Assembly: GCA_003153935.1 (NCBI GenBank) | Contig: PMCA01000004.1 | Coordinates: forward strand, 23,757 to 87,756 | Length of the DNA: 64,000 nucleotides | DNA from: Elusimicrobiota bacterium | Lineage (GTDB): Bacteria > CAYTYR01 > UBA6262 | Reading direction: 5' to 3' | In this document: one piece after another, positions 1 through 64,000 of the stretch | Numbering within the stretch: the first letter of the stretch is position 1 | Layout of the letters: the number at the start of each line of letters is the position of its first letter | Translations under genes and position numbers: made by a program | The notes under the pieces: generated by a model | What the model saw: the letters and a program-made list of their open reading frames with translations, nothing else | Database searches by the model: none | Told to the model about the DNA's origin: nothing

Positions 1-879
1 TGGGACCAGCGCCTTAATCCGCGTTTGGCCATGATTCATATAGATATCGATCCGGAGCAGATCGGTCGTAACTACCCGGTAACGATAGGCCTGGCGGGGG
101 ACGCCAAGGCCAGCCTGACCGAGATCCTGTACCAGATAAACCGCGACCTGAAATGGCTCACCTATACCCCGCGCCTGAACGCCAAGGATATATATTTCTT
201 CAAAAAGCAGTACCAGACTTTTATTAATGAAGAGAAAATGTACGCGGAGGATATTCCGCTGAAGCCGCAGAGATTGATCAAAGACCTGCGCGACAGCCTG
301 CCGATCGACGCTATCGTCTTCTGCGATATCGGCAACCACCTGGCCTGGGCGCTCCATTATTTTCAGACCTACCTACCGCAGACATTTTTCCATAATTTTG
401 ATTTCGGCGCCATGGGTTACGCCACCGCCGGGGCCATCGGTGGCAAGCTGGCGGCGCCTACCCGGCCGGTTATTTCCATAGTCGGCGACGGCTGTTTCAC
501 CATGAACGGGATGGAAGTGGCCACTGCCGTTAACTATAATATCCCGGTGATCTGGGTGATATTCAATGACGCCCGTTTAGGTATGGTCTATCACGGCCAG
601 CAGCTGCAATTCAAGGAAAGATACGTGGCTTCCTCGTTCCAGCGGGTGGACTTCGTTAAAGTGGCGGAAGGTCTGGGGGCGCAGGGAGTACGGGTGGAAA
701 GGCCGGGAGAACTGAAACAGATCATGCCCCAGATAATCGCCAGTAAGAAACCGACCGTCATTGATTGCCTGATAGACGCTGAGGAAATACCGCCGATCCA
801 GTCCAGAATACACGCGCTGAACCGTTTTTTCGGGCGCAACTCTTTAGGAGAGAAGCTAAATGCCAAAAAGGATATTTAA
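1..879 (+). CDS. Thiamine-diphosphate-dependent enzyme, acetolactate-synthase-like (5' truncated)
   Basis: The reading frame is open from the first base, so the N-terminus lies outside the window and only the C-terminal half is seen. The visible part begins in the middle domain (HIDIDPEQIGRNY, typical where acetolactate-synthase-like proteins bind a cofactor or FAD-like domain) and runs into the TPP-binding domain. The ThDP/Mg motif starts at GDGCF with the downstream Asn-Asp (FND) that normally completes it, and the DFGAMGYA stretch precedes it. By family knowledge such enzymes decarboxylate 2-oxoacids or join them; which substrate is used here cannot be told. It could be a catalytic ilvB-type subunit or a related oxoacid decarboxylase. 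It overlaps the following kinase by 20 bases, so the two are probably co-transcribed. Confidence 0.8.
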   Translation, partial: WDQRLNPRLAMIHIDIDPEQIGRNYPVTIGLAGDAKASLTEILYQINRDLKWLTYTPRLNAKDIYFFKKQYQTFINEEKMYAEDIPLKPQRLIKDLRDSLPIDAIVFCDIGNHLAWALHYFQTYLPQTFFHNFDFGAMGYATAGAIGGKLAAPTRPVISIVGDGCFTMNGMEVATAVNYNIPVIWVIFNDARLGMVYHGQQLQFKERYVASSFQRVDFVKVAEGLGAQGVRVERPGELKQIMPQIIASKKPTVIDCLIDAEEIPPIQSRIHALNRFFGRNSLGEKLNAKKDI

Positions 880-2518
880 CGGCAAATCGTTACTGGAGAA
901 AATCGTACTGGCGCTGAGCCCGGTCATGATCGCAGGCCTGGTGGTTCTGGGGTTGCTGACTTACGAGGTGGCCAAAAAGATATTGCTGCTGGCCTCCGGC
1001 AGCCTGTACCCGGCCGTGCCGCTTAAATTGCTGATAACCGCCCTGGTACTGGCGGGCTCGGGCGTGAGCATACTGGCCATATTCGCGGTAACCAACTTGC
1101 TGTTGAAACCGATCAAAGACCTGGTGCATAACCTGCAATTAATGCGGCAGGGGGAGTGGGAGCGCCGGCTGGAGATAACTTCACAGGACGAGATAGGTAA
1201 AGTAGCCGGCGTGCTTAATGAAATGTCGGCGGACCTTAAACGCTACCTGGAGGGCCTGAAGCAGAAAATAGACCATATTGCGGCCCTGCATGAACTGAGC
1301 GAGGCCAGCTCGAAACGACTGGATGAAGAGAAAATATTGCGCATCGCCTTATCGGCGGGGATCAAGGGGTTGGGCTTTGAACGGGGCGTGCTGTACCTGA
1401 TCAATGAAGAAGAGAAAATAATCGAGGGAAAATTCAGCGTCGGCATGACCGATTTCGTGAGTGAACGGGAGATTCAAAAACGCCTGGTGCCCCTGAACGG
1501 CGACGATATCCTGAACGCGGTGATCAGGAATAACCAATCCTACAATATTACCGATCCCGAGCATGACCGGCGCTGTAACCGGCAATTCATGTCCGAGACC
1601 AAGACCAAGGCTTTCTGCGTGGTGCCGATCCGCACCAGTGAAAAGGTCATCGGCGTTTTCTCAGTGGACAATTATTTCAGCCAGAAGTTGATCACCTATG
1701 AGCAGGTCGCTAACCTGGCTACTTTCGCCAATACGGCCGGCCTGGCCGTGGAAAACGTGCGGTTGTACAATGAACTGCAGGCCCGCTACGAAGAACTCAC
1801 GATCCTGGATAAATTAAAAGCTAATTTCATCGCTAATATCACCCATGAATTACGCACGCCGCTGACCCCGGTCAAGGGATATGTGGACGCTCTGGCGGAA
1901 AATACCATGGGACCTATGAGCGAGGATCAGCACAAAGCGTTGATAGTAGTGCAAAATAATGTGAACAAGATCATCAGCCGGGTCAACGCGCTGGTGGATT
2001 TCGCGCAACTGGAGCAAAGGGAGCTGAAAAGCGAGCTGCAGCCTTTTGACCTGGTGAGCATATTAAAAGGATGCGCCGATAAAGTTGAGGCCCAGGCCCG
2101 GGAAAAAGGATTGAAATTCTACCGCTTCCTGCCGGAAAACCTGGCGCCGGTAAACGGCGATCCGGAACAGATCGCCAAGGTGGTGGACAGCCTGCTGCAT
2201 AACGCGGTGAAATTCACTTTGGAGGGCTATATCGCTCTGAAAATAAACCAGAAAGAAGACAAGGCTTTGATCGAAATAACCGATACCGGCATCGGCATAG
2301 CGGGCGAGGAGATCGATAAGATATTCGAGAAGTTCTACCAGGTGGACGGGAGTACGGCACGCAAGCACGGCGGTATCGGGATCGGGCTGTCGCTGGTCAA
2401 GGGCATACTGGACGAGCACCGCGCCAATGTCGAGGTGCGTTCCAAGGTAGGAGAGGGCTCCACTTTTTCCTTCACTTTGCCACTGGCTCTGCCGCCCCGG
2501 GAAGAATCTGTGCAATAG
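860..2518 (+). CDS. Membrane sensor histidine kinase with HAMP and GAF domains
   Basis: 552 residues. Two hydrophobic segments (about 13-35 and 55-80) flank only a short loop, so there is little periplasmic sensor domain. They are followed by a HAMP linker (about 82-135) and a GAF domain (about 145-305). The HisKA box NITHELRTPLTP places the phospho-acceptor at about H329. The ATPase domain shows N-box (HNAVKFT), G1 (DTGIGI), F (FEKFYQVDG) and G2 (GIGIGLSLVKG) motifs. It should autophosphorylate in response to a cytoplasmic ligand sensed by GAF, or to a membrane cue. No response regulator is adjacent, so it is an orphan kinase. Its start lies inside the preceding gene, and a good Shine-Dalgarno (TAGGAGA) sits 8 bases ahead. 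Confidence 0.9.
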   Translation: MPKRIFNGKSLLEKIVLALSPVMIAGLVVLGLLTYEVAKKILLLASGSLYPAVPLKLLITALVLAGSGVSILAIFAVTNLLLKPIKDLVHNLQLMRQGEWERRLEITSQDEIGKVAGVLNEMSADLKRYLEGLKQKIDHIAALHELSEASSKRLDEEKILRIALSAGIKGLGFERGVLYLINEEEKIIEGKFSVGMTDFVSEREIQKRLVPLNGDDILNAVIRNNQSYNITDPEHDRRCNRQFMSETKTKAFCVVPIRTSEKVIGVFSVDNYFSQKLITYEQVANLATFANTAGLAVENVRLYNELQARYEELTILDKLKANFIANITHELRTPLTPVKGYVDALAENTMGPMSEDQHKALIVVQNNVNKIISRVNALVDFAQLEQRELKSELQPFDLVSILKGCADKVEAQAREKGLKFYRFLPENLAPVNGDPEQIAKVVDSLLHNAVKFTLEGYIALKINQKEDKALIEITDTGIGIAGEEIDKIFEKFYQVDGSTARKHGGIGIGLSLVKGILDEHRANVEVRSKVGEGSTFSFTLPLALPPREESVQ

Positions 2519-2561
2519 ATCACGAGTGTCTCGGATTGATTTCTTGGACTTAAAAAATCGC

Positions 2562-2590
2562 TTGACAAAACACGGGTTTAATGTTATTCT
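2562..2590 (+). promoter_or_regulatory. Strong sigma70-type promoter for a short transcript
   Basis: A perfect -35 TTGACA (2562-2567), 17-base spacer, and -10 TATTCT (2585-2590). Transcription would begin near 2597. The only thing downstream before an intrinsic terminator is about 80 bases with no open reading frame, so it appears to serve a small RNA or an attenuated leader. Confidence 0.7.
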
Positions 2591-2596
2591 TTGTTT

Positions 2597-2677
2597 GTGA
2601 AAATTTAATACGACATTTTATCTGCTCCCGGGAGGTCTCTCCGTGGCTTTCCTCCCAAAGGGAGCAGATTTTTTTTG
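2597..2677 (+). ncRNA. Putative small RNA or attenuated leader ending in an intrinsic terminator
   Basis: Starts at the inferred initiation point of the 2562-2590 promoter and ends at a strong terminator. The hairpin has an outer 10-bp perfect stem (2620-2629 with 2660-2669), an inner 6-bp stem (2630-2635 with 2651-2656), a three-A bulge at 2657-2659, a 15-base loop, and a T-run at 2669-2676. The 5' part (2597-2619) is A/T-rich and unstructured, the pattern of a trans-acting small RNA. No start codon with a Shine-Dalgarno is present. The next gene has its own promoter 23 bases beyond the terminator, which argues for an independent RNA rather than a leader. I recognise no known RNA family. Confidence 0.5.
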
Positions 2678-2699
2678 TCCTGAAAAGAACGTAAAAACC

Positions 2700-2728
2700 T
2701 TGCAAAATTTTAGCTAACGATGTAAAAT
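2700..2728 (+). promoter_or_regulatory. Promoter of the GH57-like gene
   Basis: -35 TTGCAA (2700-2705), 17-base spacer, -10 TAAAAT (2723-2728). The start would be near 2735, giving a leader of about 21 bases that holds the Shine-Dalgarno GTGAGGT ahead of the ATG at 2756. Confidence 0.6.
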
Positions 2729-2755
2729 AGATAGACTAAAATCTGGTGAGGTAAA

Positions 2756-4573
2756 ATGAAGACTGTTAACGTCATCCTGGGCTTTCATGCCCATGAGCCC
2801 AACCGGGAACTGGGTAACCAGATCCTGCAGGAAGCCAGCGACCCGGATATTAAAAGAGGCTTGCCTTTCGATAATCCCCTGGCCAAGAACGCGCCTTCAG
2901 TCCGGGATACGTTCCTGGCTCTGATCCAGTTGGCCAAGAATTTTAACGTGCCCATCTGCCTGGCCGCTTCCAATGAGATCCTCCTGCAATTGCGTAATAT
3001 CGCGCCGGAAACTTTTACCAAATTGCGCGAAGCCTACCAGGAACGTTCACTTTACCCCATCTTAAACTTTGCTTACGAAGCTCATGTGCTTTTCACCAGC
3101 CCGGAAGAAGTGCAGGATGAACTGCGGCTGAACACTGAGTTTCTGGAGGACGTGTGCGAGGTTTCCCTGGCCAAGTACGTCAAGCATAAAGGTGCTTTCC
3201 CGCCGGAGTGCTCCATAGATGGCAAGAAGATCAACTCCTTTACCCAGGCCGGGATCGAATTCATCATCGCGCCCCACCTGAAAGACCAATTCATCAATTA
3301 CACCTTAACGCCTCCTGTAGATGTGGACTTTTCCCCGTTGCAACTGGAAAACGGGGTGGTCGTATTCCCGCGCCACCATACTGTCTCGGAAGGTTTATGG
3401 CAGGTCCTGACCCGGCTTAAGCCCAAATGGGCGATGCAGCAGGGCTACCTGCTCGGGGAGTATCCGGTATTTTCCCAGGAATACAGTAGCGGGCAATATC
3501 TTAAATTTCCCATAAGCCTGCAGGAAGCCATAGACGAGTACACCGCTATCCTGAAACAAGTGGTGACGGATGCCCCGGACAACGGGGTGATACTGTCCAT
3601 GCAAAAACTGGATATGATGGATTTCGGGGAATGGGCGCTGGGTATTATCGGCGCCGCCTGGCAGAATATCATCGCGGAGAATATCGCCCAGGTGCGGTTC
3701 GTGACTCCGGATACCATAATCGACGAACGGAGCAAAGCCAGTTTCTCCCGGTTGAAATTTGATGAGGTCTGCTGGTACCCTGAGAACCGAGTGATCATTA
3801 ATATCGACGGGCAGTACCCGCCCCTGGGGGTGGCTGAGTATAACGGTTACAAAGTGGGCGATAAGCTGTGGAAAAAATGGCCGTTCATTTTTTGGGAGCC
3901 GGGCCGGCAGCTGACCACCATTTTACAGTCGCTGCTAAACTCTTTTGGTCACCGGACCACTTTGCGGATCAAGGTCCGGGAAATGATGCAGCAAAACCTG
4001 ATGAACATCGATGTCGGCGAGCAGTGCGCCCTGAACCTGCGCCAGATCAAGCGGGCCAGCAATTGGGTGGCTAATATCGATGAGGAACCGTTGCGAGAGA
4101 CTTTTCTGCATGCTTATTTTATAGTCAAGAGATTATCCCAGTTCAATCTACTGCCCGAGCGTTTCCAGAAGATATCCGAAGAAACCCTGGTCAGCATGGA
4201 CAGCACCCTGGAGATCATCCTGGGCCAGCGCATTAATGTTCTGCTTACTAATATTAAGAAGATGGAACAAGCCAAAATGGTCGGCTATCCGTTGGCTTAT
4301 ACCTACCTCAATGGCGCCAACGTCTGGAAAGATAAAGCTTCCTTCTCTTTGCGCAGCGTCCAGAACCTGAATCGGGCGGGAAAGAATACCAAGGACCTTT
4401 TAATCGCCTTAGCCGAATGCCTGAAGTTCATTTTCCTCAGTCTGGACGGTATCCGGCACGCCACCAAGGACCTGCCGGAAAAAGAGTATGTCTACGCGGA
4501 AATATATAAGCAGCTGTATAAAACCTTTCCTCCCAAGATGCTGACATCGCTGGAGATGATGTTGTTCAAGTAG
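2756..4573 (+). CDS. GH57-like glycoside hydrolase / alpha-glucan enzyme
   Basis: 605 residues, no signal peptide, so cytoplasmic. The opening VNVILGFHAHEPNREL matches the first conserved region of family GH57 (usually H-x-H-Q-P near the N-terminus). GAFPPECSI at about 146-154 resembles the third region, which holds the catalytic Glu. KLDMMDFGEW near 285-293 resembles the fourth region with the catalytic Asp. These residues suggest a (beta/alpha)7-barrel enzyme acting on alpha-glucans, such as an amylase or branching-type enzyme; the true substrate is unknown. The second region is not obvious and HAHEP departs from HQHQP, so a non-hydrolytic relative is possible. It is followed after 39 bases by a HEAT-repeat gene, probably in one operon. 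Confidence 0.65.
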   Translation: MKTVNVILGFHAHEPNRELGNQILQEASDPDIKRGLPFDNPLAKNAPSVRDTFLALIQLAKNFNVPICLAASNEILLQLRNIAPETFTKLREAYQERSLYPILNFAYEAHVLFTSPEEVQDELRLNTEFLEDVCEVSLAKYVKHKGAFPPECSIDGKKINSFTQAGIEFIIAPHLKDQFINYTLTPPVDVDFSPLQLENGVVVFPRHHTVSEGLWQVLTRLKPKWAMQQGYLLGEYPVFSQEYSSGQYLKFPISLQEAIDEYTAILKQVVTDAPDNGVILSMQKLDMMDFGEWALGIIGAAWQNIIAENIAQVRFVTPDTIIDERSKASFSRLKFDEVCWYPENRVIINIDGQYPPLGVAEYNGYKVGDKLWKKWPFIFWEPGRQLTTILQSLLNSFGHRTTLRIKVREMMQQNLMNIDVGEQCALNLRQIKRASNWVANIDEEPLRETFLHAYFIVKRLSQFNLLPERFQKISEETLVSMDSTLEIILGQRINVLLTNIKKMEQAKMVGYPLAYTYLNGANVWKDKASFSLRSVQNLNRAGKNTKDLLIALAECLKFIFLSLDGIRHATKDLPEKEYVYAEIYKQLYKTFPPKMLTSLEMMLFK

Positions 4574-4612
4574 TTACATCTGACAGCTTGATTTTAGATG
4601 AGGACACCACGT

Positions 4613-6784
4613 ATGAATCCAGATAAGGCCCCGTCTTTTTCTCTGGGAGCGGTTAGTGATCTTTTAATAAGTCTGCAAGCCACCCTAAAGTTCAGCCGTC
4701 TTTATCCGCTGCAACATCCACTACTGACCGGAGCCGTGAACCGGCTAAAAGATAACATCAACAAATTCTTTTCCGCTAATTCCATCCTGCGCCTGCGCCT
4801 GAAACGTCAGCAAATCTATACCAGCGGGAAACTGCTCAACCGCGGTGATGAATTGCTGGAGACCCTGGCCCTGGCCATCTACCGGCTGGGTATCCGCGAA
4901 CTGAGTTTTTACCAGGGGGTGAGCGAAGAGGATCTGCTGAAATTCATCGTGGTAGTCAATATGGACGCCAACCTGCTGGTGGAAAAGGGCGGGATCGAGA
5001 ATATTTGGGAAGGCAATAAATTTGATTATATAAAGATAAACGAGACGCTACACCAGGAAGTTTTCCGGATCGGGGCGTGGGGCCAGGTCCAGAGAGAGGC
5101 CCAGCCTGCGAATTCCAAACTGGGAGAAGTGGTCTTGCTGGCCGACTTCCTGGGCGGACAGGAAAAAAATCTGGCCCGGGATGGCTATAAGTTGTTAGGG
5201 GAATTACTGGCCAACCCGGAGAACATGGCCGGCATGCTGCAGGCCCTGGCTCGCAGCGAGCTGAACGATAAGGGCGGCCAGGAGGCCGTACCGGAGGAAC
5301 TGGTACAGGAATACGTGATCAGGGCTTTTGGCAAGCTGGTTAACCTGATCCAGCAGCAACCCGCGGAACAGAAGAAGAATTTCTATCACCAGTTGGCGGC
5401 CAGCACGCAGCATTTCGCGCCCGGATTGAAAAATAAATTATTAAAAGAAATAGGTAATGAAGCACTGAAAAACGAGGCCAGTGGAGAGCTGCTGGCGGAG
5501 TTACCATCCCGCGAATTAAATACTATATTACAGGAAAAGCAGGCCTCCGGCTCCAAGGAAGAAGACATGCTGGCCATTATTTCCCGGTTGCCGGTGTCTA
5601 ATAAGGCCAAGAATGAACTATTGAGCCAGTTGAACATCGGCACACAATTCGTAATTCCTGAACAAGTTAAACCGGAGGAGCCGGAAAAAACGGAGCAAGT
5701 GGCGCTCAGCCCGTTGGAATTGGCGGAGATCCATTATCAGCTGCCTCCGAATATCAGCAATATCCTGGCCGAGCTAAGTTCTTACAACGAAGGGGAACTG
5801 AAAGAAATTGAGAAACTCATCCGTTCTACGGAAAAAAATGAGGTGGAAGAGACCGTTTTCGCGGTACTGAGCGAATTAATGAACCAGGAAACCGAAGAAA
5901 ACAAATTCCAGCGGTTGGCTGGAGGCATCGAGAGAAGGGTGCGGCGGTACCTGGATGCCGATGTTTATGACTGGCCCGTGGCTTACCTGCAAAAGATCAG
6001 GGACCGCAGCCAGGATACCACCGGTCCCGCCGCGGTACGTAATTGCCTGCAGGAAATGATGGTGCACCTGGGTGAAAAAGAGATCATCCAAAAACTGCTG
6101 GACAGCATCAGGAAACTGGATAAAGACGAAGCCGGCTACGCCATGATCACCAATTATTTATTTATTTTGCCGGGAGAAAGCGTGCCTCATCTAGTGGACG
6201 CGTTGGCGGTAGAAGAATTACTGGCCATTCGCCGTCTGCTCTGCCAGATCCTCAGTGAAGTAGGTAAGCAGGGCCTGGGTTACTTATGGGAAAAACTGGA
6301 AGATCCTGACTGGCACCTGGTGCGCAATATAACTATGATACTGGGCATGATCAACGACGAAAGAAGTTTCACGCCCCTGGTTAATCTGCTTAAACATGAT
6401 AATATGCGGGTCAGGATGGAAGTGATCAAAAGCCTGGGATCCAGCGGCAACCCCCGGGTCCTGGAATGGCTGCTGCTGGGCCTGAAAGACAAAAATATGC
6501 AGGTACGGCAACATACCGTGGAATGGCTGGGTAACCTGCAGGACAAGAGAGCCATACCTACTTTAGTCAGACTGGTAAAAGAACGCGATCTGTTCGGCGT
6601 GCACACCGCCCTGAAAAAGGAAGCGATCATGGCGTTGGGGGTATTGCGGGCGCAGGAAGCCAAACCTCTCCTGGAAAAAATGACGAAAAAGAGCTGGCTG
6701 GATTTCATCCGTTCCCGCCAGTCGTTGCGTGACGAAGCCAAAAAATCCCTGGAATTGATCCTGGGGGCAAAAAAACATGACTGA
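4613..6784 (+). CDS. HEAT-repeat protein with a recurring N-terminal domain
   Basis: I place the start at 4613 because AGGA (4601-4604) lies 8 bases ahead; an in-frame ATG at 4598 lacks a ribosome site. The product has 723 residues and no signal or membrane segment. Residues about 15-150 form a domain with the pattern LYPLQHPLL, a long amphipathic helix, then GVSEEDLLKF. The same domain opens the proteins at 6777 and 63282. The middle is helical and charged. Residues about 560-700 carry HEAT/Armadillo repeats (units such as DERSFTPLVNLL and DKRAIPTLVRLV), which usually bind proteins. The gene overlaps the HD-GYP gene by 8 bases, so the two proteins are likely partners, perhaps as a scaffold for a signalling phosphodiesterase. 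Exact function is unknown. Confidence 0.8.
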   Translation: MNPDKAPSFSLGAVSDLLISLQATLKFSRLYPLQHPLLTGAVNRLKDNINKFFSANSILRLRLKRQQIYTSGKLLNRGDELLETLALAIYRLGIRELSFYQGVSEEDLLKFIVVVNMDANLLVEKGGIENIWEGNKFDYIKINETLHQEVFRIGAWGQVQREAQPANSKLGEVVLLADFLGGQEKNLARDGYKLLGELLANPENMAGMLQALARSELNDKGGQEAVPEELVQEYVIRAFGKLVNLIQQQPAEQKKNFYHQLAASTQHFAPGLKNKLLKEIGNEALKNEASGELLAELPSRELNTILQEKQASGSKEEDMLAIISRLPVSNKAKNELLSQLNIGTQFVIPEQVKPEEPEKTEQVALSPLELAEIHYQLPPNISNILAELSSYNEGELKEIEKLIRSTEKNEVEETVFAVLSELMNQETEENKFQRLAGGIERRVRRYLDADVYDWPVAYLQKIRDRSQDTTGPAAVRNCLQEMMVHLGEKEIIQKLLDSIRKLDKDEAGYAMITNYLFILPGESVPHLVDALAVEELLAIRRLLCQILSEVGKQGLGYLWEKLEDPDWHLVRNITMILGMINDERSFTPLVNLLKHDNMRVRMEVIKSLGSSGNPRVLEWLLLGLKDKNMQVRQHTVEWLGNLQDKRAIPTLVRLVKERDLFGVHTALKKEAIMALGVLRAQEAKPLLEKMTKKSWLDFIRSRQSLRDEAKKSLELILGAKKHD

Positions 6785-8246
6785 AAAGAACCTGTCATTT
6801 TTTATTAACCAAAATATCTATTCCCTGGCCCATCGCCTGATTAAACAGCTGCCGGCGGCTCTCAAGAGCGCCCAGCTCTACCCGCTGGACCATCCATATT
6901 TTACTCATTCCCTGCAGCTAGTGCAGGGCAGCCTGGAGAGCCTGTTCAAATACCGGCCGGAGGTTACCTTCAGCCTGGTGGAAAACGAGCTTTATTTCGG
7001 CGATATGGCCCTCGTCGAAGACGGCCTGAACCAGCGGCAGTTCATCAGCGAGTTCGAATCACGTAAGATCAACAACCTGACGTTCATGGCCGGCGTGACC
7101 CGCGAAGAGCTGATGGGTTTTTTCCAGCTCATGAGCAAGGAGGTCGACATCCCCCTTACCGGCGCGGAACTGGCCGATAAATTCAAGGAGTTGCATATTA
7201 CCCACATCCTAGTGGGGGAGGTGGTGCTGTCCACGGTCAGTACCGACCAGGCAAATAGCAGCGGATTTAGTATGGGCGGGGCCAAGCCGCAATTCAGCAG
7301 CATTGAACAGAACAAGGCCAAGGGGGTTTTCTTCGGCAGCATTAACGTCATCAAGAAGATCATGGATGAGACGGAGAATGACCGTGAATTCACCCTGGGT
7401 CAGGTCAAAGACATAGTCGGTGAGATGGTCGGCACAGTGGTTAAGGAAGAAAAATACCTGCTGGGCCTGACCACCATCAAAAATTATGACGAATATACAT
7501 ATAATCATTCGGTAAACGTTGCGATCCTGGCCCTTTATCTCGGTAAACTGCTGGGGCTGTCAGGTGGCCAGCTGCAGGTGCTCGGCGAAGCCGCTATGCT
7601 GCATGACGTGGGCAAAGTTAAAATACCCAAAGCCATACTGAACAAGATCGGTGTCCTGACGCCGGAGGAATGGCAGGTAATGGAACGGCATACAGTAGAG
7701 GGCGCGGAAATTCTCAGCCAGATCAGCGGCATTAACGACCTGAGCATCAGCGTGGCCCTGGAGCATCACCTGCATTTTGACTTGAGCGGCTACCCCAAAG
7801 TAACGGAACTCACGGCGGCCAGCGCTTTCAGCCGCCTGGTAACCATCTGTGATGTTTATGACGCGGCCACCAGCCTGCGGGTTTATCACGCCCCAGTCTT
7901 GGGGGCTAAGATCATTGCCTTGATCATCGGTAAAAAAGGGAGTTTTTTCGATCCGGTGCTGGCCAAGGCGTTCGTCCAGATGATGGGAGTTTACCCGGTG
8001 GGCAGCCTGGTCAGGCTGGATAGCGGGGGATTGGCGGTGGTGCAATCCAATAATCTCAAAAATATTCTGCGGCCCCGGGTGGTATTAGTGGAAGAAACCG
8101 AGAAGGCGGGCACGCTGCAAATGGCCGATCTGGACGAGATCGATAAAAAATCCATGACTTTCAAGTATTCCGTGAAGGAAGTGTTATCACCGGAAGCTTT
8201 CAATTTCGACGTTACCAAATATTTTAACAAAGAGAGCGGGGCGTAA
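6777..8246 (+). CDS. HD-GYP domain protein (putative cyclic-dinucleotide phosphodiesterase)
   Basis: 489 residues, soluble. Residues about 15-150 are the same unnamed domain seen at 4613 and 63282 (LYPLDHPYF and later GVTREELMGFF). A C-terminal HD-GYP domain follows: HSVNVAILALYLG, the HD pair in MLHDVGKVKIP near residue 274, and HHLHFDLSGYP near 329, which matches the family's HHE-x-x-D-G-x-GYP motif with some change. HD-GYP proteins usually hydrolyse cyclic di-GMP or related molecules using two or three metal ions. The replacement of the usual E and D-G by L and D-L-S may alter activity. It sits between two HEAT-repeat genes with overlaps at both ends, so all three are translationally coupled. 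Confidence 0.85.
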   Translation: MTEKNLSFFINQNIYSLAHRLIKQLPAALKSAQLYPLDHPYFTHSLQLVQGSLESLFKYRPEVTFSLVENELYFGDMALVEDGLNQRQFISEFESRKINNLTFMAGVTREELMGFFQLMSKEVDIPLTGAELADKFKELHITHILVGEVVLSTVSTDQANSSGFSMGGAKPQFSSIEQNKAKGVFFGSINVIKKIMDETENDREFTLGQVKDIVGEMVGTVVKEEKYLLGLTTIKNYDEYTYNHSVNVAILALYLGKLLGLSGGQLQVLGEAAMLHDVGKVKIPKAILNKIGVLTPEEWQVMERHTVEGAEILSQISGINDLSISVALEHHLHFDLSGYPKVTELTAASAFSRLVTICDVYDAATSLRVYHAPVLGAKIIALIIGKKGSFFDPVLAKAFVQMMGVYPVGSLVRLDSGGLAVVQSNNLKNILRPRVVLVEETEKAGTLQMADLDEIDKKSMTFKYSVKEVLSPEAFNFDVTKYFNKESGA

Positions 8247-9460
8247 TGAAGAGAAAAATAGAGACCATAATTTTGATCATGCTCAGTTTGGTTTGGCTGG
8301 TGGCCTTGAAAGAGATACCGCGCGGTAATGAATACCTGAAACTATCGATCGCCGTTGAAAAAAAGATCTACCAGGCAGGGGAACCGATTACTATCCGATT
8401 CCAGTTCAAGAACATAGCCAAGCAACCGGTGGACCTGAATAATTTACAATGGGAAAACGGCGGGGAGATTTTATACTCCATAATCGCTCATAATGAACAG
8501 GGAGAGGTCCTCGCGCCCCTGGCTAAGTGTTGTCTCCGGCAAGCACCCGGCCCGGATGAAATCCAGGAGATCGGGCCAGATGATACTTTCACCCGGGAAA
8601 TTGAACTGAGTAAGGTATTTTCGGAACTGGGTCCGGGCAACTATGAATTGAACGGCATCTATCGCAATTACAAATATAACCGGCCTCTGGATAACAAGAT
8701 CTGGGTGGGGGAAATATACAGTAATTCGCTCAAGATCACGATCAAACGCCTGGGTCAGGACGAACTGGATATAGCGCTGTCTAACCTGGCGCCTGGCCGG
8801 AACACAGATGATCAATTAAAAGCTATGCGGATACTGGCCCTGCACCAGGACGGTCGTGCTATACCCATGTTGAAAAGGATAGCCATGCAGGATGCCAATC
8901 CCAATGCCGGAGAAGCCATCCGGTCGCTGGGATTGACGGGGGAAGAAGCGATCGGCGCCTTGTATTTCCTGATGTCTAACCTGGACAAAAGTCACTGGCC
9001 GGAAATAATTTATGCGCTGGGACTGACCCATAGCCCCAAAGCGCTGGACTACCTGGTGCCGCTGTTACCGACCAAGCAGGAAGAAAATATCAGCGCCTGG
9101 GCCTTAAAAGCGCTGGCAAATATTAAGGACCCGCAAGTGCCGGGACTGCTCATCAGCAAATTAAAGGATCCGCGTGAGACTATCCGCCAGATCGCGGTGG
9201 AATGCCTGGGTAAGAGCCGGGATCCGCAAGCCGTGCCCGTATTACAGGCTATGCTCGAACAGGAATTCCGGGCGAATGTGCGCCGCCAGGTAGCTAAAGC
9301 CCTCTATTTCCTGACGGGAGAGATCTACGCTTACAAGGATTTCCAGGATAAGATCGCCGCCTTTGACCCGGAGAAAGATCTCACCACAGAGGAGAAAGAC
9401 GCAGCCAATGACTATCTTGTCCGATCTCGTCGGCCAGTCAAGTCTGATACGGAAGAATAA
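8246..9460 (+). CDS. Exported or membrane-anchored protein with Ig-like and HEAT domains
   Basis: 404 residues. It begins with a hydrophobic helix (about 7-21) without a clear cleavage site, so it may be an N-terminal anchor facing the periplasm. Residues about 30-165 look like a beta-sandwich (KKIYQAGEPITIRFQFKN), as in BsuPI or Ig-like modules. Residues about 180-350 carry HEAT repeats (for example DGRAIPMLKRIA and SRDPQAVPVLQAML). The start ATG overlaps the stop of the HD-GYP gene (TAATG). It is likely a binding protein in the same pathway as its two upstream neighbours; no catalytic motif is visible. Confidence 0.75.
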   Translation: MKRKIETIILIMLSLVWLVALKEIPRGNEYLKLSIAVEKKIYQAGEPITIRFQFKNIAKQPVDLNNLQWENGGEILYSIIAHNEQGEVLAPLAKCCLRQAPGPDEIQEIGPDDTFTREIELSKVFSELGPGNYELNGIYRNYKYNRPLDNKIWVGEIYSNSLKITIKRLGQDELDIALSNLAPGRNTDDQLKAMRILALHQDGRAIPMLKRIAMQDANPNAGEAIRSLGLTGEEAIGALYFLMSNLDKSHWPEIIYALGLTHSPKALDYLVPLLPTKQEENISAWALKALANIKDPQVPGLLISKLKDPRETIRQIAVECLGKSRDPQAVPVLQAMLEQEFRANVRRQVAKALYFLTGEIYAYKDFQDKIAAFDPEKDLTTEEKDAANDYLVRSRRPVKSDTEE

Positions 9461-10925
9461 GCTCGCCGTCACTTATAAGAAGCAAAAACTGTCTTATGCC
9501 GAATTGCAACAGCGGATAGACCACCTGGCCGCCGGCTTGGCCGGTTCGTTGGGGCTGGTCCGGGGGGAGCGGGTCGGAATCCTGCTGAAAAACGGCCCGG
9601 AATACCTGATCAGCTATTTTGCCATCCTGCGGGCCGGCGGGATAGTGGTACCGCTGAATACGTTCCTGACCGCGGACGAGCTCTTGTATATATTCAATGA
9701 TTGCCAGCTCAAGGTTCTGATCACCGGTGACGGCTTTATGTCCACGGTAAAGACTATGGCCGCCGCTTACCGGCAGCCTTTAAAAAAAATAATTGTCGAC
9801 AAAAAATATGAGGACAGCTTTTACTGGCCGGAACTGATGAACACGACTGCCGCCAGCCCCAGTACCGATGGGATCAGCGCGGAAGACCTCGCGGTTATCC
9901 TTTACACCTCAGGCACGACCGGCTATCCCAAAGGGGCCATGCTTAGCCACCGGAATCTGCTGGCCAATATAGAAAGCTGCGCCCGGGCCGTTCCACTCAG
10001 GGAAAAGGACGTTTTCATCCTCTTTTTGCCCATGTTCCACGCTTTCACATTTACCGTTTGCGTGCTGCTGCCGTTCTACCTGGGCGCGCGGGTAGTTATA
10101 TTGGACTCGGTCATGCCGTTCCACCGCGTGATCAAAAGCCTGGTCGTTGATCGCATATCGGTTTTTGTTTCGATCCCCCTGGTCTATAAACTAATGCTTA
10201 AAGCCAGGATACCGTCAGTATTTTTCTGGCTACTGCCCTTGCGCTTGTGCGTTTCCGGCGGGTCGCCGCTGGGCGCGGAGGTTCAGTCCGCTTTTGAACG
10301 AAAATTCAATATCCCTTTACTGGAAGGCTATGGCTTGTCGGAAGCGGCCCCGGTAGTGACTATCAATCCCCTGGAAGACGTGCGCCGTCCCGGGTCTATC
10401 GGCCGTCCGCTACCCGGTGTAGAAATACAGGTAGTGGATGATAACGGGAAACAACTGGGACCCAATGAAGTAGGCGAGATCGTTGTGCGCGGGCCCAATG
10501 TGATGCAGGGTTATTACCGGTCGGAGGAGTTGACCAGCCAGGCCCTGAAAAACAGCTGGCTCTATACGGGTGACGTGGGCCGGATCAACCAGGATGGCTA
10601 TGCTTATATAGTGGATCGCAAAAAAGAAATGATCCTAGTGCATGGCATGAACGTTTATCCGCGCGAGGTGGAGGAGATATTGCTGGCCCATCCACGGATC
10701 GCCGAAGCCGCGGTAGTAGGCAAGAAGGATGAGCATCATGGTGAGATACCGATCGCTTTTATCGTCCCGAAAAGAAAAGAGAATTTGGCCGTCAAAGAGA
10801 TCAGCCAATATTGCCGCACGCATTTAGCCGGTTATAAAGTTCCCCGTCAGTTCCGCGTGGTCGAAGCCCTGCCCAAAACCGCTACGGGAAAAATTTCCAA
10901 GAAAGAACTCAGAGAAAAGGCTTAA
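9408..10925 (+). CDS. AMP-dependent acyl-CoA synthetase / ligase
   Basis: 505 residues from the ATG at 9408; an upstream in-frame ATG at 9363 would extend deep into the previous gene, and GAGGAG at 9389-9394 supports 9408. ANL-superfamily motifs are present in order: the P-loop-like LYTSGTTGYPKGAMLSH near residue 164, YGLSEAAPV, YTGDVGRINQDGYAYIVDRKKE with the hinge, and PKTATGKISKKEL, which supplies the catalytic Lys near the C-terminus. Such enzymes activate a carboxylic acid to an acyl-adenylate and pass it to CoA. Overall layout is closest to FadD-type fatty acid ligases, but substrate length cannot be read from sequence. It overlaps the preceding gene by 53 bases and is followed 8 bases later by mfd. 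Confidence 0.85.
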   Translation: MTILSDLVGQSSLIRKNKLAVTYKKQKLSYAELQQRIDHLAAGLAGSLGLVRGERVGILLKNGPEYLISYFAILRAGGIVVPLNTFLTADELLYIFNDCQLKVLITGDGFMSTVKTMAAAYRQPLKKIIVDKKYEDSFYWPELMNTTAASPSTDGISAEDLAVILYTSGTTGYPKGAMLSHRNLLANIESCARAVPLREKDVFILFLPMFHAFTFTVCVLLPFYLGARVVILDSVMPFHRVIKSLVVDRISVFVSIPLVYKLMLKARIPSVFFWLLPLRLCVSGGSPLGAEVQSAFERKFNIPLLEGYGLSEAAPVVTINPLEDVRRPGSIGRPLPGVEIQVVDDNGKQLGPNEVGEIVVRGPNVMQGYYRSEELTSQALKNSWLYTGDVGRINQDGYAYIVDRKKEMILVHGMNVYPREVEEILLAHPRIAEAAVVGKKDEHHGEIPIAFIVPKRKENLAVKEISQYCRTHLAGYKVPRQFRVVEALPKTATGKISKKELREKA

Positions 10926-10932
10926 GCAAATT

Positions 10933-13900
10933 ATGTTTGAACAATTAATAAATAAATTTTGCCAAGAGCCCGGGTTTATCGCTTTAATGACCGCGATCAA
11001 CGCCGGCGCCAAACCAGCCGTAGCCGGGCTACCGGGAGCCAGCAAGGCCTGGCTGTTGCAGGCCCTGGCCGAGGCCGGGGGGGAAGCCATTTTGGTCGTC
11101 AGCTCTGAAGAAGAGAGCCTGAAAATATACGAAGACCTGTTATTCTTCACGGACTCTCCCGGTCGAGTGGTTTACCTGGAGGAACGCTTCGCTCACCTGA
11201 AAGCGTTGCAACAGATGCCGAAAGACATACCGGGTTTCTTCATCGGCACCAGGGAAACATTCTCCCAAAAAGTGATCAGCTCGGAAAAATTCGAAGAACT
11301 TTATCTTAACCTTAACCTGGGGAAAAATTACCCCCTGGAAAGATTGTTGCAGACCCTGGCCGCGGGAGGTTACGAACGCTCCGCCTTTGTCGAAAAAGAA
11401 GGGGATTTCTCCGTGCGCGGCGGGATCGTCGATATTTACGTGCCGTTAGCCGGGAATCCCTACCGGCTGGAGTTCAACGGCGATACCCTGGAAAGCCTGA
11501 GGGAATTCGAGAGTTTTACCCAGCGCTCCCTGCATGACCTGTCCACGGCGGCCATCCTGCCTTTCCGGGATGAAGCCGCGACCGCCACCATCTGGGACTA
11601 TTTTGGCGCAGGCAGCCTGCTGGTCAATAATGAATTACTGCCGGCGGTCGTTACGGGACAACCGGCCCAGGCGTTCCGGGAACTGAACCTGACCCTGGAA
11701 CGGACCCCCCGAACCTATATATTTGATTTCCAACCGGTGGAATCCTTTCACGGTTCAGTGGATAATCTCAAAACCAGGCTGGGCCAGTGGGTGGCGGAAA
11801 AAGTGGAAACCTACCTGGTCACGGACAATACCGGCCAGCAGCAGCGGCTACAGGAACTTTTGGGGAGCCAGGCGGGTCTATATCATATGGCCGTAGGATT
11901 GTTATCCGGCGGTTTTGTCTCTCCAGGCTTGCGGCTGGCGCTGGTTACCGATGAGGAGATCTTCGGCCGCTACCTGGAGCGCAAGTACCTGAGCCGGATC
12001 AAAAAACCGAAAACCCTGGGGCTCACCCCGTTCGCTGACCTGAAGGAAAATGATTTCGTCGTGCATGAAAATTACGGTATCGGCATTTTCAACGGGATAG
12101 AACGCTTGACCATCGGCGATAAGGAAGAAGATTTTCTGGTCCTGAAATACGCCGCCGGCGACCGGCTTTACGTGCCGGTAGAGCAGATGAACCTGGTGCA
12201 AAAATATATCTCCTCGGCCGGCCGCCCGGAAGTAAAGAGCTTAAAAATATACCGCCTGGGCAGTAACAACTGGCAGCGCATCAAGGCCCAGGTAAAGGAA
12301 TCCACTCTTAAGCTGGCCGAGGAGTTGTTAGCGTTGTACAGCGCGCGCGAAACCGCCAGCGGCGTGGCCCTGGCTGCCGACGCCCACTGGCAACGGGAAT
12401 TCGAGGCGGCCTTTATTTATGAAGAGACCCCGGACCAGTTGCAGGCCATTGAAGCTGTCAAGAAGGACCTGGCTAAGGACCGGCCCATGGACCGGCTGGT
12501 GTGCGGTGACGTGGGCTACGGCAAAACCGAAGTCGCCATGCGGGCCGCCTTCGCGGCGGTGAATAATAATAAGCAGGTGGCTGTGCTGGTGCCTACGACT
12601 ATTCTGGCCGAACAGCATTTAAACACTTTCCGGGAGCGTTTCGCCGATTACCCGGTTAAGGTGGAAATGCTGTCGCGCTTCCGCAGCCGGGCGGAACAGC
12701 AAAAAACCATCAAAGAGCTGCAAAAGGGTTTGGTCGATATCATCATCGGCACGCACCGCCTGCTGCAGCCGGATGTTAAATTCAAGGAACTGGGACTGCT
12801 GGTCGTGGACGAGGAACAGCGTTTCGGGGTGCGTCATAAGGAAAAGATCAAGCAACTTTATAAGAACGTGCACGTCCTGACCCTAAGCGCGACGCCGATC
12901 CCGCGCACCCTGGAGATGTCCCTGACGGGTATCCGGGACGTCAGCATTATCAATAATCCGCCGGAGGGCCGTCTGCCGGTCACGACTTATGTCATGGCCT
13001 ATGACGAACAGGTGGTCAGTGAGGCCATACGCCAGGAATTGAAAAGGAATGGTCAGGTCTTCTTTGTCCATAACCGCGTGCGGACGATAGATAAATTCAC
13101 TGAACGCTTGAAAACCCTGTTGCCCGAGGTCAGGATCAAGGCCGCTCATGGCCAAATGGACACGCGGACGCTCGAGAAGATCATGCTGGACTTCGTGGCC
13201 AGGAAGTTCGATGTCATTGTCGCTACCACTATTATCGAATCAGGGCTGGACTTGCCTAATGTCAATACCTTAATAGTGGATGACGCCACCAGGTTCGGCC
13301 TGGCGGACCTTTACCAGCTGCGTGGCCGGGTGGGGCGATCGGCCCGCAAAGCCTACAGTTATTTCCTGTATCCGCCCAATTACGCCTTCACTCAGGATGC
13401 GGCGGAACGTCTCAAGGCGATCCAGGAATTCGCCCAGCTGGGTTCCGGTTTCAAGATCGCCATGCGGGACCTGGAGCTGCGCGGGGCGGGCAATTTGCTG
13501 GGCAAGGAGCAGAGCGGCTATATTTCCCGGGTAGGATTTGACCTGTACTGTAAACTGCTGGCGGAGAATATCCAGCAGCTGAAGGGAGAGGAACGGCCGC
13601 TGGAGATCACGCCCAGCATTAATCTGCAGATAAAGGCTTATGTGCCGGTAAATTATGTGGCGGATGACCTGGCGCGCATCGAGGTTTATAAGAAATTATC
13701 CCAGGTTAGCGGGGAAGAAGAGCTGGCCGACATCGGGACCGAGCTGAAGGACCGCTATGGCCCCGTTCCCGAGGAGGTGCAAAACCTGATCGAGATCATT
13801 GGCCTGCGTTTATTGGCACAACGGCTGCTGATCGAAGAGATCAATGAACGGGAAGGGGAATGGGAACTGCTCTTCCATTCCCGGACCAGGGTCAGCGGAG

Positions 13901-14025
13901 ACACGCTGGTGCGGCTGGCAGCCGACTACCGGGGGCAGGTCCGTTTTGAACCAGGTCCGCCTTTTACCGTGATGATAAGAAAGGGGCCCGGGTTGGCGTT
14001 AAAAAATGTCTTGCAGAAGCTCTAA
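10933..14025 (+). CDS. mfd: Transcription-repair coupling factor Mfd
   Basis: 1030 residues, slightly shorter than the usual 1100-1200. The order is UvrB-like N-terminal region ([23 protein letters not shown]), RNA-polymerase-interacting domain ([20 protein letters not shown]), RecG-like translocase with Walker [13 protein letters not shown] near 525 and the DEEQRFG motif II near 625, and then [32 protein letters not shown] and QLRGRVGRS motifs, ending in the C-terminal TRCF domain. Mfd removes RNA polymerase stalled at DNA lesions and recruits UvrA. The missing length lies mainly in the N-terminal UvrB-like part. The start lies 8 bases after the ligase stop and has a weak ribosome site. Confidence 0.97.
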
Positions 14026-14096
14026 CTTTTATGATATAAGCAAAAGATAATACATAGCAAAAAACAGCTATAGTAACCACAAAACAGGAGGTTTTA

Positions 14097-14969
14097 ATGA
14101 ATAAGAACCAAAGGTTTTTGATCTTGGGGGCGGGTTTACTGCTGGCCATGGGCCTGGGGTGTTCGCGTCAGCAGGCGGTCCTGGCCAATATCGGTTCCAG
14201 GGTCATTACCAGTGAAGATTTTATCGGCCGACTGAAACAATTGCCGCCCCAGTACCAGGCCTACATAAAGACGGATGACGACAAGAAAAACGTATTAGAC
14301 GCCCTGGTCAAGGAGCAGTTAGTGGTGCAGGAAGCCAGGGAGAAAAATATAGACAAGGATAAAGCGGTGCAGGCTAAGATAAACAGCGTGGTCGACCAGA
14401 TACTTTTGGAAGAAATGATCAAAAAGGTAAGGGAAACCCAGCTTAAGCCGACCGAGGCCGAAGATAAGACTTATTATGACCAGCATAGCGCCGAATTTAG
14501 CGGGCCGGCCCGTATCAAGGTGGCCCATATACTGGTGAAAGATAAAGCGCTGGCGGATAAATTGCTGGCAGAGCTGCACCAGGGCGGGGATTTTGCCTCT
14601 TTAGCCAAAGAAAATTCCCTGGATCCGGGATCCGGCAAGAACGGCGGCGAGATGGACTTCTTTGCCAAAGGCGAAATGGTGCCGGAATTCGAAAAAGCCG
14701 CTTTTGCGCTGGAAAATCCAGGCCAATTAAGCGGCGTGGTCAAAACCGCGTTCGGTTTCCATATCATCAAGCTGATAGCTAAGCGGGAAGCGGGGCAGAA
14801 GACCCTGGATGAAGCTAAGGCCGATATTGAGCGCAAGGTGGAAAAAGAGAAGTTCGATAAATGGTTGGAAGGATTGAAAACCAAATGGCACGTGAAAGTC
14901 AATTACGATAAGTTGAAGCAGGTAAGCTTGCCAGTGGCAGCTGTCCCCAACAACGAAGGAGAAAAATAA
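14097..14969 (+). CDS. PpiC-type peptidyl-prolyl isomerase lipoprotein (PrsA-like foldase)
   Basis: 290 residues. A lipoprotein signal peptide ends in a lipobox (LAMGLGC, Cys at about 22), so the protein is membrane-tethered in the periplasm. A helical SurA_N-like region follows. The parvulin domain at about 140-240 shows RIKVAHILVKD, GGDFASLAKENSLDPGS and TAFGFHIIKL. It should help secreted or outer-membrane proteins fold. A strong Shine-Dalgarno (AGGAGG) precedes the ATG, and a 71-base gap separates it from mfd. One base separates its stop from the start of a second PpiC gene, so the two foldases are made together. Confidence 0.9.
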   Translation: MNKNQRFLILGAGLLLAMGLGCSRQQAVLANIGSRVITSEDFIGRLKQLPPQYQAYIKTDDDKKNVLDALVKEQLVVQEAREKNIDKDKAVQAKINSVVDQILLEEMIKKVRETQLKPTEAEDKTYYDQHSAEFSGPARIKVAHILVKDKALADKLLAELHQGGDFASLAKENSLDPGSGKNGGEMDFFAKGEMVPEFEKAAFALENPGQLSGVVKTAFGFHIIKLIAKREAGQKTLDEAKADIERKVEKEKFDKWLEGLKTKWHVKVNYDKLKQVSLPVAAVPNNEGEK

Positions 14970-14970
14970 C

Positions 14971-15996
14971 ATGAATAAGATACAGGTAAGAACGATCCTA
15001 GTGGCTAGCGCGGCACTGATACTGCTAACCGGCCAGGCCATGGCCAAAGTAGTCAACAAGACCGTAGCTTCGGTGAATAATGAAGTGATCACCCTGGAAG
15101 ACTTTAACAAAAAGACCGCACCCATGCTGGAGCAGTACCGCCGGGTGTACAAGGGCGCCGACATAGAGGATAAAATAAAGGATATGAAGAAAGAACTGCT
15201 GCAGCAGATGGTGGAAGAAAAAGTGTTGCGGCAGGAAGCCAGAAACGCGAAAATCGTTATCTCCAAGCAGGATATCCAAAAGGGGGTAGACGAGGTTAAG
15301 AAGCGTTTCAATCCGGAAAACGATTTTAAAGAATATAAGGATGAATTAGCCAAACAAGGTTACACGGAAAAGGGTTTTGAGAACGATATCAAGGAACAAC
15401 TTATGGTCATGAAATTGATCGAGAAGGAAGTCAAGGATAAGGTCCCTCCGCCGACCGAGGATGAGGTAAAAAAATATTTCGAGGACCACAAGGCGGACAT
15501 GAAGCAGGAGGAACAGGTGAAAGCCAGCCATATCCTGATCCGTTGCGACGAGAAAGCGGACTTGAAAACGCAATCAGAGGCACTGAAGAAAATTCAGGAG
15601 GTCCAGGCTAAGCTTAAAAAGGGCGACGATTTCGCCGCTTTAGCCAAGCAGTATTCGGAAGATCCCGGTTCCAAGGATAATGGCGGCGACCTGGGGTTCT
15701 TTACCAAAGAGACGATGGTCCCCGAATTTTCCAAAGCCGCTTTCGCCATGAAACCCGGCCAGGTGAGCGATATTGTCAAAACACCTTTCGGCTATCATAT
15801 TATCAAAGTGATGGATACTAAACCGGCTAAAATGCTGACCTTGGACGACGAGGTAGGCGTGGGCGGGGAGAAAAAGGTCAAGGTAAAGGATTACCTGCAG
15901 AATATAGTTTACCAAGATAAAATGGAAAAGAAATTTGAAGAGTGGATGAAGGGCCTGAGAGACAAATCTAAGATAATTACCAACGAATTGGAGTAG
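14971..15996 (+). CDS. SurA-like periplasmic peptidyl-prolyl isomerase
   Basis: 341 residues with an N-terminal signal peptide (cleavage predicted near AMAK, about 25). A SurA_N chaperone region (VNNEVITLEDFNKK onward) is followed by one parvulin domain with the motifs VKASHILIRC, GDDFAALAKQYSEDPGS and TPFGYHIIKV, and a helical C-terminal tail. E. coli SurA has two parvulin domains; this has one. It lies directly upstream of pdxA and rsmA, the same order as surA-pdxA-rsmA in E. coli, which supports a SurA-type role in outer-membrane protein maturation. Confidence 0.88.
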   Translation: MNKIQVRTILVASAALILLTGQAMAKVVNKTVASVNNEVITLEDFNKKTAPMLEQYRRVYKGADIEDKIKDMKKELLQQMVEEKVLRQEARNAKIVISKQDIQKGVDEVKKRFNPENDFKEYKDELAKQGYTEKGFENDIKEQLMVMKLIEKEVKDKVPPPTEDEVKKYFEDHKADMKQEEQVKASHILIRCDEKADLKTQSEALKKIQEVQAKLKKGDDFAALAKQYSEDPGSKDNGGDLGFFTKETMVPEFSKAAFAMKPGQVSDIVKTPFGYHIIKVMDTKPAKMLTLDDEVGVGGEKKVKVKDYLQNIVYQDKMEKKFEEWMKGLRDKSKIITNELE

Positions 15997-16006
15997 AATA
16001 ATATAA

Positions 16007-17014
16007 ATGGCGGAAAAAGAGAAGCCCTTACTGGGCATAACCATCGGTGATGTGGCGGGAATCGGTCCGGAGATCATTGCCAAGGCCTGCCTGGAGCCGG
16101 AGATATATCATATCTGCCGGCCGGTCCTGATCGGCGCGATCAAGATCTACCAGGATGCCAAGAGGTTCCCGGTCAAGAGTTTCACGGTCAAGGCCATTAA
16201 GAAGGCAAGTGAGGCGATATTTGAATATGGCCGGATCAACGTTATAGATATCGATAATATTGATATGGCGGAGCTTAAGATCGGCCAGGTGCAGAAGATG
16301 TGCGGCCAGGCCAGCGTGGAATATATAAAGGAAGCGGTGCGGCTGGTCCAGGACGGGGAGATCAAAGGCATCGTTACCGCCCCGATCAGCAAAGAGGCCA
16401 TGCACCTGAGCGGCTTCAAGTATAACGGGCACACCGAATTGCTAGCCGAACTTACCAAAACCCGCAAATTCGTGATGCTGCTGACCGGCGGCACGCTGAA
16501 AGTCATATTGCTTACTCGGCATATGGCGCTAAAAGATGTCAGCAAGAATATTACCGCGGAGAAACTGCTGGAAGCCATTGAATTAGGCGACGCGGGCCTC
16601 AAGTTCTTCGGCATAGAATCCCCCAAAATCGTAGTGTGCGCGCTAAATCCGCATATGGGTGAAAGCGGGATCCTGGGGAACGAGGAAATAGATATAATCA
16701 TCCCGGCCGTAAACCAGGCCCGGAAAAAAGGTTTTCACGTGGAAGGCCCGATCTCCAGTGATTCGGCTTTCTATTACGCGGCCGGCGGCCGTTACGACCT
16801 GGCTATCGCCATGTACCATGACCAGGGGATGATCCCGATCAAGTTACTAGCTTATAAACGCGGCGTCAATATGACTCTCGGCCTGCCTTTTGTCCGCACT
16901 TCACCCTGTCACGGGACGGCGTTTGACCTGGCCGGCAAATGGGTAGCGGACTCCGGCAGTATGCTGGAGGCGATCAAGATTGCCGCTAAAGCCTGCCGTT
17001 TCGGGGACAAATGA
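16007..17014 (+). CDS. pdxA: 4-hydroxythreonine-4-phosphate dehydrogenase
   Basis: 335 residues, cytoplasmic. Family landmarks are GDVAGIGPEI at the N-terminus, TAPISKEAMHLSGFKYNGHTE in the middle, NPHMGESGILGNEE, and the metal and substrate region AMYHDQGMIPIK. The enzyme oxidises 4-phosphohydroxy-threonine with NAD in the DXP-dependent route to pyridoxal phosphate. Its partner PdxJ is not in the window. The start has no clear Shine-Dalgarno (GGAG lies about 15 bases upstream). The stop overlaps the rsmA start by four bases. Confidence 0.95.
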   Translation: MAEKEKPLLGITIGDVAGIGPEIIAKACLEPEIYHICRPVLIGAIKIYQDAKRFPVKSFTVKAIKKASEAIFEYGRINVIDIDNIDMAELKIGQVQKMCGQASVEYIKEAVRLVQDGEIKGIVTAPISKEAMHLSGFKYNGHTELLAELTKTRKFVMLLTGGTLKVILLTRHMALKDVSKNITAEKLLEAIELGDAGLKFFGIESPKIVVCALNPHMGESGILGNEEIDIIIPAVNQARKKGFHVEGPISSDSAFYYAAGGRYDLAIAMYHDQGMIPIKLLAYKRGVNMTLGLPFVRTSPCHGTAFDLAGKWVADSGSMLEAIKIAAKACRFGDK

Positions 17015-17817
17015 AAAAATGGGGACAAAATTTCCTGCGCGATAGCAGTATCGCTCGGGAGATAGTTGATTTCGCTTCTTTGAAAAAAGATGATATAGTG
17101 GTGGAGATAGGTCCCGGACGCGGCGTGCTGACTAAATTGATCGCGCCCCGGGTGGATAAATTGATCGCCGTGGAGATTGACCCGGTCCTGGTGCGGAAAT
17201 TACAGGATGAATGGCGGTCACAACCACAGGTGGAGATAAGGCAAGAGGATATTTTGCGCTATGAATTGCCCGCGGACCTGGCCTGTGAACCTTTCAAAGT
17301 GATAGCTAACATACCCTATTATATCACTGGCCCGATCATTTTCAAGCTGCTGGACTGGCACCTGTCTAACCCGGCCTTTACCACGGCCATTATCATGGTG
17401 CAGAAAGAAGTGGCCCAGCGGTTGGCGGCCAAGCCCGGCGGTAAGGAATACGGCGCCTTAACTGTAACATTGCAGTTCAACGCGGATGTGGAAATATTAA
17501 AAATTGTCAAGGCTGACCGGTTTTTCCCGGCACCTAAAGTAGATTCGGCATTGATATTGATTGATTTCCTGGCCCAGCCCAGGGTCAACGTAAAGAACGT
17601 CAAATTATTCAATAAAATAGTGAAAGCATCCTTCGCCCAGAGGCGCAAGACCATTTATAATAGCCTGAAGAACAACCTGGGCCTGGATAAACAGGTCGTA
17701 GCCAGCGGGTTAGAAGCAGCGGGTATAGAAGGCCGGCGGCGGGCGGAGACGTTAAGCATCGCCGAATTTGCCAATCTAAGCGAGGTTATCTGTGATCAAA
17801 AAAACAGTATCAGTTGA
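17011..17817 (+). CDS. rsmA: 16S rRNA dimethyladenosine transferase (KsgA)
   Basis: 268 residues. The N-terminus WGQNFLRDSSIA, the SAM-binding loop VVEIGPGRGVLT and the catalytic NIPYYITGPI motif are all present, along with the C-terminal FAQRRKT region. It methylates two adjacent adenines near the 3' end of 16S rRNA during small-subunit maturation. It starts within an ATGA overlap with pdxA and its 3' end overlaps the next kinase gene by 26 bases. Confidence 0.95.
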   Translation: MKKWGQNFLRDSSIAREIVDFASLKKDDIVVEIGPGRGVLTKLIAPRVDKLIAVEIDPVLVRKLQDEWRSQPQVEIRQEDILRYELPADLACEPFKVIANIPYYITGPIIFKLLDWHLSNPAFTTAIIMVQKEVAQRLAAKPGGKEYGALTVTLQFNADVEILKIVKADRFFPAPKVDSALILIDFLAQPRVNVKNVKLFNKIVKASFAQRRKTIYNSLKNNLGLDKQVVASGLEAAGIEGRRRAETLSIAEFANLSEVICDQKNSIS

Positions 17818-18907
17818 TTTTTTTGTCATGCTCATCTTTATCGCGGCGATAACACTTTGGCATTATCTTAGTCCCAACGATAATATTTTCCTGCACGGGG
17901 TTTTCCGCAATCTTTATTTCCTGCCGATTATTTACGCGGCCTTCAGGCTGGGGCCGATAGGGGTGGTGGCGGCAACCTTGATATGCGGAGTTTTTTACAG
18001 CATAAGGGTCTGGCCTCCGCCGCAGGAGCTGGGTGCGTCCTGGCTACTGGATAATGCCCTGGAAGTGATCATCTATACGGTGATCGGTTTAACCGTGAAC
18101 ATTCTGGTGCAGATCGAGAACCGCGGCCGGGCCGCCCTGGAAAAAGCCCATGAAGAATTGATAAAAAAAGAAAAGATGAAAACTAAATTCATCTCCATCG
18201 CCTCGCATGAGTTCCGGACCCCGTTGACAGTTTTAAACGGCTATCTCAGCCTGTTTGAGCTGGGTATGTTCAAAGGCAAGGATGATGAGTTCAAGCAAAA
18301 ATGCGCCAAGGCCAAGGATATCATCAACCGGTACCTGCAGACTATCGATAACGTACTGGACATGGTCAAAACCGAGCAAAAAGACAAGCTGGAAAAACGG
18401 GATGATATGGATCTGAACAATATAATCAAGGAAGTATATGGAGACCTGGAAATTTTTGTGCAGAAACGCAAGCAAAGCCTGGTTTTAGAGCTGGATCCCC
18501 AGCTGCCATTGGGCAAACTTAATAAACGTGAGATCAACCAGGTGCTGACCAACCTAATCATGAACGCTATCAAATTCACGCCGGATGAAGGCAAGATAAC
18601 AGTACGCACCAGGGCGCTACCTGGCAAGATCCAGGTGGAAGTGGCGGACACGGGTATCGGCATCCCGGCCAATGAATTCGAGAATATTTTTGAGAGTTTT
18701 TACGAGATAAAATCAGACGACCAGCACTCTTCCGGGACTTTTGAATTCAAGAGCGGTTCGCTTGGCTTGGGCCTTACTTTAGTCAAAAAAACCGTGGAAA
18801 ATTACAACGGTAAGGTCTGGGTGGAGAGTGAAGTCGGCAAGGGCAGCGCTTTTTATTTTACGCTGCCGCTGGTGACGGAAAACGCGAATGATCCCGCTAA
18901 AGGATAA
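17792..18907 (+). CDS. Membrane histidine kinase
   Basis: 371 residues from a GTG start preceded by GCGAGG. Three or four hydrophobic segments fill residues about 10-108, forming an integral membrane sensor with short loops rather than a periplasmic domain. A short coiled linker leads to the HisKA box ISIASHEFRTPLTVLNG (H139) and an ATPase domain with MNAIKFTPDEG, DTGIGIPA and LGLGLTLVKK motifs. The protein ends with the usual SAFYFTLPLV. No regulator gene is next to it. It overlaps rsmA upstream and the rhomboid gene downstream. Confidence 0.88.
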   Translation: MIKKTVSVDFFVMLIFIAAITLWHYLSPNDNIFLHGVFRNLYFLPIIYAAFRLGPIGVVAATLICGVFYSIRVWPPPQELGASWLLDNALEVIIYTVIGLTVNILVQIENRGRAALEKAHEELIKKEKMKTKFISIASHEFRTPLTVLNGYLSLFELGMFKGKDDEFKQKCAKAKDIINRYLQTIDNVLDMVKTEQKDKLEKRDDMDLNNIIKEVYGDLEIFVQKRKQSLVLELDPQLPLGKLNKREINQVLTNLIMNAIKFTPDEGKITVRTRALPGKIQVEVADTGIGIPANEFENIFESFYEIKSDDQHSSGTFEFKSGSLGLGLTLVKKTVENYNGKVWVESEVGKGSAFYFTLPLVTENANDPAKG

Positions 18908-19547
18908 TATCCCGTCGCGGCGTTTCCCATTCGTAAATATCATCCTGATAGCAGTTAACTTCCTGGTCTTTTTCTATGAGCTTAGCCTGGGCGATCATTT
19001 AGAAGCTTTTATCTATAGTTTTAGCGTTATACCCGAACATCTGCATAAAAATCCTTATGCTTTAACCAATATCGGCACTTTGTTCTCGGCGCAGTTCCTG
19101 CATGGCGGCTGGATGCACGTTATCGGCAACATGCTTTTCCTGTATATTTTCGGCGATAATGTTGAGGATCGGTTGGGGCATACCAGGTATCTGCTCTTTT
19201 ACCTGGCTTGCGGCGTGATTTCGTTCCTGGCGCAAGTGTTTTTCAGCCAGAATAGCCCGCTACCGCTTATAGGCGCCAGCGGCGCCATCGCCGGAGTGTT
19301 GGGAGCGTACATAGTTTTATATCCTTACGCCAAGATATTGACCCTGATCCCGCTGTTCATCTTTATCCAGTTCATTGAGGTTCCGGCGATAGTTTTCCTG
19401 GGGATCTGGTTCCTGTTGCAGTTCTGGATGGCCAATGCCAGCCTGGCAGCCGCGACTGTGGGCGGCGTGGCGTTCTGGGCACACGTAGGCGGCTTTATCG
19501 GCGGAGCATTATTTATCAGTATATATAAATCCATAAAAGGCAGGTAA
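18888..19547 (+). CDS. Rhomboid-family intramembrane serine protease
   Basis: 219 residues with about six hydrophobic helices. The catalytic Ser lies in GASGAIAGVLGAY (about residue 132) and the partner His in FWAHVGGFIGG near residue 194; the loop with GGWMHVIGNMLFLYIFGDNVED is typical of the family. Rhomboids cut substrates within the membrane; the substrate here is unknown. The start overlaps the kinase by 20 bases. The IscU gene follows 5 bases after the stop. Confidence 0.92.
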   Translation: MIPLKDNIPSRRFPFVNIILIAVNFLVFFYELSLGDHLEAFIYSFSVIPEHLHKNPYALTNIGTLFSAQFLHGGWMHVIGNMLFLYIFGDNVEDRLGHTRYLLFYLACGVISFLAQVFFSQNSPLPLIGASGAIAGVLGAYIVLYPYAKILTLIPLFIFIQFIEVPAIVFLGIWFLLQFWMANASLAAATVGGVAFWAHVGGFIGGALFISIYKSIKGR

Positions 19548-19552
19548 TAAAA

Positions 19553-19981
19553 ATGAGCCAATATAGCGACAAAGTAATGGAGCATTTCCGTCATCCCCAC
19601 AACGTGGGCGAGATGGATAAGCCGGATGGCACCGGCCACGTGGGGAACCCCGTGTGCGGTGATATTATGGAGCTGTATATTAAAGTAAAGGATGAAATTA
19701 TAACGGACGCCAAGTTCAAGACTTTTGGCTGCGGCGCCGCTATCGCCACCAGCTCCATGGTCACGGATATGGTCAAGGGAAAGAATATCAAGGAAGCCCT
19801 GGAAATCTCCAATAAAGCCGTAGCGGAAGCCCTGGGCGGACTGCCGGCGATCAAACTCCATTGTTCAGTGTTGGCGGAACAGGCGCTTAAATCGGCGATC
19901 GATGATTATTACAAAAAGCAAGGCAAGCCCTCACCGGTCAATCCGGAAGACCTCAAAGAAGACGAACACACCCACGAATAG
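19553..19981 (+). CDS. IscU/NifU-type Fe-S cluster scaffold
   Basis: 142 residues. Three scaffold Cys are seen: C35 in NPVCGD, C60 in FGCGAAIA and C104 in KLHCSVLAE, with the conserved Asp two after the first Cys. Such proteins receive sulfide from a cysteine desulfurase and assemble [2Fe-2S] or [4Fe-4S] clusters. The likely sulfur donor is the NifS/IscS gene at 33942, about 14 kb away. The last 30 residues are charged and may be disordered. It is the last gene of the block that begins at mfd. Confidence 0.92.
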   Translation: MSQYSDKVMEHFRHPHNVGEMDKPDGTGHVGNPVCGDIMELYIKVKDEIITDAKFKTFGCGAAIATSSMVTDMVKGKNIKEALEISNKAVAEALGGLPAIKLHCSVLAEQALKSAIDDYYKKQGKPSPVNPEDLKEDEHTHE

Positions 19982-20020
19982 TGCTCACTAGTAACCTTCC
20001 AAGGTAACTTAAGAAACGAC

Positions 20021-20067
20021 TTGACAGAGTATATTTATTATGTTAATGTCTACTAAGTTGATAGAGA
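20021..20067 (+). promoter_or_regulatory. Promoter with a putative Rrf2/CymR-type operator
   Basis: -35 TTGACA (20021-20026), 17-base spacer, -10 TAATGT (20044-20049). A 21-base element at 20047-20067 (core CTACTAAGTTGATAGAG at 20050-20066) overlaps the -10 region. Nearly the same element lies at 22690-22710 and a related copy at 23207-23227. A repressor bound here would block polymerase. Confidence 0.6.
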
Positions 20068-20088
20068 TTATCTAAAGGAGTAAGAAAT

Positions 20089-21318
20089 ATGGCGAAAACC
20101 TACGCGGAGATCAATGAGAAAATTAAAAAAGGCCAGGCGGTGATAGTTACCGCCGAGGAAATAATCGATATTGTCGAAGATAAGGGTATCAAGAAAGCGG
20201 CCCAGGAAGTAGATGTGGTCACTACCGGTACCTTCGGTCCGATGTGTTCCAGCGGCGCTTTTTTGAATTTCGGGCATACCCAGCCGCGCATCAAGATCGG
20301 CGGCGGGCACGCTTACCTTAATAATGTCCCGGCGTACGCCGGTTTGGCGGCAGTGGACGTCTACATCGGCGCCACAGCCATACCGGACGATGACCCGCGC
20401 AACAAAGTATATCCGGGTGAATTTGAATATGGCGGCGGTCATGTGATCGAGGAGCTGGTCGCCGGCAAGGATGTCCGTTTGGAGGTATCTTCTTACGGCA
20501 CGGATTGTTATCCGCGGCGCAAATTAGAAACCCTGGTCAATATAAAAGATATCAATGAAGCCGTGCTCTTCAGCCCGCGTAACGCCTATCAGAATTATAA
20601 CTGCGCGGTGAACCTGGCTGAGCGGATCATTTATACTTATATGGGGGTATTGCAGCCCAACCTGGGCAACGCCACTTTTTGCAGCGCGGCCCAATTATCG
20701 CCATTGCTAAATGACCCGCTTTACCGGACCATCGGTATTGGCACTAAGATATTTTTGGGCGGTGGCACCGGTTTCGTGGCCTGGCACGGTACCCAGCATA
20801 ATCCCGCGGTTAAAAGGAAAGATAATGAAACGCCGCAGGCTGGGGCCGGGACCCTGGCGGTGATCGGGGACCTTAAGCAGATGAAACCAGCCTGGCTGCG
20901 GGGCAGTTCCTTCCTGGGTTATGGCGCAACCCTGACCGTGGGTATCGGGGTGCCCATTCCTATACTGGACGAGGAAATCTGCCGGAACACCGCAGTGAGA
21001 AATAGGGATATCTGGACCCAGGTGGTGGATTACGGTAAAAACTATCCTAACAATATCGCCGGCAGTCTGGGCGAAGTTAATTATGAGCAATTGTTTAACG
21101 GCGAGATAGAAGTTCAAGGTAAAAAATTGGCAGCGACGCCATTGTCCAGTTATGCCAAGGCCCGGGAAATAGCCGGTATCCTGAAAACCTGGATCAAGAA
21201 AGGCGAATTCACGCTAACCGAACCGGTGCAGACGCTGCCCGGCCTGGAATCCGGCGCCACCGTGAAGAGTTTGCGTGAACGTCCGATAAAACAAAGCAAG
21301 AGTGAGCGGAGGGATTAA
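20089..21318 (+). CDS. L-aspartate semialdehyde sulfurtransferase (DUF39, homocysteine biosynthesis)
   Basis: 409 residues, cytoplasmic. The whole protein matches the DUF39/homocysteine biosynthesis family, first shown in methanogens (MA1821 in Methanosarcina acetivorans) and present in sulfate reducers. In that route sulfide is added to aspartate semialdehyde with reduction to give homocysteine, bypassing activated homoserine. Two Cys in recognisable positions are C53 (GPMCSSGAF) and C140 (YGTDCYPRR), which may carry the sulfur. A long CBS-free Gly-rich core (GGGTGFVAWHGTQHNP) follows. The TAATG overlap couples it to the ferredoxin-like partner. Shine-Dalgarno AAGGAG precedes the ATG. Confidence 0.85.
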   Translation: MAKTYAEINEKIKKGQAVIVTAEEIIDIVEDKGIKKAAQEVDVVTTGTFGPMCSSGAFLNFGHTQPRIKIGGGHAYLNNVPAYAGLAAVDVYIGATAIPDDDPRNKVYPGEFEYGGGHVIEELVAGKDVRLEVSSYGTDCYPRRKLETLVNIKDINEAVLFSPRNAYQNYNCAVNLAERIIYTYMGVLQPNLGNATFCSAAQLSPLLNDPLYRTIGIGTKIFLGGGTGFVAWHGTQHNPAVKRKDNETPQAGAGTLAVIGDLKQMKPAWLRGSSFLGYGATLTVGIGVPIPILDEEICRNTAVRNRDIWTQVVDYGKNYPNNIAGSLGEVNYEQLFNGEIEVQGKKLAATPLSSYAKAREIAGILKTWIKKGEFTLTEPVQTLPGLESGATVKSLRERPIKQSKSERRD

Positions 21319-21728
21319 TGATCGTTTCCCGAAAGATAATATTACATTTTCCCAAAGATATGGTAGAGCAACCTCTGGTCAGCCGGCTGGCCAAGGATTT
21401 TGACCTGGAATTCAACATCCTGAAAGCCTCGGTTACTCCTAATGAAGAAGGCATTATGCATTTGGCGATCAAAGGGGAAAAAGGTAATTACAGTAAAGGC
21501 GTTGAGTATTTAACCAAGGCGGGGGTGAAAGTACAGCAAATGGGGCAGGAGATAAAACGGAACGATGACCGCTGCACTCATTGCGGTCTGTGCGTTTCGG
21601 TCTGTCCTACGCCGGCGCTGGTGATCGATAAGAAAACCAGGGAAGTCGTTTTTGATTCCGGGCATTGCGTGGCCTGCGAAATGTGCGTGCGGGTCTGTCC
21701 CGTCAAAGCCATGGAAATTCGTTTTTAG
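21318..21728 (+). CDS. NIL-domain ferredoxin, partner of the sulfurtransferase
   Basis: 136 residues. Residues 1-75 form a NIL domain (as in the MA1822 partner of the DUF39 enzyme and in methionine-transporter ATPases). The rest is a 2x[4Fe-4S] ferredoxin with [12 protein letters not shown] and [12 protein letters not shown]. It likely delivers electrons for the reductive step of homocysteine synthesis. The stop is followed closely by AGGAGA and the cysK start, so all three genes form one operon with the 20021 promoter. Confidence 0.88.
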
Positions 21729-21736
21729 GAGAATAT

Positions 21737-22654
21737 ATGTCAAAACCTGATATAGCTAAAAGTGTCTTGCATCTTATAGGCCATACGCCTCTGGTCCAGC
21801 TTAATAAATTGCCGGACGCGGAAAGCGCCAAAGTGCTGGCCAAGGTGGAATTTTTTAATCCGGGGGGGAGTATCAAGGACCGGATCTGCCTGGCGATGGT
21901 GGAGGACGCGGAGAAAAGGGGCTTGCTTAAACCGGGCGGGACCATTGTCGAACCCACCAGCGGTAATACCGGTATCGGCCTGGCTTTCGTCGCGGCGGTA
22001 AAAGGCTACAAGCTGATCCTGACCATGCCGGAAACTATGAGCGTTGAGAGGCGGAAACTGCTGGCGGTTTACGGTGCGGAAGTGGTGCTGACGCCTGGCG
22101 CCGATGGTATGAAGGGCGCAATTAAAAAAGCCATGGAACTAAAAGAACAGAATAGTGGTTATTACATGCCGCAACAGTTTAACAATCCCGCCAATCCGGA
22201 AATACACAGGCAGACGACGGCGAGGGAAATAATAGAAGCCACCGGGAAAAATGTGGATGCTTTTGTCGCCGGGGTAGGCACAGGCGGCACGCTGACCGGA
22301 GTGGGAGAAGTGCTGAAAAAAGAAATTTCCGGCGTAAAGATCGTTGCCGTGGAACCGGCCGGCAGCCCTGTCCTGTCAGGCGGGAAGATGGGACATCATG
22401 AGATACAGGGTATAGGCGCGGGGTTTGTGCCGATGGTCCTTAATACAAAAATAATAGATGATATCATTACTATAAAAGATGACGAAGCCATGGATTGCGC
22501 GCGCAGGCTGGCTAAAGAGGAAGGATTATTCGTAGGCATATCCTCGGGCGCCAATGTTTTTGCGGCGTTAAGGGTAGCTAAGCAGCTTGGTAAGGGAAAA
22601 ACAGTGGTGACCGTGTTACCAGATACTGGAGAAAGATATTTGAGTATTTGGTAA
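21737..22654 (+). CDS. cysK: Cysteine synthase (O-acetylserine sulfhydrylase), first copy
   Basis: 305 residues from the ATG at 21737, where AGGAGA lies 4 bases ahead; a longer version would read back into the ferredoxin gene. PLP-binding Lys is K47 in NPGGSIKDR. The substrate loop [11 protein letters not shown] and the [10 protein letters not shown] phosphate-binding loop are present. It makes cysteine from O-acetylserine and sulfide. A near relative lies at 24573; they differ in the PLP motif (NPGGS here, NPLSS there), so they may prefer different acceptors. Confidence 0.9.
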
Positions 22655-22662
22655 AATAATAC

Positions 22663-22710
22663 TTGACAGGTTTTAGATAGTATGATATATGTATATTAAG
22701 TAGATAGACA
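22663..22710 (+). promoter_or_regulatory. Promoter and putative operator of the Rrf2 gene
   Basis: -35 TTGACA (22663-22668), 17-base spacer, -10 TATATG (22686-22691). The 21-base element at 22690-22710 (TATTAAGTAGATAGACA core) matches that at 20047-20067 in 17 of 21 positions and lies at the same distance from the -10 to within one base. This predicts autoregulation of the Rrf2 protein. Confidence 0.6.
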
Positions 22711-22741
22711 TTGTAGTGTTTATGGAGAGGGAAGAAAGCAA

Positions 22742-23191
22742 ATGAAGATATCGTTTCGCGGGGATTATGCCTTGAAAGCCATACTGGACCTGTCCCTTCA
22801 TTATAATAAGGGACTGGTAAGGATCCAGGAGATCGCCAAGCGGCAGGACATCCCGATAAAATATTTGGAACAGATCTTGCTGGCATTAAAGGGCGCCGGT
22901 TTTGTGAAGAGCCAAAGAGGCGCCAAAGGGGGGTATTACCTGGCCAAGAAGCCCAAAGATATTAAGTTGGGCGAAATTGTCAGGTTGATGGAAGGCCCAG
23001 TTTCCCCGATCACCTGCGTCAGCAAGAGCTGTTACCAAAAATGTAATGAGGAGAAAAAGTGCGTGTTCCGGCCAGTTTGGGAAAAAGTCAGAAAAATAAC
23101 GGAAGGGGTGGTGGACGAAGTAAGTTTCGAGGACATGTGCAAGCAATATAACGAGAGAAACAAAAAAGAACTGCAGATGTATTACATCTAA
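22742..23191 (+). CDS. Rrf2-family transcription regulator (CymR/IscR-like)
   Basis: 149 residues. A winged-helix domain occupies about 1-80 (FRGDYALKAILDLS, GGYYLAKKPKDIKLGEIVRLMEGP). Four Cys follow (C92, C97, C101, C107), which could bind an Fe-S cluster or sense thiols; B. subtilis CymR lacks this set. Its position between two sulfur-assimilation operons that share its own promoter motif makes a role as the cysteine or sulfide sensor of this island the best guess. A 17-base AGAGGGAAG-type ribosome site precedes the ATG. Confidence 0.88.
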   Translation: MKISFRGDYALKAILDLSLHYNKGLVRIQEIAKRQDIPIKYLEQILLALKGAGFVKSQRGAKGGYYLAKKPKDIKLGEIVRLMEGPVSPITCVSKSCYQKCNEEKKCVFRPVWEKVRKITEGVVDEVSFEDMCKQYNERNKKELQMYYI

Positions 23192-23206
23192 TTTTTTTAA
23201 ACTATA

Positions 23207-24553
<1,347 letters not shown>

Positions 24554-24572
24554 TAAAAATGAGGTGAATAAA

Positions 24573-25511
24573 ATGACAAAGATCTATGAAGATATTACTA
24601 AAACCATAGGAAATACTCCTTTAGTGAAGATAAACCAGCCGGCCAGGAATACCAGTGCCACCGTGCTGGCTAAATTGGAGTCGTTTAACCCGCTATCCAG
24701 TGTCAAAGACCGTCTTGGTTTGGCCTTGATCGAGGCAGGGGAAAAAGCCGGATTACTGAAACACGATACGGTGATCATAGAACCAACCAGCGGTAATACC
24801 GGTATCGCTTTGGCCTTTATCGCCGCCGCCAGGGGTTACAAACTCATCTTAACTATGCCTGAGACTATGAGCATTGAGCGCCGCCAACTGCTTAAGATAT
24901 TCGGCGCGGAGCTAGTGCTGACCGAAGGCTCTAAAGGAATGAAAGGAGCGGTGGAGAAAGCCGAAGAGCTGGCTAAAAAGACACCGAATAGTTTCATTCC
25001 ACAGCAATTCGTCAATCCGGCGAATCCGGAAATACACCGCCGCACAACGGCGGAAGAGATCTGGAGTGATACTGATGGCAAAGTTGATTATTTTGTGTCC
25101 GGTATCGGCACCGGGGGTACGATCACCGGAGTAGGGGAAGTATTGAAGAAAAAAAATCCCCAAGTGAAAGTGATCGCCGTAGAGCCAAAGGATTCGCCAG
25201 TATTAAGCGGAGGCAAACCGGGGCCGCATAAGATACAGGGAATAGGGGCAGGATTTGTGCCGGCGGTCCTTAATACCAAGATCTATGACGAGATAATTCA
25301 AGTAGCCAATGAAGATGCCGGTAAGACCGCTAGGCAATTGGCCAAAGAAGAAGGTATACTAGTAGGCATTTCCAGCGGGGCGGCTTTATGGGCGGCCTTA
25401 CAGATTGCCCAGAGGCCGGAGGCGGCCGGCAAAACCATTGTAGTAATATTACCGGACACAGGAGAGAGATATCTTTCCACCTGGTTATTCGCCGAAGATA
25501 CCGCAAAATAA
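24573..25511 (+). CDS. cysK: Cysteine synthase, second copy
   Basis: 312 residues from the ATG at 24573, preceded by GAGGTG. The PLP Lys is K45 in [11 protein letters not shown], followed by [11 protein letters not shown] and [10 protein letters not shown]. It is closer to canonical CysK than the copy at 21737. Placed between metY and metX, it links cysteine and methionine supply from the same sulfide pool. Confidence 0.9.
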
Positions 25512-25525
25512 CGGAGTTGATCCTA

Positions 25526-26677
25526 ATGAGCAACAAAAATAGTGTTGGGAAAATCGATAAGAAATATTTTAATTTTGCCGAGCCGCCAAATGAGCTGCTT
25601 CTGGAGTCAGGAGAGAAGCTTGGACCGATCAAGGTGGCTTACGAAACCTATGGCACTCTGAATGATGACCAGAGCAACGCTATCCTGGTGGAGCATGCTT
25701 TTTCCGGTGACGCCCACGCCGCCGGATGCTACGAGGGGGATGAAAAGCCCGGCTGGTGGGATGACCTGATCGGCCCGGGCAAGGCTTTGGATACGGATAA
25801 GTACTTTATTATATGCTCCAATGTCATCGGCGGTTGCAAGGGCAGTACCGGGCCGTCTTCCATTCATCCGGGGACTGACAAACCCTATGCTTTGACTTTT
25901 CCCGTAGTTACGATTGCTGATATGGTTAAAGTACAAAAACATTTAGTTAACCATTTGGGCATTAAGAAGCTTCTAAGCGTGATCGGCGGCTCCATGGGCG
26001 GGATGCAGGTGTTGCAATGGGTAGCTTCATATCCGGAAAGTATACTATCCGCTATTCCCATAGCCACTACGCTAAAACATTCCCCTCAACAGATAGCTTT
26101 TAATGAGGTGGGTCGCCAAGCCGTAATGGCTGATCCTGCCTGGTTGAACGGCAATTACTATGATTACGGACAGCCGGAGCGGGGATTGGCCGTAGCCCGG
26201 ATGATCGGTCACATTACCTATATGAGCGACCGGTCCATGGAAGAGAAATTCTCCCGCAAGTTGAAAGAAAAGAACAAGAACCTGAAATTCACGACGGACT
26301 TTGAAGTAGAGGGATACCTGAAATACCGCGGCGACACCTTTGTTAAACGATTCGACGCGAATTCTTATCTATACATAACCAAGGCGATGGACTATTTCGA
26401 CCTCTCCGGAGATAAACTGATCCCTAAAAATAAAAAACCAGAGGTCAGGTTTTTGGTCATCGCTTTCAAATCCGATTGGCTGTATCCGGCCTACCAGGCC
26501 CAGGACATCGTCAAACTACTGAAGTCGCGCAATATTAACACCACCTATTGCGAGATAGATTCAACCTACGGCCATGATGCTTTCCTGGTAGAGATCGAGA
26601 AAGAATCGCACCTGATCAGGCATTTCCTGCGCAGTGTTTCAGGGGAAAATGGAGAGAGTGATGGATATTCAATCTAA
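25526..26677 (+). CDS. metX: Homoserine O-acetyltransferase
   Basis: 383 residues from the ATG at 25526. An upstream start would run far into cysK. Alpha/beta-hydrolase fold with the nucleophile in [13 protein letters not shown] (Ser near 156), oxyanion part [10 protein letters not shown], and the Asp/His of the triad near FKSDWLYP and YGHDAFL. It transfers acetyl from acetyl-CoA to homoserine; some relatives prefer succinyl-CoA. The product feeds metY. The stop overlaps metW. Confidence 0.93.
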
Positions 26678-27290
26678 CCCGCCAAAAAAAGGCGAGGCAA
26701 GCATAAGCTTTGAGCACCGGCTGATCGCTGGCCTGGTCGACCCTAAAACTACGGTCTTGGACCTGGGTTGCGGGGACGGGGAGTTGCTGGCGTATTTGAG
26801 CAAGACTAAACAAGTAAGCGGTCAGGGCATAGAAATAGATGAACAGGCCATTTATAAGTGTGTGGCGAAGGGCTTGAGCGTGTTTCATGGCGACCTTGAT
26901 TCGGGGCTGAAAGATTGGGATGACCGGTCTTTTGATTATGTGGTCCTGGACCAAAGCTTACAGCAATTGATCCATCCGGATACCGTGCTGCAGGAAGCCC
27001 TGCGTTTGGGTAAAGAAGTGATCATTGGGTTCCCTAATTTTGTTCATTACCGGTCACGCTGGCAGCTGGCTTTCAAAGGGAAGGTGCCGGTAACCACATC
27101 CCTGCCTTACGAATGGTTCAACACGCCTAACCTGCATTTCCTGAGCCTGCTGGACTTCGAGGATTATTGCGCGAAACGGGGGATAACCGTCGAGAAAAAG
27201 ATTTTCCTAAGCGGCAACAAGATCATCAAGTTCCTGCCGAATCTGCGGGCGGAAACAGGAATATTCCTTATCTCTGCCCAGGGGAAATAA
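26661..27290 (+). CDS. metW: MetW-like methyltransferase-fold protein
   Basis: 209 residues if the ATG at 26661 is used (GGAGAG just upstream); ATG 26649 is an alternative. SAM-fold core with [39 protein letters not shown] and the [14 protein letters not shown] stretch typical of MetW. MetW is often found beside metX and is thought to assist methionine synthesis. The 17-base overlap with metX suggests translational coupling. No promoter is seen between them. Confidence 0.9.
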
Positions 27291-27315
27291 GTCAATATTA
27301 TGTGCCATTGCATTC

Positions 27316-27344
27316 TTAACAAGACCTTGGCGAAATGCTATAAT
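27316..27344 (+). promoter_or_regulatory. Promoter of the metal efflux genes
   Basis: TTAACA (27316-27321), 17-base spacer, TATAAT (27339-27344). Start would be near 27351, giving a short leader before the ATG at 27380, which has only a weak ribosome site. Confidence 0.55.
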
Positions 27345-27379
27345 TGTAAAAGCGATTTTTACCGGTAAAGGCGGCAAAT

Positions 27380-28642
27380 ATGCGGCTCTGCATAAAAAGA
27401 ATAAGGTTCATACTTATTACAGCGGGCTTCTTGGCTGGCGCGGTGAGTTTTACTTATTGCGGCGAGGTAAAAACCATATCTCTTGATGAAGTAGTGGCTA
27501 TGGCTAAGCAGGATAACCCGCAAATCAAGGCGGCGCAGCAGAAATACCTGGCGGCGGAAAGCCGTGTGAAAAGCGCCTACAGCCTGCCTGATCCCTGGGT
27601 GGGATTTGAATACTGGGGATTTCCCCAGGGGTCTATGGATTCAGCGGGCATTGAGCAAAAAATGTACACTTTTACCCAGGAAATACCCTGGCCCGGCAAA
27701 TTATCGCTGCGGGCCAAAATTGCCGCCAGTTCAGCGGATATAACCAACTCCGCCTATAATGACAAAGTGCGGGAAATCATAAAACAGGTCAAGCAAGCTT
27801 ATGCTGACATGTTTTTTGCTTATAAGGCTATAGAGGTGAACCAGAAGAATAGTGATATACTTTCCCAAATGATCAAGGTCAGTGAAGGGAAATACCAGAC
27901 CGGGAAAGCCACCCTGGCCGAAGTGCTGAAGATTAAAGTTGAATCAGCCAAATTAAATAACGATTTGCTGGCCTCGCAGAATCAAAAACAAATTGCCCAG
28001 GCCAAACTGGATAGCCTGTTGAATAGGAAAACAGCGGATGAACTTGGGCAACCGGTTTACGCGGATGAGCCAAATTTCCCTTATCAGGAAGAATCATTGT
28101 TAAAGCTGGCACTGGAGCAGAGGCCGGAGTTAAACGCGGCCCGTTCCGGTATTCATCAGGGCGAGTTGAATCTATCCTTGACGAAACGTGAATATCTGCC
28201 CGATTTCATGGTGAGCTACAAACAAAGAGTGCAGGCTGGCAACTGGAAGGGTTGGGATGGCATGTTCAGCTTTACCATTCCTTTATGGTTCTGGCAAAAA
28301 CAGGGAAATATGGTCCAGGAAATGCAGGCCGAGAGAAAAATGGCCGCAGCGGATTACCAGGTTATGGAGAACGAAGTTATTTTTGAAGTAAAGCAGGCCT
28401 ATTTAAAAGCGGAATCGTCCTGGTGGAAAGTGAATCTTTCCCGGGATACGATGGTGCCGCAGAGCGAGCAGGTTTTGCGCTTGACGCAAACCGGTTATGA
28501 AACTGACAAAGCGGAATTCCAGGATTTATTGGACAGCAGGAGAATGTACCAGGAAGCGGAGCTGGATTATTATAAGGACATAGCCGATTATCAAACAGCT
28601 AAGGCCGAACTGGAACAGATGGTCGGGACGGATTTACCTTAG
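27380..28642 (+). CDS. TolC-family outer membrane efflux protein (CusC-like)
   Basis: 420 residues with an N-terminal signal peptide (Cys at 27 in FTYCGEV could be a lipid site, though the preceding residues are not ideal). Two OEP repeats are visible, each with long coiled-coil helices (for example AQQKYLAAESRVKSAY and the DYQTAKAELEQMVG end). It forms the outer-membrane duct for the RND pump encoded downstream. Distances to the next two genes are 9 and 10 bases, so this is an efflux operon. Confidence 0.88.
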   Translation: MRLCIKRIRFILITAGFLAGAVSFTYCGEVKTISLDEVVAMAKQDNPQIKAAQQKYLAAESRVKSAYSLPDPWVGFEYWGFPQGSMDSAGIEQKMYTFTQEIPWPGKLSLRAKIAASSADITNSAYNDKVREIIKQVKQAYADMFFAYKAIEVNQKNSDILSQMIKVSEGKYQTGKATLAEVLKIKVESAKLNNDLLASQNQKQIAQAKLDSLLNRKTADELGQPVYADEPNFPYQEESLLKLALEQRPELNAARSGIHQGELNLSLTKREYLPDFMVSYKQRVQAGNWKGWDGMFSFTIPLWFWQKQGNMVQEMQAERKMAAADYQVMENEVIFEVKQAYLKAESSWWKVNLSRDTMVPQSEQVLRLTQTGYETDKAEFQDLLDSRRMYQEAELDYYKDIADYQTAKAELEQMVGTDLP

Positions 28643-28651
28643 GGGGAAACA

Positions 28652-29683
28652 ATGAAAAAATGCGTTTGGATAATTATAATATTAATACTGATAGCCGCGA
28701 TATTCGTGGCCAGAAAGAAACAGCCTGCGCTTTCTGCGGCGCCGGAGAAGAAGATCATGTTTTATCGGAACCCCATGAATCCGGAAGTTACATCGCCGGT
28801 GCCCATGAAAGATTCCATGGGTATGGATTATGTCCCTGTTTACTCCGAGGGAGAAAAAGAGCAGGCCACTGAACCGGGAGTGTATATTAATCCGGAAAAA
28901 CAGCAGTTAATAGGCATAAAAAAGTCCCTAGTGGAGAAAAGAAGGTTGATCGACCAGATAAACACCGTGGGGACGGTAGCCTATGATACTGATCTTTATG
29001 TGGCCCAGCAGGAATACCTGGAAATATTGAAATTGAACCAGGCTGACAATAATCTGATCTCCGCCTCCGAACGCAAACTTTACCTGATGGGCATGAGCCG
29101 GGACCAGATAAAACAGCTGGCCGAGCAGGGAAAGTCGGAAGAAAATCTTTACTTGCCTGAAAACGGGGAGAAGGTATGGATCTACCTGAGCATTCATGAA
29201 TATCAAATAGGCCTGGTACATCAGGACGAAGTTATAAATGTAAAAACAGCGGCGGCACCGGGAGAGACGTTCCAGGGAAAGATATCTTCGATCAGTCCGG
29301 TGCTTGACCAGAACACCCGTGCCATACAGGTCCGGGCTGAGGTAGCCAATCCCGGACACCGGTTGAAGCCGCAAATGTTCGTCGATGTCAAGATCGATAT
29401 CGACCTGGGGATCAAGCTGGCGGTGCCGGTTACTGCGGTTGTTTATACCGGTGAACGCAATGTGGTTTATGTGGCCGGCCAGGATGGTTATTTTGCCGCC
29501 AGGGAAATAAAAGTGGGAGCCAAGACCGAGGATTATTATGAGATCCTCTCCGGATTAAAAGAGGGTGAGGAAGTAGTAACAGCCGGTAATTTCTTTGTGG
29601 ATTCGGAAAGCAATTTAAAAGCCGCTACTCCTTCGACAGGTTCAGGACAAGTACCCGCGACGGACTCGGGAGCGAACCAATAA
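28652..29683 (+). CDS. cusB: RND membrane fusion protein with a heavy-metal-binding-like domain
   Basis: 343 residues. A single N-terminal membrane helix (about 5-20) anchors it. Residues about 37-64 resemble the heavy-metal-binding domain often fused to CusB, but the two Cys usual there are absent, leaving Met and His-free contacts (PMNPEV, MKDSMGMDYVP). Then follow hairpin/lipoyl-like and beta-barrel parts (GTVAYDTDLYVAQQEYLEIL, VWIYLSIHEYQI) and the PVTAVVYTGERNVVYVA region. The C-terminal tail is low in complexity and encodes a likely dispersed DNA repeat (29629-29651). It links the pump to the outer-membrane duct. Confidence 0.85.
   Translation: MKKCVWIIIILILIAAIFVARKKQPALSAAPEKKIMFYRNPMNPEVTSPVPMKDSMGMDYVPVYSEGEKEQATEPGVYINPEKQQLIGIKKSLVEKRRLIDQINTVGTVAYDTDLYVAQQEYLEILKLNQADNNLISASERKLYLMGMSRDQIKQLAEQGKSEENLYLPENGEKVWIYLSIHEYQIGLVHQDEVINVKTAAAPGETFQGKISSISPVLDQNTRAIQVRAEVANPGHRLKPQMFVDVKIDIDLGIKLAVPVTAVVYTGERNVVYVAGQDGYFAAREIKVGAKTEDYYEILSGLKEGEEVVTAGNFFVDSESNLKAATPSTGSGQVPATDSGANQ
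29629..29651 (+). repeat. Short dispersed-repeat-like sequence inside the fusion-protein tail
   Basis: The 23 bases TCCTTCGACAGG / TTCAGGACAAG resemble a short repeat common in intergenic DNA of many environmental bacteria. It is translated in frame as PSTGSGQ. This rests on memory of the motif, not on a search. Confidence 0.4.
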
Positions 29684-29693
29684 TGGAGCGATA

Positions 29694-32600
29694 ATGGGTA
29701 ATTTCATCGAAAACTTAATTGATTTTTGCGCCAGGAATAAAATGGTCGTCTTGATACTGGTTGCCATGGCGGTTGTTGGCGGTATTTTCGCCATGAAAAA
29801 CGTGTCCCTGGACGCTATCCCTGATCTTTCGGATACACAGGTGATCGTTTTTTCCCGCTGGGACCGGCCGCCCCAGGTGATAGAGGACCAGGTTACCTAT
29901 CCAATCGTGGCCGCTTTGCTGGGCGCGCCTAATGTTAAAGATGTCCGCGGGTTCTCCGATTATGGTTTTTCCTACGTTTATGTGATCTTTGAAGACGGCA
30001 CCGATGTTTACTGGGCCCGTTCCCGGGTGTTGGAATACCTGTCCAAAGTAATGCCCCAGTTGCCTCAGGGAGTACAAACAGAACTGGGTCCGGACGCTAC
30101 CGGGGTGGGTTGGGTTTATGAATACGCATTGGTAGACGAGACAGGAAAACATTCTTTAGACGAGTTAACCACTTTCCAGAATTGGCACTTGAAGTACGCT
30201 TTGCAGTCCGTCAAGGGAGTAGCGGAAGTGGCCAGTGTCGGTGGTTTTACCAAACAATACCAGGTAGTTATAGATCCGAACGCGTTACATTCCTATAATA
30301 TTTCCTTGAACGATGTAATAATGGATATCCAGAGATCCAACCAGGAAGCAGGCGCTCGCTTGCTGGATATATCCGGCAAAGAATATATGGTTACCATCCG
30401 CGGCTACCTGCAATCCCTGCAGGATATACAGGAAATAGTGATCAAAACCGGGACGAACGGAGTCCCAGTAAAGATTAAGGATGTAGCTACTGTACAATTA
30501 GGGCCGGATATCCGCCGGGGCGTGGCCGAGCTTGACGGCAAAGGCGAAGTAGTTGGCGGCATTGTAGTTATGCGTTATAAGGAAAACGCGCTGAAGGTTA
30601 TCGAAAGGATAAAACAAAAGCTGGCGGAGATACAATTGCCCGAAGGCGTTAAGTTGGTGGCCACTTACGATCGCTCGGATCTGATACAGCGGGCGGTAGC
30701 GACTTTAAAGAGCAAGCTTTTTGAGGAAATGCTGGTGGTGAGTATAGTCATCCTCATATTCCTGGTACATTTCCCTTCAGCCATGATCCCTATTATTACC
30801 CTGCCGATAGCCGTTATCATAGCCTTTATCCCGATGTATTTTATGGGGTTGACTTCCAATGTTATGAGCCTGGGAGGAATTGCCATCGCGGTCGGGGCCA
30901 TGGTTGACGCGGCGATCGTTCTTGTGGAAAACGCCCATAAGAAGCTGACCCTTTGGGACGAAACAGGCCAACAGGGGAATTACCAGGAGGTATTGATCTC
31001 CTCAGCTAAAGAAGTGGGCCGGGCTTCTTTTTTCTCCCTATTGGTCATTGCCGTTGCTTTTTTGCCCATATTTACTTTGGAAGGGATCGAGGGCCGTTTA
31101 TTTAAACCCTTAGCCTTTACCAAAACTTTCGCCATGTCCTTCGCGGCGATCCTCTCGATTACCCTGGCTCCGGCCATTATGCTCCTGGTCATCCGCAAGA
31201 ATAAAATCATATTTAAACCCCGGTGGTTATCTGCCCTGTTCAACAAGATCTTTATCGGTACCATACATTCCGAGGATAAGCACCCGGTCAGCAGGGTGCT
31301 GTTCCGGTTGTATGAGCCGGTCGTGCATTACGTACTGAAAAATCCGAAAAAAGTAATAGGCATCGCGGTTATAGTTTTTCTGGTAACTATGCCGTTTTTC
31401 TTCAAGTTGGGGCACGAATTCATGCCGCCATTGAATGAGGGAACGATCTTATACATGCCAACCACGCCTCCGGGGATATCGGTCACTGAAGCGACCAAGC
31501 TGCTGCAGGTACAGGATAAGGTCCTCAAAACCTTTCCGGAAGTTATCAGCGTATTCGGCAAGGCGGGCCGCGCCAATACTTCCACTGACCCGGCGCCTTT
31601 TTCTATGATGGAAACCGTGGTGATGCTGAAGCCGCAGAATGAATGGCGGGGAGTAGCCAGGTGGTATTCTAAGATAATCCCCGGATTTATGCAAGGTCCG
31701 TTCAAGTTGGTCTGGCCGGACAGGATGTCCTGGGATGAGCTGATCAAGGAAATGGACCAAAAATTGCAGATCCCGGGGCAGGTCAATGCCTGGACCATGC
31801 CGATCAAGGCCCGGATAGACATGCTTACCACTGGCGTGCGTACTCCCATAGGCATTAAGATCTACGGTGACGATCTGAAAGAGATCGAGACGATCGGCGC
31901 GGAGATAGAAGGTCTCCTGAGGCCGCTAAAAGGCACCAGGAGTATTTACTCGGAAAGAACCGCCGGAGGCTATTTCGTGAACTTCAACCTGAAGCGTGAC
32001 GCGATCGCGCGGTACGGGTTGACCATAGCCGACGTGCAAATGACGCTGATGTCGGCGATAGGCGGAGAGAATATTACCCAGACTATCGAAGGACGCGAGC
32101 GCTTCCCGGTCAGCATCCGCTATCCGCGTGAACTGCGCGATGACGTAGAGAAGATCAAAAAAACTTATGTTACCAGTGCCGGAGGTATCAGCATCCCCAT
32201 CGCCGAGCTGGCGGAGATCACTTTACAGACCGGACCGTCAATGATCAGAGATGAGAACGGCCGTTTGGCCGGTTATGTTTATATTGACGAAGCTGGTCGT
32301 GATATCGGCAGTTATGTTGATGAAGCCAAGAGGGTCCTTAAAGACAAGTTGACGGTGCCGGCCGGTTATTCCCTGGTATTCAGCGGCCAGTATGAATTAA
32401 TGGAGCGGGTCAAAGAGCGGATGAAAGTAGTATTGCCGCTAACTATATTTATCATCTTCTTCCTGATCTACATGAATACGCGCAGTTATGTTAAGACTTT
32501 CATTATCCTGCTGGCTGTGCCGTTTTCCCTGATCGGCGTGGTTTGGATACTGTACCTGCTGGGATACAATATGAGTATCGGCGTCTGGACCGGTATAATC

Positions 32601-32951
32601 GCTTTACTGGGGGTGGACGCGGAGACCGGTATATTCATGCTCCTATATTTGGACCTGTCCTATGATGAAATGAAGAAAAAAGGGTTGCTCAAGACCCTGG
32701 ATGACCTGAAGGAAGCAGTGATACATGGCGCGGTCAAGAGAGTCAGGCCGAAGATGATGACCGCTGCGGTATTGTTTGTCGGTTTGCTGCCGATAATGTG
32801 GGCGCAGACCCACGAGATCGGCGCTGACGTGATGAAGAGGATCGCCGCGCCCATGGTCGGCGGGATTTTCACCTCCTTCGCTATGGAGTTGATCGTTTAC
32901 CCGGCGATATATTTCCTCTGGAAAAAGAAGGAATTGCGGCAGATGAAATAA
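29694..32951 (+). CDS. cusA: Heavy-metal efflux RND transporter (CusA/CzcA family)
   Basis: 1085 residues, the usual RND length, with twelve predicted membrane helices in two halves and two large periplasmic loops. N-terminal LDAIPDLSDTQVIVFSRW and GRPPQVIEDQVTYPI-like sequence, and the transmembrane IAIAVGAMVDAAIVLVENAHK, are hallmarks of the heavy-metal (HME) subgroup. Methionine-rich periplasmic segments suggest Cu(I)/Ag(I), but a zinc/cobalt-type pump cannot be ruled out. It uses the proton gradient to expel metal through the fusion protein and duct encoded just upstream. The following gene codes for a CuA-type protein, which supports copper. Confidence 0.93.
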   Translation: MGNFIENLIDFCARNKMVVLILVAMAVVGGIFAMKNVSLDAIPDLSDTQVIVFSRWDRPPQVIEDQVTYPIVAALLGAPNVKDVRGFSDYGFSYVYVIFEDGTDVYWARSRVLEYLSKVMPQLPQGVQTELGPDATGVGWVYEYALVDETGKHSLDELTTFQNWHLKYALQSVKGVAEVASVGGFTKQYQVVIDPNALHSYNISLNDVIMDIQRSNQEAGARLLDISGKEYMVTIRGYLQSLQDIQEIVIKTGTNGVPVKIKDVATVQLGPDIRRGVAELDGKGEVVGGIVVMRYKENALKVIERIKQKLAEIQLPEGVKLVATYDRSDLIQRAVATLKSKLFEEMLVVSIVILIFLVHFPSAMIPIITLPIAVIIAFIPMYFMGLTSNVMSLGGIAIAVGAMVDAAIVLVENAHKKLTLWDETGQQGNYQEVLISSAKEVGRASFFSLLVIAVAFLPIFTLEGIEGRLFKPLAFTKTFAMSFAAILSITLAPAIMLLVIRKNKIIFKPRWLSALFNKIFIGTIHSEDKHPVSRVLFRLYEPVVHYVLKNPKKVIGIAVIVFLVTMPFFFKLGHEFMPPLNEGTILYMPTTPPGISVTEATKLLQVQDKVLKTFPEVISVFGKAGRANTSTDPAPFSMMETVVMLKPQNEWRGVARWYSKIIPGFMQGPFKLVWPDRMSWDELIKEMDQKLQIPGQVNAWTMPIKARIDMLTTGVRTPIGIKIYGDDLKEIETIGAEIEGLLRPLKGTRSIYSERTAGGYFVNFNLKRDAIARYGLTIADVQMTLMSAIGGENITQTIEGRERFPVSIRYPRELRDDVEKIKKTYVTSAGGISIPIAELAEITLQTGPSMIRDENGRLAGYVYIDEAGRDIGSYVDEAKRVLKDKLTVPAGYSLVFSGQYELMERVKERMKVVLPLTIFIIFFLIYMNTRSYVKTFIILLAVPFSLIGVVWILYLLGYNMSIGVWTGIIALLGVDAETGIFMLLYLDLSYDEMKKKGLLKTLDDLKEAVIHGAVKRVRPKMMTAAVLFVGLLPIMWAQTHEIGADVMKRIAAPMVGGIFTSFAMELIVYPAIYFLWKKKELRQMK

Positions 32952-33035
32952 GTCAATAAAAAGGGGAAAGCGCTAATTTACTTGCCGCTCACACAGCTAT
33001 ATAATAAAATTACCAAACATTTAAGGAGGTAAGCG

Positions 33036-33434
33036 ATGAAGAAGCTAATGGCCCTGTTTTTATCAGTATTTATAGCAACAACAGTAATGGCCGCGACTAA
33101 GCCGGCACCTGTTGCCCCGGTTTTATCGGGCACTATGGTAAATGGCGTAAGAGTGATAACCGTAGCGGCCAAAAAATATGAGTTCATTCCTAACCCCATA
33201 GTGGTAAATGTAGGGGAGAAGGTTTTGCTGAAGATCACCGCTACTGATGTCGATCATGGTATTGGCATAAAAGAGTTCAAGATCGAACAGAAATTACCCA
33301 AAGGTTCGGAGCAAGCGATAGGGTTTACCCCTGATAAAACAGGTACTTTCACTATCAACTGCACCGAGTGGTGCGGGCTGGGCCATATGGCGATGAAAGG
33401 CAAATTTATCGTACTTCCGGTCATAAAGAAGTAA
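33036..33434 (+). CDS. Secreted stand-alone CuA-type cupredoxin
   Basis: 132 residues with a signal peptide (cleaved near AMA at about 18-20). The rest is a single cupredoxin fold. Ligand spacing matches the binuclear CuA centre of cytochrome oxidase subunit II: H74, then C109, E111, C113, H117 and M120. There are no membrane helices, so it is a soluble periplasmic domain, unlike a true oxidase subunit. It could carry copper or electrons. It follows the copper-type pump but has its own gap and ribosome site (AAGGAGG), and a terminator follows. Confidence 0.85.
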   Translation: MKKLMALFLSVFIATTVMAATKPAPVAPVLSGTMVNGVRVITVAAKKYEFIPNPIVVNVGEKVLLKITATDVDHGIGIKEFKIEQKLPKGSEQAIGFTPDKTGTFTINCTEWCGLGHMAMKGKFIVLPVIKK

Positions 33435-33440
33435 ATTGAG

Positions 33441-33472
33441 AAAAAGAGGGTACTTACGGGTATCCTCTTTTT
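33441..33472 (+). terminator. Intrinsic terminator after the cupredoxin gene
   Basis: AAAAAGAGG (33441-33449) pairs with CCTCTTTTT (33464-33472); the loop region holds TAC/GTA as a short extension. The closing T-run is part of the stem, so it works on both strands. Confidence 0.7.
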
Positions 33473-33485
33473 AAGAAAATTATAG

Positions 33486-33514
33486 TTGACAATATTAGTC
33501 ATATATAGTATAAT
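33486..33514 (+). promoter_or_regulatory. Near-consensus promoter giving a leaderless mRNA
   Basis: TTGACA (33486-33491), 17-base spacer, TATAAT (33509-33514). The ATG at 33521 is 6 bases after the -10, so transcription would begin at or next to the start codon. Confidence 0.75.
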
Positions 33515-33520
33515 ATTTTT

Positions 33521-33928
33521 ATGCTAAAGATATCTACAAGGTGCCGCTATGGCATGATGGCCATGGCGGAGCTGGCAAAAAATTATAAAGGTGAGCCGCT
33601 GTCGGCCGGGGAAATGGTTCGCCGGCACCGTATTCCCAGGTTCTACCTGGAGCAGTTACTGGTAAAGCTGAGGCGGCACGGCTTGATCGAAAGCATCCGC
33701 GGTCCGCAGGGTGGCTTCAACTTGAAAAAGGATCCGGCCAAAATAACGATCGGGGAGATAATAAGCTCACTGGAAGGGCCACTGGACCTAGTATCCTGTG
33801 CCGGCCTGAACAAAGGTAAATCCTGCTGGAAGATCAATAGCTGCTTGACCAGATCGATATGGCTAGACCTAAATGAAGCGGTAAATAAAGTTTTGCAGAA
33901 GAAAACTCTGGCTGACCTGATAAAATAG
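33521..33928 (+). CDS. IscR-like Rrf2 regulator with three-Cys Fe-S motif
   Basis: 135 residues. Winged helix at 1-80, then C93, C102 and C108 (spacing C-x8-C-x5-C), similar to the [2Fe-2S] ligands of IscR. It should sense Fe-S status and control the following nifS and nifU-C genes. The gene has no Shine-Dalgarno and starts at the predicted transcription start, so it is translated as a leaderless message. Gap to nifS is 13 bases. Confidence 0.9.
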   Translation: MLKISTRCRYGMMAMAELAKNYKGEPLSAGEMVRRHRIPRFYLEQLLVKLRRHGLIESIRGPQGGFNLKKDPAKITIGEIISSLEGPLDLVSCAGLNKGKSCWKINSCLTRSIWLDLNEAVNKVLQKKTLADLIK

Positions 33929-33941
33929 AAACGAGGAAATC

Positions 33942-35117
33942 ATGGACATCAAGAAAAGATATTTTGACTATGCAGCTACTACGCCGATGCATCCGGAAGT
34001 AACTAAGGCTATGCAGCCGTTTTTGGAAGAGAAATTCGGCAACCCATCCAGCATCCATTCTTTCGGCCAAGAAGCCAAAGCGGCAATAACGGAAGCTCGG
34101 GATGTGATCGCCGCAACCATCAAAGCTAAGAGCGAAGAGATCGTCTTTACCAGCGGAGGCACGGAAGCGGACAATTTCGTCCTGGCCGGGGTGCTGGAAG
34201 CCATGGCGAAAAAAGGCAACCATATCATAACTGATACCGTAGAACATCACGCTATCCTGGAAACCTGCCGGTTCATGGAAAAACATCGCGGCGCCAAGGT
34301 TACTTATATACCGGTAGATAAAACCGGTCTGGTAGACCCGCAGGACATAAAAAAAGCTATTACCAAAGAGACCGTGCTTATTTCCGTAATGCATGCCAAT
34401 AATGAGATCGGCACTATAGAACCTATAGCGGAGATCGGTAAAATAGCGCGGGAGGCGGGCGTGTATTTCCATACCGACGCCGTGCAAACCTTCGGCAGCC
34501 TGGATATCGACGTGGAAAAACTGAATGTGGACTTTCTCTCCGCCAGCGCCCATAAACTTTATGGCCCGAAAGGTATCGGCCTGCTGTATGTGCGTAAGGG
34601 AGCGCGTATTTTGCCGCTTTTACATGGCGGTGAGCAGGAGAGAAGGCGCCGGGCCTCAACGGAGAACGTTCCGGGTATAGTCGGTTTCAGCAAAGCGGTG
34701 CAGTTAGCGGAGCAGGAGCGCCAGGAACGCAACGAGCACCTGATAAAAATGCGCGATAAGTTGATCAAAGGGATACTGGACAGCATCGAGGAGACGCAAC
34801 TGAACGGTCATCCGCAGTTACGACTGCCTAATAACGTAAATGTGACCCCTAAATACGTAGAAGGGGAATCGATGCTCCTTAATCTGGACCTGGAAGGCAT
34901 CGCCGCTTCAACCGGCTCCGCCTGTTCCAGCGGTTCGCTGGAGCCGTCGCATGTCTTAAAGGCGATAGGCATCAACCCAGAGATAGCCCATTCCAGTCTG
35001 CGGTTCAGCCTGGGCCGGCTGAATACGGATGAGGATGTAGATTATCTGCTGGAAGTTTTACCGCGGATAGTGAAAACTTTGCGGGAAATGTCCCCGTTGT
35101 ATAAGAAGAAAAAATAG
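33942..35117 (+). CDS. Cysteine desulfurase (NifS/IscS)
   Basis: 391 residues. PLP aminotransferase fold: DYAATTPMHPEV, the PLP Lys in SASAHKLYGPKG (about 205), and the active Cys in STGSACSSGSLEPSHVL (about 327). It strips sulfur from cysteine for Fe-S assembly. NifS and IscS cannot be separated by these motifs alone. Ribosome site ACGAGGAAATC precedes the ATG. It likely supplies both the IscU at 19553 and the small NifU-C protein just downstream. Confidence 0.93.
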   Translation: MDIKKRYFDYAATTPMHPEVTKAMQPFLEEKFGNPSSIHSFGQEAKAAITEARDVIAATIKAKSEEIVFTSGGTEADNFVLAGVLEAMAKKGNHIITDTVEHHAILETCRFMEKHRGAKVTYIPVDKTGLVDPQDIKKAITKETVLISVMHANNEIGTIEPIAEIGKIAREAGVYFHTDAVQTFGSLDIDVEKLNVDFLSASAHKLYGPKGIGLLYVRKGARILPLLHGGEQERRRRASTENVPGIVGFSKAVQLAEQERQERNEHLIKMRDKLIKGILDSIEETQLNGHPQLRLPNNVNVTPKYVEGESMLLNLDLEGIAASTGSACSSGSLEPSHVLKAIGINPEIAHSSLRFSLGRLNTDEDVDYLLEVLPRIVKTLREMSPLYKKKK

Positions 35118-35141
35118 GTTTGCAATGACAAAGGAGGATTT

Positions 35142-35369
35142 ATGAAAGAAAAAGTGAAAAAAAGCCTGGAAAAGATAGCCAAGATGCTGGGCTCAGATGG
35201 CGGTAGCGTGGAGCTGGTAGAAATTGACGAGGCCAAAGGCTTAGTTAAAGTAAGATTACTGGGTGCCTGCCAGGGCTGTCCCATGAGCGCCATGACCTTG
35301 AAGAATGGTATCGAAAGGATACTGAAGGAAGATGTTCCGGAAGTTAAGACAGTCGAGTCCGTAGATTAA
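35142..35369 (+). CDS. NifU C-terminal-domain (Nfu) Fe-S carrier
   Basis: 75 residues, just the Nfu domain. The Fe-S ligand pair is in GACQGCPMSAMTLKNGIE. Such proteins hold or pass [4Fe-4S] clusters to targets such as quinolinate synthase, whose gene is 190 bases downstream. Strong AAAGGAGG ribosome site. Confidence 0.9.
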   Translation: MKEKVKKSLEKIAKMLGSDGGSVELVEIDEAKGLVKVRLLGACQGCPMSAMTLKNGIERILKEDVPEVKTVESVD

Positions 35370-35408
35370 CGAAGGTAAACAATTGTTGAAGATCAGGAGG
35401 TGATCGCT

Positions 35409-35480
35409 ATGACAGCCAGAGTTTCCAAAAAGTATTTCTTGCGCCCGACCGCTCACTGCTGCGGCGGGAAATGTAGTTAG
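35409..35480 (+). CDS. 23-residue Cys-rich peptide
   Basis: A short open frame MTARVSKKYFLRPTAHCCGG-KCS. It starts 8 bases after a perfect ribosome site (AGGAGGTGAT at 35395-35404), stronger than most genes nearby. The C-terminus HCCGGKCS puts three Cys and a His in seven residues, the look of a small metal ligand or a cysteine-sensing leader peptide. The stop is 26 bases ahead of a terminator, and nadA begins 24 bases after that hairpin. It could regulate nadA by attenuation, carry metal, or be a peptide precursor. I do not recognise the family. Confidence 0.6.
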   Translation: MTARVSKKYFLRPTAHCCGGKCS

Positions 35481-35506
35481 CCCCGAGCAGGGCGTTAAAA
35501 GGCTTA

Positions 35507-35543
35507 CCCGCTCCGACTTAACATCGGAGCGGGTCTCTATTCT
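35507..35543 (+). terminator. Intrinsic terminator or attenuator ahead of nadA
   Basis: Perfect 10-bp GC-rich stem (35507-35516 with 35524-35533), 7-base loop, then TCTCTATTCT, a weak T-rich tail. Placed between the Cys-rich peptide and nadA, which has no separate promoter that I can see, so it may control readthrough. Confidence 0.65.
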
Positions 35544-35557
35544 AAAAAGGGGATAGC

Positions 35558-36481
35558 ATGCCCATACCGCGCTTAAACAAAGAAATAAGGGAGATTGCCG
35601 CCAGAAAAGGGGCGGTCATATTGGCTCATAACTATCAATTGCCGGAAGTACAGGACGTGGCTGATTTTGTCGGCGATTCGCTGGAGCTGAGCATCAAGGC
35701 CGGGGAAACTAAGGCGGAGATCATTATCTTTTGCGGCGTGAACTTCATGGCGGAAACCGCGGCGATAATTTCGCCGCAGAAAAAGGTGCTGATACCGGAT
35801 TATACCGCCGGTTGCCCGATGGCCAACATGATCAACGCCGAGAATGTCCGGGAACTGAAAAGACAACATCCCGGGGCCAAGGTGGTATGTTATGTTAATT
35901 CGACCGCGGCGGTTAAAGCCGAAAGCGATATTTGCTGCACCAGCGCCAACGCGGTGAAAGTGGTTAATTCGCTGAAGGACACGGAAGAGATTATATTCAT
36001 TCCCGATAAAAACCTGGGTAGTTACGTGCAGAGCAAAGTACCTAAGAAGAAGTTCATTATCTGGGAAGGTTTTTGCCCGACCCACGCCCGTATATTAAAG
36101 GACGATATCTACCGCGCCAAAGATAAACATTCGCAAGCCAAGGTCATGGTACATCCGGAGTGCCGGCCGGAAGTCATAGCGCTGGCCGACCTGGTCGCTT
36201 CCACCAGCGGCATGAGCAAGTTCGCCCGGGAAACGGAAGCTAAAGAGATCATCATTGGCACGGAAGTAGGGATGTTATACCGCCTGCAAAAAGAAAATCC
36301 GGATAAAAATTTCTATCCGGCCTCCTCCCAAGCTATCTGCCCTAATATGAAATTGACTACGCTTGATAAAATATTCTGGTCACTTCAGGACCTGGTTTAC
36401 CCGGTAGTGGTGGAAGAACCCATCCGCAGCCGGGCTAAAATGGCCATTGAACGAATGATCGCCCTCTCCAAACAGGATTGA
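35558..36481 (+). CDS. nadA: Quinolinate synthase
   Basis: 307 residues. Three [4Fe-4S] ligands lie in TAGCPMANM, GFCPTHARI and QAICPNMK, and VILAHNYQLPEVQDVADFVGDS is the typical opening. It condenses iminoaspartate and dihydroxyacetone phosphate in NAD synthesis. Placement just after Fe-S assembly genes suits its cluster need. Ribosome site AAGGGGATAGC precedes the ATG. It ends 11 bases from the convergent pho block. Confidence 0.95.
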   Translation: MPIPRLNKEIREIAARKGAVILAHNYQLPEVQDVADFVGDSLELSIKAGETKAEIIIFCGVNFMAETAAIISPQKKVLIPDYTAGCPMANMINAENVRELKRQHPGAKVVCYVNSTAAVKAESDICCTSANAVKVVNSLKDTEEIIFIPDKNLGSYVQSKVPKKKFIIWEGFCPTHARILKDDIYRAKDKHSQAKVMVHPECRPEVIALADLVASTSGMSKFARETEAKEIIIGTEVGMLYRLQKENPDKNFYPASSQAICPNMKLTTLDKIFWSLQDLVYPVVVEEPIRSRAKMAIERMIALSKQD

Positions 36482-36492
36482 ACCCATGGCCC

Positions 36493-36924
36493 TTAAAGCG
36501 CCTTGTCTTTCTGGCTATCAGTTATCTTTTCATAGATCAAAACCACTGCGATACAAGCCAACGGCGTTGCTACCAACCCGGTCATCAACCAGGACAGGAT
36601 CAACTTAGTATCCACGCTGGTATTATAGGTGATCAGCAATGGCGGCACCGTTATCGCCCATAAAAGAACCCCCAGGAAAAACCCTTTCACCACGCCTTTA
36701 CCCGGAATGCCATGCTGCAGAACCGTGAACATCAAAGCGTATATCAAGCCGCTGGAAAAATTACCCAGCAAAGTTTGCACCAACCAGACATTGCTCAAGG
36801 GTTTTAACAACTCAGGTGTCTGCGCGTAAAAGCTTTTAAACAGGATCGTGAACAGGGCGTTGATAAAATAAGAAACTGTCGCTACGACTATGCCGGCCAG
36901 CAGCCATTTCGCTATGTTCTTCAT
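36493..36924 (-). CDS. Four-helix integral membrane protein, unknown function
   Basis: 143 residues with four hydrophobic helices (about 8-30, 48-68, 80-100, 108-130) and short loops. I do not recognise a family, and no catalytic motif is seen. The start overlaps the phoU stop by four bases (ATGA), so it is the last gene of the phosphate operon and may be Pi-regulated. Confidence 0.7.
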   Translation of the reverse strand: MKNIAKWLLAGIVVATVSYFINALFTILFKSFYAQTPELLKPLSNVWLVQTLLGNFSSGLIYALMFTVLQHGIPGKGVVKGFFLGVLLWAITVPPLLITYNTSVDTKLILSWLMTGLVATPLACIAVVLIYEKITDSQKDKAL

Positions 36925-37613
36925 TTACTTCCTCCGTTCTGTTTTTCATGCAGGATTTCCAGGTGGTGTTTAACTACCTTACCTTCTACCATAAAAATGA
37001 CATCTTCGCAAATGTTTGTTGTATGATCGCAGATTCTTTCCAAATGCCGGGCCACCAGTAACAGGGCTACGGCCCGAGGAGCAGTGGAGGGATCTTTGGC
37101 GATATAGTCATTGATCAATTCCGATTGGACCAGGTTGCGTAAATTATCAGCCTCAGAATCGCGGAGAATTACTTTCCTGGCTAATTCCACGTCCTTGCGC
37201 ACGAAAGCGTCGATAGCTTCCTTGACCATGGTTTGGGCCAGGGCTGCCAGCTTGGGGATATCGATCAGGGGTTTCAACTGGGGTTTGTCTGCTAGCTGCA
37301 AAACCCTCTGGGCGATATCTACAGCCAGATCGGCGATTCGTTCCAGGTCGGTGGAGATCTTCATAGCCATGGTTACGAAACGCAGATCTATAGCCATGGG
37401 CTGGTGCAGTGCCAGCAGGTCCAGGCACTTCTCATCAATAGCCAGTTCTAGCTCGTCGATCTTTTTGTCATCGGTGATAACTTGTTCAGCCTGCTCGGCG
37501 CTGCGGGCTTTCAAGGCTTCTACCGATTTCAGGATCGACTCCTCGGTCAATCCGCCCATGCGCAGTATTTCCTTGTTCAGATCAGCCAGTTCTTCATCAA
37601 AATGTCTTTGCAT
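36921..37613 (-). CDS. phoU: Phosphate signalling regulator PhoU
   Basis: 230 residues made of two PhoU three-helix bundles (about 15-105 and 118-205), each with the conserved E/D-rich metal-binding pattern (for example DLERIADLAVDIA and HLERICDHTTNICEDV). PhoU links the Pst transporter to the PhoR kinase and keeps the regulon off when phosphate is plentiful. It follows two pstB genes with an 18-base gap and a GGAGGG ribosome site. Confidence 0.95.
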   Translation of the reverse strand: MQRHFDEELADLNKEILRMGGLTEESILKSVEALKARSAEQAEQVITDDKKIDELELAIDEKCLDLLALHQPMAIDLRFVTMAMKISTDLERIADLAVDIAQRVLQLADKPQLKPLIDIPKLAALAQTMVKEAIDAFVRKDVELARKVILRDSEADNLRNLVQSELINDYIAKDPSTAPRAVALLLVARHLERICDHTTNICEDVIFMVEGKVVKHHLEILHEKQNGGSK

Positions 37614-37631
37614 TGTACCCTCCAGTTTTTA

Positions 37632-38384
37632 TTATCCGAATCGTCCGGTCAAATAGTCTTCCGTGCGCGAGTCCTTCGGGCTGGTGAATATCTGGTTGGT
37701 TTCGCCGAACTCCACCAGCTCACCCAGCAGAAAATAACCTGTATACTCCGATACCCGCGCGGCTTGCTGCATATTATGCGTCACGATGATTATGGTATAT
37801 TGTTTCTTGAGTTCGTACATCAGGTCTTCGATCTTGGCCGTGGACATAGGGTCCAGGGCGGAGCAGGGCTCATCCATCAGCAGGACCTCGGGTTCAACGA
37901 CCGCTAAGCGCGCGATACACAGCCGCTGCTGCTGCTCACCGGAAAGAGTCAGGGCGTTTTGATCCAGCTTATCCTTGACCTCGTCCCACAGATGCACCGA
38001 TTCCAAACTCCACTGCAATTTCTGTTCCATAATTTTTTTATCCAGGATACCATGGACCCGTAAACCGTAAACAACATTATCATAAATGCTTAAAGGAAAG
38101 GGATTGGGTCTCTGGAAGACCATGCCCACCTTTTTGCGCAGGGCCAGCAGGTCAACGTCACTACCATAGATATCGTTACCGCTTATCTTTACCGAACCGC
38201 TGATACGGACGTCATCGATCAGGTCGTTCATGCGGTTAAGCGTGCGCAAAAAAGTGGATTTGCCGCAGCCGGAAGGCCCGATCAGGGCAGTGATCTTCTG
38301 CTTCTCTATCCTCAGGGTAATTTCCTTCAAAGCCTGGAAATTACCGTAAAAGAGGTTTAGTTTGTTTACTTCAATAATGCTCAT
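37632..38384 (-). CDS. pstB: Phosphate ABC transporter ATPase PstB (copy 1)
   Basis: 250 residues. Walker [10 protein letters not shown], Walker [14 protein letters not shown] and the H-loop THNMQQAAR are present. The signature is LSGEQQQR instead of LSGGQQQR, a change in the second Gly worth noting. It lies directly behind another pstB with a 4-base overlap, like the tandem PstB pair of B. subtilis. Confidence 0.93.
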
Positions 38385-39142
38385 CCAAACCGTCCTACTA
38401 TATAATCATTGGTACGCTGGTCAACCGGCGCGGTGAAGATCTTTTCCGTCTGGCCTATCTCGATCATCTCCCCGCTTAAGAAAAAAGCGGTCCGGTCAGC
38501 TACGCGCGCGGCCTGTTTGGTGTTATTAGTCACCAGAATGATCGTATATTGTTTCTTTAATTCGCGTAAGGATTCTTCTATCTTCATGGTAGAAATTGGG
38601 TCCAAACCGGAACAAGGTTCGTCCAATAAAATATAATCAGGACGCAAAGCCAGGATCCGAGCCACGCATAATCTTTGCTGCTGGCCTCCGGATAACTTTA
38701 AGGCGCTGGAATCCAATCTGTCCTTTACCTCCTCCCATAAAGTGGTCTGTTTGAGGCAATCAGCCACGAGTTCATTGAGCTTTCTCCTGCTATGAACACC
38801 GGCCATCTTGGGACCAAAGGCCACGTTCTCATAGATGGAGCGGGGCAGGGGCACTGGCGTGGCGAAAACTATGCCAAGTTTACGTCGTAACTCTACGACG
38901 CTCATGTCCGGCGCGTAAATGTCTTTCCCGTCTATTTTCAGGGTGCCTTCCACCCGGGACCCGGGAACTAGGTCGTTAAGCCGGTTCAAGGAGCGCAGGA
39001 AAGTGGATTTGCCGCTGCCGGCTGGCCCAATGATACCCAGTATCTCGTTCCGGAAGACCTGCAGGTTTATTTTTTTTAGGGTCTGCAAAGGGCCGAAAAA
39101 ATGGCTGAAATCCCTGGATTCAATAGCTATGTTTGAAGTCAT
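38381..39142 (-). CDS. pstB: Phosphate ABC transporter ATPase PstB (copy 2)
   Basis: 253 residues. Walker A is GPAGSGKST, signature LSGGQQQR, Walker [14 protein letters not shown], then TNNTKQAAR in the switch region where the usual His is replaced by Asn. Loss of the switch His would weaken ATP hydrolysis, so this copy may work as a partner of the next PstB in a heterodimer. It is 11 bases from pstA1. Confidence 0.9.
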
Positions 39143-39153
39143 TTAACCGTTCC

Positions 39154-39990
39154 TCAGGAATATTTCTTCATGAACTTGTGCATTAAACGGTAAGCGGTGA
39201 TGTTTATTATCAGGATGGCGATTATCAATACCGCTGCCGTGCCGTAAGCGTTAGGCATGGAGATGCCTTCACGAGCCAAAATATAGAAGTGGACGGCCAT
39301 GGTCCGGGAAGACGAAAAGATCGAAGTCGGTATGCGCAAAGCGCTGCCGGCCGTAAAGATCACCGCGGCGGTTTCACTGATACTGCGGCCGACACTGAGA
39401 ATTACCCCCGTAACGATACCCGGCAAGGCGCTGGGCAGAACCACTTTGGTTACGGTCTGCCATTTGGTTCCCCCGAGTGAAAAACTTACTTCCCGCAGGT
39501 TGTAGGGGACTGATTTAAGGGCCTCTTCACTAGTCCGGATGATCGTTGGCAATATCATAAAAGCCAGGGTTAAACTGCCGCTCAGTATGGACCAGCCGAA
39601 TTTCAGTTTGGTGACGAACAGGATGAAACCGAACAAACCGAAAATTATTGAAGGAATTCCAGCCAGGCATTCCGAACCGAAACGAATTACCCTGGTTATT
39701 TTGCTCTCCAAGGTATATTCGGTGAGGTAGATGGCCGTGCCCACTCCCAGTGGCGTGGCTATCAAAATGGCCCCGATAGTTAAGGCGATCGTGCCGATAA
39801 TAGTGGAATAAATACCGCCGCTTTTTCCCATATCGGTCGGGTTGGTGGTCAGGAACTGGTAGTTAAGCACCGGTAAGCCGTTTTTGAGGATGAAAAATAT
39901 TATATAGAATAGGATAAATACGGTAATGGCGGTAAACAGCCACAGGATGGATTGTACTACTCTTTGTTCTAGACGCGGGTTAACGTACAT
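39154..39990 (-). CDS. pstA: Phosphate ABC permease PstA (system 1)
   Basis: 278 residues with six membrane helices and the binding-protein-dependent transport loop around EEALKSVPYNLREVSFSLGGTKWQT. It pairs with PstC1 to make the phosphate channel. Two bases separate it from pstC1. Confidence 0.92.
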   Translation of the reverse strand: MYVNPRLEQRVVQSILWLFTAITVFILFYIIFFILKNGLPVLNYQFLTTNPTDMGKSGGIYSTIIGTIALTIGAILIATPLGVGTAIYLTEYTLESKITRVIRFGSECLAGIPSIIFGLFGFILFVTKLKFGWSILSGSLTLAFMILPTIIRTSEEALKSVPYNLREVSFSLGGTKWQTVTKVVLPSALPGIVTGVILSVGRSISETAAVIFTAGSALRIPTSIFSSSRTMAVHFYILAREGISMPNAYGTAAVLIIAILIINITAYRLMHKFMKKYS

Positions 39991-39992
39991 TA

Positions 39993-40853
39993 TTATTTAG
40001 TCCTCTGCTTGGCAGCGGTAGCATTGGCGATCGTGTTCAGGATCATAATGATAATGAATAAAATAACCCCGGTAGCAAAAAGCGCCTGGCGGTGCTCGCC
40101 GCTGGCGTAGCCCATTTCCAGGGCGATATTAGAAGTCAGGGTCCTGACCGGATCCAGTACGGAATGGGGGATACTGACAGCGTTCCCGGCGATCATGATC
40201 ACCGCCATGGTCTCGCCTATAGCCCGGCCCATACCCAGGATGATACTGGCGATTATCCCTGATTTAGCCGATGGCAGGGTGACCATTTTGGTGGTTTGCC
40301 ATTTAGTAGCTCCCAAGGCGATAGATCCCTCCCGGTAACTGCGCGGTACTGCCTGCAAAGAGTCAATGGAAATGCTGATGATCGTGGGCAGGATCATAAT
40401 ACCAAGGATGATCGAAGCGGCCAGGACGGAAAGACCGGAACCGCCAAGGTGTTCCCGGATAAAAGGTACCAGGATAATAACGCCCATGAAACCGTAGACC
40501 ACGGAGGGGATACCGGCTAAGAGCTCGATGATGGGTTTGATGATCTGGCGCAGGCGTAAACTGGAGAATTCGGTCAGGAAGATCGCGCAAGCCAGGCCAA
40601 AAGGGATGCCGATTATCAAGGAACCGGCGGTTACCGCCAGCGAACCTATGATCATTGGCAATAAACCGAAACTTTGTTCGGTAGGATACCAGTCCAGGCC
40701 GAAAAGGAACTTATTAACGCCGTATTTGAACATGATCGGCATTCCCTCTTTAAAGATAAAAAGGGTGATGATAGCCAGGATGGAAATAGCGGAAAGGGCT
40801 ATCATTAATAAGGCCAGCTGGATCAGTTTTTCGTTTCTCTCCAGAGTAGTCAT
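39993..40853 (-). CDS. pstC: Phosphate ABC permease PstC (system 1)
   Basis: 286 residues, six membrane helices. The coupling loop is [23 protein letters not shown], and SGGIPSVVYGF-like LLAGIPSVVYGFMGVI is conserved. It overlaps pstS1 by four bases. Confidence 0.92.
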   Translation of the reverse strand: MTTLERNEKLIQLALLMIALSAISILAIITLFIFKEGMPIMFKYGVNKFLFGLDWYPTEQSFGLLPMIIGSLAVTAGSLIIGIPFGLACAIFLTEFSSLRLRQIIKPIIELLAGIPSVVYGFMGVIILVPFIREHLGGSGLSVLAASIILGIMILPTIISISIDSLQAVPRSYREGSIALGATKWQTTKMVTLPSAKSGIIASIILGMGRAIGETMAVIMIAGNAVSIPHSVLDPVRTLTSNIALEMGYASGEHRQALFATGVILFIIIMILNTIANATAAKQRTK

Positions 40854-41641
40854 TTGGCGGCGATCAAACCTTCTTTTCTTATTAATTCCTGCCCTTCAGC
40901 TGAAAGGACAAAATCAATAAATTCCTTAGTTTCACCGGCTGGTTCATCCTTGGTTACGAACAAGAAAGGCCGGACCAGTTTATATTTTTTAGTAATTATA
41001 TTTTCATCGGTGGCCTTGACGCCGTCCAGGTTCATGGCTTTGACCTTTTCGCTGACCAGTCCCAGTGAGATATAGCCGATAGCATAAGGATCACCGGAAA
41101 CGATCTCCCGGACCGTGCCGTTAGAATCTTCGACGATGCAACCCCTGAAGATCCGAACCTTTTTCATCACTAGTTCCTGGAAAGCGCCGCGGGTGCCCGA
41201 ACCTTCTTCTCGTGTGACCACGTCGATATTTTTATTCTGGCCGCCCAGCTCTTCCCAGTTGCGTATTTTTCCGGCAAAAATCTGTTTAACCTGTTCGATG
41301 CTAAGATTATTGATTAAATTACTAGGGTGCACAATGATCGCTAAACCGTCACGGGCGACAACAATCTCATGTAGAACTTTCTCTTCCGGTTTGAGTTCTC
41401 GGCTGGAGGTGCCGATGTCAGCCGCGCCGCTTAAGGCGGCCTGGATGCCGGCGCTGGAGCCGCCGCCCTGGACATTGACTACGCGCCCAGGATGTTCCTC
41501 CATATAGACTTCAGACCACTTATCGGCAAAGGGCTGGACGCTGGTGGACCCGGCTACGGTGATACCTTTCTGGCTGGCATTGCGCCCGCAGCCAACCAGG
41601 AAAAGCAGGCATAAAAAAAAGACAAGCAGTTTGCGTTTCAT
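40850..41641 (-). CDS. pstS: Phosphate-binding lipoprotein PstS (system 1)
   Basis: 263 residues. Signal peptide with lipobox FLVGCG (Cys 18), so it is tethered to the inner or outer membrane face. Phosphate-contact stretches are AGSTSVQP, GGGSSAGIQAA, TREEGSGTRGAF. It shares the fold with PstS2 at 44693 but is a lipoprotein while that one is soluble. It has its own sigma70 promoter, and the start codon lies within 2 bases of the inferred transcription start, without a Shine-Dalgarno, so the message is probably leaderless. Confidence 0.93.
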   Translation of the reverse strand: MKRKLLVFFLCLLFLVGCGRNASQKGITVAGSTSVQPFADKWSEVYMEEHPGRVVNVQGGGSSAGIQAALSGAADIGTSSRELKPEEKVLHEIVVARDGLAIIVHPSNLINNLSIEQVKQIFAGKIRNWEELGGQNKNIDVVTREEGSGTRGAFQELVMKKVRIFRGCIVEDSNGTVREIVSGDPYAIGYISLGLVSEKVKAMNLDGVKATDENIITKKYKLVRPFLFVTKDEPAGETKEFIDFVLSAEGQELIRKEGLIAAK

Positions 41642-41649
41642 ATGGGCGC

Positions 41650-41678
41650 ATTATAGCAGTTTTCAAGGTCGGGTTCAA
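41650..41678 (-). promoter_or_regulatory. Internal promoter of pstS1
   Basis: On the minus strand: TTGAAC (41673-41678), 17-base spacer, TATAAT (41650-41655). Start would be near 41643, next to the ATG. No PHO-like repeats, so this promoter may give basal, Pi-independent expression. Confidence 0.7.
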
Positions 41679-41681
41679 TGA

Positions 41682-42077
41682 TTATTTAATTTCTTTGATC
41701 AGAGTCAATACTTTTTGTTCAATTTCATCCCTGATCGGTCTTATTTTTTCCAAGGGCTGGCCCTTAGGGTCGGCCAGGGCCCAATTGATCATTTTGGCGC
41801 CGGGAATAAAGGGACAGGTATCACCGCAGCCCATGGTAATCGCATAATCGATCTTGAGATTTATGAACTTTGACAGTTCCTTGGGCCGGGTTTGGCCTAA
41901 ATCGATGTTTTTTTCTTTCATAGCTTCAACCACTACCGGGTTTATCTGGGTGGCCGGTTTGGTCCCCGCGCTATAGGCAGTAAGCTTGTCTGCGCCGTGG
42001 AATTTGGCGAAGCCCTCTGCCATCTGGCTGCGGCCGGCGTTCTCGGTGCAAATGAAAAGAAGCGTTTTCTGGGTCAT
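41682..42077 (-). CDS. arsC: Arsenate reductase, low-molecular-weight phosphatase fold
   Basis: 131 residues. Active loop [15 protein letters not shown] (Cys-x5-Arg-Ser), then [24 protein letters not shown] with a second Cys pair, as in thiol-linked ArsC. It would reduce arsenate that enters through Pst. It overlaps pstB3 by 4 bases and so is in the transport operon. A protein tyrosine phosphatase role is less likely given the GCGD-CP motif. Confidence 0.88.
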
Positions 42078-42835
42078 CCGAACCTCCCGGTTATGTAGTC
42101 TTCTGTCTGTTTTTTTGCCGGATTGGTGAATATCTTTTCCGTTTTATCAAATTCGATCAATTCTCCCAGCAGGAAGAAGCCGGTGTAATCGGAAATACGC
42201 GCGGCTTGCTGCATATTATGGGTGACTATGGCGATGGTATATTTTTCTTTAAGCTCATTGATTAATTCTTCGATCTTGGCGGTGGAGATGGGGTCCAGGG
42301 CTGAGCAGGGTTCATCGAACAGTATCACTTCGGGCTCTATAGCCAGGGCCCGGGCGATGCATAATCTTTGCTGTTGCCCACCTGACAATTCGGAAGCGTT
42401 AGCGTCCAGCCGGTCCTGTACTTCTTCCCACAGGGCGGAATTTTTCAGGCTGGTTTCCACCCGGTCAATGATCTCTCCTTTATTGTTAATACCATTGATG
42501 CGCAGGCCGTAGGCAATATTGTCAAATATCGATTTGGGAAAGGGATTGGATTTCTGGAAGACCATGCCGATCTTGCGGCGTATCTCCACCACGTCAACTT
42601 CCGGCGCGTAAATATCCTGCCCGTCCAGGAGGATCGCGCCTTCGACCCGACTGCCTATTATTATATCGTTCATCCGGTTCAAAATGCGAATAAAAGTGGA
42701 TTTACCGCAACCGGAAGGGCCGATGACCGCCGTCACCTTATTGCTTTCAATGCCCATGTTAATGTCTTTCAGCGCCAGGTTCTGCCCATAATAGAAATTA
42801 AGGTTTTTTACTTCCATGCGGTTTGTGGTTACCAC
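42074..42835 (-). CDS. pstB: Phosphate ABC transporter ATPase PstB (system 2)
   Basis: 253 residues. All canonical motifs are intact: [37 protein letters not shown] and THNMQQAAR. It is probably the most standard PstB of the three here. It overlaps pstA2 by 7 bases and arsC by 4. Confidence 0.93.
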
Positions 42836-43692
42836 TTCTTTTTCCTCCTGTAATAGTTGCGGATAACGATGGCTATCATATTGATTCCCAGGACCAGGAC
42901 TATCAAGACCAGGGAGGCGCCATAGGCGATGGCTTTTTGTTCTTTGGGATGACTGCCCTCGGTCATTAAAGCGTATATATGATAAGGAAGGGCCATAACT
43001 TCACTGAAAACCGAATTGGGCAGTTTCATGGTGTAAAAAGTCGCCGCGGTGAATAATATCGGAGCAGTTTCACCGGCCACCCGGCCAACCCCGAGGATGG
43101 CCCCGGTAATGATGCCGCCGATGGCGTTAGGCAGGACTATCTTGTAAATGGTCTGCCACTTGGTTGCGCCCAAAGCCAGTGACGCTTCGCGGAAACCGTT
43201 TGGCACTAACAGTAAGGCTTCTTCACTGGCGCGAATAATTACAGGCAGGATCATAATGCCAAGTGTTAAACTTCCGGAAAGTATGGAAACGCCGAATTTA
43301 CAATAATTGACGAATAAAGCCAAGCCGAATAAACCAAAAACTATGGATGGTACGCTGGCCAGGTTACTGATGCCGATGCGGATCAGGCGGATGACCTTGC
43401 CCTGGACGGCGTATTCGGTCATGTAGATAGCGGCCATGATACCTAACGGCAGAGCAAAAAGGATGGCCCCCATGGTTAAGTAGAAAGTGCCAAGGATGGC
43501 GGGAAAGATCCCGCCGGAAGTCATGCCATTCTCCGGCATTTTGGTCAGGAATCCCCAGTTGATAACCTTAATGCCCCGCACAAATAAAAAATAAAGCAGA
43601 ATGCCCAATATTATAAAGATTATAAGCGCTGAAGTCCTTAGCGCCAGGAATCCCATTTGTTGTTTAATTTCCCGCCATTTGCGGTTATCCAT
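42829..43692 (-). CDS. pstA: Phosphate ABC permease PstA (system 2)
   Basis: 287 residues, six helices, coupling loop around [25 protein letters not shown]. One base overlaps pstC2, so they are made in step. Confidence 0.92.
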
Positions 43693-44576
43693 TACACGAT
43701 CCTTTTCCTGAACCGCTGGGCGATCAGGTCAGCGATAATATTAAAAATAAGGGTCAGGATGAAAAGCACGATGGCGATAGCGAAAAGAGAGTAATAGTGA
43801 TCACTGCCGATAGCAGTCTCACCCATCTCCGCGGCGATGGTAGCGGTCATGGTCCTGACCGGCTGCAGGAAGCCGTGGGGAATGACGGCGGCACCACCGC
43901 CGACCATGAGCACGGTCATGGTTTCGCCGATGGCCCGGCCCATACCCAGTATCACCGCTGAACTTATCCCCGAGAAAGCGGCCGGGACGGTTACTTTGAT
44001 GATAGTTTCCCATTTATTAGCGCCCAGGGCGTAGGAGGCTTCTTTGAAACCCCGCGGAACCGCGGAAATACAGTCTTCGGAAATGCTGGTGATAGTAGGA
44101 ATAGCCATTATTCCAAGGAGAATGCTGGCATTTAAAGCGTTAAGACCGGTGGGTAATCCAAAAGCCGATTGCAGGAAAGGAGCGATCACCACCATGCCGA
44201 AGAAACCCAGTACTACGGACGGGAAACCGGCCAGGACCTCGACCGTAGGTTTCAGTATCTCCTTCATACGCGGGGAGGCGATCTCCGATATATAAATAGC
44301 GGCTCCGAGTCCTAACGGGACTGCCACAATGATTGAGCCGATAGTGACCCATAAAGATCCCATGATCAGCGGGAAAGCGCCGAACTCAGGCGGATCGAAG
44401 GTAGGGTACCAGTGCCGGCCGAATAAAAAATCCGCTACCTTGATATCCTTAAAGAGAGGCAGACCCTCTTTGAACAAAACAATGACGATTCCCAATAGGA
44501 AAATATTCGAGAGGAAGGCAAAGGCCAGGAAAAACCATTCTAATAATTTTTCTTTTGTCTTATTTAAGATCATCAT
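43692..44576 (-). CDS. pstC: Phosphate ABC permease PstC (system 2)
   Basis: 294 residues, six helices, coupling loop near SAVPRGFKEASYALGANKWET. It begins after a terminator-like hairpin and a local promoter, so its expression can differ from that of pstS2. Confidence 0.92.
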   Translation of the reverse strand: MMILNKTKEKLLEWFFLAFAFLSNIFLLGIVIVLFKEGLPLFKDIKVADFLFGRHWYPTFDPPEFGAFPLIMGSLWVTIGSIIVAVPLGLGAAIYISEIASPRMKEILKPTVEVLAGFPSVVLGFFGMVVIAPFLQSAFGLPTGLNALNASILLGIMAIPTITSISEDCISAVPRGFKEASYALGANKWETIIKVTVPAAFSGISSAVILGMGRAIGETMTVLMVGGGAAVIPHGFLQPVRTMTATIAAEMGETAIGSDHYYSLFAIAIVLFILTLIFNIIADLIAQRFRKRIV

Positions 44577-44592
44577 CAGTTCCTTGACCGCT

Positions 44593-44620
44593 ATTATAGC
44601 ACTTCTATTAAAAAAAGCAA
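44593..44620 (-). promoter_or_regulatory. Putative promoter of pstC2
   Basis: Minus strand: TTGCTT (44615-44620), 16-base spacer, TATAAT (44593-44598). It overlaps the T-run of the terminator between pstS2 and pstC2. Confidence 0.45.
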
Positions 44621-44664
44621 TTGGCTAAAGGCGCTGGAATAGGGGATTCCAAGCACCTTTAGCC
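44610..44664 (-). terminator. Intergenic terminator between pstS2 and pstC2
   Basis: Long stem GGCTAAAGG...CCTTTAGCC (44623-44664) with two small mismatches and a 5-base loop, followed on the minus strand by a run of seven T (44610-44616). Partial readthrough would keep the binding protein more abundant than the permease. Confidence 0.7.
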
Positions 44665-44692
44665 TGGGTGTAAACATATGGGATTACTATGT

Positions 44693-45508
44693 TTACTTTA
44701 CCGCGACAAAACCCTGGTCTTCGACCATTTTCTGGCCTTCCGGGCTCATAATATAGTCGATAAATTGCTTAGCTAAGCCCTTAGGATCACCGTTGGTATA
44801 CATATATAACGGCCGGCTGATAGGATACTTACCGCTGATGACAGTTTCTTTATTCGCGGTTATGCCGTTAACTACCAGAGCTTTTATCTCATCGGTCACG
44901 TAACCTAAACCAACATAACCGATCGCGCCGGGGGTGCTGGCTACAGTGGTCAATACAGCCTGGTTTGAGGCCAGCATCAGGGCATCTTCCCGTACTTTTG
45001 ACCCTTTCAGCACTTTTTCGTTGAAAACTTCAAAGGTGCCGCTGGAGGAATCTCGTGATACCACTACTAATGAACCGCCGGATCCACCCGCATCGCTCCA
45101 TTTAAGTATCTCACCCGAGTATATTTTCTTCAGGGTGTCCAGGTTGATGCTGTTAATGTTATTAGCTTTATTCACGATCACGCAAATACCGTCTTTGGCA
45201 ATGATGTTAGCGAACATGGTCACGCCTTTGCCCCGGGCGGTAGCGATCTCTTTGGCTTTCGCCGCGCGGGAAGAATCCCCGATATCCACGGTTCCATCAA
45301 CGATCGCCTGGATGCCGACTCCCGAACCTCCGCCTCTGACGCTCACATCAACAGACGGATTCGCTTTCATGAAATCTTCCGCCCCTTTCTGGGCGATCGG
45401 TAGTACGGTGGTCGAGCCGCTTAAGGTCAGTTTCTGACCGGCTGTTAAATTGCCGGCCAGCAGGCCCACCAGGCCTAACAAACATATTGTTTTTATGATT
45501 TTCTTCAT
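44693..45508 (-). CDS. pstS: Periplasmic phosphate-binding protein PstS (system 2)
   Basis: 271 residues with a cleavable signal peptide (about 1-23, LTAG/Q) and no lipobox, so it is soluble in the periplasm. Phosphate contacts: SGSTTVLP, RGGGSGVGIQA, RDSSSGTFEVF. Placed 17 bases behind the porin and expressed from the porin's PHO-box promoter. Confidence 0.93.
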   Translation of the reverse strand: MKKIIKTICLLGLVGLLAGNLTAGQKLTLSGSTTVLPIAQKGAEDFMKANPSVDVSVRGGGSGVGIQAIVDGTVDIGDSSRAAKAKEIATARGKGVTMFANIIAKDGICVIVNKANNINSINLDTLKKIYSGEILKWSDAGGSGGSLVVVSRDSSSGTFEVFNEKVLKGSKVREDALMLASNQAVLTTVASTPGAIGYVGLGYVTDEIKALVVNGITANKETVISGKYPISRPLYMYTNGDPKGLAKQFIDYIMSPEGQKMVEDQGFVAVK

Positions 45509-45525
45509 CTTTTTCTCCTTTTATA

Positions 45526-46593
45526 TTATTGTGCGAATACGCGCGCGAAACTCCAGGCGATCTGTCCCAGGTATTGAGTGGTCGTGGCTACCGTGCTGTC
45601 CTCAGGCTTGTCCTGCTGGTAGTTCAACTGCAATAAAACGCCTTTAGTCAGAGCGTAGTTTACGCCTATTATAGTAGTAGCCACTTTGTCATTGGCTTTA
45701 TCTTTATTAGGATCCCAGCTGTCATATCTGGCCAAAACGGTCCATTCAGGGGTGATCTGGTAAGAAGGCATGATAGAGTAACCGCTCTTCTTCACATTCG
45801 TGTAGGTATTCGTGGTAGTACTATAGGTATCGACATTCTGGCCTATATATTCCGCCCACATATCGAACGGACCATAGGCGGTGCGGAGCATGCCGACCGC
45901 CAAATGATTCTTATTATAAGCGGTATTGCCGATCGGGGTAACGGTACCCTGCAATTCACTCTTGTAGCTGCCGCCAACCGTGATACCCGGCACAGGAATG
46001 ACCCTGACATCAGCTACGAAAGCCGGCTCGGTATTGATATCCGGGCTCAGTTCCTTCTTGTAGCCTTCTCCATTATATATACCGGCTTCATAAGAACCAT
46101 AACCCATGGGGAAATAGCCATTGAGGATGATCCCGTTATCCGCAGAAGCATCGATGCCGTTCTTATCGATGAATTCCTTTTCAATAATACGGTAATCATA
46201 GTCATAGATCAAACCTACGTAGTTCTTCTGCAAGCCGACCGTCAGTTTGCTTTCCGGCAGATAGAAGGGGAGATCCACATAGCTTTCTTTCAACTTGATA
46301 CCGGCTCCATTCACGTAATTGCTGGTTTTGTCGGAATAAAAATCCGCGGTCCATTGCCCTTTAATGGTATCAGTGAACTGATAGGCGTAACGGACATAGC
46401 CACGGTCGACGGAAAAGCCGGCATCGGTTACAGTTTTGTCAGTTTTAGTTGGTCCTTGCAAGTCCTTGCTGACCACTCTGGTTCTTAGCCAGTTCGTTCC
46501 GGAAAAGGTCCAGTCACCGGCTGCCGCAAAGGCTATTTGACTTAAACTTAGAGCTAAACACGAAATAAACAGTATTTTTACTAACTTACGCAT
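45526..46593 (-). CDS. Outer-membrane porin, phosphate-selective type (OprO/OprP-like)
   Basis: 355 residues with a signal peptide (cut near AFAAAG, about 24). The rest is rich in alternating beta-strands with aromatic girdles and ends in a hydrophobic strand with ...FARVFAQ. The layout (GYVRYAYQFTDTIKGQWTADF, PEWTVLARYDSWDPN) fits the phosphate-selective porin O/P family. It likely lets phosphate reach PstS. AAGGAGG ribosome site. A PHO box starts within the preceding regulator gene, so this operon should turn on in Pi starvation. Confidence 0.78.
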   Translation of the reverse strand: MRKLVKILFISCLALSLSQIAFAAAGDWTFSGTNWLRTRVVSKDLQGPTKTDKTVTDAGFSVDRGYVRYAYQFTDTIKGQWTADFYSDKTSNYVNGAGIKLKESYVDLPFYLPESKLTVGLQKNYVGLIYDYDYRIIEKEFIDKNGIDASADNGIILNGYFPMGYGSYEAGIYNGEGYKKELSPDINTEPAFVADVRVIPVPGITVGGSYKSELQGTVTPIGNTAYNKNHLAVGMLRTAYGPFDMWAEYIGQNVDTYSTTTNTYTNVKKSGYSIMPSYQITPEWTVLARYDSWDPNKDKANDKVATTIIGVNYALTKGVLLQLNYQQDKPEDSTVATTTQYLGQIAWSFARVFAQ

Positions 46594-46693
46594 TACATCC
46601 TCCTTGAATTAGATTCGATTTACTTGCTGTGAAGCCGAACTCGCACCTCCTTCCATTCAGGTAGTATGATAACTAACTGTTACTTATGACTTA

Positions 46694-46747
46694 ATTATAT
46701 TAAATGCGCATTACCGGTAAATTACCTGTAGGTTAAATCTAAGTTAA
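46694..46747 (-). promoter_or_regulatory. PHO-box-like promoter of the porin-pst operon
   Basis: Minus strand, reading 5' to 3': four 6-base elements TTAACT (46742-46747), TTAACC (46731-46736), GTAATT (46720-46725), GTAATG (46709-46714), each separated by 5 bases, then 9 bases and TATAAT (46694-46699). The upstream part overlaps the end of the response-regulator gene. No -35 is seen, as expected for an activator-dependent Pho promoter. Confidence 0.65.
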
Positions 46748-47126
46748 AGTAACTGACCGGGTTTTTCATCGTTTTATTGATCAAACTGGTCAATTCGGCG
46801 ATATCAAAAGGCTTGATCACATATTCGCTGGCCCCTAACTTAAAAGAGTTGGCGATCCGGTCTTTTTGTTTGAGGGCGCTGATGATTACCACCGGTATCT
46901 TGGATAACCTCATGTTGCGTTTTAACAAAAGCAGGATATCCAGCCCGCTCAACCCCGGCAGCATCAGGTCCAGCAGTATAACATCCGGCTTAACTGATTT
47001 AGCGGTCTCCAGGACATGATCCCCGTCATACAGGCCGACGCAGGTGAACCCGGCTTTTTCCAGGTTGTAAGTCAGAAGTTCAACGATGTCTTTATCGTCA
47101 TCAATGATCATTATCTTTTTAGCCAT
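46722..47126 (-). CDS. Stand-alone response-regulator receiver protein
   Basis: 134 residues, only a CheY-like receiver: DDD acid pocket at 9-11, phospho-acceptor D53 in ILLDLML, and the Lys in VIKPF. No output domain. It has its own PHO-box promoter and lies between phoR and the porin. It could compete for or relay phosphate from PhoR. Its 3' end holds the porin's PHO box, so the two genes share sequence space. Confidence 0.88.
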   Translation of the reverse strand: MAKKIMIIDDDKDIVELLTYNLEKAGFTCVGLYDGDHVLETAKSVKPDVILLDLMLPGLSGLDILLLLKRNMRLSKIPVVIISALKQKDRIANSFKLGASEYVIKPFDIAELTSLINKTMKNPVSYFNLDLTYR

Positions 47127-47181
47127 GTTTTTTATCCCAGTCCTCTGGGATTCCTCCTCTATTTTTTAATTGTCTGGGATA

Positions 47182-47235
47182 ATTATAACGGAGCGATACT
47201 AAATAGGAATTAAGAGTAAGTTAAATCCGGGTAAA
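47182..47235 (-). promoter_or_regulatory. PHO-box-like promoter of the orphan response regulator
   Basis: Minus strand 5' to 3': TTTACC (47230-47235), TTAACT (47219-47224), TTAATT (47208-47213), TTAGTA (47197-47202), each spaced by 5 bases, then 9 bases and TATAAT (47182-47187). The layout is identical to the porin promoter. Confidence 0.65.
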
Positions 47236-47241
47236 ACAAAA

Positions 47242-47268
47242 CCCCCTGTTTAAGAGCTAAACAGGGGG
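47242..47268 (-). terminator. Terminator of the phoBR operon
   Basis: Perfect 11-bp stem CCCCCTGTTTA (47242-47252) with TAAACAGGGGG (47258-47268), 5-base loop, and TTTTGTTTT on the minus strand. It lies 49 bases beyond the phoR stop and just ahead of the response-regulator PHO box. Confidence 0.85.
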
Positions 47269-47317
47269 TAGATTTTATGAATTTGTGAAATAGTGAATGG
47301 TGAATAGGGAAAAGGGG

Positions 47318-49084
47318 TTAGAGGGGGAGAGTGAACCAGAAGGTAGAGCCTTTTTCTTCGACGCTTTCTACGCCGATACGGCCCTGATGGGCTTCGATGA
47401 TGTGTTTGACTATCGCTAAGCCCAGCCCGGTGCCGCCCAATTCGCGGGAGCGGGCTTTATCCACGCGGTAAAAACGTTCGAAAATACGGGGCAGGTCTTT
47501 GGCGGGGATGCCCTGGCCGGAGTCAGTCACCTGGATCTTTATTGAATCCGGCGCGGCGGTGGCGATAATAGTTACCGAGCCGTTCTCGCGGTTAAATTTA
47601 ATGGCGTTATCCAACAGGTTGATCAGCACCTGCTTAAGCTGGTCGCGGTCAGCGTTTATGGTTGGTAGAGAGGCCGGCAGCTGCCGCCGTAACTGGATCT
47701 TGGCTTTTTGCAGCTGCGGGCTGAAGCTTTCCGCGGTCTCCAGGATCAATTCCCGCAGGTCAACCGGCTGCAAGTTCGGTTGTATCTCCCGGGATTCGAT
47801 CTTGGAAAGCTCCAGTATGTCATCGATCAGTTTGCCCAGGCGCTGGGCATGGTCGTGAATGATATTAAGGAAGCGGCGATTATTATTCTTATCTTCCAGG
47901 GCGCCGTTCAGCAGGGTTTCCACGAAACCCCGGATAGAGGTGAGAGGCGTCCGCAGTTCGTGCGAAACATTGGAGATGAATTCCTTCCTGATATTTTCCA
48001 GTCTCCTGATCTCGGTAATGTCATGCATTACCAGTACGGCGCCGAAAGGCGTTTCTTCGCTGGTGAGGGGGCTGGCATAGATCAGGAATGTCTTCTGGAC
48101 CGGCAGCAACAAGGTTAGTTCGCTCTGCTGCGGCTGGCCGGAGCGCAAAACGTCATTAAGGATCTTATCCAGGTCATTGTTGCGGATAGCCTCCAGCAGC
48201 ATCTTGCCCTGAACCTCGGTCCTGGTTACGGAGAAAATATTTTCTATGGTCTTGTTGACCAGCAGGATGTTACCGCTGAGGTCGCAGGCAACCACTCCTT
48301 CGGTCATGCTGGAAATAATGGCGGTGAGTTTATTCTGTTCCCGCTTGATTTCCGACATCGTTCCTTGCAATTGCTGGAAGAGCTGGTTTAAGGACCGGGC
48401 CAGATTGCCTATCTCATCTTTGGTGAAGACCGGTATCTTCTGATTCAGGTCCCCGCGTATGGCATTTTGCGTTATTTGATTAATTTGCCGGATGGGTTTG
48501 GTGACAAAATAAGCGGAAATATATCCCAATATAATGGTAAGGAACAGAGCTAATAGTAACCCGAACCACAAATTGGACAGGGTATTAACTGTTAAATATT
48601 TTACTAGGGTAGTGGGCAGGGCGATCCGGATCACCCCGGTAATTTCACCGGTTCCGGTTTTAGCGGGAATAGCCGCGTAAAGCATGGGTTTAAGGACAGT
48701 GAAACTATAGCGGGTACTATATCCGATTTTACCGTTCAGGGCCTCGATAACTTCCGGCCGGGTGCCGTGGTTCTCCATAGTTTCCGGATTGGACTCGGAA
48801 TCCCCCAGCACGATCCCGTTTTTGGCGATAATAGTAATGCGGGAGTTGGTTTTCTGTTTTATTTTGAATATCAGGGGCTGGACTAGCTTAGGGTTTCCCT
48901 GGCTGATCAATTCCGCCGGGATGAATTCAGAGATCAACTGGGCGCGGGTGACCATTTCATCTTCCAATTGAAGCTTCGATTCCCGGCTCAATTTATGCAG
49001 GATAGTTATGGTAGTGAATGAGAATACCAATAATACCAGTAGCAGGTAGTTGAGGATCAATTTAGAGGTGAGGTTGATTTTCAT
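47318..49084 (-). CDS. phoR: Phosphate-sensing histidine kinase PhoR
   Basis: 588 residues. Two membrane helices (about 8-28 and 170-193) flank a periplasmic region of about 140 residues. HAMP (about 194-246), PAS (about 252-360), HisKA with H375 in VSHELRTPLTS, and ATPase motifs DNAIKFN, DSGQGIPA, GTGLGLAIVKHI follow. E. coli PhoR lacks such a large periplasmic part; this layout is that of the longer Gram-positive/delta-type PhoR. It overlaps phoB by 4 bases. Confidence 0.92.
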   Translation of the reverse strand: MKINLTSKLILNYLLLVLLVFSFTTITILHKLSRESKLQLEDEMVTRAQLISEFIPAELISQGNPKLVQPLIFKIKQKTNSRITIIAKNGIVLGDSESNPETMENHGTRPEVIEALNGKIGYSTRYSFTVLKPMLYAAIPAKTGTGEITGVIRIALPTTLVKYLTVNTLSNLWFGLLLALFLTIILGYISAYFVTKPIRQINQITQNAIRGDLNQKIPVFTKDEIGNLARSLNQLFQQLQGTMSEIKREQNKLTAIISSMTEGVVACDLSGNILLVNKTIENIFSVTRTEVQGKMLLEAIRNNDLDKILNDVLRSGQPQQSELTLLLPVQKTFLIYASPLTSEETPFGAVLVMHDITEIRRLENIRKEFISNVSHELRTPLTSIRGFVETLLNGALEDKNNNRRFLNIIHDHAQRLGKLIDDILELSKIESREIQPNLQPVDLRELILETAESFSPQLQKAKIQLRRQLPASLPTINADRDQLKQVLINLLDNAIKFNRENGSVTIIATAAPDSIKIQVTDSGQGIPAKDLPRIFERFYRVDKARSRELGGTGLGLAIVKHIIEAHQGRIGVESVEEKGSTFWFTLPL

Positions 49085-49788
49085 GCGCCGTCCAGACTTC
49101 CGGTTTCCAGCCGGTAGCCGACGTTTTTAATGGTAATAATGCGCGGGGCCAGGCTTTTTAATTTCTTGCGCAGATAGCGGATATGAACATCCACGGTGCG
49201 AGTGGTGATCTCCAGGGAATGTTCGTAACCCCAGACATTCTCCAGCAGACTATCCCGGGTAACAGCGCGGCTCTTGGCGGCCAGTAGCGTTTTGAGCAGT
49301 TCAAATTCTTTAGTGGTCAAGGCTATGGTTTTCCCTTTTTGGGTCACCAGGTATTTACTGAAATCAATGACCACCTCGCCGATCCTGGCTATTTCCGGCT
49401 GCTTAGCTTCGGGCCGGAGCCGGCGGAACAAAGCTCGGATGCGGGCTATGAGTTCTTTAGGACTGAAGGGCTTGGTGATATAATCATCCGCTCCCAATTC
49501 CAGGCCGATTATTTTGTCGCTCTCGCTGGACTTCGCCGTCAGCATAATAATAGGTATGTGGCTGGTTTTAGAATCCTTCTTTAGTATTTTGCATACTTCC
49601 AGGCCGTCGATTTCCGGCAGCATCAGGTCCAGCAGGATCAGATCAGGATGGTGGCGGCGGGCCTGGTCCAGGGCTTTCTGGCCATTAGTCGCCACTTGGA
49701 TCTTGAAATTCTCTTTTTCCAGGTTATATTGGATCAATTCCACTATGTCCCGGTCATCTTCTACTATTAATATCTTTTCCTTGCTCAT
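49081..49788 (-). CDS. phoB: Phosphate response regulator PhoB/PhoP
   Basis: 235 residues from the ATG at 49788, which has GGGAG before it; an upstream start would add residues lacking the regulator fold. Receiver with acid pocket ED-D near 10-12, D54 in LILLDLML, Lys in ITKPFSP, and an OmpR-type winged helix at about 135-230 (LTTKEFELLKTLL, TVDVHIRYLRKKL). It should bind the four PHO-like sites found here. Its own promoter region has no clear PHO box. Confidence 0.93.
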   Translation of the reverse strand: MSKEKILIVEDDRDIVELIQYNLEKENFKIQVATNGQKALDQARRHHPDLILLDLMLPEIDGLEVCKILKKDSKTSHIPIIMLTAKSSESDKIIGLELGADDYITKPFSPKELIARIRALFRRLRPEAKQPEIARIGEVVIDFSKYLVTQKGKTIALTTKEFELLKTLLAAKSRAVTRDSLLENVWGYEHSLEITTRTVDVHIRYLRKKLKSLAPRIITIKNVGYRLETGSLDGA

Positions 49789-49882
49789 GGTTTCTCCCAG
49801 CTTACACCTATATCTTACCAAAATTACCCCTCCAGAGGCAACATGATTATTATAATTCCGCCTCTTTTCTTAATTTATTTAG

Positions 49883-49914
49883 CGGGAGCATAAAAGAATA
49901 CTTTTATGCTCCCG
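49883..49914 (-). terminator. Perfect hairpin between phoB and the small secreted gene
   Basis: A 14-bp perfect stem CGGGAGCATAAAAG (49883-49896) with CTTTTATGCTCCCG (49901-49914) and a 4-base loop. It follows the minus-strand gene at 49934. The sequence beyond it is A/T-rich but without a solid T-run, so termination strength is unsure. Confidence 0.6.
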
Positions 49915-49933
49915 AGAGATTGACTAAGTTTTT

Positions 49934-50404
49934 TTACCAAGCGACGCTGAGAACTTTATAGCCGATATAGTATCCCAGATTATTTGCGGAGTGGGAATTG
50001 CTTCCCGCTACTACTACTTGCAAGTTGCTTTCCAAAGCGGAAGGGGCAGTCCTGATAATATTACTAAGCGTGCCACCCACCCTGATAAAACTTGGATTCC
50101 TATCCGATTCACTGGCTTTCTTCCTGCCAATACCGTTCAAAAAGTTATCATTGGGAGTCGAGGTCCCCGGTTTAAAACCAAATCCTGCCGGTAACGGGCC
50201 CTTCATGGTTCCGATTGCAGGCGATCCCGCTGTGGCGGTTGAAGTAAATGTAGGAGTGATCGGTTTGCCAACACTATCCCTATAATGCTTGGTATTATTG
50301 GGGTTGTAACCAGCTGGGTATCCGCCTACTATATCCCCGACATTAACGGCGTAGCTGGCAGTTGCTAAAACCAGCAAACTTAAGACTACTAACAAGATCT
50401 TCAT
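49934..50404 (-). CDS. Small secreted protein of unknown function
   Basis: 156 residues with a clear signal peptide (cut near SYAV, about 19). The mature part is rich in Gly, Asn, Ser and Pro and has no Cys or membrane helix. I do not recognise a family. GGAGGAAAGG ribosome site. It sits between phoB and a PHO-regulated PHP gene, so a role in phosphate metabolism is possible but unproven. Confidence 0.65.
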   Translation of the reverse strand: MKILLVVLSLLVLATASYAVNVGDIVGGYPAGYNPNNTKHYRDSVGKPITPTFTSTATAGSPAIGTMKGPLPAGFGFKPGTSTPNDNFLNGIGRKKASESDRNPSFIRVGGTLSNIIRTAPSALESNLQVVVAGSNSHSANNLGYYIGYKVLSVAW

Positions 50405-50468
50405 TTTCCTTTCCTCCTTTTGCTTATTTTGTTACTTTGCTCTTATTTTAACTATTTTCACATAGGAT

Positions 50469-51179
50469 TTATAATTCCGCTCTTTTCCCTGAGCCCAGAT
50501 AATACTTGGCCAGGTTCTGGATACCGGTATGGAGGTAACGATATAAGTCACTGAGTGACCAAAAGTGGTAGTGAGCGGTGCATTTTTTCATTTCTATGGC
50601 GAGACGCAAGTCCGCGGCGGTTCTGCCCGCGAAAAGAGTATAGCCGTGTCCCAGGAAGTGGGCGTCATGGGCGTCACTAGAGCCGATAGCGGTATGCATG
50701 CTGGAGGCATTTTTCAGGGCAGCTTTCATATTGGCCCACCAACTGGCGGCGCTGGAGTTGCAGATGACTTCCAGGCCGTCTATAGGCAGCCGGTCCATTA
50801 ATTTGCCAGCGGAAACATGGCCACGTTTCTTGCCTATGTAGAAATGGAAGGGGTGGGGCAGTATGGCCAACCCTTTTTGCTGGTGTATCTTTTCAATGGT
50901 TTCCTCCGCTGTTAATCCGGGTTTGATGCGCTCTTTCAGGAATAAACCCAGTATATGCCCGTTGACGGTGGTGATCTCTTCGCCGACAATAACCTCGACG
51001 CCTAAATAGGGGTGGGCCTGGGCGAATTCCTGGGCTTTTTGCGCACCCTTGATACGGTTATGATCACAAATGGCTATCACCGCCAGCTCTTTGATAGAGG
51101 CGGTCTTGACGATCTGCTCCGGGCTGTCCAGCCCATCACTAAAGTAGGTATGAATGTGTAAGTCTGCTTTGCTTTTCAT
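50469..51179 (-). CDS. PHP-domain phosphoesterase
   Basis: 236 residues from the ATG at 51179 (AAGGAGA ahead). An upstream ATG at 51206 lies inside the predicted -10, so it is not the start. Metal ligands of the PHP fold are seen: ADLHIHTYFSDG, ICDHNRIKGA, EVIVGEEI, ILPHPFHF, and AIGSSDAHDAH. PHP enzymes hydrolyse phosphate esters or nucleotides with a trinuclear metal site. The PHO-like promoter argues for phosphate scavenging; an RNase AM-type nucleotide phosphatase is another option. Confidence 0.85.
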   Translation of the reverse strand: MKSKADLHIHTYFSDGLDSPEQIVKTASIKELAVIAICDHNRIKGAQKAQEFAQAHPYLGVEVIVGEEITTVNGHILGLFLKERIKPGLTAEETIEKIHQQKGLAILPHPFHFYIGKKRGHVSAGKLMDRLPIDGLEVICNSSAASWWANMKAALKNASSMHTAIGSSDAHDAHFLGHGYTLFAGRTAADLRLAIEMKKCTAHYHFWSLSDLYRYLHTGIQNLAKYYLGSGKRAEL

Positions 51180-51203
51180 AGTATTCTCCTTTTTGTTACT
51201 ATA

Positions 51204-51257
51204 CATATAACAAAGCCATAATAAGTATAAATTAGTGTCAGGTTAAATCGGTGTTAA
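51204..51257 (-). promoter_or_regulatory. PHO-box-like promoter of the PHP gene
   Basis: Minus strand 5' to 3': TTAACA (51252-51257), TTAACC (51241-51246), CTAATT (51230-51235), TTATTA (51219-51224), 5-base gaps, then 9 bases and TATATG (51204-51209). The first two elements equal the B. subtilis PHO consensus. Start would be near 51197, leaving an 18-base leader with the ribosome site. Confidence 0.65.
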
Positions 51258-51274
51258 GATTCCAGGAGGATAAA

Positions 51275-51328
51275 TTTACTCAATCTTAATTTAAACTTCA
51301 TTTGTTGTTAATATGGGCGCTTTATAGT
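51275..51328 (+). promoter_or_regulatory. PHO-box-like promoter of the small ORF and lipid glycosyltransferase
   Basis: Plus strand: TTTACT (51275-51280), TTAATT (51286-51291), TTCATT (51297-51302), TTAATA (51308-51313), 5-base gaps, then 9 bases and TATAGT (51323-51328). It is divergent from the PHP site. Confidence 0.6.
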
Positions 51329-51370
51329 ATAAGAGTACTTAGCGCCTAATCAGCTTAGAAGGAGGTTGTT

Positions 51371-51532
51371 ATGCAAAACGAGAACGCACTTCCCGTGGCT
51401 ACCGTGCAAAAGGACGAAATGGAACTTATACAGGTTTACCGGAAAGCCAAAGCTTTACGGTTTGCCGATATCAATGTGGCCATCCAGGAAGGCATAAGAG
51501 TCAAGCTATGGCTGACCGAGAAGAGGAAATAA
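51371..51532 (+). CDS. 53-residue charged protein, first gene after a PHO promoter
   Basis: Opens at an ATG with AAGGAGGT ahead and runs for 53 residues, rich in Lys, Glu and Val. The C-terminal half (FADINVAIQEGIRVKLWLTEKR) could form a strand-helix unit. It overlaps the glycosyltransferase start by 25 bases, so the two are coupled. I recognise no family; it may be a small regulator or subunit of the lipid enzyme. Confidence 0.6.
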   Translation: MQNENALPVATVQKDEMELIQVYRKAKALRFADINVAIQEGIRVKLWLTEKRK

Positions 51533-52653
51533 GAGCGGATATGCACACGAAAAAAGTTGTCATTCTTTATGCTTCCTGCGGGGCCGGGCATTATACTGCG
51601 GCGCAGGCGATCGCTGAGCGTTTCGCGGCGCAAAGCATGGCCGTGGAGATAAAAGACATCCTGGATTTTGCTCCGTCCTGGTATAAGCGGATTTATCGGG
51701 ATGGGTATTATTTTTTGATCAGGAAAATGCCCTGGTTGTGGGGTTTTCTTTATCGCAGTTCAGAAAGAAAGGGCCGGGTAACCATTTTGGACCAGTGGGT
51801 GAGATTATGGGAAACTAACCTTTTTCGCGACTTCTATCGTTTCTTGGATGAAGCCAAGCCCAACTTGGTGATCGCCACTCATTTTTTACCGGGTTCACTG
51901 CTGGCCGGGACCAACAGGGGCTTCAAATTCATGGTCGTGGTTACTGATTATTACGCCCATAGCTTGTGGCTTTCCGAGCGGACCGACCAGTATTTTGTTG
52001 CCTCCGAAGAGGTAAAAGGTAATTTGGTGGACAGAGGGGTGAATTCTGAGATCATAGCGGTCACCGGTATCCCGATCAAACCGGTCCCGGGTAGAAAAAG
52101 CCCCATGGCTGACAATAACGTATTAGGGATCGACCCTGCTGTTTTTAAAGTGTTGCTGTTAAGCGGCGCCGGCGGTTCCGGCCGGTTGGCGGCGATAATA
52201 AAAAGCTTGGAGAAATATGCCGGATCCTTGCAGTTAATAGTCAGCACTGGAATTGACCAGAAATTATTACAAGATCTGCGTAGTAAATTTGCCACCTCCA
52301 AACTGCACTTAAAACTGATCGATTTCAATACCCCTGTTTATCCGTATTTTCAGGCCGTGGATCTGGTTATCACCAAGCCGGGCGGCTTGACCATCACCGA
52401 ATGCATGGCCTTCGGACTACCTTTGCTGATGGTTAATGTAATTCCCGGCCAGGAGGAAGGAAATGCCGAATATATGAGGGAGAAAAGGGCCGGGATCCTG
52501 GTTAAAGATTTGCGCCGGCTGCCTGTTATAGTCGGGGAGTTGATGAAGGACAGATTAGAATTAGCGGAAATGGGCGCCCGGGCTATGCAAGCAGCTCCCA
52601 AGAATTCTGCCCAGGCCATGTTTAAGATAGCCCAGGCCGTACTAAAGAATTAA
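51508..52653 (+). CDS. Processive diacylglycerol-type glycosyltransferase (GT28, MGDG-synthase/UgtP-like)
   Basis: 381 residues (or 370 from ATG 51541). The N-terminal acceptor domain has LYASCGAGHYTAAQAIAERF, and the C-terminal donor domain has LLLSGAGGSGR, a Gly-rich loop, and GGLTITECMAFGLPLLMVN. These match family GT28 enzymes that add a sugar from UDP-glucose or UDP-galactose to diacylglycerol. Under phosphate shortage many bacteria make such glycolipids to replace phospholipids, which fits the PHO-box upstream. The substrate sugar cannot be told from sequence. Confidence 0.85.
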   Translation: MADREEEIRADMHTKKVVILYASCGAGHYTAAQAIAERFAAQSMAVEIKDILDFAPSWYKRIYRDGYYFLIRKMPWLWGFLYRSSERKGRVTILDQWVRLWETNLFRDFYRFLDEAKPNLVIATHFLPGSLLAGTNRGFKFMVVVTDYYAHSLWLSERTDQYFVASEEVKGNLVDRGVNSEIIAVTGIPIKPVPGRKSPMADNNVLGIDPAVFKVLLLSGAGGSGRLAAIIKSLEKYAGSLQLIVSTGIDQKLLQDLRSKFATSKLHLKLIDFNTPVYPYFQAVDLVITKPGGLTITECMAFGLPLLMVNVIPGQEEGNAEYMREKRAGILVKDLRRLPVIVGELMKDRLELAEMGARAMQAAPKNSAQAMFKIAQAVLKN

Positions 52654-52684
52654 TTGCTAATGACTCTGCCAGACTAGTTTTGGC

Positions 52685-52713
52685 TTGGAAAAAAGAGCTA
52701 GATGTGCTATAAA
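52685..52713 (+). promoter_or_regulatory. Promoter giving a leaderless mRNA for the ANTAR gene
   Basis: TTGGAA (52685-52690), 17-base spacer, TATAAA (52708-52713). The ATG at 52720 is 6 bases after the -10, as for the IscR-like gene at 33521, and no Shine-Dalgarno is seen. Confidence 0.65.
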
Positions 52714-52719
52714 TAACCC

Positions 52720-53955
52720 ATGCCAAAAACCAGCGTTAAAGTACTGCAAACCCAGCTAAAAGAGAAGAAAGAAGAGATCGCGGTCCTGTACCGGATCAGC
52801 GAGACCATTTCCACCACTGTCAACCTGGAAGAATTACTGAACAAGATAGCCGAGATAGCCCTGCAGGTAACCAAAGGGGATGCCTGCCATCTCTTTTTAT
52901 TCGACGAAGCCAGGGAGCACCTGGTCCTGCGGGCGGCCAAACCCCTGCATTCTAAAACTATCGGGCTAGTCCGTTTAAACATGGGACAGGGTATTGCCGG
53001 CCAAGCTGCCAAAACCAAAAAAGTGATTGCCATCAGTAAAAGCGCGCCTGCTGACCCCCGCTATAAACAATTCCCAGCCCTCCCGGAGGATAAGTTCCAG
53101 GCCATCCTGGCCGTTCCGATCATAGCCAAAAACGAGGTTATCGGGATCATTAACATCCGTCATCGCGTTTCGCATAAATATTCCGGGCGGGAAGAGAACC
53201 TGGTAAGCCTGATCGGTAATCAGGTCGGTTCCGCTATCGAAAAAGCGCGCCTGTATGAGGAGAGCAAAAAGAAATCTCGCCGGCTGGACACCATGTCGCG
53301 GATATCCAGCACGATCGTCTCCGGCCGTTATTTGAACGAAATTCTGCAATTGATCGTGACCATGACCGCGGAGATGATGAACTCCAAGATCTGCTCGATC
53401 ATGCTCCTGGATGAGAAACAGCAGGAGCTGCAGATCATGGCTACCCAGTCCCTGAGCCCGGAGTATATTAAGAAACCAAACCTGAAGGTGGGGGAAAGCG
53501 TCAGCGGCAGGGCGGTCCAGGAAAAAAAGCCCATAACCGTGCTGGATGTTACCCGTGAATCAGGATACAAGTATCCCGAATTAGCCAGGCAGGAGGGCAT
53601 AGTCAGCATGCTGTCGGTTCCGATGATGGTCAAGGATAAAGTAGTCGGGGTGATCAACAGTTATACTTCGCATGAGCATTCTTTCAGCGAGGAAGAAGTG
53701 AAGATACTCCAATCCGTAGCCAACCAGTCGGCTATCGCTATAGAAAACACTAAACTTTTCGACAAGACCATGGAGATGGAAGAGGCCCTGGAGACCAGGA
53801 AACTGGTGGAGAAGGCCAAGGGCGTGCTGATGACAAAATATAATATGAACGAATCCGAGGCTTTTAAGATCATCCAGCAGCAGAGCATGAATACGCGCAA
53901 GAGCATGAAGCAGATCGCCGAGGCTATCCTGCTTACGGCGGAAATGAATAAATAA
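52720..53955 (+). CDS. GAF-GAF-ANTAR protein (RNA-binding antiterminator type)
   Basis: 411 residues, soluble. A short coiled coil (about 5-25), two GAF domains (about 25-175 and 190-345, each with the IAVPI/LSVPM core), and a C-terminal ANTAR domain (about 355-405, KLVEKAKGVLMTKYNMNESEAFKIIQQQ). ANTAR domains bind paired RNA hairpins and stop terminators forming. GAF would sense a small ligand. The RNA target is unknown; the terminator just behind this gene is a candidate, though its loop does not fit the classic motif. It is likely a leaderless message. Confidence 0.9.
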   Translation: MPKTSVKVLQTQLKEKKEEIAVLYRISETISTTVNLEELLNKIAEIALQVTKGDACHLFLFDEAREHLVLRAAKPLHSKTIGLVRLNMGQGIAGQAAKTKKVIAISKSAPADPRYKQFPALPEDKFQAILAVPIIAKNEVIGIINIRHRVSHKYSGREENLVSLIGNQVGSAIEKARLYEESKKKSRRLDTMSRISSTIVSGRYLNEILQLIVTMTAEMMNSKICSIMLLDEKQQELQIMATQSLSPEYIKKPNLKVGESVSGRAVQEKKPITVLDVTRESGYKYPELARQEGIVSMLSVPMMVKDKVVGVINSYTSHEHSFSEEEVKILQSVANQSAIAIENTKLFDKTMEMEEALETRKLVEKAKGVLMTKYNMNESEAFKIIQQQSMNTRKSMKQIAEAILLTAEMNK

Positions 53956-53963
53956 AAGAAGTT

Positions 53964-54040
53964 GGCGAGTTACGGGTTGCGTGTTCCGGGTTTTGGATAA
54001 TTTACATAAACTCGTAACTCGGAACTGGGAACGCGTTAAC
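53964..54040. repeat. Imperfect inverted pair of GTTACG/GTTCCG-type simple repeats
   Basis: Left arm (53964-53993) has GAGTTACGGGTTGCG and GTTCCGGG; right arm (54011-54040) holds the same kind of 8-base words on the other strand (CTCGTAACTCGGAAC). Such degenerate octamer repeats occur in intergenic DNA of many uncultured bacteria. It could fold into a long RNA hairpin. Confidence 0.55.
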
Positions 54041-54042
54041 TT

Positions 54043-54068
54043 AACCCCAGAAATGGGGTTTTTATTTT
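54043..54068 (+). terminator. Terminator between the ANTAR gene and mnmG
   Basis: 6-bp stem AACCCC (54043-54048) with GGGGTT (54055-54060), 6-base loop AGAAAT, then a T-rich tail. It ends only 9 bases before the mnmG ATG, so mnmG either starts here or reads through it. Confidence 0.65.
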
Positions 54069-54077
54069 AGAGGATAT

Positions 54078-55940
54078 ATGCAACAGTATGATGTTATCGT
54101 TATAGGTGGTGGGCACGCAGGGATAGAAGCCGCCCTGGCGGCGAGCCGTATGGGTTGTAAAACCCTGATGCTCACCATGGATATTGAAAAAATAGGGGCC
54201 ATGAGCTGCAATCCGGCGGTAGGCGGCTTAGCTAAAGGCCAGCTGGTCAAGGAGATTGACGCTCTCGGCGGGGAAATGGCTAAAGCCACCGACGCCTGCG
54301 GCATCCAGTTCCGCATTTTGAACCGTTCCAAAGGCCCGGCAGTCTGGTCCACCCGCGCGCAAGTAGACCGGCACCGCTATAATGACTATATGAAAGAAAT
54401 AATATTGGCGCAAGACGGCCTGGATGTTAGAGCCGGAATGGCGACTGACCTGCTGGTGAAGAAGGACGCGGTTTACGGAATAAAAACGGCGGATGATGAA
54501 GAGATACATGCTAAAGCAGTGGTCATTACTCCGGGTACTTTCTTGAACGGACTTATCCACATCGGCCTGGAACACTTTCCCGGGGGCCGGATTAACGAAG
54601 AGCCGGCTTTGGGTATCTCCGATACTCTGCGTAAACTGGGATTCAAGGTGGGCCGGCTTAAAACCGGTACCTGCGCCCGCCTGGATAAAAATACTATAGA
54701 TTTTTCCCGCACCGCCATACATTTAGGCGACGAGCCGCCGGTGCCGTTCTCGCTTTCCACTACGGAAATAAAATTACCGCAAAAACCATGCTACCTTACC
54801 CACACCAACAGCGAAACCCATAAGGTCATACTGACTAACCTCGACCGGTCGCCGTTATATACCGGTGTGATCAAGGGCACCGGAGTGCGCTATTGTCCAT
54901 CGATCGAAGATAAATTGAAGCGTTTTCCCGACGCTGTCCGGCATCAGATCTTCCTGGAGCCGGAAGGGCTGGATACCGATGATTACTACCCCAATGGGGT
55001 TTCTACCAGCTTGCCGGTGGATGTGCAGGAAAAATTCCTGCGCACGATTCCGGGTTTGGAAAACGTGAAGATCGTCAGGCCTGGCTATGGTATTGAATAT
55101 GATTATGTTGATCCGACCCAGCTTAACTTGAGCCTGGAAACAAAAAAGCTTAAGGGGTTATATTTGGCGGGACAGATAAACGCTACCACTGGTTATGAAG
55201 AAGCCGCCGCCCAGGGCCTGATGGCGGGAATAAACGCTGCGCTTAGGGTTAAGAACAAAGAGCAGTTCATCCTGGACCGCAGCCAGGCCTATATCGGCGT
55301 GCTCATCGATGACCTGGTGACCAAGGGGACCAGCGAGCCATACCGGATGTTTACTTCCCGGGCGGAATACCGCCTGGTTTTAAGGGAAGATAACGCTGAC
55401 CTGCGCTTGCGGGAATTCGGTTTCCAACTGGGCCTGGTAAAGAAAAGAGAACATGAAGAGCTGATACGCAAAAAAAATAATGTGGCCGCGGAACTGAAGA
55501 GGTTGAAAAAAACCGCCGTGAAACCGGCGCAGGTCAATAATAAATTGAGCGCCTGGAAAAGCGCCAAAGTCAAAAGTCCCGCAAAATTATCTTTATTATT
55601 AAAGCGCCCTGAGTTAAAATATAGCCATATTGCCGAGCTCAGCCCGGCACCAGCGGGTCTGTCCCCGGCGGAAATGAACCAGGTGGAAATTGAAACCAAG
55701 TACGAGGGCTTTTTTGCCCGGCAGCTGCGGGAAATCGAGAAATTCAGGAAAATAGAAGAAATGAAGATCCCGGAAGGATTCAGTTATGAAGAGATCAAAG
55801 CCCTCTCCCGGGAAGTGCGGGAAAAATTGACCAGATTCCTTCCGCGCTCGGTGGGCCAGGCCTCGAGGATATCCGGGATAACACCCGCGGCTATCTCTAT
55901 CCTGATGGTCCATTTACATCGGTACAGGCATGAAAAATAA
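54078..55940 (+). CDS. mnmG: tRNA uridine-5-carboxymethylaminomethyl modification enzyme MnmG
   Basis: 620 residues. FAD fold IGGGHAGIEAALAASRMG, then CNPAVGGLAKGQLVKEIDALGG, the FLNGLIHIG and PGGRINEEPA regions, and GYEEAAAQGLMAGINAA. It modifies the wobble U of several tRNAs with MnmE, which is not in the window. C-terminal MnmE-binding helices are present. Ribosome site AGAGGAT. Confidence 0.96.
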   Translation: MQQYDVIVIGGGHAGIEAALAASRMGCKTLMLTMDIEKIGAMSCNPAVGGLAKGQLVKEIDALGGEMAKATDACGIQFRILNRSKGPAVWSTRAQVDRHRYNDYMKEIILAQDGLDVRAGMATDLLVKKDAVYGIKTADDEEIHAKAVVITPGTFLNGLIHIGLEHFPGGRINEEPALGISDTLRKLGFKVGRLKTGTCARLDKNTIDFSRTAIHLGDEPPVPFSLSTTEIKLPQKPCYLTHTNSETHKVILTNLDRSPLYTGVIKGTGVRYCPSIEDKLKRFPDAVRHQIFLEPEGLDTDDYYPNGVSTSLPVDVQEKFLRTIPGLENVKIVRPGYGIEYDYVDPTQLNLSLETKKLKGLYLAGQINATTGYEEAAAQGLMAGINAALRVKNKEQFILDRSQAYIGVLIDDLVTKGTSEPYRMFTSRAEYRLVLREDNADLRLREFGFQLGLVKKREHEELIRKKNNVAAELKRLKKTAVKPAQVNNKLSAWKSAKVKSPAKLSLLLKRPELKYSHIAELSPAPAGLSPAEMNQVEIETKYEGFFARQLREIEKFRKIEEMKIPEGFSYEEIKALSREVREKLTRFLPRSVGQASRISGITPAAISILMVHLHRYRHEK

Positions 55941-56364
55941 ATTCGCGATTATAATATTGCTATTTGTGTTGGCCGGGTGCGCCGGCCAGGAACTAAGCCG
56001 GGAGAACCCGGTTCCTGTACCGGCCGAGTACGTCACCGGCTTGGACGCCAACGCTACCTGGCGGGCATTGATGCGCTTCGCTAGCCGTAACGGCTACCAT
56101 TTTGTAAAACTGGAAAGCGAAAAGGGGATAATGGAGATCAGCGCCGGCGATATATTTGACGGCGATTATTCCAGCTATTATCTGCATTATAACCTGGTGG
56201 TGGTCGGTCTGGCCCAGGGTACCAAAGTGGTAGTGGATACCGGTTTCTTCGATAACAATGGCCGGGAAGTCGAGTTTCAGCGCCATATGGAAAAAATGAA
56301 AGAGAATAAGGACCGGCAGATATTACAGGAGATAAAGAAGTTTTTGGAGAACGGGCAAAAATAG
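55930..56364 (+). CDS. Small lipoprotein of unknown function
   Basis: 144 residues. Lipobox LFVLAGC (Cys 17). Mature part has a mixed alpha/beta look (ATWRALMRFASRNGYHFVKLESEKGIMEIS), like small periplasmic domains. It overlaps mnmG by 11 bases. Family not recognised. Confidence 0.7.
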   Translation: MKNKFAIIILLFVLAGCAGQELSRENPVPVPAEYVTGLDANATWRALMRFASRNGYHFVKLESEKGIMEISAGDIFDGDYSSYYLHYNLVVVGLAQGTKVVVDTGFFDNNGREVEFQRHMEKMKENKDRQILQEIKKFLENGQK

Positions 56365-56380
56365 CCGGAGGAGAGGGTTA

Positions 56381-57628
56381 ATGAAAAAACTATGCTTGCT
56401 GTTATTAATGTTCTTTAGCCTGTGCGGATTTAGATACAACGATGTGGAATATCCTATGCCTGATTACAGCCGAAATTCGGCCGAGTGGCACGCGCGTAAC
56501 GACGCCTATATCCCCGGGGAGGCGGAGCTGCAGGCGATCATGGGCCGGGCCAGCGAGAATAAATTTAAATTCGCCATGAAAAGCGATGATTATGACGGCG
56601 ATGGGATCCCCAACCAATATGATCCTTCGCCCTATGACTGGCGCGAGACTGGCTACAATCCCTTCGGAGCCCTAGCTTTCCTGAACTGGGATCACCAGTG
56701 GAATTATTTCGCTTATAAGGGCAAGAACCTGGACCAGGCGATAGCGTCTATCAAAAAAGCCGGTATTACTTTTGTGCGCGTCGATTTTTCCTGGGGCGAC
56801 ATAGAAATGGAACAGGGGAAGCTTAATTTTGAAAAATACGACCGCATGGTGAAACTGTTAAGTGACAATAATATCAGGATACTGGCCATCTTTTCCTATT
56901 GCGCCGGCTGGGCCTCGTCCAGCCCGGATTATCTCTGGTGCTTCCCTCCCAAAGAGAATAAATTCTTTACCGATTACGTTACCGCGGTGGTCAAGCGTTA
57001 TAAAAATAAGGTCAAATACTGGGAAGTGTGGAACGAGCCGGATTCACGCACCTATTGGCGGCCCCAGGACATGCTGGTGTCTTATGCTACTTTGTTGAAA
57101 GAGACCTACCTGGCGGCTAAAAAAGAGGACCCCAGTTGTAAAATACTGGTCGGCGGCCTGGCCGAAGGGTATAAGCTGGAATGGCTTTATAAAGCCGGCG
57201 GCCAGGACTATTTTGACATCGTCAATTTCCATGTTCTGATCTCACCTCTGCGGCCGTCTCCTTTTAAAGCGGCGCAAAGCGCTATCGTTCAGGTGCGGAA
57301 AATAATGGCCAGGTTCGGCGATGAAAAAAAACGCATGTGGATCACGGAGCTGGGCTGTCCAGGGGTTCCCAAGGACCTGCCTATCCAGCAATGGTGGAAC
57401 GGGCCTAACCCCGATGAGCAGCAGCAGGCGGATTGGGTGAAAGCGGTTTATACCGATCTGGTCAAAGAAGAGCGGGTAGATAAGATATTTTGGGCCTTTT
57501 TCCGGGATACCAAGAACCATTTTGGCAACGGAGTGGATTTCTTTGGGCTGGTGCGGGATGATTTTTCGGAGAAGCCAAGTTACCTGGCGTTGAAGGAAAT
57601 AACCAAAAAATGGAAAGGACCCAGATGA
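56381..57628 (+). CDS. Exported clan GH-A glycoside hydrolase-like protein with calcium-loop motif (copy 1)
   Basis: 415 residues with an N-terminal hydrophobic segment ending in SLCGF; the Cys is not in a standard lipobox because the residue before it is Leu. A calcium-loop motif DDYDGDGIPNQYDPSP (like thrombospondin type 3) lies near 66-82. A TIM barrel follows with the acid/base WEVWNEPDS and nucleophile WITELGCPG expected in clan GH-A (families such as GH5 or GH39). It may cut a polysaccharide outside the cytoplasm. It overlaps its paralogue by four bases. Confidence 0.8.
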   Translation: MKKLCLLLLMFFSLCGFRYNDVEYPMPDYSRNSAEWHARNDAYIPGEAELQAIMGRASENKFKFAMKSDDYDGDGIPNQYDPSPYDWRETGYNPFGALAFLNWDHQWNYFAYKGKNLDQAIASIKKAGITFVRVDFSWGDIEMEQGKLNFEKYDRMVKLLSDNNIRILAIFSYCAGWASSSPDYLWCFPPKENKFFTDYVTAVVKRYKNKVKYWEVWNEPDSRTYWRPQDMLVSYATLLKETYLAAKKEDPSCKILVGGLAEGYKLEWLYKAGGQDYFDIVNFHVLISPLRPSPFKAAQSAIVQVRKIMARFGDEKKRMWITELGCPGVPKDLPIQQWWNGPNPDEQQQADWVKAVYTDLVKEERVDKIFWAFFRDTKNHFGNGVDFFGLVRDDFSEKPSYLALKEITKKWKGPR

Positions 57629-58881
57629 GTAAATTGAGAAACATCTTGTTAAGCGGTTTTATCATAGTCTTTTTATGCGGGTTCAAGTTTAACGGGGTGG
57701 AATACCCATTACCCGATTATTCCCAAAATTCCGCGGCCTGGCACGCGCGCAATGATGCCCTGATCCCCGGGGAGGAAGAACAAAAAGCGATCATGGAGCT
57801 GGCGGCGGCTAACGGAGTCGTTTTTAACCTGCAGAGTGATGATTATGACGGCGATGGCGTGCCGAACCAGTATGATCCCTCGCCTTATGACTGGCGCGAG
57901 ACTGGGTATGACCCCTTTGCCGTGCTGGCCTTCCTTAATTGGAGCCATGACTGGAACAGTTACGCTTACCAGGGCGATAAGTTGGACCAGGCGGTAGCGG
58001 TCATGGCCAAAAGCGGCATCCCTTTTGTGCGCATGGATTTTTCCTGGGAGGATATACAGCCCAGCGAAGGAGAATGGCAGTTCGATAAATACGATCGCAT
58101 AGTCAAGCTGTTGACCGATAATAATATCCGGATCCTGGGCATAGTATCTTATTCCGCCACCTGGGCCTCCTCCAACAAGGATCACCTTTGGAATTATCCT
58201 CCCAAAGATGATAAATATTTCACGGACTACGCGGTCGCAGTCATCAGCCGCTACAAAAACAAAGTTAAATACTGGGAAGTGTGGAACGAGCCGGATTCGC
58301 GTTCTTACTGGGTGCCGCAGGATATGCTGGTCGGCTATACCCAAATATTAAAGGAAACATACGCTGTCGCCAAAAGAACCGATCCCAGCTGTAAAATAGT
58401 ACTGGGAGGCCTGGCCGACGCCTGGAAAATTGACTGGATATATAAGAATGGCGGCAAAGATTATTTTGATGTCGCCAATATCCATATCCTGATATCACCC
58501 CTGAACGACGCTCCCTTGTCTGTGGTCAAGAGCAGCATCAACCAGGTTAGAAAAACCATGGTCCGGTTTGGCGACGGTGAAAAAAGTATCTGGATCACCG
58601 AGTTGGGCTGTCCGGGAGTGCCGAAGAAAATGAAGTCCCTGCGCTGGTTTGCCGGGATGAGCCCCAATGAAAAGCAGCAAGCCGAGTGGCTGGGCCAGGT
58701 TTACCGGGAAATACCGAAGGAACCGCTGGTGGATAAAGTCTTCTGGGCTTTTTTCCGTGATTCAGGGGGTTATTTTAAAAATGGAGTGGATTATTTCGGG
58801 CTGATCAGGTGGGATTTTTCGGAAAAACCAAGTATGCTGGAATATGAAAAGGTAATAAAGAGTTGGCAAGGACTAAAATAA
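57625..58881 (+). CDS. Exported clan GH-A glycoside hydrolase-like protein with calcium-loop motif (copy 2)
   Basis: 418 residues from the ATG at 57625 (ATGA overlap, AAAGGA ahead). It is a close paralogue of the protein at 56381, with the same LCGF N-terminus, calcium loop (DDYDGDGVPNQYDPSP), WEVWNEPDS and WITELGCPG motifs, indicating tandem duplication. Surface loops differ most around the barrel's second half, so specificity may have diverged. Confidence 0.8.
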   Translation: MSKLRNILLSGFIIVFLCGFKFNGVEYPLPDYSQNSAAWHARNDALIPGEEEQKAIMELAAANGVVFNLQSDDYDGDGVPNQYDPSPYDWRETGYDPFAVLAFLNWSHDWNSYAYQGDKLDQAVAVMAKSGIPFVRMDFSWEDIQPSEGEWQFDKYDRIVKLLTDNNIRILGIVSYSATWASSNKDHLWNYPPKDDKYFTDYAVAVISRYKNKVKYWEVWNEPDSRSYWVPQDMLVGYTQILKETYAVAKRTDPSCKIVLGGLADAWKIDWIYKNGGKDYFDVANIHILISPLNDAPLSVVKSSINQVRKTMVRFGDGEKSIWITELGCPGVPKKMKSLRWFAGMSPNEKQQAEWLGQVYREIPKEPLVDKVFWAFFRDSGGYFKNGVDYFGLIRWDFSEKPSMLEYEKVIKSWQGLK

Positions 58882-58896
58882 AAAGGAGGCAGGATC

Positions 58897-59508
58897 ATGA
58901 AACGAATGTCAGTGTTGATCGGCGCTATTTTACTGGCCATTCCGGCGCTATTGCTGGCGGAACAACCCGCTATTAAGGGCGGGAATCCGCAGAACCAGAA
59001 GTTCAGGCAACAGCAGCTTACCGAAAGGCAGCAGCATAGGCAAAGCCAACAGGAGGAAAATAAGCAGCTCCGGGAAAGCCTGAAGGGTAAAACCCCGGCA
59101 GAGAAAAAGGCTGCCATGGAACAGAATCGCGAAACCCAATACACTGAAAATAAAGCTTTCAACCAGAAGCAGCACGATGAGAATGTGGCTTATTTGCAGC
59201 AGCGCCTGGCCGGAAATACCAAGTTAACCGACGCCCAAAAGAACGAGCTGATCAGCTTTTATGAACAGCAATACGGTGAAAATGTCAGTTATCGCGACCA
59301 GCAGCATAAGGAGAACATGGATTTCTTCGAGTCAATAGCCGGGAACCAGAATATGACCATGGAGCAGAAAAAAGCGGCGATTCAGGCCCATCATCAGGAA
59401 CAAAAGAGTGAAAACCAGGCTCATCACACAACCCAAGTAGCGGAAAGAAAAGCGGAACATCAGAAGGTAAAAGGAGAAGTGAAATCTGCAGCGCCAGTAA
59501 CTAAATAA
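58897..59508 (+). CDS. Secreted Gln-rich repeat protein
   Basis: 203 residues with a signal peptide (cut near LLAEQ, about 22). The mature part is almost all Gln, Glu, Lys, Asn and His and forms about three repeats of about 42 residues, each with Q-H-x-E-N, a Gly-Asn/Thr turn, a K-K-A-A/N-E-L helix and Q-x-x-E-N. No Cys. Family unknown. Strong AAAGGAGG ribosome site. It is tail-to-tail with the GH94 gene with no gap. Confidence 0.65.
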   Translation: MKRMSVLIGAILLAIPALLLAEQPAIKGGNPQNQKFRQQQLTERQQHRQSQQEENKQLRESLKGKTPAEKKAAMEQNRETQYTENKAFNQKQHDENVAYLQQRLAGNTKLTDAQKNELISFYEQQYGENVSYRDQQHKENMDFFESIAGNQNMTMEQKKAAIQAHHQEQKSENQAHHTTQVAERKAEHQKVKGEVKSAAPVTK

Positions 59509-62223
59509 TTAACCCAGGATTACTTCCAGAGTGTTTAAATCTTCCCGGGCGGCGGCCAGGAAAGCGGCCCGAGTTACCAGGGCGGAAGAACTCTCCAGCG
59601 GTTTAAATCCCAGCAGGTTGCCGTTCAATTTAATTTCCTGAATGGCATAACGGCTGAATTCAAGTTTTTGCGGATTATGATAGATCACTTTAATCTTGTG
59701 GTCGGCAAAAGCCGTAGTGAGAGAAATTTCGCCCAGTTCTTTTACCTGCCTGCCGGCGAACTTGGGAGCGATCTTAAGGTCGCCGTAATGACCCTTGACC
59801 CCGCAGACTTCCTCCAACATGGTAACTATCAGCCAACTCGCTGACCCGGTCAGGTAATGGTACAGACCGCGTCCGGCGGCGTTGAAATATTCGGGCACCC
59901 CCGGATATATCTTGCTGTGTTTGGTATCCAGAGCCATCCGATAGATGGAATTGAGCACTTCATAGCCTTCATTAACAAACCCGCGTGTATATAAACCATA
60001 AGCTAGCATGACGCACATGTGATTGAAGAAAGCCCCATTCTCCTTATCTCCGTAAGAGAAAGAAAAGGCCCGTCCCAAATTCAGCTGCAATTCGTGGAAG
60101 TTAGTGTTAAGCCGGAACCCTCCCAGCTTCTTATCCTGCAAATATTTCTTGATAGTGCCGAAGGCCGCCGTGATCTGGGCGTTGGTAGCTACCTGGCCGA
60201 TGATCGGGAACACCTGGCCGGTCAAGGTCAGGCGCAGGCCCCGCGGATGTTCACCCTCGACCCGTTCGCCGTCATTGTTATAATAACCGTTGAAAAAGCT
60301 GTTGCCGTCCTTGGCGGTGAGCCATTCATTCTGCCGTATATGGTCGCTGAGCCAGTCCGCTTTGGCGCGCAGGTCCCGAACCAGGTCGGCGATCTTAACC
60401 GGTATTTTTTCCCCGCTTAGTTCGGTAGTGACCCCGGCCAGATAATGGTCAAGAGTTTTATGTTTTTCGCTGATCACGCTGTAGTTCACCCGTTCACCAA
60501 GGGTATCCAGCAGAGGCAGGAGTTCCTTGGCTAAGGATAGTGCGCTGATATTCTTGCGCGACGCCAGTTCTTCCAGGACCTTGGCGAGCTGGTAGAGGTT
60601 GCCGGCATAAAGGGCGCTGAAAGCCACGCTTTCGCCGCGCTCGGCGGCCAGGTCAAGGCCGTCATTCCAGTCCGCGCCCTCCAAAAGAATATGGTTATGT
60701 TCGCCAACATTGAAGAATTGCACCAAGTGCTCCACCAGGATGTGCTCCAGCAGACTGCCCCAGTATACTTCTCCCTTGGTGGTTTTGAGTTTGACCCCGT
60801 ATTCCGGGTTCCAGTCATTGTCCCGGTATTTGGCGCGCATCAGCTGCGGATCACGGAAATAAGAAGTTTCCTCTAACAGTATCTCAAAATCCCCGGTCTG
60901 GTGCAGGTACATTTCCAGGGTCAGGTACGGCCAGGTACCGTGATCCATCCACACCCTGGGGATGTTATTGCGGTCAGCGATGAATTCCCCAGGCTTGTGC
61001 CCGATGATGGTGGCGTTGGTGCCGTCAATGCGCACGCCGCCGAAGTTGTTTATCAGAGCGCTCCTGGCTTCAGCCGGATGCAGTATTATCAAAGCCAGCA
61101 GGTCCTGCCACAGGTCCCGCCAACCGCGCCCGCCGCGCCCGTAGTCATGGTCCGGCAGGAAAGAATTACCATAGATTTTACGCAGGACAGGTTGCAGCTG
61201 CACCCATTTCATCCAGTTATTAAAATTCTTGTCGCCGGTGGAGAAAACCAGTTGTCCCAGCCGATTCTTCCAGTAAGCTCTGGTGGCCGCCAGGGACTGT
61301 TCCGCTTTGGGGCGGGAACCGAATTTAGTGAGCCAACGCTTGGTGTCCTTCGGGTCGCCGGTTATACCCATGATCACCAGGTAGGAAGTTTCCTTTCCCG
61401 GTTTAAGAGTGACTTTGGCGAACTGCAGAGCGCCCATGGCTTCCTGGCCGGAACGGGTGGCGCCGTTCTTAGCCGCGCAAGGCAAATCTTTAATTATGCT
61501 TTGGGGATTGGCCAAGTCACCGCCTTCACCAATAAATTCCGCTACCGTTGGGAAAGCGCCTACAGGCAAATGCCCTTTGCCGTCACAGGCCTGGACTACA
61601 TAGGATATCTTATTCGGTTTATGTCCGCGCTCGTCAAAGCTCATGGTTGGGGTAACAGTGACCGCGGAGCGGCTGACCAGTATACGTTGCAATAATGAGG
61701 TGACGTGGCGGTGATCGCGCAGGTTGTCGGCTGAACGTCCATAAATCGGTATGGCGGCAGTCGGAGCAAAGGTGAGGTTGTTCTTGCCGCTGTTCCTGAT
61801 AACCACCAGCATCAGTTCCACCGGCTCGCCGCTGGCTGGCACGAAGTTAGTGATCTCTACCCGCAGTTTAGGCCGGGCGATATCTTTATTGATCTTATGA
61901 TAGAGTAATCCTGCTTCCAGGGAGACCTTGGTCTTGGCATCCGCGGTGCTGGCCAGCGATATAGGGCCAAAGCCTTTTACCTGCAGCCAGAAGTCGCGTT
62001 TAGTTTTGGTATTATGCAGGTCAAATTCGCTTATCGGCGGTAGTAAAAAGCTGTTTTGCCCGGTCTTGATATCGCCGTGCAGGTCGGGGGTGATAGAGGA
62101 CATCAGCCCCGGCTCATTGCATAAGGGGAAATAAAGCCGGGAGAACATCTGCGGTTCGTCCCAGGTAAAAGTTCCCTGGTCGTCTATAAAGCGCCAGTCG
62201 CTGGAAATTTTGTTGGCGGACAT
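59509..62223 (-). CDS. GH94-like glycoside phosphorylase
   Basis: 904 residues from the ATG at 62223, with GAGGAG ahead; a longer start would run into the dus promoter. The N-terminal beta-sandwich (about 1-290) and the (alpha/alpha)6 barrel with GRGGRGWRDLWQDLLA and the catalytic Asp region LLEGADWNDGLDLAAERGE match family GH94 (cellobiose/chitobiose phosphorylases and cyclic glucan enzymes). It would split a beta-glucoside with phosphate to give a sugar 1-phosphate. The sugar is not known. Confidence 0.85.
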   Translation of the reverse strand: MSANKISSDWRFIDDQGTFTWDEPQMFSRLYFPLCNEPGLMSSITPDLHGDIKTGQNSFLLPPISEFDLHNTKTKRDFWLQVKGFGPISLASTADAKTKVSLEAGLLYHKINKDIARPKLRVEITNFVPASGEPVELMLVVIRNSGKNNLTFAPTAAIPIYGRSADNLRDHRHVTSLLQRILVSRSAVTVTPTMSFDERGHKPNKISYVVQACDGKGHLPVGAFPTVAEFIGEGGDLANPQSIIKDLPCAAKNGATRSGQEAMGALQFAKVTLKPGKETSYLVIMGITGDPKDTKRWLTKFGSRPKAEQSLAATRAYWKNRLGQLVFSTGDKNFNNWMKWVQLQPVLRKIYGNSFLPDHDYGRGGRGWRDLWQDLLALIILHPAEARSALINNFGGVRIDGTNATIIGHKPGEFIADRNNIPRVWMDHGTWPYLTLEMYLHQTGDFEILLEETSYFRDPQLMRAKYRDNDWNPEYGVKLKTTKGEVYWGSLLEHILVEHLVQFFNVGEHNHILLEGADWNDGLDLAAERGESVAFSALYAGNLYQLAKVLEELASRKNISALSLAKELLPLLDTLGERVNYSVISEKHKTLDHYLAGVTTELSGEKIPVKIADLVRDLRAKADWLSDHIRQNEWLTAKDGNSFFNGYYNNDGERVEGEHPRGLRLTLTGQVFPIIGQVATNAQITAAFGTIKKYLQDKKLGGFRLNTNFHELQLNLGRAFSFSYGDKENGAFFNHMCVMLAYGLYTRGFVNEGYEVLNSIYRMALDTKHSKIYPGVPEYFNAAGRGLYHYLTGSASWLIVTMLEEVCGVKGHYGDLKIAPKFAGRQVKELGEISLTTAFADHKIKVIYHNPQKLEFSRYAIQEIKLNGNLLGFKPLESSSALVTRAAFLAAAREDLNTLEVILG

Positions 62224-62229
62224 ATTCGG

Positions 62230-62282
62230 TTTACTCCTCAAGTCTTTTGTGGTATTATAACCCATCAGCCTATGAAAATCAA
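62230..62282. promoter_or_regulatory. Divergent promoter with a shared palindromic -10
   Basis: Plus strand: TTTACT (62230-62235), 17 bases, TATTAT (62253-62258) for dus. Minus strand: TTGATT (62277-62282), 17 bases, TATAAT (62254-62259) for the GH94 gene. The two -10 boxes overlap in the palindrome GGTATTATAACC. Confidence 0.6.
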
Positions 62283-63240
62283 CCAATTTACCTGGGAAAA
62301 ATTAAAAAAACCTATCCTGGCGCTGGCGCCTATGGCCGGCGTCAGCGACAGTCCTTACCGCTTGATCTGCCGGGAACTGGGCGCGGACATCGTTTACAGT
62401 GAAATGGTTTCGGTGGCCGCCTTGTGCCATCACTCCCCGAAAACCAAATCTCTCCTGGAATTCACCGACGCGGAACGGCCTTTGATCTTGCAAATATTCG
62501 GTTCTGAACCGGAACAGTTTGCTGTGGCCGCCAAGTTTGTCGATGCTGAAGTGAAACCGGATGGTTTGGATATTAATTTTGGCTGTCCGGTCAGGGATGT
62601 GATCAAGACCGGCGCCGGTTGTTACCTGATGAAGGACCTGGCCCGGTCCCGCGTGGTACTGGAGGCGGTGCTGGCCAACACGACCTTGCCGGTCTCTATC
62701 AAGGTCCGGACTGAGGTTGGCGGAGTGACAGTACTGGACCTGCTGGATAAAATTGCCGGCCTGGACCTGAAAGCCATCATGATCCATGGCCGCACCTTCA
62801 GCCAGAAATTCTCCGGACCGATAAATATAGAACTGATCAAAGAGGCCAAAAAGCGCTTTAAAGGCGTAGTGCTGGCCAATGGCGGTTTACATACGCCAGA
62901 GTCAGTCGCCCAGGTCCTGGCGGACACGGGTTGCGACGGCGTGGGTCTGGCGCGCGGCGTCATGGGCCGGCCGTACTTATTTACGCAGGCCAGGGAATAT
63001 TTGGAAGCGGGGAAGTACCAACCGCCGGTTTTTGTCGATATACAGAAGATCATTCTGCGGCAGGCGAAATTAATGGCAGAGACCAAAGGACCACGGGGCG
63101 TAATGGAAATGCGCAAGCACCTGGGTTGGTACGTGCATGACTTCCCGGGGGCCAAGAAATTGCGCGCCCGATTTTACGCCTGCACCACCTACGCGGAAAT
63201 TGAGCAGATTTTACTTGATAATCCCCTGAGATTTGGATAG
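62272..63240 (+). CDS. dus: tRNA-dihydrouridine synthase
   Basis: 322 residues, an FMN TIM-barrel enzyme: LALAPMAGVSDSPYR, INFGCPVRDVIKTGAG with the active Cys nearby, IMIHGRTFSQKFSG, VVLANGGLHTPE and GVGLARGVMGRPYLF. It reduces uridine in the tRNA D-loop; closest in layout to DusB. The leader is only about 7 bases, so it is nearly leaderless. Confidence 0.94.
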   Translation: MKINQFTWEKLKKPILALAPMAGVSDSPYRLICRELGADIVYSEMVSVAALCHHSPKTKSLLEFTDAERPLILQIFGSEPEQFAVAAKFVDAEVKPDGLDINFGCPVRDVIKTGAGCYLMKDLARSRVVLEAVLANTTLPVSIKVRTEVGGVTVLDLLDKIAGLDLKAIMIHGRTFSQKFSGPINIELIKEAKKRFKGVVLANGGLHTPESVAQVLADTGCDGVGLARGVMGRPYLFTQAREYLEAGKYQPPVFVDIQKIILRQAKLMAETKGPRGVMEMRKHLGWYVHDFPGAKKLRARFYACTTYAEIEQILLDNPLRFG

Positions 63241-63281
63241 AATTAAACAAATAAACATAGCCCTGACAGGGAAGGTCCATA

Positions 63282-64000
63282 ATGGCTGCTGAGGAAAAAA
63301 AGGAACGGGAAGTAACCGAACAGGATAGTGCCAATTTTTTAGAGCTGGCCAAGCAGTTGGGGTCCACGATCCGCCGGGTCAGCCTTTATTTTTACGAACA
63401 TCCGCTGGTTCAGGATTCCTATAAGCGTTTACAGACCGTACTGCAATCCCTGTTCTCCACCTGGCCGGAACTTACTCTAGGCTACATCGCCGGCAAGATC
63501 GTCATGGAGAACGTGAATCTTACGGAAAAGGGCGGGCAGTCCATGGTATTCTTGGATGCGCCTTTCCGGCACCTGGCGGTGGAGAGCCTAAGTATCACCA
63601 AAGATGTTACCGAGGAAGAACTTAAAACGTTTATTCTGCTGATGGCCGATCCGCAAATGACCGCTAAAGACGGCGGTCTGGCCAAGCTTATGGAAAGCAA
63701 GAATATTAAAAGTATCACGGTCAACCAGAGCGTATTTGTCCAGATAAAAAAAGGCGACTCTGTTGTAACCACGGTTGTTCCCAAAGGAACAGCGGTGCCC
63801 ACGGAACCATCAGCTGCGCCAGCTGAACAAGGGAGCGCGAGTCAAGGGCAGGGGCTCGGACCTGAATTAGGAACAGGCTCCGGCCCGGGCACGGGGACCG
63901 GATCAGGATCTGGAGAGGGAATTGGATCTGGAGCCGGAATGGGCCCCGGTCTTGGAGCAGGAATGGGTCCCGGTCTTGGAGCAGGAATGGGCCCCGGACT
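63282..64000 (+). CDS. Protein with recurring N-terminal domain and Gly-rich repeat tail (3' truncated)
   Basis: Begins at the ATG at 63282 (GGGAAGG ahead) and is open to the window end (239 residues seen). Residues about 20-165 belong to the same domain as the proteins at 4613 and 6777: LYFYEHPLVQDSYKRL, a long helix, then VTEEELKTFILLM. From about residue 190 the chain is Gly-rich, ending in a tandem repeat G-M-G-P-G-L-G-A. Any output domain, such as HD-GYP, would lie beyond the edge. No signal peptide. Confidence 0.75.
   Translation, partial: MAAEEKKEREVTEQDSANFLELAKQLGSTIRRVSLYFYEHPLVQDSYKRLQTVLQSLFSTWPELTLGYIAGKIVMENVNLTEKGGQSMVFLDAPFRHLAVESLSITKDVTEEELKTFILLMADPQMTAKDGGLAKLMESKNIKSITVNQSVFVQIKKGDSVVTTVVPKGTAVPTEPSAAPAEQGSASQGQGLGPELGTGSGPGTGTGSGSGEGIGSGAGMGPGLGAGMGPGLGAGMGPG
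63936..64000 (+). repeat. 24-bp tandem repeat
   Basis: Units at 63936-63959, 63960-63983 and a partial 63984-64000, differing by single bases. Each codes GMGPGLGA and keeps frame. It continues past the window edge. Confidence 0.85.

Follow-up and report, generated by a model that had tools for sequence, protein, structure and literature searches.

Pho operators and the architecture of the four promoters

The PhoP boxes of Bacillus subtilis are four TTAACA-like repeats separated by spacers of ~5 bp. The Pho box of E. coli PhoB is made of 11-nt direct repeats of CTGTCAT (PMC4415409). In cyanobacteria, the SphR Pho boxes follow CTTAACCT, an 8 bp element that together with a 3 bp linker is repeated every 11 bp, as seen at Synechocystis sphX, pstS1/S2 and phoA-nucH (PMC1906773).

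The window analysed here is the whole stretch of 64,000 nucleotides, and it carries four promoters (A to D, Table 1) that were predicted from sequence to share a single plan. Base-by-base checking reproduced this plan (6-5-6-5-6-5-6-9-6, 54 bp) and its coordinates exactly at all four. The hexamers form tandem direct repeats with an 11-bp period and occupy the -35 position, ~9-10 bp 5′ of the -10 box; direct reading found no TTGACA-like hexamer 16-18 bp 5′ of the -10, so that the predicted absence of a -35 also stands. When gaps of 0-24 bp were compared, 9 bp gave by far the highest summed -10 score. Elements 3 and 4 depart from TTAAC (e.g. GTAATT, TTATTA). The original prediction counted four genes under this architecture. 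There are indeed four sites, but the items that they would control are four transcription units rather than single genes: porin-pst-phoU (A), the lone receiver (B), PHP-(hypothetical)-phoB-phoR (C) and a small ORF plus a glycosyltransferase (D).

Table 1. Predicted Pho-box promoters and genes of the cluster, with positions in the window. Numbers within the architecture are spacers in bp.
Feature	Position	Strand	Architecture or domains	Context
Pho-box promoter A	46694..46747	-	TTAACT-5-TTAACC-5-GTAATT-5-GTAATG-9-TATAAT	5′ of porin-pst operon
Pho-box promoter B	47182..47235	-	TTTACC-5-TTAACT-5-TTAATT-5-TTAGTA-9-TATAAT	5′ of lone receiver gene
Pho-box promoter C	51204..51257	-	TTAACA-5-TTAACC-5-CTAATT-5-TTATTA-9-TATATG	5′ of PHP-phoB-phoR
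Pho-box promoter D	51275..51328	+	TTTACT-5-TTAATT-5-TTCATT-5-TTAATA-9-TATAGT	divergent from C, 5′ of MGDG-synthase-like gene
Two pst gene sets (pstS, pstC, pstA, pstB), ArsC-like phosphatase, phoU	36921..45508	-		downstream of A
Outer-membrane-porin-like protein (putative)	45526..46593	-		first gene after A
Stand-alone receiver	46722..47126	-	Pfam Response_reg only	under B; kept in G001 and G003
PhoR/PnpS-like sensor kinase	47318..49084	-	sCache-HAMP-PAS-HisKA-HATPase	
PhoB-like OmpR-family response regulator	49081..49785	-	Pfam Response_reg + Trans_reg_C	proposed binder of the boxes
PHP-family metallohydrolase	50469..51179	-	Pfam PHP	first gene of phoBR unit
MGDG-synthase / diglucosyl-diacylglycerol-synthase-like glycosyltransferase	51508..52653	+		under D

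The sites resemble cyanobacterial SphR boxes in the sequence of their elements, in the 11-bp period, in having three or four copies in tandem, and in a diderm host with pst among the targets; they differ from them in the fixed 9-bp gap to the -10, in the predicted control of phoBR itself and in the weakness of elements 3 and 4. With the B. subtilis PhoP boxes they share the TTAAC core, the 11-bp period, the number of elements and the autoregulation (phoPR in that species), whereas host and target set differ. Tandem 11-nt repeats lying just 5′ of the -10, with the -35 absent, are also a property of the E. coli Pho box, but the base sequence of the latter is unlike the TTAAC-like elements. The contrast drawn with the E. 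coli code in the original prediction was correct: CTGTCA(T/C) repeats every 11 bp were searched for in the genome with 3 mismatches allowed and none was found. By contrast, a Bacillus-like code in a diderm cannot be called remarkable, as had been proposed, since cyanobacteria are diderms with CTTAACCT boxes at an 11-bp period (PMC1906773). That the present organism is itself diderm is inferred from the presence of Omp85 in its relatives.

A strong hairpin with a T-tract (CCCCCTGTTTA...TAAACAGGGGGTTTTGTTTT, positions 47240-47275) abuts the first element of B and resembles a terminator for phoR. A similar hairpin (CCCCTGTTTA...GAACAGGGG) lies 5′ of the box-B orthologue in G001, a relative from the same family. 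An Rfam search of the window gave no match.

Tests against chance and conservation in relatives

To score the sites independently of the window, a matrix was built only from the published cyanobacterial SphR boxes (Su et al. 2007, PMC1906773, Table 1). Scanning for four boxes at an 11-bp period placed B 1st, D 2nd, C 3rd and A 7th of 127,920 window positions, which identifies the TTAAC code of A-D as SphR-type, and among periods of 7-15 bp it was 11 bp that gave the highest top scores. Moreover, when a matrix was derived from any three of the sites, the one left out ranked 4th of 127,894, the first position after the three training sites. Each A/T-rich intergenic region was also subjected to 4000 dinucleotide shuffles, and the true score under the external matrix was reached by 1 shuffle for B, 4 for C, 4 for D and 100 for A; A is therefore the weakest of the four by this matrix and only moderately strong. 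In the matrix scan and shuffled A/T control, by which the original prediction was to be judged, random A/T-rich DNA was not matched as often as the Pho genes.

Within the phylum the comparison set comprised five genomes, of which G001 and G003 belong to another genus of the same family. Both keep the cluster in the same order, namely PHP, phoB, phoR, receiver, porin, pstSCAB and the second pst set; phoU follows in G003, and the G001 contig ends before that point. Sites A, B and C have counterparts 5′ of the corresponding genes in both genomes, as expected of a conserved architecture, with the orthologues of A at G003:C39:20917 and G001:C15:37748 (5′ of the same porin gene), of B at G003:C39:20269 and G001:C15:37261, and of C at G003:C39:16198 and G001:C15:33873. 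Our own 54-bp matrix recovered exactly these orthologues, with scores of 33-50 against ≤15.3 elsewhere in the stretches. Across the six orthologous pairs, identity was 86% in the elements and -10, 49% in the spacers and 40% in the flanks. A genome-wide pattern search gave 3 matches in the own genome, 3 in G003, 2 in G001 and 0 in each of G002 and G004, and the reversed control gave 0. PstS and PhoU were searched for in these last two relatives and neither was found, nor was any site in either genome; in G002 there was no full-length PhoB match, only receiver-type matches. An orthologue of site D was sought in the relatives without result, and D is found in the own genome only.

These data bear directly on whether A/T-rich intergenic DNA could have yielded the repeats by chance. 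The regions bearing the sites are 63-70% A+T, and the score of A alone was reached in 2.5% of shuffles under the external matrix. However, the orthologous sites in two genomes are conserved at the elements and not at the spacers, which already refutes a chance origin. The leave-one-out ranks and the empty reversed control speak against it as well, as does a 10-bp-period control from the wider survey described below, in which 0/30 loci had pst/phoU or phoB/phoR genes within 1.5 kb. We consider the probability of chance negligible.

In the own genome, the coding sequence of the lone receiver ends inside site A (46722-46747; final codons and stop, SYFNLDLTYR-stop), unlike in G003 and G001, where the receiver gene and the site A orthologue are separate.

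Predicted regulators and target genes, and a proposed mechanism

We regard A-D as true Pho-box promoters belonging to a Pho regulon that is small, regulates itself and would be activated by PhoB~P at low phosphate (probability roughly 0.93); from the sequence data we infer the binding, the activation and the phosphate signal. In three genomes the sites lie 5′ of phosphate uptake and phoBR genes together with a putative cognate PhoB/PhoR pair. The reading as a Pho regulon, as originally put forward, appears well supported by the placement of the sites at phoBR, the pst operon and the porin, by their conservation at orthologues and by their absence from relatives without Pho genes.

Under this reading, scarcity of phosphate would lead the PhoR-like kinase to phosphorylate the PhoB-like regulator. 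PhoB~P would then bind the four TTAAC-like half-sites head-to-tail on one face of the helix, as the 11-bp period implies, and recruit a sigma-70-type RNA polymerase to the -10 that lies 9 bp downstream, thereby substituting for the missing -35, as E. coli PhoB does and as the boxes of cyanobacterial SphR indicate for that regulator. With PHP-phoB-phoR among the targets there would be positive feedback, and the lone receiver and the porin-pst-phoU uptake operon would be further targets. In the own genome only, the glycolipid synthase would be added, whose product could replace phospholipid.

The sensor kinase scored 456.1 bits against the NCBIfam PnpS model NF046044 (cut-off 400) and is thus of the PnpS/PhoR type. 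The best NCBIfam model for the PhoB-like protein is PhoB TIGR02154, at 249.4 bits and hence under the equivalog cut-off of 296.2. This shortfall leaves some room for real boxes whose binder is not PhoB but a different member of the OmpR family (WalR/RpaB-like), the more so as tandem binding is common to the OmpR family and a second Trans_reg_C gene is present on contig C34. However, the genome has only these two Trans_reg_C proteins, and one of them is the PhoB-like protein encoded inside the cluster. Moreover, the boxes lie at pst, phoU and phoBR themselves, and G002 lacks both the sites and the Pho genes. Therefore, another regulator is very unlikely and the PhoB-like protein is preferred as the binder. 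The recognition helix was considered as the cause of the difference between TTAAC and CTGTCA; it is near-identical in the two proteins (RTVDVHIRYLRKKL here, RTVDVHIRRLRKAL in E. coli) and by itself is not explanatory.

In other systems, a non-cognate regulator is reported to sequester a kinase (PMC10368727). The lone receiver is only 39% identical to the PhoB receiver, less than the three other receivers of the genome that were compared with the PhoB receiver (50-55%). Its helix 1 (VELLTYNLEK, against VELIQYNLEK in PhoB) is the nearest match to PhoB among the receivers compared. Helix 1 of receivers is where kinases recognise their partners. Because of this match the lone receiver is a possible target of PhoR, whose phosphoryl groups it may accept as a sink or in a feedback role; a Pho-controlled receiver of this kind suggests that feedback on PhoR is built in.

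The porin-like protein had no match in Pfam or NCBIfam. Its relatives are encoded directly 5′ of pstS in G001 and G003 (73-76% identity) and at two WOR-3 loci, L003 and L004 (38%). Further along the unit, PstS was identified by NCBIfam TIGR02136 and PhoU by Pfam, and the gene order in G003 is identical. The two pst sets have diverged, and they are joined by an extra pstB and the ArsC-like low-molecular-weight phosphatase, all in one predicted operon.

The PHP protein scored 74 bits against NCBIfam CehA/McbA (cut-off 80). Its gene was originally listed with an ATG at 51206. Because this ATG falls within the -10 of site C, the true start is most likely the ATG at 51179, which is preceded by AAGGAG. 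In an unrelated family (G134:C5, loci L177 and L190), Pho-box-like sites likewise separate a PHP gene from a divergently oriented phoBR, an arrangement that suggests the PHP protein is a recurring member of Pho regulons.

The product of the gene under D matches Pfam MGDG_synth (3.9e-26) and, below the cut-off, NCBIfam PRK13609 (1.5e-45). The gene is absent at this place in G001 and G003, and a 49-51% identical copy is found elsewhere in all three genomes. That a glycolipid-synthase-like gene has its own Pho box suggests phosphate-sparing lipid remodelling.

Because the matches of the zero-background pattern in the own genome are confined to this cluster, the regulon is predicted to be small. 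Two patterns were also used to look for further regulon members outside the cluster; they returned the cluster itself and a single additional 3-mismatch match (contig C11), which does not exceed what the reversed control gave. A little-known phylum thereby gains a phosphate regulon that is mapped to the base and whose targets are predicted.

Occurrence of the TTAAC code across bacteria

Lastly, we looked at how far this code extends. Among loci fetched through their PhoR, the same four-element array precedes the porin gene or pstS in two genomes of WOR-3, two of Elusimicrobiota, one of Dehalococcoidia and one that is unassigned. The porin comes first at both WOR-3 loci, where TATAAT follows as the -10 after a gap of exactly 9 bp. 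A generic pattern (TTAAY four times at 11 bp, 10 further bases and TATAAT, with three mismatches) was then run against 386 genomes and matched 70 of them, compared with about a dozen for the reversed control. At 36/105 loci, all outside the own phylum, pst or phoU lay ≤3 kb downstream (26/54 families), and phoB or phoR did so at 7 more; within 1.5 kb the counts were 29/105 for pst and 7/105 for phoB/phoR. The TTAAC code is thus widespread across bacterial groups. With a CTGTCA triplet pattern, 66 genomes gave matches, and only 2/30 loci examined, both from one family, precede pst genes; this pattern had no -10 and was less specific, which makes its comparison with the TTAAC pattern indicative only.

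We tentatively suggest that the four-element TTAAC operator with its 9-bp gap might be an ancestral bacterial Pho code kept in many phyla, from which CTGTCAT (E. coli and its kin) and GTTCACC (Streptomyces) would be later departures; the basis is the pattern survey described above. The same architecture could possibly have arisen repeatedly, by parallel evolution rather than inheritance, a matter that concerns only its history. The elements are short and A/T-rich, the Pho consensus varies among species (PMC4415409), and both TTAAC and CTGTCA boxes occur in the survey, all of which would fit a parallel origin. Against it stand 26 families in which the arrays are 5′ of pst genes, with period and 9-bp gap unchanged and the operon order similar.

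The type of site was already known from cyanobacteria and Bacillus, and the breadth of the survey is the part that may be useful to specialists; a search of the open-licence literature turned up no study that surveys this code across phyla. The portable pattern (TTAAY four times at 11 bp, then TATAAT) picks out pst promoters in many bacterial families, and the question of the oldest Pho operator code becomes testable from sequence.

Two other kinds of array were encountered in the survey. Several small genomes (G118, G098 and G366) hold GTTAAC-type arrays in which numerous TTAAC repeats follow one another every 10 bp; at the loci examined these are not beside pst. In G055 and G329, which belong to one family, long arrays of CTGGCAC, unrelated to pst at the one locus of each examined, recur every 11 bp.
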